A DNA stretch of 64,000 nt from positions 8,831,849-8,895,848 of the forward strand of contig NC_134522.1 in NCBI RefSeq assembly GCF_027942865.1, read 5' to 3'. Below the pieces are notes generated by a model that worked only from the letters and a program-made list of their open reading frames with translations, was not told the origin of the DNA and did no database searches. The position numbers and the translations under genes were made by a program. Of this stretch, positions 1 to 64,000 are shown piece by piece. Position 1 is the first letter of the stretch. Each line of letters starts with the position of its first letter. The DNA is from Odontesthes bonariensis (Eukaryota; Chordata; Actinopteri; Atheriniformes; Atherinopsidae).

Positions 1-294
1 TGCGTCAATGAACCAAAGTAAGTCAGACAAATGGTGAACTCCAGAGCGGGCACTGACGTCCGTAACAAATAAATTCAAATCTGGAGATATATTTTAGCTG
101 CTTTAACTGTAAACCCGGATTTCGATTATGTCTCCCGTGTCCGCCAGGAGAAGGACGGTCATTGCGGATCTCTCCCTTTCACTGCCTTATCCAGAGATGG
201 CCCCTCCCTGGCTGAAGTTGCAACGCCCAGGCGTGACGTAGATTGTTTCGTTGGAGTTGAAAAGCCGTTGCAGTTCTTCATAGTGCCATTGAAG

Positions 295-301
295 TGAGTC
301 A
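295..301 (+). promoter_or_regulatory. Consensus AP-1 (TRE) site, distal
   Basis: TGAGTCA matches the 7-bp AP-1 consensus exactly, about 550 bp upstream of the fosl2 ATG. A second identical copy lies at 458-464. Auto- or cross-regulation by Fos/Jun dimers is the obvious inference. Confidence 0.5.
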
Positions 302-457
302 TCTCTAGGAAGTGGGGTAAAAAGGAAAAGAAAAAAAAGTTCGAACTGTTCCGTGAACAGCAGAGCGCTCCGCGTAGAGTAGTAGTAGGCAAGGCGACGG
401 AAAATATTCTGAAAACTGAAAACAGGCAATAGGCTTTAAAGCGAACGTTAAACTGCG

Positions 458-464
458 TGAGTCA
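458..464 (+). promoter_or_regulatory. Consensus AP-1 (TRE) site, proximal
   Basis: TGAGTCA, an exact AP-1 consensus, about 390 bp upstream of the fosl2 ATG, within sequence that may be promoter or 5' UTR. Confidence 0.5.
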
Positions 465-851
465 CAAACTACAGTCCGACGCTTCTCTGCTGGATTTGAC
501 TGCTGAAGGTGTGCTGCTGACTTTAAGTTAAACTTTGCGCACCTGAGAGGATCTTTGACAGCGTAGTCTACCTGCGGCACAGATCAACAAAAGCACAAGA
601 AGAAAATTATCTTAGAAGCACGACAAACAAGAGAAAAAAAAATCCAACTTGCAATATTTGTAAGATGTTATAGGTTAGTTTTCAGAAGCATAGTTGCACT
701 TTTGCCTGCTCGTCTTTGGATATCTCAATTAATAACGTCTCGAGTCAGAGGATTTTTTTTTCCTCCTGTTGGTGCCTTTTTACTGCGGGGATTTAAAGAG
801 AAAGGCTCCAGAGCTCAAACAGTCCACTGAAATCTTCCTCTTTCCTGGATC

Positions 852-5945
<5,094 letters not shown>

Positions 5946-7990
5946 GTCGGGGGTGCAGCTGGGTAACAAACACTGTGGTTGAAAGCAAACGCGAGGATCA
6001 ACTGCCCCTCCGCCCTGCGACCCTCCGGTGTCTTTAAAGCACATTTAAAAGTCCAGACCAAGCTGACCGTGTGAGCCGCTTCCCCTCTGGAGGGAGACCC
6101 ACAAGGGCTACGCCGCGTTTCCTCTCGTCCGACTTCAGCGTGAAATTTTCTATTTGTCAACGTGTGTGCAGCCACCCTGAACGGCATCATCCCGTCGCCA
6201 TTTCAACCCCAGAGTGTCAACTTGTTTACCGACAGTTCTGAAGAAAGACTTGCCCGCGTGGGGCTACAAGAGAACGAGTTCTTAATATATATTTTTTTGA
6301 AAATGTCTAAAAAGCCATGTGGCTGACACTTGCACTCTGCCAAGACGAATCAATAAATAAATCACTAAGCGAGGTCAGCGTTCTACTGGAATGTCTGAGG
6401 AGAGACAATGAGCAAAGACGTCCTCATCTTTTTTCCATTTAGATTTGTCCTTTTGATTCAGGATAGCTTCTCAGAGTGTGTACACTTTTCTGATGTTATT
6501 TCCATCTCTTTAAGTGTATTTATGGCCTGTGCTAAATGAAATTTACAAAGTGTTTTTGTTGAGACTTTGTCCTCTCCTTTAATCTGCCTGTAGAAAAGCG
6601 ACGCGTCCTCAGTGTTGCAAAGGATACGAGCCAACTTTCAATCAATGACTAGTTCCTCAATACTTTCTATTTTGCCATAGTGGCTTGACTTTATAGTATT
6701 GTGTGCTTTTCCTCAGTGATTCTGTACCTGAACTTTACAACCTGTTTTTGACAAAGTGTATGTGATTTACATTGATGTCAGGGATTATCTCTCATGTGTA
6801 GTCGAACCCCGTTGTGAAGAGCGCCGACAGCAGGACCGCTGGCTGTTGCAGAGTTGGTACTTTTAAATTTCATCTCCTCATTGTGTCGCACCGAGAGAGA
6901 TTAGTCTTTTTCGCTCAGACATTTAAAAAAGTTTGAGCAAAACCCTCCTCCGTTGCACTTCTTTGTCCTCTAAACAAACATCTTCAGTGTCCCCCCCAAA
7001 CGCTGCCTCTCAGGGGGCGGGTCAGGTTTCAAAGAGCCAAAAAGGTTTGTATGACATGTGTGTATTCCTGTAAGTCGTCCATCTTTGTCTAAAAGGAGGG
7101 ATTTTGCTCAAATTTGAAAAAGCCACGATGGTCCAGACTGTCGCCAGCTGCCAATGATGTCAACCCTGTTTATACGGTGTTTGTAAATCTGTCACTTTAG
7201 TAAAAAAAAAGAAAGAAAGAAAGAAAAAAAAAATTAAATTCTACTCAGATGTGCTGATTTCTGGGTGCAACATGGAGGTACTTTAGTGGAAGCCGAACTG
7301 GTTCACTTTTTGTCGATGAGGAAGGGATGAAGAAGACTCTCTCTACAGCTGGCCTGACATGAAAGAGTAGATTTCTTGAGTTCTGCCAAGAACTTATTTG
7401 TCGTTATTTTTACATGTGTGTATCTTAAAGGGATGAGGGTTTAAAATGCCGTGCACTGAGAAGGACAGAACAGCGAGATCTGAGACTTTTTTTTTTGTTT
7501 GTTTACGAGCGACATTCCTGATTAATTTAATGTCGGCGAGGGGGTGGGTTTAAAGGAGGTCGTCATCTTTACTCAAACCCGTTTTATTATCAGAGGAATT
7601 AAAGTTGCGCTTGGACGACATTTGTTGCGCTGGATGCTGAAACTACATTTTGCAATTGAACACAAGCTGCTGCTACTCGTTTGGAAAGATCGTGTCGGCT
7701 GTTTATATCTCGATTTAATGTGACTGGGTGTTGAATCATGTGATGCACGGGGGTCTTTGATCGTGTATGACAACATGAAGAGGCGAGATGATAACCAAAA
7801 ATATCATTATGTCTGTATGTTGGAATATTCCGGAGCCCCTCGACACACATAGTAAAGCCATCAACTGTAGATCCTCTACTGTACATGTCATCTACTGTCT
7901 GTCGCCTGTTCAACTACTATTTCTTCTTTTCCAAATGCTTTAACTGTCAAAAATCATTCAAAATGAATAAAAAACAGCAATATGTATAGC
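5946..7990 (+). other. fosl2: fosl2 3' UTR
   Basis: This non-coding stretch follows the fosl2 stop. AATAAA signals occur near 6352 and at 7966-7971, the latter followed by a second AT-rich cluster near 8010. A 2-kb 3' UTR is in line with vertebrate FOSL2. AU-rich instability motifs (for example ATTTA at 6518-6522) fit a short-lived mRNA. The exact cleavage site is inferred. Confidence 0.55.
7966..7971 (+). terminator. Candidate fosl2 polyadenylation signal
   Basis: Canonical AATAAA about 2.0 kb after the stop codon, with a GT-rich stretch downstream. An earlier AATAAA near 6352 could serve a shorter transcript. Confidence 0.45.
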
Positions 7991-10900
7991 AGTGTTCGTT
8001 AATTTAAAAGAATAATAAAATAATTTTCAACATGGAAAGGTCTTATTTTGCTCATACGACACTTTTTCTTCCCCACGCAACAAGCTGTTCGAGTCAGTTC
8101 ACCAATCATGCTGATTATTTCTACACGAGATATAATTCAACATCATTTCTGACACACACTCAAAATCATTTATATGTTAAGTGTTGATTTAGGTTTTATT
8201 CATACAGCACTTTTCACAGTGCAACCTGAAGTTTTTTTTTTTTTTAAAGGTGGCAATAAAACTAAAGGGTCAGGCTTCAACAATTTTTTAAAAATGCCTC
8301 CTTCATTTAAACAATTTATGTTGTGCATTTAAAAATATATATATAAATAAAACAGAGGTCTAACTGGATCATCACCGTCACACTTTTTATGAGATATTTT
8401 AGTTGCTATTTGCGACGCCTGGCACAACCTTTTTACTTAAAAAAAAAAATAATAAGTTAAAAGTAGCCACACAGATATACTGAACACTCATTCGGTTTCA
8501 GGTAAGATTTCACATCTGACCACTGAAGCAACTTTTGGAAACTACTTTACCCCATTATTCAATAGTTTCTCACGTATTTTAAGTAATGTCGTAACACTTT
8601 TTTTTAAATATTTGCCTTTTGTGAGCTGAGAATATAATTTATTATTTTCATAAAAATCAGATCGTACAGGCATTCACATGGGTGAACGGATATATGAGTT
8701 TTCATTGTCAATGATGACCTAAATTTTCAAATTAGAATATTTTCTAAGTCACAATGAAAGAAGAAAGTGTTGCAATTCAGTTCCTAATTCAGCATTTTCT
8801 CAGGAAAAGGTGCCGACTTTGTGTGTAATATAATAAACTGTAGAAGTAAGGGATGATTCACTTGTTTAAATAGAGGAAATAAACTATTTTGGTAATAAAA
8901 GAAACAGAGTTGCACTGCTTAGAGTGACAATTAGTGAGACAAGACTGGAAACATTTTAGAAAAATGTAGGAGACCGGACTCCTCTTTGGTCTGTTGGCAC
9001 ACAGCTTGATGATGTCACTTCCTCCCGTCATGTAACTCACTGTTCTTTCTCTTCCTGTGTCGGGCTCAAAAGGTTTCAGTAGGAGTGTTGCACCTACGTT
9101 GGGAACACGTGCGGTGCATAATTATTGTCATCTAAAAATGTGGTGATGTTAAAGAAATTTATTTAACTGTTATACTCACCATGACTGAAAAAAAACAGGT
9201 TTATAACTAATTTTAACTTTTATATTTGACATGCAGTTTTGTTATCAAGAAACTGAAATTGAGGTTTACATTTAGTCTCATGACAAGAATAATTTACACA
9301 ACAAAAACAATATTTTATAAATCAGATTCTCAGTAAGCACTCGACGTGTTTTCAATGTTACGTGCAGACGGGGCTCCCATTTACACCCGACTATCTCCGG
9401 CTAAATCCCTGAGCAGCTGAGTCCTTATAATAACTAGATTTTTATATAACAAAATCAACTGTAATTATCTAAGATGCACAACTGAAGCCTGTAAATCATA
9501 AAATCACAGAGAGCGCCATCTTGGCTTTCAGCACCTGAGGATCTTTTAAAAACATTTTTATGTGTCATGTGAACGCTACACAAGCAGTATGATGACAGAA
9601 AGATGCGTCGGGGACATCAAAAGGCAGCCGAATACATCAAAGTAATTTACGACTGTTCAGCAGAATGAATAATGACAGAGTGGTAGCGCCTCCTGCAGCT
9701 ACGCGGCTGATAACGTTTTGCACCGAAAACACACACACTTTGTTCAGAGTTTAAAGAGAAATTACATGGACAACATGAAGCTATTTTTACAAGCTCATTA
9801 TTGAACTCGTAGCGGATGAAATGTGGTCAACAGAAAGAAGAACTTCCAGCTCGTGCAATTTGTTCCATGAATTATGAATGTGGAACTACAGGTTGTGTGC
9901 TAGGGGCACGATGCCTCCCGACACAGTGAAGGAGGCAGTTAAAAAACAGAACTGTATAAATTGCAACACGGGCACACTGTACGCTGGTAGAGACGGCTGT
10001 TCACAGCCCTGGTGGCTGTAACACCATCACAGTCATGCGAGTCAGTGGGCTGTGAGAAGCACCAATGAACCGAAGATCTCCAGTTAGTCTCTTATCTGTA
10101 GAACTTACTGATATTCCCCTCCTGTGACAACAATATCTTTCCCTTTGGTGCCTTTTTCTTTCCATTCTTAGTTACAAACCTTGATAACAAAGTGGGCTGA
10201 ATGTTTATATCTTGTTATACTTTGATATACGATTCAGCCTCTGTGCATCATAATGATCAGGATGCATTAGCTGGAGTATCTAAGGCATTTTTTGTAGAAT
10301 AGTTACTGAACAGCTGCAGTTTCAGTGCCGCAGGCCCACATCACAGGGTTCAGGTGTGTTTATATTTCTGTCTGCAGATTTGGTGGATGGTGCACAGGGT
10401 CTGCTTCCTGTCACATGAGTGTTTGCTGCCCCCGTGTGGTCACGGACGTTCATTGCAACACAGTGAAAAGTTTACTTGGACTTCTTAGTCATTCGTTTTG
10501 CTTTGAAGATGCAGCATCCAAGCTGTGTTCACAAGTTTGTGCATCACCGATTATTGCAGCTTGAAAGAGTTCAATGTCACGCCAGGAACGTTTGGTTCAC
10601 TCGCTGTGAATCGGCCGATTTTAGAAAAGGAAGACTTTCTGTTTTAATCACTCATTACACACCTGACAATGTGTTCTGGTAAAGTTTAGCCAAGGGGAGC
10701 TGTCTGAAGCATGTGAAGGAACCTTCAGTGCATTCCCAAGTTCACCGACAGACCCACAGCACCTGAGGCTGCGCCGTTCAGATAATCCGGAAACGTTAGC
10801 ATAAGTGGATTAACTGTGTGCGTTTGTTCTATAACCAACAGAGCCCGTGTGATGAAATATCACACACAGGTTTGTTGAGCTAATTACTTTGAAATCACTT

Positions 10901-13395
10901 AAATCAATTAAATATCCATCTGTGCCTGTGATGCTTTAGATACAGCAGATAAAGCATCACTTGGAAATTAATCTTAGCATTTCACAACAACGTGCACAAT
11001 TCTAAATCAATCATGAACATCTTGCATAATCTTGTTGCGTAATCATAAACAGTGAACACAGAGCTTTTAATGCAGCCTTATCAGAACATGTTACCAGCAA
11101 ACTAACCACCGTCAGGGACGTAATCATTGAATTCTTAAAAATGTCCTGACATCACCTCGATGTTTTGATCACTGAGGTCAGATTCTGGGTTATGTTGAGT
11201 ATCTTTAAATAACTTTGTTTATTAAACTGAGCTGTTTGGAAAAAAAATAATCACTAGTTACTTAAAATCTTAATTATTAACCATCTTATCCATATCCTGT
11301 GCTCTGTGTTTTCTCAAATTTATTTGTCTTTGAGTTAACTATGTGCTGTTATTTGATTCAGAATCATGCTTTTATGCGTTTATGAGAGTTGTATCAGTAT
11401 AATCAAGTGAAGAGTCGTAAGAAGATCTGCTGTAAAGAAGCCGCTTCTTTGTTCTTCTGCAATCTTTGGAAAGTTTAACCAGATCCTGTTTAAAGTAACG
11501 TAAAAAAACTGTTTTCGTGAGATTTTGTTCACCAAGTTGTTGACAGAAATCATCTCCTGTCCTATGCAGGTCTATAATTTAAGTACCACTGATAAATGTT
11601 GTCAATGGGTGACAAGGCCGAGACAGTAAGTATCAATTTGAACGGCAGATTAAATGTCCATGTTTCCATCTTGTTCTGGTATTCAGTAACCGTCATAAAG
11701 CGTCAACAACCAGGCAGGACTGGAGTATAACCACCACACTGAGCTACACTCAGCTTTTTTATGTTGTAAAAAAAGAAACAAAACACAAGTAGGACACAAA
11801 ACCATGTTATTTAGTAGCTGAACTTTCTGGATTTGTAAAAAACGTAACTCAACATTTGTTTTTATAAAATGTTTACCTTTTTTTTTTCTTCTTCCATTTG
11901 ACTGATGATGAGGCTTTAAAAAGCCAGAATATTTCACTATTAAGGCAAAAATGTTTTGAGTCATATCTGTGTTTTCTTTTGGTTTTTATTTGTTTTTTTT
12001 CACTAAATAAAAAAGCTGAATGAACATCCTCAAAGTGTTGCGATTCCATTTTATTTTCCAGGGGTCTCAGGCTTGAAACTCCTCAGATCTTCAGTTTAAA
12101 CTGGAGCCCAAGCCACAGCTTTGAGGTCATTTCCAAAATGCACGATCATCATATATGAACTACTATGCCAACGCATAACTACGCTCAGGAACCATTATGC
12201 AGACAGCTGCATTCAGAGTCCCCTGGATGTCCTGTGGGGAACAGCTCCAATCATCTCTGATGGCTGAGCTTTCCTCCACCAAGGCTTTGTTTTCTAAAGT
12301 TCAACAATGTTACATCATGGAACATCTCTTACTGTTAAAATGAGAGCTGTTGTAATCTTTGCATTCAGCCTCCCGGTGCTTCTCTGTTATTTGTGGTTGA
12401 ATACGTCTGTTATGTTTAACCCGGTGGTTGCAGGGAACAGAGATCAGATGTGGAGATTTATGCACATTAGACTCACATAAATGTCTTAACATGAGCATCT
12501 TGACTGACTTTAATTGTGTATTTACCTTTTTCCTTACGACTAAACTCCACTAAATGGATCGTTTTGGTTCAGATACTTTATACAGTTCATGTCATCAGAC
12601 TGAGCTTTGGATACACTTTTGTAGTTTGAAGGTAAAATGTGATTTACTAATAATTTAAGCACATCAGTAATTAAACATTATAATCACCTTTTCTTTCTTC
12701 AAGTTACTTGCAATCCAACACATTTTTCAATTATTCTGTATTTTAACTTCATCCACCAAAGCAACAAACATTCAACCACAGATTCAAACACTCATTTCAT
12801 TAGCTCCTGCACTGCTTTTCTTTAACCAATTTCTGTGGTTAATTTAGCCTTTTGTCTCAGCCTGTTGTTTTTTTAAATCTTTTAATTAATCTACTCCTTT
12901 TTTATAGTCATTAAATTTATTTTTTGTGGCCTCACGTGACTCTACCTCACGAGAAAGGTCGTTGTTTGGCGTCCTGCTGTCTCCAAAGTCTGTGGGGTCC
13001 CCATGAATCTCTCGCATAAGCTCAGCAGCTCCTCCTTCGTGCGTTCTTCAGGATAGAAAGACAGTCTTCATTCACGCGCGTGCATGACGTGCAGAGGGCG
13101 GCCGCGTGGCATTTGCATTTCTAACCAATAAGATGGTCAAAATGTTTATCTTTGCCTTTGCAAATTAATTTAACTCAGAAGTATTTGATCTGTGATCCAG
13201 ATTACACAATAAATCACAGTTTTGTGGAGTAATTGAACTCCTGCAGGGGCCACTCATGGATAAAACTTACTTCCGGGCCTGCAACACAGCTGTACTCATT
13301 AACACACTTTGAATAAATAGGCTCCTATTAAGGATGACTGCCGCCTAGCGGTTCAGGGGAGGACTACAAAAAAAAAAAAAACTTTATGAATTAAT
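7991..13395. other. Gene-free interval
   Basis: In this AT-rich intergenic sequence I find no gene, RNA gene or clear mobile element. The only local feature of note is a short GC-richer patch at about 13070-13130. ORFs here are short and unsupported. Confidence 0.5.
13070..13130. promoter_or_regulatory. Possible regulatory patch (octamer, CCAAT, CpG-rich)
   Basis: A short CpG-rich stretch contains TGACGTG, GCGGCCGC, an octamer-like ATTTGCAT at 13111-13118 and CCAAT near 13125, all within about 60 bp of otherwise AT-rich DNA. It could be an isolated enhancer, a promoter remnant or chance. Confidence 0.2.
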
Positions 13396-13399
13396 AACT

Positions 13400-14115
13400 C
13401 TGATAATAGACCCAACTCCTGAGGCTACCAAAGTACCCACACATAAAATAATGTTTGGCTCAATTATGGCACTGCACTCCATCATTCTACAGAGATAAAT
13501 ATTATTCACGTGGAAAACATCCAGGACTGTCAATCTTCCCAGGAGTGGAAGTCCCAAGAAGTTCCCCCCAAGGTCAAAAACCCAAGAGCTACATCTCAGA
13601 CTCTACAGGCCTCAGTTAGCATGTTAAAGGTTAAAGTTCATGACAGCACAGTTAGAAAAAGACTGAACAAGTATGGCTTGTTTGGAAGGGCTGCAGGAGA
13701 AAGCCTCTTCTCTCTAAAAAGAACATGGCAGCACAGCTTAGGTTTGCAAAGCTGCATCTGAACAAACCACAAGACTTCTGGAACAATGTCCTTTGGACAG
13801 ACCAGACCAAAGTGGAGATGTTTGCTCATAATGCACAGCAGCACGTTTGGAGGAAACCAAACACAGCAGCAAATCTACAACAGAATGTGTGAAAAAGAAA
13901 AGAATCAAGATGAGATGAGATGCTGTGGTGGTGCCTTCAGAAAGCTGTGCAGAAACCAATGCTGCAAACCTCAATGAACTGAAGCAACGCTGGAAAGAAG
14001 AGTGGAACCTCCACAACCATGTGAGAGACTGATGATGTCACACAGAAAAGGATTACTTCAAGTCATTGCTGCTAAAGCTGCTTCTACAAGCTGTTGGATC
14101 ATGGGTTGGACATTT
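13400..14115 (+). mobile_element. Tc1-like DNA transposon remnant
   Basis: This decayed Tc1/mariner copy is in plus orientation. Recognisable transposase pieces include the helix-turn-helix part (VRKRLNKYGLFGR), then FWNNVLW(T)D with the first catalytic Asp region, then a WRKPNTA segment. From there it jumps to a C-terminal part near 13866, so the middle of the DDE domain is missing. Later pieces resemble the family's NLNELKQR and VIAAKG ends. Frames are interrupted several times. The terminal inverted repeats are not clear, so the ends are approximate. Confidence 0.85.
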
Positions 14116-14354
14116 GTCTTAGTTTTATAATAATTACACAGAGTAATGCATCAAGTGTTGTCATTCATCTGAATCTGTATTTACTTCATTTTAAGACCTG
14201 ATAAGGACCAGAACACTTTTTAATGATGGCTTCATGTGTAAAAGGGTAGAAGTGAAAGAGGGTGTACGATACTCACACACATACCTGCATATATACATAC
14301 CTGTACAGTATATCAAAGATTTTATATCTGTAATCTAGATCTCGCCATCATGCA

Positions 14355-14571
14355 TGTTAGGTTGATTGGCATCTCTAAATTGTCCTTAGGAGTGAGTGTG
14401 AGCGTGCATGGTTGTTTGTCTCATTTGTCTCTATGTGGCCCTGCGATGGACTGGCGGCCTTTCCAGGGTGTACCCCGCCTCTCGCCCATTGACTGCTGGG
14501 ATGGGCTCCAGCCCGCCCGCGACCCGATCGACGGATTCAGCGGTGTATAGATAATGGATGGATGGATAGAT
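14355..14571 (+). repeat. Truncated LINE 3' end with ATGG tail
   Basis: The stretch contains CTGGCGGCCTTTCCAGGGTG, then GTACCCCGCCTCTCGCCC, then TGGGATGGGCTCCAGCCCGC, and ends in an (ATGG)n tail. This is a ubiquitous teleost non-LTR retroelement 3' end, probably RTE/Rex-type. Only the last about 220 bp are present, as expected of a 5'-truncated insertion. Confidence 0.75.
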
Positions 14572-17500
14572 CTGGCCATCTGAGAACAAGCTTGAATACG
14601 TTCAGAAAATCTGACACTGAGTTCTGAGACAATAGCTGTTCACAGCCCCCTTTTTCTCTCATCATACTAGTGATTTATCATTATAATATGTCAGCAGAGT
14701 GATCTATGTATTTGTGAACCACATCCCTTCAAATATAGCTGTGAATAAATCAAAGCACGGGCACTTTCCTTGAAATCCAACACTGATATTATGGGAGCTT
14801 TCAGCCCGCTCTGGCTCAGTCAGGTGACTGGCACCGAAACATTGTGTAATATGATCATTGTAAAGGAATTTGGCATTCAAAGACATCTACAGCTGAGAGC
14901 ATGTGGCAGAATTAACTGTGCTCCTTTGTGACTTTCTCCTTTTTATTAATCTAAAAATGAACATGAGCAAACAGCTCAGAAAGTCTGGCAGAATAAGACC
15001 TTGCTTACTCCTCTGATGCATGCACTCACAGCAGCCTCATATCCGAGTATAACGATTTCTCCTCTGCCTCTCCTGTCACTACCTTTGTGTCCTTGGGTGG
15101 AATTGATTTCCACGCTGAGATGTGATTAAAACTCACTGTGAATCTAAGATAACACTGCTTTTCAGGTTTCAGTCACAGAGGGTGTTAGTTTTCCCTCCAC
15201 TGTAGGGGACGCACTTCATGAATATGTCCTTGATTGTTGGTGATTGTGCACTTGCTGAGTTAACAGAGAAGCAGATACCCAAAGGGGTAATTAATGGTAA
15301 ATTGATTATAATCTAGTCGGTGAGAGAGCGGCAAAGCAATAAAAAAAAGCTGAGATATTCAGGCAAAGTCCAGTTTGATAGCCACAAACCTCTGTGCAGC
15401 TGCCAGAGGGAAGCAGTGATGCAGCTGAGAAATGATGTGCAAACCTGCAGAGGCCGGGTGTGTGAAATCTTCTGGATGCTTTCAGTGACAAGTGGACAAA
15501 TGCGATTACTCAAAAGATTGGATGGACTGGACACTCAGTGGCTGTATTAGCTCTGATTAGACCAGTCTGGCAGTGCCATGTGAGAAAGATTTAACATAGA
15601 AAGACGGAGGCAATAAAAAATCTGACCGCAATACTGTGCGACTTTAAACGTAAAGGGATTACGCAGGAGACACCCAAGTGGAAAAGATGACCCCGCCTTT
15701 GAGTGCTGATTTAAACATTTATTTAGCCGCTGAAGCCACAAGCTACTTAACAATTCTTGACAGCTGTCAGGTGTGCTATAAATGTGCTCAGCTGCCTGTG
15801 AGACAGGTCAGACTGCAGATCCTTACTGTCACAGGACAGCATTTTAGAGGCTGTGATTTATATTTAGATCCAGATATGTTTTTATTTTAGCTGATTAGCT
15901 GATAGAAGGAGACCCCTTCAACAAAAAAATCCATCAGAGATAGCAGAATCAGTGGGTCCTGGACAAACCGTTTAGTTAATTTTGAGCAAATAGAACATAA
16001 AAGCTTGGATGTCCACAGAGAAGAGCAGTGGTGAGTGACATTAGGACCCTTTTTGTGTAAGAAAAAATCCCTTCACAACATCCAGCCAAGTAAAAGAACA
16101 CTATCAATGAAGAAGACTTGTCTAAATCCAACTCATACTTGAAGAGAAATATTCACCACAAGAAGCAAACCATTCACAAGTCTTAAGAACAGAAAGGAGG
16201 GCTTAGACTATCAGAACAATGGTAAAATAAATTATTGGAACAGCTCATGATTTGAGGCAAGATCACATGTTAAACATGTTGAGGTTGTGTGATGCCATTT
16301 AGTCATTTTGCAGATGCTTTTATCTGGAGCAACTATGGTGTGGACACCTGCTGAACTGTAGGCTTTGACCGTTAAGAGCAACACAACTTCCGATCAAACA
16401 CTTGCTCACACGGCCACGGTATGACCATGTGCGTACACATAATACCGACAAGGCTCCTGCTGCCACAACTTAACCTGATTTTACTCTTTGTTAGAATTCC
16501 ACAAGTTACTTATCTATCATTTTGCTTTCATCAGCAATATTGGGTGTTTTTTTGTTCACCACGCCAGCATTGCATTGATCAATGTCAATGTCAACCTCAA
16601 TGCTACATTCCTATTGATTGGTTAGTCAAGAATGAACAAAGATGATAATCTTACTGAATTTCTGACTGTAAGAAACGTGTCCCTTGCAGTTTTTGGTCAA
16701 AATAATGTTACAACAGTGGTCTTTAGACCTTTCCCATTGTCCAATGTAGGACCAAACATTTTATGTTTGTGGTGAGGGGAACGAAGAACTTGTTTCTTGC
16801 AACTTTTGTTGAATAGATAATAAAATATATTTATTATGTTATAGTGCTGGATGGAGTGATTGGTTGGGGTGACCAATAATATCAGTATTAAAGAATTTAG
16901 ATGAAGATGTTTTTCTTAATCCATGTGGATATCTATGAGAGACATGCTGAGATTGGTGCAGAAACTCTAAGAGGAACAGTTAATCCACATTGCAATGACA
17001 CTAACAGCCTTGTGAGAAGATGACCTGGTCTAAGAAGTTGGTGTACTACAAAAATAAGGGTTCCCAGTATCAAGCCTTGGGGTACCCTGTGAGAGAGGTC
17101 ATGGGGAGCAGACGTTGGGGTTCTTGTCATGACAGTATGAAAGGGCACCAAGTGAGGGATGATTCAAACCAACAATGGGCCAAACATTAGACGTCCATCT
17201 ACGAATTCCAATGGCACATTACTGATGAAAAATGTCTCTCTAAATAAAGAATATTCTGTAATCATAGCATCAATCACTTGATTTATACCTGTCAGAGCTG
17301 CATTTCACTGCTGAAGACAAAACTAAAGGTAGAAAGACCCAGAAAGACAGCTGTTGTAAAGGCACTCAGTCATTAAATGATACCAATGGCTTTCAGAATT
17401 CAGGCTGTGAGTTCCGAAAAATAATTTTCATTTAATGAGTTTAATTTTTACATTTCTAAACCCTTCCTTCAACATGGATGTGAATGATCTAAAGCAGCAC

Positions 17501-18210
17501 ATCAGGTCCATATTCATTGCATAACTGCAACTTAAATACGTTTTGCTAAACGCCTAAAACAACAAATACTGCTGAGTGTCCAAATATTTTTTGACCTAAC
17601 TGCATAGGGATCAGTTGTCCATCGCGTTGGCATCTTTCAAAGGGCAGCTCGGACATTTTGTCCTTTTTCATTGATCAGCACTTTCTAAACTCTGGAAGGG
17701 AAAACACAGATATGAGGGTTACTGCAGGAGGAGAGAAGCAGCATCAAATAATAGAAAAATCAAACACTTCCTCACAGATGCAGCACACAAACAACTAATG
17801 ATTACAACACAGATGTTTACACAGTAGCTTTATTGTCAGATTTGATCTTCTGTTCAGAGTGTCAATACACATCATGGGTGAATTACTAATTCGGCACCTT
17901 CTTAGGATTTTTATTAACTCATTGATTAGAAGCTCATTACACTGATGAGCCAGCAAACAACAAAGGGCCTCTCCCCGGATTGGGCAATTAAAAGCATTTT
18001 ACAACCAAACACAAGAGACACAAAACGACACACAGATCAATAGCAGCACTGCAGCAGGACGGTGGGAATGGAGACACGCACGAGTGTTGTGTTATCAAGA
18101 CATTTTTAAATCTATACTTACGTACATTAAAGTTTACTTAATGAACAATAAATAGCTGTTGATTAGATGGGTCATGGGTTATCCTACTTTTTAAATAGCT
18201 TTTGCCTTAA
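14572..18210. other. Gene-free interval with scattered repeat scraps
   Basis: No gene is supported. Near 16296-16345 there is a fragment (CATTTTGCAGATGCTTTTAT) resembling a widespread teleost short repeat. The rest is unrecognised AT-rich DNA. Confidence 0.45.
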
Positions 18211-18214
18211 GTGA

Positions 18215-18362
18215 CTGCCAAGTAAGGAACACATTGAGGTAAAATGTAGGGTTCATTGTCTTGCCTGAGGATACTTCAACATGTTGACTGAGAAGTTAAG
18301 GATCAAACCAACAATTCTCCAATCTGAAGGTGATCACTCAACAACTACAGCAGCCGAACACT
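18215..18362 (+). repeat. Old teleost dispersed repeat fragment
   Basis: The string GGGTTCATTGTCTTGCCTGA, then GATACTTCAACATG and the lines after it resemble a common fish repeat. In less decayed copies it reads GTTCAGTGTCTTGCCCAAGG followed by a gene-independent tail. I recognise it by similarity only; the family name is uncertain. Confidence 0.4.
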
Positions 18363-18714
18363 GAAATATCATTTTTAAACATGCTTTATGTGTTTGACAA
18401 AGGTAACCACTGGCTTCTGTATTTGACTCTACCCCTTCCCTGTTGCAGGGATAAGGTGCTGCATCCTTTCTTTTGAGTGTCAAGTATTAGCGATCGTCCA
18501 GTCATCCAAATGGACCCCAGTGTCCAAATCTAAGGGATAGAAGATCATAACTCCTTGATTTCCAGGAGAAAAGGGGAACTTTATATCTGTAAAACAGATG
18601 GATTGGAACAAATACAAAACCTCTATTAATTAATTTACACTTCAAAACTCAACTCTGCTTTCAGGATTACTTTTAACTTCTTTGCACACTGTGAACAAAA
18701 CTTTGAAATTAGTA

Positions 18715-19322
18715 CTGGGGGGTCTGTGTCGTGCAGCTCCTGGGTTCTCCCTGCAGGTGGGGCGCGCCCCCTTTGTCCTGTGTCTCGGGGGTGGGGGGCG
18801 TGCGTCTTACCCTCGGCGGGGTTGCGATGCAGGTGTGAGGGGCCGGGGTGCTTACCCTCCCCCTACCCTCCGTACCATACCCGCTGGGCCGCTGGTTTAC
18901 TCAGGATGTCCTGCTCGGTGTCTTTCCTGGATTCTCATGCCCTGGCAGGGTCTATCTGGGCTACACGGTTCCTGCTGGGATTGGGGGGCAATCCAGAGCA
19001 CTGGTGGAGGTGCGTGGCACTGGGCCAACACACCAGCACCAGCTGTGACTCAGCCTGTCACTGGCTGTGGTCACTGGTTGATGCTGAGTCAGTGTTGAAG
19101 GTCAACATCACTGCTTTATATCTGACTGCTGGCTTTATCTTTCGGTGGATAAGTGGGTTACTTACAGACCACAACATAAACTTCCACACATTCATCTATA
19201 CGCACCACAATACACCTTATACACACACCTGTCTTTGTCTATTTTTCTGTCTATTGTCTTTTAATTCACCTTAAATTGCCTTCTGTACGAATTGTGCTCT
19301 ACAAATAAAATTGCCTTGCCTT
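18715..19322 (+). repeat. GC-rich retroelement copy with LINE-type 3' end
   Basis: A GC-rich block at about 18720-19010 stands out sharply from AT-rich flanks. It passes into a segment that ends in GTGCTCTACAAATAAAATTG followed by a short CCTTG tail. That tail is a typical fish LINE/SINE 3' end, so the whole is best read as one non-LTR or LINE-mobilised copy. Overlapping ORFs of 138 and 182 codons inside it show no known protein similarity. Confidence 0.55.
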
Positions 19323-19978
19323 TATCTGTCCTGTCCTTTTGTGTGCCACTGTCGGCGATTCTTGGCCTCTCTGACTAAATCAAGGTTTTTTGAATTAATA
19401 AAGCTTGTTAGATTAGATGGTCAAAGAGGGCCGGTGAAGGACACACTCACCATGCACAAGAAAAAAATGCAAGATTAAATTGCATATATAAGAAAAATTG
19501 TTTCTTGCCAGACCTTGGCATCAACCATTGATATGTCTGCAGGCAGTGGGGGAAAAAAATAGAAATTTTTTTCTACCTGTAATCAAATTGTGAACCCAAC
19601 AGTTTTAACTGAGTTTTGTGATACCTAAAGATTCACACACCTGATAATTACTGGCCAGGAGAAACATCTTTTTGTCGCAACTTGCGAAAGGAGGAAGCAC
19701 GAACAGAGTTAACTAAATTACATTAAAGGTCCTGTGTGTATCGTTCAGGTTTTAAGTTGATGGCAGTTTATAGTGCCACAAGATGTCACTATATCATATC
19801 CATTTGGCCTTTAACATAATTAAGAGCATCTGAAATAGTCATAGCATCATCTTCAGTTTTAGGATGCTCAATAAAAGGGGATTTGGGTTCAAACTCCATC
19901 CTGTTTAATCTTAACCTTTGTGTGACTGAATGTTGGTATTGGCAGTGGTAGAACAAGCACTAAAAACCTCACTAATAA

Positions 19979-20534
19979 AGGCTCGTGTATACTTCGCAGC
20001 AGTGTGTCGCAGTGAGCTTGTCGCAGACACGACGCAGTTATTTTTCATTTATGCCTTGAAGTGCTGTCTGCGCTATGTTAATCCCACGCCACAACGCAAG
20101 AGGGACAATCACGAACAAGCTAGGATTGTGGGAGTTACGGTTACGGAGGTCATTCAACAACAATGGCGACTGGACGAATGCGCACTTTGATTGAGATGCA
20201 GCTGATCGATCTAGAAATAGAAGAAATATTGCTACTACTGGAGCTGGCAGAGAGGCGAAAGAATCGTCACGGTTAGCACGGTTAGCGTCAGCCGGTTAGC
20301 AAACCGGAAATACGCATAGTGTAGAGCGGATGTAGAGTTGACCAATCAGAGGCCTCCTTTCTCTCCTCCCTGCGGCGATGTCTGCGGCACTGTCTGCGGT
20401 GAGTTACAATTTTGAGGAGGTGCACCAGAGTGTCTGTGTAGTGTCTGCGTAGTGTCTGCGTAAGGGGCGGGGGCATGTCTGCGTTAACTGCGACACACAC
20501 GCAGACGACCTGGTTTCCGACCATAAATCAGGCT
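19979..20534 (+). mobile_element. Non-autonomous PIF/Harbinger-like element
   Basis: The left end reads AGGCTCGTGTATACTTCG. The right end, reverse-complemented, reads AGCCTGATTTATGGTCGG. These are imperfect inverted repeats of the PIF/Harbinger type, and both are flanked by TAA, the expected 3-bp target duplication. Inside, a 37-codon ORF at 20163-20276 (starting MATGRMRTLIEMQL) resembles the first residues of HARBI1-like proteins. The right half carries repeats of TGTCTGCGTAG. The transposase body is absent. Confidence 0.6.
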
Positions 20535-20543
20535 TAAAGGGAG

Positions 20544-21622
20544 CAGGTCATTTAGGCCATTGGCGTTTAGGCCGCAGTCGTTTAGGCCCCCCTGCAGTCG
20601 TTTAGGCCAGGCTACCTGAGCAGCTGAAATCTTTATTATTGTACATTCGTTATTATAAGATATAAGTCAGCTCTACTGGTCTGTCTGGGTAGCCTACATA
20701 TCTATGGTAAATATTGGCCATGTTTATTTTGCAGTTATTCATAGGATATAAACATTAAACATTAAAACACACACAAGCGCACGAAAGACGCTTAAGAGAA
20801 CTGCGAGTTGCTTGGAAATTGGAAGAGGAGATGCAAAACTGCCAACAAACGTTGTGTGAAAATAAACCACATGCACACATTCGTTGGACAATAATGCTGT
20901 AGCCCAATCATTTAGAAGCCCGTTTGGCGGTTTGTGAGAATTAAAATAGTGATTTAGGCTATAAGATAAGCATCCGCATTGCCATCAAAAGGGTGACTGA
21001 TCTGAAACCACCACATTCGCTGGACAATAGGCCTAATTATTAATAATAATTAGTTATTTAGAAGCCCGTTTGCGAGATGGGACGTGGTTGATACACGTGA
21101 ACACAAATTCACTAAATATGTGGTTGTTTTACAGTTATTCGTAGGCCTATATATTCTGCTTAAATTGTATTTTATTTGAAATATTACTGTCATACTATTG
21201 TCCAACGAATGTGGTGGTTTCAGATCAGTCACCCTTTTGATGGCATATCTTATAAATCACTATTTTAATTCTCACAAACCGCGCGAATCTAACGGGCTTC
21301 TAAATAATTACAGCATTATTGTCCAATGAATGTGACAATGCGGATGATTATTTCCACAATTTTATGAATTTATAAATCACCATTTATTAAATAAAAAAAA
21401 CGTTTCCACACTAAAGTTGGTTATTAAATAATTTACCATAGATATGTAGGCTACCCAGACAGACCAGTAGAGCTGACTTATATCTTATAATAACGAATGT
21501 ACAATAATAAAGATTTCAGCTGCTCAGGTAGCCTGGCCTAAACGACTGCTCCCCGTGGCCTGAACCACTCCTCTGTCGGCCTAAACGACTGCGGCCTAAA
21601 CGCCAATGGCTTAAACGACCTG
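20544..21622. mobile_element. Fold-back (long inverted repeat) element, 1.08 kb
   Basis: The element begins CAGGTCATTTAGGCC and ends with its complement (GGCTTAAACGACCTG). Outer arms of about 180 bp (20544-20720 and 21430-21622) match almost perfectly apart from a small insertion. A second inner pair of arms (about 20877-21030 and 21185-21340) also match. Each end has repeated CGTTTAGGCC motifs. There is no protein-coding potential. It resembles a MITE or fold-back DNA transposon, but the superfamily is unknown because no convincing target duplication is visible. Confidence 0.75.
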
Positions 21623-21918
21623 TATCCCTACTAAACACCTGACATTAAAAAAAATAGTCAAAAATAAGGTACTGGATTCCTTTTCTTATTTAAAGTAACC
21701 AGTAAAAGAGGGAGGCTTATTATCAGTACGTCTGAGGAAATAAAACATTTTCAAATTCCAATTTTCATTAGAAAAATGACATAAAGTGCTAATAAAAATA
21801 CAGTTTAAGTAGCTAACTAGTAAGCAGTATCTGTTCCGGTGTGTTGCAGCCTAAATCTTAAACCCATACGTTAGGATGGAGACTTTGTGGTGTTCAGCTG
21901 TGTTTGGCAAGAGTTTGA

Positions 21919-23211
21919 TCAGTTTTTATTCTGCTCGAGCTCTAAGCGTTTTTGCCTCTGGTGAAACTTGAAGAACTTGTTGAAGATGTTTGTGATGGGC
22001 ATGGCCACAATCAGCAGCCCGCAGAGGATGCACAGAGTTCCTATCAGTCGCCCAGCTACAGTGACTGGGAACGTGTCCCCATAGCCCACTGTGGTCATGC
22101 TAATAGTGGCCCACCACCAGCCGATGGGGATCGTCTGCAGCTCCGACTCTTCAGATTCTTTCTCGACAAAGTAAATGAGAGAAGAAAACAAGGATACGCC
22201 CATAGAGAGGAAGAGCACCAGCTGCCCCATTTCACGGGAGCTGTGTCGCAGTGTGGCACCAAGAGAGCGAAGGCCAGCTGAGTGGCGAGCCAGCTTCAAA
22301 ATACGAAACACTCGCATCAAACGCAAGATCTGAACCACTTTGCCGACATTCTCCAGGTCTGCATTATCTTCCGGGTTCATTTTGTCGCAGATTAAGGTGA
22401 CGTAGAAGGGTATGATTGATAACAAGTCAATAAGATTAAGAGGACTGAGCAAGAACTTCTTGGCTGAGGGTGCAACTGCCAAACGGAGAACAAACTCTGC
22501 AGAGAAGAACAGGACACAGAGGTTCTCAAAGAAAGCCAGCACGGGGTTCTCAATGGGCTTTTCATCAGAATCCACCTGATTAAATTCTGGCATGCTGTTC
22601 AAGCACATGGCTACGATGGAGACGATGACCACACTCATAGATACCACAGCCAACACTTTGGCTGTGGTGGAGAAACCAGGATTCTCGAGTTGAAGCCAAA
22701 TATTTCTGCGGACATTTGCACACCAGGAGCCTTCAAACACTTCAAAGTCGTCCTCCAAAGCTGACAGCTCCTCGACAGAAGAGCCCAAGCTGCTGAGCTG
22801 CTGGTCTTCACTAGTCTGATCCAGGCCTGTCCAAGCATGCTCCATCAGCTCCAGGAATCTGTTGCTGCAGCACAAGTCCAGGTGACGCTCCTTGATGCCC
22901 CAGTACTCGATCTCCTGGAAAAACGAGATGACGCACAAGCCATCCACCAAATGGATTTTCCCCGTCAGGTAAAAGTTGAGAACGTAAGAAAAAAAACTAG
23001 GGCTGCGGTCAAAGTAGTACTCCATGTCGGAGGGACTGAAGTCGTCGCAGAGCTCCAGGATGGCTTCTTTGGAGCTGCAGCACATGAGACGACCGAGACG
23101 TGTCTGTGGGAATCGCTTCAGTACAGTTTGATCCATGCGTTGCCTGTATCCTCCCACATTGACATTCATGAAGCAATCATCGGGCTGACGAAGGATCTGG
23201 CCATACACCAT
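21919..23211 (-). CDS. kcns3: Voltage-gated K+ channel modifier subunit Kv9.3 (KCNS3-like)
   Basis: This is an electrically silent Kv subunit that co-assembles with Kv2 channels and alters their gating in the plasma membrane. It is a single coding exon of 430 aa. I start at MVYGQILRQPDD because the 29 codons before it straddle a splice acceptor at 23271-23272. It has an N-terminal T1 tetramerisation domain (NVNVGGYRQRMDQ onward) and six membrane segments. S4 carries a positive ladder (LRLMRVFRILKLARHS), the pore reads TTVGYGDT (GYG at about 376-378), and S6 has MPIT in place of the Kv PVP motif, typical of silent subunits. The C-terminus stops shortly after S6, about 60 residues short of human KCNS3 (491 aa). 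Linkage with WDR35 and MATN3 supports KCNS3. KCNS1 or KCNS2 are less likely. Confidence 0.9.
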   Translation of the reverse strand: MVYGQILRQPDDCFMNVNVGGYRQRMDQTVLKRFPQTRLGRLMCCSSKEAILELCDDFSPSDMEYYFDRSPSFFSYVLNFYLTGKIHLVDGLCVISFFQEIEYWGIKERHLDLCCSNRFLELMEHAWTGLDQTSEDQQLSSLGSSVEELSALEDDFEVFEGSWCANVRRNIWLQLENPGFSTTAKVLAVVSMSVVIVSIVAMCLNSMPEFNQVDSDEKPIENPVLAFFENLCVLFFSAEFVLRLAVAPSAKKFLLSPLNLIDLLSIIPFYVTLICDKMNPEDNADLENVGKVVQILRLMRVFRILKLARHSAGLRSLGATLRHSSREMGQLVLFLSMGVSLFSSLIYFVEKESEESELQTIPIGWWWATISMTTVGYGDTFPVTVAGRLIGTLCILCGLLIVAMPITNIFNKFFKFHQRQKRLELEQNKN

Positions 23212-23269
23212 GATGAAGCTGCTGTTTACCTTTCGGTTATACTCGCTGACAATCTCAGAGGCTTCGCTA

Positions 23270-23947
23270 CCTGAACACAGGCAAAATGTAACTTGCACAC
23301 CCCAGTTTCTTGTCTGTCATTTGATCACATTGAGGAGCTTTACATCAGTCCCATCGAGTCTCAGGTTTCATCTGGGTTCCTGTGACACCCTGCAGTGAAC
23401 AGTGTCAGCATTACTTACAAAGGAGTCTTTACTGACAATGGAGAAATATACATTTTCTTACATTCGTGGTGCAATTTCTATCTTTTAGACATTATGTTGG
23501 TATATTGGAAGGTATATAACAGAATGTAAAAAAACAACAGAAATGAGTTTTGGCTTGGCCAAAAACAAAAGGTTCAGGGCATAAAATTAGTCCTATCCAA
23601 TGAATTGTTCTCCACCTTTAATGTGCGGGTAATATTTTACACTTCAACAACGAATGCAGAGGGCAGGTCAATGCTAACTCCTGTGTAGCTCTAACGTGCA
23701 GCAGCGGCTTTTTTTGCATTACACTTGGTGGCATTTTAAACTCCAGTGAAAGACAAGGTCAGATTGGACATGTTTCTGCACCATTTAAGTGCTGCAGACT
23801 CATCAACTTCATACCTCTGATTGATATCACTCTGCTTGAAAATGATCTATAATCAAAAGTAAAACAATAATTCCTCTATAAGAGAATGTTTCCAGATAAC
23901 ACATTCAGTGACACGGACACTTAACAAGACGGGAGCGGCTGCTTACC
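23270..23947 (-). other. kcns3: kcns3 5'-UTR intron and non-coding first exon junction
   Basis: On the minus strand a strong donor (CCAG|GTAAGC) ends an exon at 23947. A strong acceptor (TTGCCTGTGTTCAG|G) starts the coding exon at 23270. This implies a non-coding first exon upstream of 23947 and an intron of about 0.68 kb (23271-23946). The arrangement is inferred from the splice motifs only. Confidence 0.5.
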
Positions 23948-24379
23948 TGGCCATGTGTTGTTGTGTTGTGCGGCTCTGCTCAGTCCAGAGTGGAGAACAG
24001 TGCTGCATGCGGTGGAGTGAGAGGCGTCTGTGAGTCCTGCGCAGGTCGGGATGCAGTTTCTCACAGGCAGGCACAGCCTCCTCTAACAGGCTGTTAGAAC
24101 ATGTTTAAACTTTAATGCATAATGTGTCATCAGTTAAGGGTGCAGCAGTCTTACTAAGGTGTTTCCTCACTGTATATATATTTCTTGACATATATAGCTC
24201 TTGAGCTTCTTCTTTTGGGACTGATTGTTGTTCTTCATTTGATTTCACATCAATGTTGATATTTTCAGTGACGTTTGGCTTTGGTTGCACTGTTTGTTGT
24301 GAAATAAAGATCTGTCAGTGTCTACATATTTACACAAATCTATCTATCTCTATGATACAGTTGTCGTCAGATGCAAAAG

Positions 24380-24716
24380 AGAATGATAAAACCAAAAAAA
24401 AAACGGAACTCCAAAGGCAACAACGTTTCAGCTAACACTTTTCAAAATTCAACAGAAAGCAGACAATCCAAAAGCAAAAGAGAAAACACAGAAGAACGAG
24501 CAGAGAATAGCAGCACGGATAAATAAAACGAGAAAACAGATAATACAGGAACAAAAAGAAAAAGAAATTCTGAAAAAAGCATTTTAGCAAAATCTGAAAC
24601 AGAAAACAACAGAAAACTAAACGAGACACATAAACTAGCAGGAAAAAAGACCGCAGGAGTAAAAATAACAAGAAAAACAGAAAATACAACATTTAAAAAC
24701 AGAAAAATAAACATTT
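24380..24716 (+). repeat. A-rich, T-poor low-complexity tract
   Basis: Over about 340 bp the plus strand is dominated by A with interspersed G and C and remarkably few T, built from loose variants of ACAGAAAA. The antisense reading frames give long Phe/Leu-rich ORFs that are a by-product of composition. Confidence 0.7.
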
Positions 24717-24759
24717 TTCTGTTGTTTTCCCCTTTTTTTTCAGGGAGGGTCGAGGTTCA

Positions 24760-25935
24760 TGTCATGTTTTCATCTCCAAAATACAGTTTGTCCATCTATC
24801 TATCTCTAGATCCTTCTACCTGTCTAAATACAACATTATGACAAGGATTAAAGGATGTGATGTGCCTCTGATCGATTTTAATGCGGCTCAGCAGCACTAT
24901 TGATTAATGTGTAAACATTAAAAAAATCTGAAGCAAAGATCAAAGTAAAAAAAAAGTACCCGTGAGCCTGTATGTGTTAATCAGAGCGTGATGAGGAAGG
25001 GGAAGAGTACACAGAGTGGGAGGATGTACAAGATCTAATCTAATCTACTACAAGTAATACTTAAAAAGTTAGTACTCCTGGTGACTGGAGATGTGCATGT
25101 TGAAACATTTAGATATGGAGCATGGACTGTATGGTATGGAGAACTATTTTTAAGTACACACACAGGAGAGCAGTAAGTGCATCAACAGCAACTTGATGGT
25201 GGGGTAGACGCATCAAAGCTTGATGAAACTCTGTAATCCCTTATGGGAATTTAAAAGAAGAAAATGTCAGAGCAAAGACAGAATAATTAATAGTTGCTTC
25301 ACATAAACATTAACTAACACATGACAAGAGAAGCTGCAGTGGAACATGGAGGAGTCCTACAGCCTGAAGATTCCAATGCAGGTTTAAAATCTCTGAAACA
25401 TAGAGCCCAAACAACAAAAGAAACTTTATAGAGCGAATGCTTCTAGCGGAGCCTGTTCATTGATGTCATTTCTTAACGGTAGATGGCAGAAGCTGACTGT
25501 GATATGACATGAAAGTCTGATACAACGCACAGTGGAGGAGCCGTTAGGATACCCGATGGTTTGACTTTAAATTTAGCGACATTATTCCCTGAAACCACTG
25601 CCGTTTCATTTTTTGGCTACGAAAAAGGTTGATGTTCATTGTTTTCCAAACCTTCTTAATTCAGGACAACATAAAGAGCTAGAACAAAAAAAAAAAAAAG
25701 ATGGCTTCATCTCTATCTTCCACTGGCTGTTCATGCAGAGTCTTTTCCTACCTGTTATGGCTGCTCTCAGGTGATGTTCTCAGTAAACACTGCTGATATT
25801 GTGAGCATGCAAAGCTACTTCTACAGGAACCTGTGGGTAAAAATGGGGTGAAAATTATGTTGAGTTTTCAGCATCATGTACGACAGTTGACAATGCAGCG
25901 AAAAAACAATAAACAATAAAATAAGCAGACATTTC
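24760..25935. other. Interval between kcns3 and wdr35
   Basis: I see no gene in this AT-rich sequence. In human a small TPR gene (TTC32) lies near WDR35, but I found no trace of it here. Confidence 0.4.
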
Positions 25936-25955
25936 AAATGCGCTTAATTGTTAAG

Positions 25956-25961
25956 TTTATT
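25956..25961 (-). terminator. Candidate wdr35 polyadenylation signal
   Basis: TTTATT on the plus strand is AATAAA on the minus strand, about 350 bp beyond the wdr35 stop. Another lies near 26015. Confidence 0.4.
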
Positions 25962-26311
25962 CAACCGTCGACTTCAATGTAAAAATAGTTACAAAGTTGT
26001 AATATTGACACAATTTATTTACAATATTCAAGGTTAAAGCAATATGATTATTTAATGAAGACAAACTATTTGAACACATTGTTTTTGTTTACAACCACGT
26101 AGCTGCCTCGTAAGGAGTTAAAAACCCAACATTTGAGGAACATTTAGCATGAAACAAGACGGCTGCTTCCACCAGTGAATCGTTTTCTGTTCACGTTTTC
26201 TACAAATTAACTCGGATATAAAGAATATATAAAGAATGTGCGCTGAAACGCTTTGAAACTTCCTTTTGTGTCTGTAATGATGTGCTCCTGGGAAACTGGA
26301 GGTGCAGCGCT

Positions 26312-39535
<13,224 letters not shown>

Positions 39536-39903
39536 GGTGGTGGTGATAGCAGATCTGTCAGTCCAAGAATAACGGCTTACCGCGTAATTATCCTAATTAA
39601 CTCCAGATTACAAAAAGCAAACACTGGTAATGAATCTAAGCCGTTAAAACAAGGAAACATTTCCGACGTACATCACGAGGCCTTGATATGAATGTGGCGT
39701 TTACGTTAGCCTGGACCGTTAGCTTAGCTTATTTAGCTTTAACTATCGATACGAAGCCAAACACGCTGATAATGTCATAGATTCACATACTCAAAGTCTG
39801 ATTTAATGTTCAAAAACATTAGCTACACCATTGCAAAACTGTTTAAATACGACGTTTCACTCCTTGAGTTGTCAGGCTAAAGTAGAGGTTGCAGCTTTCC
39901 TCC

Positions 39904-39918
39904 GTCTCCCGTGGTAAC
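39904..39918 (+). promoter_or_regulatory. X-box-like RFX binding site
   Basis: GTCTCC-CGT-GGTAAC fits the X-box GTNRCC(0-3)RGYAAC with one mismatch in the left half and a perfect right half. It lies about 370 bp upstream of the wdr35 ATG. RFX factors are the known master regulators of ciliary genes, including IFT genes. Confidence 0.45.
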
Positions 39919-39924
39919 CATAAA

Positions 39925-39931
39925 CCGGAAG
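39925..39931 (+). promoter_or_regulatory. ETS-type site (CCGGAAG)
   Basis: A CCGGAAG core 6 bp from the X-box-like site. It is common at transcription starts of broadly expressed genes. Confidence 0.35.
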
Positions 39932-40204
39932 CGTTGAGAGCGATCTCCCCTGGTTCTTGTAGTTTTTTCTTGTAAACTCCAACAGTCAGTATAATTTTTG
40001 CCTCCATGCTGAATAGTTATTAATTACGTTTTTATTCAGGACTCCAGTTTTTGGGAAGAACAAGCACAAATTTTATTTAACTATATTTCATTTAACACCT
40101 TTCCACACAAAATTTAGCACACACAAATAATCAACTTGTGATCTCAAGATAATTGCTTAGAAATAAATAATTACAGGAAAGCTGCTCTTGGCTTTGAAAG
40201 TGCA

Positions 40205-40855
40205 CTGTGTGTTCTTTAAAGTTTATTTGTGATGAAACTGGACGAATGGAGGACAAAAAAAGAAGTGTAAGACTTTTTACATCAGATGAACGATATGTGA
40301 AAGTGATGTCATTAAGAAATGAAGTGAGAGATGCATCTGGACCTTCAGTTGATCCATCTACTGTTGGCCCAAGCCTCATCAGAAATGGGCTCCATGGAAG
40401 GGTGGCTGTCAGGAAGCCGTTCTTAAGGAAGGGAAACAGGGAGAAAAGGCTGAGCTGTGCCAAATGACACTAGAGGCGGACTGAAAATCAGTGGCAGCAG
40501 GTCTGATGGAGGGATGAATCCTCCCCAGAGCCCGGACCTCAACATTATTGAAGCAGTGTGGGATCATCTTGACAGAGAAGGGAACAGCTTTCTAGAACTG
40601 TTCCGAAAGACTGCTTAAAGAAATGACAAGAAAGCTTATCAAACAGGATTCAGGTAGTGTTGAAGAATAAATGTGCTCAGACCAAATACTGACTTTCAAG
40701 CTTGTTAAATTTGTACAAATGCAGCTTTTATGTTATATACTGTATAACCGTTTATGTTTTCACACATTTCAATAAATCTCTGCACCCATTTCCTGCTTTC
40801 AGGGAAATATAAAGAAAAGACATCTGTCTCAAGATACTCTCAGGCTCCCTGTATA
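40205..40855 (+). mobile_element. Tc1/mariner copy A, internally deleted
   Basis: The plus strand encodes transposase pieces. First comes an N-terminal DNA-binding part (MEDKKRSVRLFTSDERYVKV onward). It then jumps to [20 protein letters not shown], which contains the Glu of the DDE triad. The middle catalytic part is missing. The right end (CTCCCTGTA) resembles the terminal repeat of the related copy at 46581-47530. The left boundary is approximate. Confidence 0.8.
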
Positions 40856-40984
40856 GGTTAACTAACCTGTTTGTAAGCCTAAAAAAAATCACAAGTAAGC
40901 TAATTTGTCAGTCTACTGACTTCTTCTCAGATGAAAACATTTCAGAATATATTCAGATATTATGTGGACCATCATTTCAATAAC

Positions 40985-40990
40985 TTTATT
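40985..40990 (-). terminator. Candidate matn3 polyadenylation signal
   Basis: TTTATT on the plus strand (AATAAA on the minus strand) about 1.3 kb beyond the matn3 stop. Another lies near 41060. Which one is used cannot be told from sequence. Confidence 0.3.
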
Positions 40991-41854
40991 AAGTTGCGTG
41001 CTAAATCATACTACAAACAGACAATTCAATAGATGTGTATAGTCCATCGTTTCATGATATTTATTTCACATGTGCAGTTATTTCCACTTAGAACATATAC
41101 AGTTGTCTTCTTATACAAAGGCACTAAAATATATCATGCACATGCAGCTACACATAAAGACCATGTCTATAACAGAGAGAGAAAATACAGTACATGTGTG
41201 TAAACCTGCTGTGTAACAATAATACTCTAAGTTCTTAAAACTTTGCATTAAAAAAAAAAAGTCTGTAATGGCCAGGACTGCAGCTAAGTCTTGCCAAGTG
41301 TCACCGTTAAGTCGTTTCTGAACTCTGTGAACTGTTTCTCCTCCCTGCCAAAATAATTATACCTGCTTGTAGTAAACAAATCAGTAATAACCGATCAGAG
41401 TTGCGTAATAGATTTAAAAAATATATTTCTTGTGTCAAAGACAAGGATTATAGTAATTCAGTGTGACGTAACATGCTTGTTGGATCAGTTTTAGTGCAGC
41501 CCTTGCTATAATGTTGCAATCTGACATCAACAACAACGCTCTTGTTGTATAAAAGATTAGCTGCTGTGCTATTGCTATGGATGGAGACTTTGTGTTATAC
41601 AATGTAACTGCACAGTTAAAAAAATGTTTGCAAAGCAGTGAACAAGAGGGCATTGCAACACCAGCACACTCTAAAGAAAGGAAAACCATCATGAAATTGT
41701 AAATTCAGTCTGTTAAATGAATAGTTTTCATAGCTTTGCTGTTTACATTCCCAAATCATCTGACTAATTATGAATCTGAATTCAGTTACTAAACCTTTTA
41801 GGTGGAAAAACAGGTCTTTAATTTTTTTAATCATATAGGTAGATGTAAACATTT

Positions 41855-42020
41855 ATCAAATCAAATCAAAATCAAATCAAATTTATTTGTATAGCACATT
41901 TCATGTACAAACAGTTCAAAGTGCTTTACATAAAATAAAAGCATTGCAGCAGGGAGTGCAAGAAGCATTAAAAATACATAAAATAATATAAAGAGAAACA
42001 AATAAAATCATTTAAATGAA
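41855..42020 (-). repeat. LINE-type 3' tail with (ATTTG)n end (minus orientation)
   Basis: Reverse-complemented, this reads TTTTATGTAAAGCACTTTGA, then GTGCTATACAAATAAATTTG, and ends in repeats of ATTTG. This is the standard 3' end of a teleost non-LTR element. It lies in the presumed matn3 3' UTR or just beyond it. Confidence 0.6.
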
Positions 42021-42324
42021 TGTAAAATCAGACAACAGTCTAGATAAGTTAAAAGATATTTCATGCATAGACACATGAGAAAAGAAATGTTTTTAACCTG
42101 GTTACATTTTAAGTCTCTCTGTCAAGAGCAGCCTAAGCTATGAATGCAGGTTCATGATAAAAACAACACATCTACCACCAGTATATTGCATAAAAATTTG
42201 ACACTGTTTACATTTTTACTCCAAAATGAAGAGATTTGTGGATTACAAATTGTGACTTCGTCTGGTTGATTACACTGGATGCACTGAAAATCTGGAAATT
42301 TGTCTTTGGGTTGCATCAGAGTCC

Positions 42325-45300
42325 TTAATGTCGAAGATCACCTTCAAATGCGCTCACTTTGTCTGAAAGTTCATCAAGTGATCAAGTAGTAAAGGAACTT
42401 AAATTCCCTGGTAGGTTTTCATTAAAAGTGCCAATTAGACACAATAAGAAAATCTCATTTGCCCATTTTTCTTACATCACAGTCAAATGTTTGAAATCCT
42501 GCAATCAGATTCAGTTTGTGTGTATCAGGTAAAGGATATGTTTCCTGCTCAGCTCCTGGATGGTGGACTGCACTTTTTTCTGAAACACAATCTGAGCTTC
42601 ACACATGCAAGCATCTTCAGTTATTTCACTCCGCAATTCCTCTGAAACAATAAGAAGATAAGACGAAAAGTATCAAAGAGGTGCATGAGAGGACTGTGCT
42701 TACCTTCTGGACACTTAGAAAAAAAACACAGTTTTTATTTCTGTTTCAGTCAACACTCAATGTTAGATAAAATCAGATAAAAGTTAGGTGATATTTGAAA
42801 GGAAAACTATAACATATTGGTTTCCATACTGCAGCTGATATTAATCATGATTTTGATTGTGAGTAAAATCAGTTTCAACTATATAAATCCTTTAATCATC
42901 ACCCCAGAGTGCTTACTTATGGAGCTCAGTTGTGCACAGCTGTATGTGGGATAATAAGACACATCAACTTTAATTCAATCAAAATATCCACACAACTTTA
43001 ACACTTGAAAATAAAACTATCACAGCAAACAACATGCAAATTGTGTCAAATAATTTTTTTTAGATCTTTGCTTTGGTTCCTGATTGGATCCAGTGTGTCA
43101 TTTCTTGCACTGTATATTTCTTTGGTCTATAAACCATGCTGGACCAGTAGAAGTGCTCCTTGTCACTGGAATTTGAGGCCTTGGTTACAGTTAGATGCAG
43201 ACTTTCCCACAACTGAGCAATGCAAAAGGAAATATATAAATGTCATACCATTATAATTAAAACTGAAGTTATTGTTGGAGTTGCATTGCCATCTAAATCT
43301 ATTGACACGTATAAACCCAATCTGCATCATAGGCTTGGCTTTATTCTGTGGAGTTGGTACAGGATAATTTCACGTCAGCACTGATGTAGGAGCTTTTCAA
43401 CCAGAAGCACCCAGAACAAAACCTTTTAACATCCTGCTTTACTCGTTGGTAAAGCACATTTTAAAGTCTTTTCAAATATTTGAGGAAAACAAACCTACCA
43501 TAGCCACCTTAACTACATGGTTTAGTTACGTAGTGCTAAAAGGGATCGTATGTAATGTCATTACTGTGTGTGTCTACCCACCCGGGGCTTTTTTTTCCAG
43601 TTAACAGAGCTAAAAAGATTATTTCAGGCTCATATCTTTTGCATTTCCATTGCAGTCTAAGGTCAAGGGTAGATTAGGCTTATTAAATCTGCTGATGTGT
43701 TTGCTCCTCTCTGGCAAATCTTCCAGGAGTGTCGAAGGTGCGGCACTGGTCAGAAAGCAGACCAGCCAGGAAGTAAGCTTCAGCTACATTAACACAAAAT
43801 CTGTGAATGAAAAACATTTCTGCAGGGTCTTTGATATTTTCATTTGTGTCTTAGAGCACAACTGCTGTAATATGATTAAAAAAACATTGGAAATTTCTGC
43901 ACTGGCATATTTATAGAAGCCATTCAGTTTTACAAATCACCCCTGCTGATACACTGACTGCTGACTGACTTACTGTAGTTCAGGCCTAAATTACAATACT
44001 CCAAATGTTTTTTTAAACAGATGTTTCCCTCTGTTTGAAAAAAAAAATACGTCTGACCACATGAAAATGACAAAAAATTGCACAGTCGCAGAAATGATAA
44101 TGCAAAGCAAGGAGATGGCGACACGTCTATACTGAAGACATGTCAAAATGAGAGAGAACGTTCTTAGCATACCTAGTGAGTGGATTCCCTTTTTATGAGG
44201 TGAAGTATTTCCAAACATGGATTTAAAAAAGCAATTAGGCTGCCAAAGTTAACTAGATGTAGAAATATCGGTATATAGATGCTAGTGTTGCTGTGGTTTC
44301 CATTCTTTCAAAATCAATTTTTCTTACTTAAAACACTAATTGCATATGGGTGGATGAGAAGTGCATAAGCAGAAAGAAAGTTTGCTTATGCAAAATAATA
44401 TATGTTAGGAGGTACTGCACTTCAGTCAACATTTTTCTGTCACTCCAGTCGTATTCACTAAAACCTCTGCCAAACCGTGACATACCCTGTGCATGTAAGA
44501 AGCATCCGAGTAGCTTTAGGATCTGTTTTTTAATAACACAAAATATAGAGAGAAATGAAATTTCTTACGTGAGCATGTTTTCTTATCCATGTTCAGCACG
44601 TATCCCACTCGACACTTGCAAATGTACGAGTTCCCGTTGTTGACACATATGTGCTGGCAGTCGTGTCCCTGAGCACATGCGTCTGAGCCTGAGAGGAAAA
44701 ACTCATTCATCACCAACTTATGACATAAATGATCATCTGGGTTTTGGTGAGCCTTTGGTCTCATGTGTCTTCAAAAGAAAGGGACCCCACAGGCATGAGA
44801 ACTTTGGCTTCAGCATGCCCTATCCCATACCTTCTTCACATTGACCTGAGGTTTTCACTGCTCACTTAGATTTAGAGCAATGGAAACCAATCACAAACGT
44901 AGTGCTTGTGTCTGTTCACACCAAAAACACCAAACATGGATAGTGTAATGAAGAATCTAAATTCTTACTTGAGCATGTTTTCTGGTCTGCATTCAATACA
45001 TATCCCACTCGACACTTGCAGACATACGAGTCACCACTTTTGACACAAATATGCTGACAGTCATGTCCCTGGGCACATATATCCGATCCTGAAAAGAAAC
45101 ACTTCCATAGTTGATGACGAAATCCAAGAAGCTCCGTTCTTATCACTCTTTAGTTTGGAAAATGACATGTTAAGGTACTGGAAAACAAAGGAAAGTTCCA
45201 GCTTCTTACGTGAGCACGTTTTACGGTCAGCATTCAACATATATCCTGTTTCACATATGCATGTGTACGAGTCATCGGTGCGGACACAAATGTGCTGGCA

Positions 45301-48300
45301 GTCATGTCCGTCTGCACATGTTTCTGAACCTGAAAGGGAAGACTTTCACATCTACCTGGCTAAATTTACTTCAACAATAGAAGAACAACCTGATTGCTGT
45401 AAACCACATTAGAAAGAGACCATTAGAAAACTGGTTCCTATATGAGCATGTGTTCTGGTCTGCACTCAACACAAATCCTTCTTGAGATTCACAGATATAT
45501 GAGTCATCAGTGTTGATGCAAATATGCTGGCACTCATGTCCCTGAGCACATGTGCATGGACCTAAAGCGAGTATGTATAAAATATACACATATGTAAAAA
45601 TCCAGTTTCTTCTGAGAGCATGTTTTCTGGTCTGCATTCAACACATATCCCTCTTGACACTTGCAAAGGTAAGTATCAGCATTTGTGACACAAATATGCT
45701 GACAGCCATGCCTCTGGATACACAAATCTGAACCTGAAAGAAACACTTCAAAACTTACACCAACAAATCTAGACAGATACAATCACATACTTTATATCTA
45801 ATCCCTCCTTTAACCAAGCACAGTGCACTTACAACCGTTCAAGACATGGTGATCATAGGAAAGTCTTACGTGAGCATGTTTTTTGGTCTGCATTTAGCAT
45901 ATACCCCACTTGGCACATGCAGATATAAGAGTCATCACTGTTTTCACAAATGTGCTGGCAATCATGTCCACGGGCACATGGATCAGAACCTGAAAAGAGA
46001 CACATCAGCATGTATCTGACAACTAAGGACATCAGGTACATGGAGTTTGGCCTTTAAGATGCTCTGTCTGCCATTGTTTAAGTTTAAGAAGATGCTCAAT
46101 TAATGTTATTCAGACTCAGATTAACAGCTGAAAAAGCACACAAGAAACACCAACTCTATGTAAATCTGTACATGCTGCTGCAATTTGGTTTTATGGGCTG
46201 TGACAGCTACAAATAAAGAAGTTACATATTGAAAAATAAATGAAAACTTCTGCTATGTTCTCCTTAAAAAAACTCCCCAAATCACTAAGAGCTGGTGGTT
46301 CCTTGGCCTAAAAGAAGTCACTGTACAACTGCATTAGTCTAAAGACTCTACCGAAGCTTTTAGAAAAAAAAGATACAGTTATAAGTGCTAAAAGCAATCA
46401 AAATCTTTACTATGTCTTATTACTATAAAGATATTTCTGTTTCAGCTTCAGCAGTTGCAGCGATAGTCTAACTAGAGCTTTCAGGTGGCTCCTGCCAAGT
46501 TGTATTTTATGCAATAAAACAGATATTTATGCCTTTTTAATAAATGCAAGTCATGGGAAACTTGCAATATTTGATGCATACAGTTCTGTGCAAAAATCTT
46601 GAAAAACCCGTCATTTCTTTATATGCTCCCAGGAAAACGGGAAATAAGCGCAAACATAAGTGGAATTATTTTATATATCAAAAACAGAAACTGTACAGAT
46701 TAGCTATTCTGATGAGCTTGAAAGACATTATTTGGTATGAGCACCATGGCTGCCTTAAGTTCCGTTCTCTGTCAACATGATCCCACACTGCTTCAATAAT
46801 GTTGAAGTCCGGGCTCTGGGGAGGATTCATCCCTCCATCAGACCTGTTGCCACTGATTTTCAGCCCACTTCTTGTGTTTTTGGCACAGCTCAGATTTTTC
46901 TCCCTGTTTCCCTACCTTAATAATGGCTTCTTGACAGTCATTCTTAGTTTTTAGGCCTGACACTTCTTCTTTTGTCCTCCACTTGTTCAGTTTCCTCAAA
47001 TGTTTTAAGACACACTGCACACCATGCTGAGATATGCCAAGTTTTCAGCTAATAGCTCTTTGGAAATCACCTTGTTGGAACAAAAATATGATTTTTTGTC
47101 AAATTGGTTAGCTTTAGTTTTTTTTTTCAGCGATGCAAATAAGGAAAATGGAACACATGGTGTCTTTGTGACAAATTGCTGGTAACAAAGTGATTACAGA
47201 CACCATTTAAAATTGTTCTTTGCTAAGTCATCTGTTATGTGTAGTGAACACTGGTTCATCCCCTTGAGTTAGGTGCCTTTTAATGCTTGAATGACTCAAC
47301 TGGTCCTGAATTGGATGAAGCAGGTGGGGTAGATGGATGGATTTAGAGGTCAGTGTTAAGAGGAAAAAAATGTTCCTCTGAAAATGGTCGGGTACATGGA
47401 CTACAGTGAAAATGAGTGAAAAAGCAGCCACTATCCACAGAAAGTTCAGAGAACTGTTTCTCAAGAACACTTAAAAAAATTACAAGAAAGTCTGAAATGA
47501 GGGATGGATCAACACTTTCAAACAGCACTGTACATCCCATGCATCATAAATCAACATATCTGCGTACTTGCTTTTCTTCATTTAAAATAATCTAAACCAT
47601 GTTCCCTGCCACTCAAAACATTAATGACAGTCCATCAATTGATAACTCTGTCAAACCTGTAGAAATGAAACAAAGTTGTAAGTAAAACCTGGGACAATGC
47701 ACCAAGAGATGGTATAAAATGTTCTTACGTGAGCATGTTTTGGTGTCTGCATTCAACAGATATCCACTGTGACACATGCAGACATTAGAATCACCATTTT
47801 TGACACAAATGTGTTGGCAATCATGTCCTTGGGAACATGTGTCCATACCTGAAAAGAAAAGCTTTCACATAAACAACATAAAATCGCACACAAGCTAAAC
47901 CCTCTTGTGTTCACCAAAGCTAAGCTGTGCTTTGGAAACCAACTCTTAGTATGTTAATAGATGATACCTATAAACCTTCAGCCATGCTGAACACAAAACA
48001 AGGTGCCAAAACTACTGGTCTGCATTCAATACAAGTCCCTCTCAACATTTGCAGATGCAAAAGTCATCATTGCTGAGACAAATTTGTTGGCAGTCATGTC
48101 CTTCTGCACATATCTGAGCCTGAAAAGACACTTCCATCTCTAAAATAACTGAGTCTTACTGCATTTGTGCAGAAGCTCTAAATTATCTAAATATCACATG
48201 AGGACAAATCCCTCTTCAGTTTAAACACATTTTAGACTTATTATAAATCACATTATCTGAGTGTACACAAACATTAATAGGTGGAGATCATGACCCACAA

Positions 48301-51300
48301 CCTGAGGGTCATGACTCAAAATTGATGACTCAAAATGGTGGCGTATCACTGCTTTAAAGGGGTAATATATCACAGATTAAATCTCCACAACACTAGTTTC
48401 ATGAGGTTGTATATTATCCCTTTAAATCATTTTTAACTTGGGTCTTGTGTCTTCTTGTAACTTTGTTTGATTTTATGTTTTTTGTAATAATTTTGTATAA
48501 GACATATTATCATTTTCAGTTTCTAAAATTGCAGACACGCATACATTTTTCATTTTCCAGCACACCCTGCGCTCTGGTGTTAAACTTCATTGTAATTTCA
48601 GTTTTTTCACTTAGGTTCATCTCTGACATTATGATGCCTGTTATTTGTATATGCAAAACAATTTGGTTTGGGTTCGGAAAATATCCTGTTGTGGCGTATA
48701 ATGAAGCCTTTTTAAAACCTGCATGTTCCTTTCAAATTGTCCCTACTGTACAGAGCTGTCACTCTCCACATATTTCTTCAAATGCATTCAAATTTCCATT
48801 CCCGCAAATAATAGGCAGTTGTGTCAAACCATGTGATGTCCAGAAATGTTTGGATTCCACCCTGATGGTTCCACCCACTCCACTACCTCAATTGGGTGGC
48901 AAGCTAGGAGATCAATCTACAGATTTGCTGTTGTTGTCAAGTAAGACAACTACTTGGTACAAATTACCTTATTTTTGTTTGTCACATTGCCATTTATGGT
49001 ATTAAATCCAAATTCTTCCAAACACTGCTTTTCAGAAAACTTTAGTGTTGTGCCAGTCTCTCTAGGGATGGAGGTGAAATGTCTTCAAGAACCAAGAAAA
49101 TAATTTAGGAGTCCACTTCGGATGTCTTCACTCACTAGTTTCCTCAATATTTGCAGCAGCAAACATACCGTTAACTAAATTGAATGACGGCATAACGACA
49201 AGCGGATCAAGGCCAAGCTAATACTTGAGCGCCCTCTGCTAAATCAAGACAAACTACTTCTACGGGTCTGGTTCTGGTTGTGGTTCGTTTCTATTCATAC
49301 TACCATCTGAGTTGACTGTGCCGTGGCTTCCTATGCAATGGCATGTAATCAGTTTGCAATAGGTTGTAGAGATGTGGATAATGGAGATTCTCTTCCAAAG
49401 GCTCTCCTCAAATCTAGCGTCTTGTTAGTCTGTCTTTTTTCTGAATGGAGATTGATCCGGGCTCATGTGTTAGTGTGCTCAGTCTACACGGTAAGACATT
49501 TTTTGGCATGACAGAGGGAGCCAGTGGACTCTCACAGACTGGCGCAGAACATCAAATTTACATCACACAGGCCTTGCAAACATGCAAATTAAAAAAAAAA
49601 ACATGAATTGCCTTTAAAACATCTCTCAATGCAGCGAATGAGCAAATGATACAAAGTACTTATAGATTAGAATTTGAATGGTGTACTGATCAAAGTGACC
49701 TACAGTTGTATGTGACAAAGTGCGAGTGACACTGAGATACTTATGTTTGGTCTGTATAAGGGATGGCTAGATCGACTCTGCTTGGGCTAGTGGAACAAGT
49801 TAAATATCAGGGTTTAAGCTGTCTCATTCACGTCGAGGCATTTAACAAATGTTACCTAGAAAATTATTGTGAAGACGTTTTTCATTCCTTTAATCATTTA
49901 TGCTCTTTGTGTCATTGTTCTTGGCATCCATAACTCTTGACATTTAATCTTGACATGTTAATGAAAACAGATATGTGTCACAACAGCTTAGAAATATAAT
50001 TCAGAAAGAAAGTTAACGTTCTTACGTGAACATGTTTTCTGGTCTGCATTCAACACATATCCCATTCGACACTTGCAGGTGTATGAGTCACCATTGTTGA
50101 TACAAATGTGCTGGCAGTCATGCCCCTGGGCACAAGCATCTGAACCTGCAAAGAAAAAAATCCCTCATGAGACTGACACAGTTTTTAGTTGGGAGATAAC
50201 AGTGAGGAGTTTCTGCTTTTAGGAGTTTGTGACGCTCATTAGTCTGGGCTCTCACCATGCTCTGCTTACATAGTTTGTGCTGAATGGTGTTAGCCCAACT
50301 ATTTGGGACAAGCAAAAACACTTACAACAAGAGATGGTATGCAGTGTTGGCAGTACAATGTACTAACTTAGTATCCCATGGTTCCATTTGAATATCTACA
50401 AAAACATTTTTTGTTTCTTTCCATCTAATTCCAGATCAAATCTTAACAATATTCAGTCAAAATACAATGTTTGTGACAGTTTTTTTAAAGAGTGAATAAA
50501 GCTGTGGGCTTTTTAGATGCAAAAGTCCAAACATAAACACAAAGATTCTTACCTGAGCATGTTTTCATGTCCGGATTTAAGACATAGCCTGGAGGACATT
50601 TGCAGTTGTATGAGTTGCCGCTGTTGACACAAATATGTTGGCAATTGTGTCCTTGAGCACATGGATCCGAACCTGAAAGGAAATACTTGATTGTCTTATT
50701 GGCTTAAGTCTAGTGAAATCAGTTATTCAGTGTTTTAATTTTGTGTTAGTGGGTATGTGAGTAGTTAGATAATCTACAACATGCAGGTTATTGCAGGATC
50801 TCTGTGATTCATCCACAGTGATGTTATACTGAATTTATTTGTTTCAAATTAGAGTCATTTGAAAGTGGGGAGAGAGGAATATTGTAACGGTGCATTGGCT
50901 TTTGAACTTAGAACACCATCTGGATTTTCCAAGAAAATTCAAGACAGTACAGTTCAAATATAAAATTCTACTGAAAGCTTTTTCATATCCATTGTGTCTT
51001 CAGTTGGACCATCACAGCTGCTGTTAAACAGAAGTTATTCTCAGTGAAACACAGAGTGTGGTTAAATACACTTGATAGGTTCAACCACATAATTAAGAGC
51101 AAACTTTCCCGCCAAACATACATATGACACGCATCGAGAAAGTCGTGTGACTGGAACATGCAGCCTTAAGCTTGCTAGTTTAGGTGCTACCACAAGTTGG
51201 AGGGTGACATGTAAATATGGACATTTATATTATTAAGATGGTGAAAACTTAATAACGGGGGGGGGGAGAGACGCACCAAACTTAGGGGCAGCTGGTTTGA

Positions 51301-54300
51301 CCATAGAGAATTGAACATCCGCCTGCTTTGAAGTCCTAACCGGCCAGCTAGTTTCCAGCCAAAGCAGAATCTGATGCAGCAACTTACTGGGTTAGACTTA
51401 TCAATGGCTGCCCTCTCATTTCCCACTGTAACTGGCATCGGCTTATCATTAGCCAGATCAGTAGCTGGCTTTGACAAAGGGTAGTCAGTACCATCTTCTG
51501 TTCTCCAAGAGAATGGGATTTTCTTCTTGAGGGTTTTTTACAAACCCTGGTTGTCTGTTAACAGCTATAAACGTAATCATTGTAAAGGAAAAAGCCAGAC
51601 ATTTGAATGCTATACTACTGGAATTATCAGATATATTAGTTACAGGACTCATGTATAGCCTTACCTCAATCCTCAATCTGACATTGCAAGTAGGCTACTC
51701 CATGAGGGAGTGCAAAAATAGTTCAGATATAAATCCTACTGTTACTCTTTGGGTACTCTACAAATAATGTTAAATATGAAAAATCATGCTTTCATTTTAA
51801 ATTCACCCTCATTCTTTCCCACTTCTGATATCACCCAAATTCTTCTTAGCACTTTGCAGTTGGGTTAGATCAGGAGTTATTGCAGCCTCTGTAGAACACT
51901 TAAATATGCATATATGAACCAGCAAAATGCACCATTTTGCTTTTTTTCTCCATAACAAGTTCTTCCTTTTATGTTGGGTTTAATCTAATGTACATATTTA
52001 TTTTTTTTTCTTTTTGTAAGGTTTCAACAAATTATATATAATTTGTAGCCTACACCATAGTGCTGGTTGGAAGTTTTAAAAGTTACTTTTGGAAAGAGCC
52101 AACCAGTAACTTCCAGCACTTGTGCTAAGCTAAGCTAACTAAGAGTTGAATCAAACACTCTGTTAGCTTAATTTAGCTTAGCTTGTGCAGAAAAAAAAAA
52201 GCTATATTCCAAACATTTTTAGAACAATTTTTACATTTTAAAGTTACAATGACAAGAAGTAATTTCTCATTGTAAGCTTTTGCATTTTTGTTAGCATAGT
52301 TAGAGATAAACTTTAGGCTAGAGGTTCATTCGGAGCAAACTTTGAATAAAATTTTGTCAGTAAAAATATGTCCACTCAAATACATTTCAGTCACATTTAG
52401 CGCAATCTCGTAGAACTTTTGCCTTGCACGATAGTTGCTGTTAAGCTATCAGCGGTTGCAGAAGCCTGAGCTGGGGACTAGCTTAGCACACCTCCAGCTA
52501 ATGGAGCATGGCACATATGGCATGCAGCACAAAATGCAGTGCAGCCAGCGAACAGCATTGCACATCCTGTGAACAGTACAGACAGCACCATATTGAGTTT
52601 CCAACATTTTAAAGTATGTAAATTTTGCTCTGAGTCAGCAAGTGATCAGAGTTTTGTCCCCTTCTTTAAGTTGGTTAGTGTGACATTTTTTGTACATGTT
52701 TAATGCTGAAAGCATCAATACCACTCAACTTCTCACCATTCATATGGCAACAGTTGGTGGGACAACCAGTGGTTACCATGGCCTTCTTTTCAAGACCAAA
52801 GAAGAGGACTGGTGACTTTAGAATGAAGATTCCCTCTATGGTGCTGCCAGGTGACGATCACAGGTGAATATAAGAGGACGGATCTGACATACCGTTGTTT
52901 CCTTTATTGTCACGTTCATTATCTATTCCATTACCGTCTTTCCTGTCATTTAGGTCTAGTCCGTTATCATCTACTGGAATATCTGCACTCCCATTATCAT
53001 CATCCTTACCACACAAGGTTTCCCTAAATTTGGATGTGAGCTTCTCTATGACACCATAGGTTTCCACATAGAAGACATGGTCATCATGAGGGCGGCTGGC
53101 CATGAGCCGGAGGGACGTCATATCAGCTCTATCTACTCCCACTGCGTAGATCTCAATCCCAGATGCTCGGGCTGCTGCTGACACCTCCTCCACCTTGTCC
53201 TGAGGCCTCCCGTCTGTCACTATGATGGCCACCTTGGCGATGTTCGTGGAGCCAGCTCGGGCCCCGGCCTCCTTGGTGAAAGCTTTCTCCATGGCGGTTT
53301 TGATGGCCATGCCCGTCATGGTGCCTGAAGCGAGGGGCTCAACACGAGCCAATGCCTGCTTCAGGGAGGACTTGTCAGAATACATGTTGAGCAGAAACTC
53401 GATCTGCACTGTGCTGGCATAATTAACGAGGCCGACTCGAGTGGCATCAGAGCCGATGGCCAAGCTGTCCACCGTGTCCTGCAGAAAGTCCTTGGCCTTT
53501 TCGAACTCAGCAGGGCGTACGCTGCGCGAGCTGTCTATGATGAAGACCAGGTCTATTGGCTGATTTCTGCAATTGGATCTTGTTGCTATAAAAAAATTGA
53601 AAATTGATGATTTTAATATATTTGCAAGGGTGAATATGCTAAATTCTAACTGTTACTAGTAGAAAATAAACAGGTGAAATACAGTGCAAAGCCAAATCCC
53701 AATACCTACTCAATAGTTGGGACACCTGTTAACCAACGTTTATAATTATTATGACTAAATTTTGGGAAACCAGAAGCTGTGATTGGGATAAGTGTGACAA
53801 CTTTTTTTTATATGACATTTCCAAGACTTTCTATACCTCATCAGTTACTTTTGACTTGATTAGGTTTTTAATTTGAACTAAACATCCATAACATTCTGAG
53901 GACTATTACCTGCTAAGTTGGTGCCTCATGTTTTCCAGCAATCACATTTACACCAACCAAAAATGTTTCAACTAAAATTAAGAATATTCCATTAAAAATC
54001 GATATGCTCTGTATTTTGGATTTCCTTGCAACTAAATTTTGACGAATATGTTTCATATTTAAATGTCTAAAGACTACTTTTTTTGGTCTCATGTAAAACT
54101 TTTGTGTGAGCTTTGACGCTTAAAAATATGCCATTTGATTGTTTGATGTTTTCTTACAAGATATATTACTTTAACATTCCCAAAAATGTTTTATGTGAAA
54201 CATACAGAGTAAAATTCAGGGTTTTCGAGGGCTAAAGCCTATTACAAGAGGTGGGGTGCATGGACAGGTCACTGGGAAGATATTAAAATGTATCATATGA

Positions 54301-55904
54301 CTAATCTGTACCTTTCACTGGCAGCAATAATAAATTTAATAAGTTCATATCAGAGCTTTGAGCAATGTTGACTTAAAGGTTTGTGGTGTGACACCAACAC
54401 TCACCAGTAAATTTGTTAGGTATGTCAGCAAAATCAGATATAAACGTCCCCTAAAATTCTTTCAGAAACATTTGCTTTTTGTTGAGGTCCACACCACTGA
54501 CATACATGGAGGATGGGCTACTTGTTTTACCATGTTAAGTTAAACAGTAAAGTAACAATTGTTTACCTGCAAAGTATTTTAAGGGTTTTATGTATGCTGA
54601 TTATATGCAAGTAGTATAATCTCAATACTGAGCAAATCCAGAGAAAATTTAGCAATAAGTAATCCTAAAAACAATTACAAAACTTGTAAAAATGTCATTC
54701 TATAAGCCAAACTTAAAAATGTTCAACAAAAGGAAGTATTTGGAGTTAAAGAGGTCAAATGAGTTGGTGTGGGGTGATCCATAAATTACTGTATTGTAGT
54801 AAAACAAGGGGTTCCACCTTAAAGATTGCTTGTAAAGCTTGAATGTAAAATGGACTATATACATTCATGTGATCTACTTTAAATAGGAAATCGTGATGTA
54901 ATCACTTGGCTCACAACTTTAAAAAACTTCTTCCTCAGCGACTCATTAGAGCATTTCACCCTTAGCAAGATTCAGAGTAGCATTGGCAGAGTAAATCATT
55001 GCAGAATTATATATTGAAAACATTATTTTAGGAGGCTGGCTTGGAGATGAGACAAAAGACCATCCCTGTCTCCGCATCTTTGTTACCTGCGCTGTTTCTG
55101 ATGGACACTGGAGAACCAATTGATTCTCGAGCAGGCTGCCAGGATTCAGATGGTGCAGCTTCTTGCTGCCGCACTGAGAATTGCTGGGTTCTCAGTGGCG
55201 GCTGGCGATGAGAGGGCTGATAGCGATTAAACCTGGAATCAGTGCCACTAGCTGTGCCAAAGAGAACAAAAGGAGGGACACCATTAGAGCAGATGTTGGT
55301 TTGGATAAAGATGAGCAAATGAAGCCTAAAGGCTATTAGAATTAGAATTTAAACAACTTTTTCCTTTAATTATTGGGGTTCAACCAAAGCACCAGTAAAG
55401 TCTTTGGATATATTGGAAGATAAGGGCCATATGAAGGCCTTATGGGCTAAATATGAAATAGACATAGATACAAAAAACTGTCAGTTTTGTGGAAAATATA
55501 ATCTGGAGTTTTCCAAACTCATCCACAGTTTGTACAACAGATGGACACTGACACCAAACATGATGACACACAGCATCTACCAACCAACCTTTACGCATAT
55601 CTTTCCGTTCCTTGTGCGTCAGGTAATTATTGGCATCTGCTCGCGCGCCATGCCGCTGCTCGAAGCTGTAATCACCCTGCTGGGCCTCCTGGAAGCTCTC
55701 CGCGCTTTGCGTTTCTACAGAGGTCTGTTCAATAGATCCGAAATCGTCGGTGCGCTCGTAGGCCCGTGGAGGGACCCGCGGGGACAACAGGGGGCCGGCT
55801 GAGTGAATCTGCCGCTGTTGTGACCGAGACTGGGCTAAAGTTCCCCGAGAACTCGCTGCCAGGATGCCGATGAAGACGATCACCTCACATATTGGAGAAG
55901 TCAT
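42325..55904 (-). CDS. matn3: Matrilin-3, cartilage extracellular matrix adaptor
   Basis: This is a secreted oligomeric adaptor that links collagens and aggrecan in cartilage. Coding exons from the 5' end: 55589-55904 (signal peptide, start [19 protein letters not shown]), 55087-55251 (Pro/Gln/Ser-rich linker), 52893-53585 (vWA domain), EGF exons 50553-50672, 50026-50145, 47729-47848, 45870-45989, 45210-45329, 44969-45088 and 44569-44688, then coiled-coil exons 42540-42641 and 42325-42377. They total 2169 nt, or 722 aa, in frame. The vWA shows the MIDAS motif ([19 protein letters not shown]) and strong MATN3 identity ([21 protein letters not shown]). Every EGF exon is 120 nt, phase 1-1, with six Cys (for example GHDCQHIC). 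The coil has EDACMCEAQ, the inter-chain cysteine pair. Human MATN3 has four EGF modules; here seven are intact and three more are decaying. A Tc1 copy sits in one intron. Confidence 0.93.
42378..42539 (-). other. matn3: Minor-class (U12) AT-AC intron in the matn3 coiled coil
   Basis: The intron starts ATATCCTTT (42531-42539 on the minus strand), an exact U12 donor consensus. It has a branch motif TTCCTTTAC (42389-42397) and ends in AC, 12 nt beyond the branch adenosine. Splicing here joins RK to [17 protein letters not shown]-stop in frame, matching the human continuation LDDILEKL. Matrilin genes are known to carry an AT-AC intron at this place. Confidence 0.9.
45442..45561 (-). pseudogene. 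Decaying matn3 EGF exon (donor lost, Cys lost)
   Basis: This 120-nt EGF unit has a good acceptor. At the expected donor the intron starts AT instead of GT, and one conserved cysteine is Ser (CES where others have CKC). Because the exon is phase 1-1, skipping it does no harm to the frame. It is probably not used. Confidence 0.65.
45614..45733 (-). pseudogene. Decaying matn3 EGF exon (donor lost)
   Basis: An EGF unit with an open frame, all cysteines and a good acceptor ([14 protein letters not shown]). The donor position reads AG rather than GT. The gap to the next EGF unit is only 52 nt. It is likely skipped, unless an unseen donor is used or the base calls are wrong. Confidence 0.55.
46581..47530 (-). 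mobile_element. Tc1/mariner copy B, within a matn3 intron
   Basis: This copy is flanked by TA on both sides. The ends CAGTTCTGTGCAAAA and (complement) CAGTGCTGTTTG form imperfect terminal inverted repeats. The minus strand encodes an N-terminal helix-turn-helix part (NLAYLSM / [20 protein letters not shown]) and the C-terminal [18 protein letters not shown] with the catalytic Glu. The pieces are not joined, so the copy is dead. It belongs to the same family as the copies at 40205-40855 and 56272-56576. Confidence 0.85.
48014..48119 (-). pseudogene. Dead matn3 EGF exon
   Basis: The acceptor and much of an EGF unit are recognisable ([14 protein letters not shown]). A 2-nt deletion near the start shifts the frame, TGA and TAG follow in the original frame, and the last codons plus the donor are gone. 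It is a fossil of the EGF-exon amplification. Confidence 0.75.
48130..50020 (-). other. matn3 intron, 48.1-50.0 kb
   Basis: This is AT-rich intronic sequence on the matn3 strand. A 186-codon plus-strand ORF (48445-49005) has no recognisable similarity and is probably chance. No other feature was recognised. Confidence 0.4.
50680..52890 (-). other. matn3 intron between the vWA exon and the first EGF exon
   Basis: A 2.2-kb intron. It contains a short poly-G run near 51258 and imperfect TTAGCTTAGC-type motifs near 52120-52180. No coding signal is visible. Confidence 0.45.
53586..55086 (-). other. matn3 intron between the linker exon and the vWA exon
   Basis: A 1.5-kb AT-rich intron with GT-AG ends. 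I see nothing else in it. Confidence 0.5.
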
Positions 55905-56271
55905 GTCGGCTGAGCACAGTTGTTTAGCTGTGATCCTTCTCTGGGTGTCCACTAACAACCACATTTATATAAGCTGGTCCACGGCCACAGAAGGCGTGGG
56001 GAGCCAGAGGTCCAATCCAGGCACATTTACCCCCAACTGAGGGTCGTTTCAGAGCAGCAACCGATATTAGATTTCTTTCCTGCTTAGCTGTAAGATTTGA
56101 TTATACTGATGTCAACAGTTTTTTTTAATTAATAAAACGTTTACATTGCACTTAAGCACTGTTATGCACTTGCATTTCTCAAATATAAGTTGTTCCATCG
56201 ATCAATATCTTATTTATTCAGTGTTGTTACTTTAAAAGATGATAGAATCTTGTAAAAAAAAAAGAATAAAT

Positions 56272-56576
56272 ATACATTCTTCAACACAGCCTGAACCCTC
56301 TTAGACCAGCTTTCTGTCATTTCTTTAAGGAGTCTTCAGGAATAGTTCTCCAGGCTTCTTGAAGGACATCCCAAAGCTCTTCTTTGGATGTCGGCTGCAT
56401 TTTGTTCCGTTCTCTGCCAACATGATGATCCCACACTGCTTCAATAATGTTGAGGTCCGGGCTCTGGGCAGGATTCCTCAAGATCACTTTATGACCAGAT
56501 TATGAGAAAGACTGGCTGCTTGGAAGCGAAATATAAAGCAATTGGGAATACCTCGGGACTTTCTCTCTGTACTGTA
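56272..56576 (-). mobile_element. Tc1/mariner copy C, truncated
   Basis: The minus strand carries the family's C-terminal block ([17 protein letters not shown], then an SLKK-type end), sharing the GACCTCAACATTATTGAAGC string with copy A. Only about 300 bp remain, between matn3 and the class C receptor gene. Confidence 0.75.
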
Positions 56577-56911
56577 TATTTGACCAAATAAAAGAAAAAC
56601 ACTGCCATCCAATGGACTTTAGTTCAAATTGCACCACAGAGGTTTTAGAAGAGTGTAAAAGACATAACAGTCGGATTCAGGTGGCGTTCTCGTGATGATG
56701 AGATGTCACAATGAAACGTGTGTAACACATATGAATGTTTCCCTGTAAGCCATTCAAATCACCTTGCTGTTTCCGTGTCTGTTTGGATTTTGAGGATGTC
56801 CTCTGTTATCTGTCAAAATAATGCAAAAAGGGGAAATTTATTTGAGAACCAGTTCAGTCTAGAGATCAGTATAAAGCCGAAACACGTTTGCGCTCATTTC
56901 TTGCATGCACA

Positions 56912-59900
56912 ATGTTCCTTTTGAGATTACTTGTGAGCATCATTGGTGTATCTCACTCTTGTTTGAGCGATGATCCTCTTCATGCTTATTCTTCTGGGGA
57001 CATCATCATTGGGGGACTTTTCCCCATTCATTTAGAAATCAACAGAAGTACAGTGCCTGAGAAATTCTCCTGTAGTGAGTAAGTATTGTCTCTGTACTAT
57101 CAATTTACGTACAAGAGTGAAAATATATCATTTCTGAAATGACATGTCTTTTGTCAATTTTTGCAGATACAGTATCCAAATGTTCCTGCGCAGTCAAGTG
57201 ATGATATACGCCATCCAAGAAATAAACCAGCGCATACCGAGAGTGCTACCTGGCTTCACCCTTGGATATGACATGTACGACACTTGTGGAGATGTCAGCC
57301 TTGCCATCAGAGCAGCTCTGCAGCTGATGAAGAACCAGTCAGATCCTCAGAGCTGTCTACTACCTTCAGAGATCCATTCAGCCTTACCTGAGCCCCTCAC
57401 AAAAGTGGTGATTGGTGAAAGATACTCTGAAGTATCTATAGCTGTTGCACGGATTTTTACTCTATCATCAGTTGCCCAGGTTTGTCTTGTCTGTATCTTA
57501 TTACAGTTAGAAACAAGTTTCTTAAAAATCCAATATCAATGAAACTAATCTGTCTTTTGATGTAAATATATTTTAACATGATTCATTCCTGCTTACTGTA
57601 GATTAGTTATGCATCAACCAGTGAGTTGCTCAGCAAGAAGTTCAAGTTTCCCACTTTTCTACGAACTGTTTCCAGTGATGAATTTCAAACAGAAGGCATT
57701 TCTCGGCTGGTGTGCGAGTTTGACTGGACAATAGTGGCCATCGTAGGAAGCGATGATGAGTATGGGAAGTATGGTAGCGATCGCCTTGAAGACACCTTAA
57801 ATAAAATGAATGTCTGCGTTGAATTTGTTGAGATTCTGTCTGGTGACTTCAGCCTAAACAATTCCCATACCCGACTAAAGCTGAAAGAACTAGTGGGAAA
57901 TTTGAACAAGTCTTCGGCTGAGGCCATCATCATGTTCACCAAGGACGCTAATATTGAAATCATCATGGAAGCTGCTATCAAAGAAAAGCTCAACAGAACC
58001 TGGATTGCAAGTGACACATGGTCCACCTCTTCTAGAATCTCTAAAATGCCAGGTATTAAGCTGGCTGGAAAGGTTTTTGGATTCATCTTTAAGAGAAATG
58101 AGGTTCCTGGTTTTGAAAACTATGTCAGCACAATGTTCAACAGAACGACTAACGCCATTATCAGACATCACTTGACTCTCTATCCACTTTGCTCAAATCA
58201 GTCTGAGGAGAGAAAAGCACATGACTGCTCCATGCAGTGTTTGCACCCACACTGTTTGGCCTCTTACATCGACGAGGATGAATCCTACAGCATCTATTTA
58301 GCCGTTCAGGTCGTTGCTGAGGGTCTCAGAAGTTTGCTGAAATGTGATAACCAACGTTGTGAACGTACCACCGGATTTACAACCGCTGAGGTACAGTAAA
58401 TATGTCCTGCTAAACTGTGTTGCTACTGTAAATCATAAATGACTAAGTAAGTTTAAAGAGTATGAAAAAGTCAGTCAAATATGATAATCTGTAACCTATG
58501 AATATCACTGTATTTTCCTCAAGACAATGTTTTTTTAATTGCAGTATACATTAAGGAAAAATTATAAATTAGAAAAGAAAAAATAAACAGTTCAGTATAG
58601 GTGCAGATATTCTCCTCTTCAGAATAGCTCTCCGTACACTCTCTGTTGGTGCTTTGCAAACGTACGTCTAGATATTAGTGTTTTGCTCCTACTTGGGGGC
58701 AGTCTCTAAGTTGTATTAGAGCTGTTGTTGGTCCTGTAGCTTTGCTTTGCTGTGGAAAGATCTGTTTTGTGAAAGAGTGAAACTAATTGTTGAATAATTA
58801 AGATTGTTCGGTGCAGCTGTGGTCATGTGCTCCTTTGCATTTTATGGTTTTTGGCTTTTTACCTTTTAGTTGGCCGGTTCAAGGTAACTTTTAACCAATC
58901 AGTATTCAATCAATGTGTAGTATCATAACCGGAACCTGTGCATTGTTAGCAATGCATATCTGCATTGAAAGTTTGTCCATCTACAGAGGCTTAATGCCCG
59001 TAATGGGTACCTCCATGAGAGCATGTGCCCTCTGTTAACAAGCACTACAATCCCTCCTACTTTATTTCTGCCTCTCGGTCAACAGTCTCTATCAGCCTTA
59101 GAAGTCTGAGATGATTGAGGGGTTAGAGTCAAAATTCATTCTTGCAGCCATGTCTTTCTAAAATAACAATAATAATTATACAGTACACAATTTTCAACAT
59201 TTAAGGGCAATTACCAAGTGTAGACAGACAAAGGTGTGTATAAGTAGAATGTGATTACCGAAATACAGGCTCACAGATGAAGAGGCAGCAAGGTGAGGGA
59301 CATAATAACATTTTAAACTTCACTCACAAACTAAAAATACATAAATTACAAGAAATGTTGGAAAAAGAAGAAGGTCAAACTACACAAACAATAACAACAA
59401 TGAGGATCTGACACTGAGCAAACGCACCCTGGCACTAGATATACAAAGATAATAAACATGATGCAGGTGAGACGATAAGCAAATACACAAGGGGGAAGCT
59501 CTCCAGAGTTAAACAGGAAGGGAAGTTAGTGAAGATGCAGGTGATAAACCAGTCACGAAATGAAGCAAGCTAGAATAGAGAACATCATCTGACAAAGACA
59601 ACACAAAAGCAAGCAAAGAAATAACAAAACAAAACCCATAGGCTGTGACAGTGACTTTTATGACAGTTTAAACTTCCTCCTCCTTTTTCTCCATTTTGTT
59701 CCCACCCTACATCCTCAAAGTCTCCTCTTTAACTTGTCTCATTCCTATCATCACTAGAGCTTGGAAAGGTCAATCAGCCACTTGATTCTTGAAGACGTTC
59801 CACCTCTCATTGCCCAGGGAGGAGAGTCAAGGCTGCATTGTAGATGCTCAGAAGGTAAAACCTGAGACTGCATCCACCTTGACTCTCCTCCCGGGGGGTT

Positions 59901-62446
59901 AAACAACCATTCACACATTGGATCTTGTGACCAAAACATGCTTGTTCAGGCAGGTAAACAACTCGTAGTGAGAATTACTAAACTAACCCACCCAATGTTC
60001 AGGACTACCATGAGCTGGATTACTGAGAATCTGCACTGACAAGCTGCTACGACAAATCCCCTCTGAACTACAAACATGGAATTGTTTTCATCTGTTAAAA
60101 CTGATCATCTCTTCTATGACAGTGGCAACGTGTGTGTTAGATTTTCTGAATCCTGACTGGGGAAAAAAACACAACAGAACTACCTATAACTTTGATTTCT
60201 AATCTTGACTTCTCAAATTAGAAGACTGTACAATTAACAGCATTAGACAAATGTTTGCTCCTTTTAATGGGTTTATTTGAGCAGTAGTTAATCAAATCAA
60301 TTAGCTTTACTTGAAAATACATCAATGTCATCAACAATTTGTACTACTTTAAGGTAAGAGAGTCAACTTTACCTCATTTGTTCTACAAACGTAATATCTG
60401 CATTTATAACCAAAAGTCAAACTCACTAAAAGACAGCAGAAGCGACGTGGAGATTTATTGAGGTCGAAAGTGTCATTTTTAGCGCTGACGTTGCAGTTCT
60501 GGGGTGCTTAAACTACATTAACTGGGAAGTTGCAGCACAATCATCAGGCGTTTTTTCTTTAATTTATGAGCATTTTTCTGTACATATTAAGCACTTAACA
60601 TTTTAGAGACAGAAATGTATTTGAATGATTGGAATTGTTACTTTATTACAAAATATATTAATTTATCTCAGTCGACTTCTGTTTATTTTTATCTCCACAG
60701 CTTCTGAAGGAAATCGAGAAAGTCAACTTCACTGTGGACGGCACACGTATATACTTTAAAGATGGAGACCCCAGTTTAGGATATGACATTGTATACTGGA
60801 ACATGTCCAAAGAGGTCACACAGATACAAGACATCGGAGAATATTGGCCAAATGGAACAATCAAACTCGACGAGGGTCTAAGCAGAAGCATGAAAGTTGA
60901 GGTGAAAATTGAATCATTTCTTTATATTACAAAATATTGTCTTTTTTTCCCCTTTTTTTTTTACAATTTAATGCACCAATTCTATTGCACTCTTTGAAGG
61001 TGACGGTTTTCAACTGCTCCAAAACATGTGAACCAGGAAAAATGTTGAAAATACAAGGGAAAAAGTGCTGCCTCGATTGTGTTCCATGTGCATCTGGGGA
61101 GTTTTCCCCTGGAAACGGTCAGTGTTTCATTACGAATGTACACTCATCTGTCCTTTTATGTGTTAGACATTCACTCGTTTCACCTGAGAATCATAAGAAA
61201 AACAAAAATGAAATAATAAGAAAATAAATAGCATCTAAGCTCAATAAAGTGAGATGCTTGGCAAAAAGAGTATGCACATTTATTCTTACATAGAGAATTT
61301 AATGAAAAATGTGCAATGAAACACACAAAATACTGCATATAGATGACATCTTTTCAAAGGCTGAGCATCAATCCTGAGGACAAAAATCAGATCCAAGTGA
61401 ATGTCAATAATTTTGAATATAAAGTTTCAAGTCAGGGTAAATAATCAATGATGATCCTGATCATTTCCTTCCTAATGCGATTTAAATTGCACCTGTGTTC
61501 TGCAGGTACGGCATGTGAACGGTGCGGTGATGAGCAATACTCACTGGATGAACTCAGGGATACGTGTATGAAGAAAAATGAGGACTTTCTCCAGTGGACG
61601 GATCCCGTCTCCATCATCCTGAGCTGTTTGGCGGTCTTTGCGATAATTGTCACAATTGGGTTTGCTATTATTTTCATACGCTATCGTACAACTCCTGTTG
61701 TGAAGGCTGTTGGAGGTTATTTGTGTTTCCTGGAGCTCTTGTCCTTGCTTTGCTGCTTCTGCCTTACATTTACTTTTTTGGGAAAACCCCAAAAGAGGTC
61801 CTCTTGTTTCGGCATCCCTCTCTTCGCAATTGCCTTTTCCCTCTGCATTTCCTGCATTTTGGCCAATCTGCTTCAGATCTTGGTGGGCTTCAAATTTGAA
61901 CTGAGGGTTGACTCCTGGATTAAGAAGATTAATCAGCCAATAGCTGTGGTGATCATCATCTCTGGAATCCAGCTGGCTCTGTCAGTGGCGTGGCTGATCG
62001 TAAAACCACCAGATCTTTTGATGGAGCCAGAGAACAGTGTAGTTCTGCACCAGTGTGAGATTGTCGAAAATGGTACGCAAATGGTGTTTTTCATAGCCAC
62101 GATAGCCTACAATGCTTTCTTGGGACTTATTTGTTTCCTGTTCGCATACAAAAGTAAACAGTTGCCAGATTTATACAAAAATGGAGAGTTAATCGCTGTT
62201 AGTATGGTGCTGTTTTTAATCATATGGATTGTATTCCTCCCACTTTACCTCACCTTGAAGGGGAAGTACAGACCTGCCATAAGCAGTGCAGCAATCCTCA
62301 TTTGTAGCTTCAGCATCCTTGGCTGTCACTTGGCCCCCAAGTGTTACATCATGTTGTTCAGAAAAGAGCTTAATAACGACAGAGCCATCACTGAATACAT
62401 CAGGAAGCATTATGAGCAGAAAGGCATCCCTGTGGTGCAATCATAA
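56912..62446 (+). CDS. Class C G-protein-coupled receptor, GPRC6A/OlfC-like
   Basis: This is a plasma-membrane amino-acid-type chemoreceptor. Six coding exons (56912-57078, 57167-57479, 57602-58390, 60701-60901, 61000-61117, 61506-62446) total 2529 nt, or 842 aa, in frame, the usual class C layout. I start at MFLLRLLVSIIG because it opens a clean signal peptide; an ATG eight codons earlier is possible. The Venus-flytrap domain (about 22-490) contains GDIIIGGLF as in GPRC6A. It keeps the ligand residues of the family: Ser143, Ser165/Thr166, Asp186, Tyr214 and Glu279 by my count. The cysteine-rich domain spans about 493-560, followed by seven membrane helices and PKCYIMLF after TM7. The cytoplasmic tail is short, unlike GPRC6A (926 aa in human). 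GPRC6A-like is my best reading; an OlfC/V2R or CaSR-like paralogue is possible. Confidence 0.85.
58391..60700 (+). other. Intron 3 of the class C receptor gene
   Basis: A 2.3-kb intron, much larger than the others in the gene. It contains an inverted repeat of about 22 bp (59816-59838 versus 59869-59892, GGAGGAGAGTCAAGG type) inside what looks like an old dispersed repeat. No exon-like block was recognised. Confidence 0.5.
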
Positions 62447-62492
62447 TGTCAAATAGTTCAGGGCAGCTTGGTAGTTATCCACACTGAAAGGA

Positions 62493-62593
62493 AGACACTC
62501 CCCACTACGTCATTGGGAATACCCCCCTTCACGCTGGTTTGTTTGAAGAAAGCGGGGGTGGGGATTCCCAAAGACGTAGCGGGGAGTGTGCTT
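62493..62593. repeat. Long imperfect hairpin just after the receptor stop codon
   Basis: The segment ACACTCCCCACTACGTCATT followed by GGGAATACCCCCC is echoed in reverse complement by GGGGGTGGGGATTCCC and then GACGTAGCGGGGAGTGT. Arms are about 33 nt with a loop of roughly 30 nt. It lies about 50 bp after the stop, in the presumed 3' UTR. It may be a small MITE. Confidence 0.65.
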
Positions 62594-63008
62594 CGGCTGT
62601 ATTTTCCGCACCTGAAACTAGTTCCCAAACCGACATGAGCAAAACAAGCCTTCTGTGTAGATTTACAGTCATTTGCACTCGATGTGAAAGTACACCACTC
62701 ACACAGTAATTAGAAGGTAAATCAAGTAAATTAATTCACGTTGGGCGAAATATTTCGAGTGGCGACGCTAGCATGTATGTATTATGCGCAACCAAGCAGT
62801 GGTCAGTGCTGTGAGATTTGGAAAACGTCTCGGGAATGCGGGGATACACTTAATTTGGCCTGGGGGTGGCATATCCCTTTAAATTTAAATTAAGTTTACG
62901 AGCTTAAAGATGAAATATCTAGAGTTCATACTGTCTGCGGTGAAGTGAAAGTTAAAGTAAATTACATGTTTTGCTCTTACATTGTACATATCCATATACA
63001 GTACTGTG

Positions 63009-63014
63009 AATAAA
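63009..63014 (+). terminator. Candidate polyadenylation signal for the class C receptor gene
   Basis: AATAAA about 560 bp after the stop codon. A second lies at 63116-63121. Confidence 0.45.
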
Positions 63015-63454
63015 TACTGATTTAGTCATGTGGTTGGTTCAGCTGCTTGTCTGTTGGCAGGATAACTCAAAGTTATGGAAGGATTTGCGCTAAAATTTAA
63101 TGATTAAACAACCAGAATAAAGACATTCAACTTGAAAATGTAACCTGGAGTTTTATTTATGCCTTGAGTTCACCTGAAGCCGCTGATGTTCAAGCAAGAT
63201 AAAAGGTTCGATTGAATTTTTAAAATCATACATTGAAACGTGTTTTACGCCAAATATTCCCCACAGTTGACCCCATCATCTTTTAGATTACCTCTATTAT
63301 ACAATTCAGCCATGTTGTGTAAAAGTAAAAACTGATGTCAGGAATAACCAACAAAGAAACAACACCATCTAACCAGCAGATGGGGCCCTCCAGCCATCTG
63401 AGTTGCTCACTTTGTGCCTGGATGCTTGTACTTGAACAAATCACACAATAATTT

Positions 63455-64000
63455 GGCTCTGCATGTAATGTTTTATTTAATAAAAAAAATACAAAACTTC
63501 AAAGTTTCCATAGGAAAGCAATACGAATGTGCAATCCCGTCTCTTTCATATCCATTTTAAATGCATTGGTGAACTGGGAGATTTGTTAATGTAGTCAGAA
63601 TTCTCCTTCTACAAATAACTAAAAAGAAAAAAAAAAAAAAAAAAAGAGGAGAAGAGGAGAGGGGCAGTGTGCTTCTTGAGTCCCTGTGTTTAAAGTGTTA
63701 ATCTTTAAGATTGTATTTGTTCCTGCAGTCCCATTTATCAGTAATGTCTACAGAGTCTGTGCATTTATGGTGGGAAGCCACATAAGCACAGATTCAAGAG
63801 TAAACACGGGACATGCAGTACATGATGCATGCTGGCACTTTTTCTGTGAGATGCAACAGAAATTAACTGACTGCATTGTTAGATAAATACTAAAATCACT
63901 TTTACAAATGCCAATAAAGAACACATAGCACTTCTTAATATCTTTAGGATTAACACTGGATAGGTTCTGTACTGAAGAGGAGATCATGGAGAAGAAATAT
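63455..64000 (-). other. Possible 3' UTR of a minus-strand gene beyond the window
   Basis: TTTATT on the plus strand at 63472-63477 gives AATAAA on the minus strand. The sequence to the right has no clear ORF on either strand. In human the gene next to MATN3 is LAPTM4A, which would fit, but no coding sequence is in view. A poly-A/GA tract lies at 63617-63664. Confidence 0.3.

Follow-up and report, generated by a model that had tools for sequence, protein, structure and literature searches.

The window, that is, the whole stretch of 64,000 nucleotides of DNA analysed here, carries the gene matn3 on its minus strand, with WDR35 lying downstream of it on the same strand. Matrilins are defined by the order of their domains, namely von Willebrand A (vWA), EGF-like, and a C-terminal trimeric coiled coil. 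All three were found at this locus in that order and on one strand: a vWA open frame at 52858..53652 (minus strand; PF00092, E 3.3e-51), EGF-like exons recognized by pattern only, and a coiled coil matching PF10393. Matrilin-3 has a single vWA domain. A search with the vWA query showed that one of the 134 matches listed falls in the window, and this, together with the adjoining WDR35, points to matrilin-3. The WDR35 assignment comes from a joined query of two open-frame pieces at 38035..38406 (minus strand), which matched WD repeat-containing protein 35 with an E value of 4.5e-48. The closest vWA copy among the matches listed is that of a paralogue on contig C29, with 77% identity; the next by E value is 52% identical. 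Excerpts from PMC1464127 state that MATN3 and WDR35 are among the conserved neighbours of syndecan-1 in human, mouse, and chicken, and that zebrafish and Tetraodon possess two matrilin-3 paralogues. The presence of two matrilin-3-like genes in the genome analysed here agrees with a teleost origin.

Between the vWA domain and the coiled coil, a motif search of positions 42001-54000 revealed ten EGF-like exon copies on the minus strand, the outer limits of whose open frames are 44516..50703. Seven of the ten are open and are followed by GT where a donor is expected; the other three lack it. The copy at 48101 contains stops and has no donor, that at 45713 shows AG instead of the donor GT, and that at 45541 shows AT at this point and is missing one cysteine. 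Judged from their sequences, these three copies look decayed. Human MATN3 has four EGF domains. Of three matches to the pattern in the C29 paralogue, one reads as an EGF exon.

Several repeats were also observed. Within the window, the open-frame pieces at 40454-40618 (plus strand) and 46678-46911 (minus strand) contain (L/F)NIIEAVWDH, which resembles the end of a Tc1/mariner transposase, and a CAAAT-repeat stretch at 41857-41925 runs into ATTTATTTGTATAGCACATTTCATGTACAAA, which resembles the tail of a retroelement common in fish. On contig C17 (L037-L044, G000:C17:13098000-13177200), the minus strand has, within 79 kb, 69 open frames that contain a vWA motif and are at least 150 codons long. 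Two exon types alternate in the array, one with 29 copies and a mean identity of 99.35% over 480 nt, the other with 28 copies and a mean identity of 98.3% over the same length; the units measure about 1.67 kb, with one of 2492, and no copy of either type has a stop within the 480 nt that were compared. These vWA frames are followed by five short Gly-X-Y stretches of collagen type. The array resembles collagen VI alpha 3 but is far longer, and it may be an assembly error. No paper on this vWA array was found in the literature search.

The penultimate coding exon of matn3 (42540..42641, minus strand) encodes the first two thirds of the coiled coil and was recognized by Pfam PF10393. It consists of two bases that finish a codon, 33 residues, and the first base of the next codon, and by eye a TTTCAG acceptor precedes position 42641. 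The coding part of the last exon (42325..42377, minus strand) encodes a coil tail of 17 residues followed by a TAA stop. Between the two lies the last coding intron of the gene, which like matn3 itself is on the minus strand and which occupies 42378..42539 (162 nt, phase 1), exactly the coordinates and length given by the initial annotation. When 42540 is joined to 42377, a codon split in phase 1 (C|TT) is completed and an in-frame end of the coiled coil is restored. A 10-nt mini-exon at 42713-42704, noticed by eye, was dropped, as it breaks the frame. One plus-strand frame of 42200-42400 contains two stops and nothing matrilin-like, the gene being on the minus strand.

U12-type AT-AC introns are characterized by the 5′ splice site ATATCCTT and by a branch site, TTCCTTRAY, near the 3′ end. 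The intron of matn3 begins with ATATCCTTT (42531..42539, minus strand), which has the form ATATCCTT of this class. The branch-like site TTCCTTTAC (42389..42397, minus strand) agrees with TTCCTTRAY in eight of nine letters, with T in place of R. Its branch A is position 42390, and the intron ends 12 nt farther on with AC (42378..42379, minus strand), the acceptor of U12-type AT-AC introns. The donor, branch-like site, and AC acceptor claimed by the initial annotation are thus all present, and the branch A lies 12 nt from the end of the intron. Translation also bore out its false stop: reading on past 42540 leaves the frame open for nine codons beyond the boundary and ends the protein in ...HILYLIHTN.

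That the two exon pieces form one coil was seen from comparison with known proteins. The spliced peptide scored 63.6 bits against the Pfam family Matrilin_ccoil (PF10393), compared with 52.1 bits for the read-through peptide, both above the family cut-off of 26.3 bits. In addition, cartilage matrix protein (1aq5) aligned to query residues 4-46 with an E value of 5.4e-05, so that the junction, which follows residue 33, is spanned by the alignment. The statement that splicing restores the end of the coiled coil in frame was upheld by these two comparisons.

The chance level of the splice motifs was determined in the window. The donor 9-mer ATATCCTTT has one match, compared with 0.63 expected, and at least one match occurred in 46 of 100 shuffles; the branch-like site followed by AC has three matches, compared with 1.82 expected, and at least three occurred in 29 of 100 shuffles. 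The donor motif alone and the branch motif alone are each at chance level in the window and were therefore rejected as evidence; the evidence for the intron is instead the combination of motifs together with its position. A pattern of three parts (the donor, 30-1000 nt, and the branch-like site with AC) occurs once when both strands of the window are scanned, a raw count, and this sole match sits at the interruption of the coiled coil. The GT form of the donor, counted genome-wide, gave 6550 places compared with 9974 for a reversed control and was set aside as uninformative on the matn3 intron.

A search of the genome with PF10393 (E values up to 10) gave 15 places, five of which pass the family cut-off; these five matrilin coiled-coil exons, namely that of the window and those on contigs C29, C23, C3, and C6, were compared, and the ten places below the cut-off were left out. 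The results showed that all five have the donor ATATCCTT at the same codon position and in phase 1, and that in all five a branch-like site is followed, 9-12 nt farther on, by an AC and then by an in-frame tail. The tail played no part in the choice of donor position and phase in the paralogues. Their 3′ sites were picked from ranked candidates with a coil-like tail among the criteria, and the tails are accordingly not fully independent evidence; one ranking comprised the best 14 candidates per gene, and another was restricted to tails of 12-28 residues. For C23, a site with a branch score of 7 and a coil-like tail was chosen over one candidate with a score of 8 and several with a score of 7. 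Defined in this way, the introns and their branch-like sites are as follows: 199 nt on C29, with TTCCTTAAC and 10 nt to the AC end; 128 nt on C23, with GCCCTTGAC and 11 nt; 970 nt on C6, with TTCTTTAAC and 9 nt; and 1811 nt on C3, with TTCCTTAAT and 12 nt. The paralogues thus share with matn3 the donor, phase, codon position, and AC acceptor, whereas their branch-like sites differ and intron length across the five coil exons ranges from 128 to 1811 nt, with 162 nt in the window. A constant AT-AC form combined with a varying length is what one would expect if the splice signals, and not the body of the intron, are conserved. The spliced form scored higher than the read-through form against Matrilin_ccoil in every case besides that of the window: 70.9 compared with 53.4 bits for C29, 72.5 compared with 51.6 for C23, 50.8 compared with 33.8 for C6, and 62.9 compared with 43.6 for C3.

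These comparisons bear on two other ways of reading the locus. The coil exon could be terminal, with no intron removed and a protein ending in ...HILYLIHTN; the nine open codons past the boundary and the score of the truncated coil, which remains above the Pfam cut-off, agree with such an ending. However, the read-through form scores below the spliced form in all five matrilin coil exons, the five read-through ends have in common only the H/N-I-L encoded by the donor itself, and the piece downstream of the intron continues the coil, so that a terminal coil exon appears extremely improbable. A nearby GT-AG intron could alternatively be used instead of the AT-AC intron. When 86 GT-AG pairs giving introns of at least 60 nt were tried, six reached the frame of the tail, but every one of these six deletes part of the conserved coil, and the GT-AG donor position differs from that of the donors in the paralogues. 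We regard the use of a GT-AG intron here as scarcely credible.

The reading of the initial annotation, by which a U12-type AT-AC intron interrupts the coiled coil of matn3, therefore stands: donor, branch-like site, acceptor, phase, and protein end agree with it, as do the five coil exons, and WDR35 adjoins the gene. Taken together, the sequence comparisons indicate, with a probability of about 0.97, that the intron is the U12-type AT-AC intron conserved in the matrilin family, and that the gene containing it is one of two matrilin-3-like genes in the genome of a fish, probably a teleost.

In the minor spliceosome, U11 pairs with the donor and U12 with the branch site, and the U4atac/U6atac.U5 particle completes the complex. 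The U12, U6atac, U11, and U4atac RNAs each have at least one match in the genome above the Rfam cut-off; part of the candidates was scored, and the match counts are lower bounds. In the mechanism that we propose, the U11 and U12 snRNPs would recognize the donor and branch site of matn3, U4atac/U6atac.U5 would join them, and the minor spliceosome, as expected from established knowledge of this machinery, would remove the intron of 162 nt. Its removal would complete the coiled coil that trimerizes the protein, while a transcript that retained it would encode HILYLIHTN in place of the last 17 residues.

Retention of the last coding intron might also serve to produce a matrilin whose coil is shortened. 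Across the five matrilin genes, retention would introduce a stop after 3 to 22 codons, and of the 45 positions in the coil profile the retained forms still match 26 to 34. Provided that the 3′-UTR contains no further intron, a retained transcript would have no junction downstream of the stop and could escape nonsense-mediated decay, which could alter chain assembly. We consider this use very unlikely.

For gene prediction, it is plausible that programs allowing only GT-AG introns truncate or mis-model matn3, as the initial annotation had warned; the trial of 86 GT-AG pairs, in which the six that reach the frame of the tail lose part of the coil, is in keeping with this. Gene finders could usefully be tested on the locus, since the shortened coil scores above the Pfam cut-off and a truncated model would go on being labelled matrilin.

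The intron of matrilin-1 (cartilage matrix protein) was among the first AT-AC introns recognized, and in the matrilin genes, mouse Matn3 included, the AT-AC intron reportedly lies in the coiled-coil region. An AT-AC intron in mouse Matn3 is announced in the title of one paper (Wagener 2000, cited in PMC2427018), and that of another names human matrilin-2 and the conservation of an AT-AC intron in matrilin genes (Muratoglu 2000, cited in PMC6865273 and PMC1464127); an excerpt from PMC6865273 places minor introns in all four matrilin genes. No paper with a title on the introns of fish matrilin-3 genes was found in our literature search, the scope of which left out most subscription papers. As these papers of 2000 had already described the AT-AC intron in mouse Matn3 and in the matrilin genes, the present finding is an ordinary one: it is the correct reading of an already known feature in another species, and it extends by one the species in which this conserved minor intron is known. 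By their titles, the introns described in 2000 for mouse Matn3 (Wagener 2000) and for matrilin genes (Muratoglu 2000) belong to the same gene family as matn3 of the window and are, like its intron, of the U12-type AT-AC class, but they differ from it in species.
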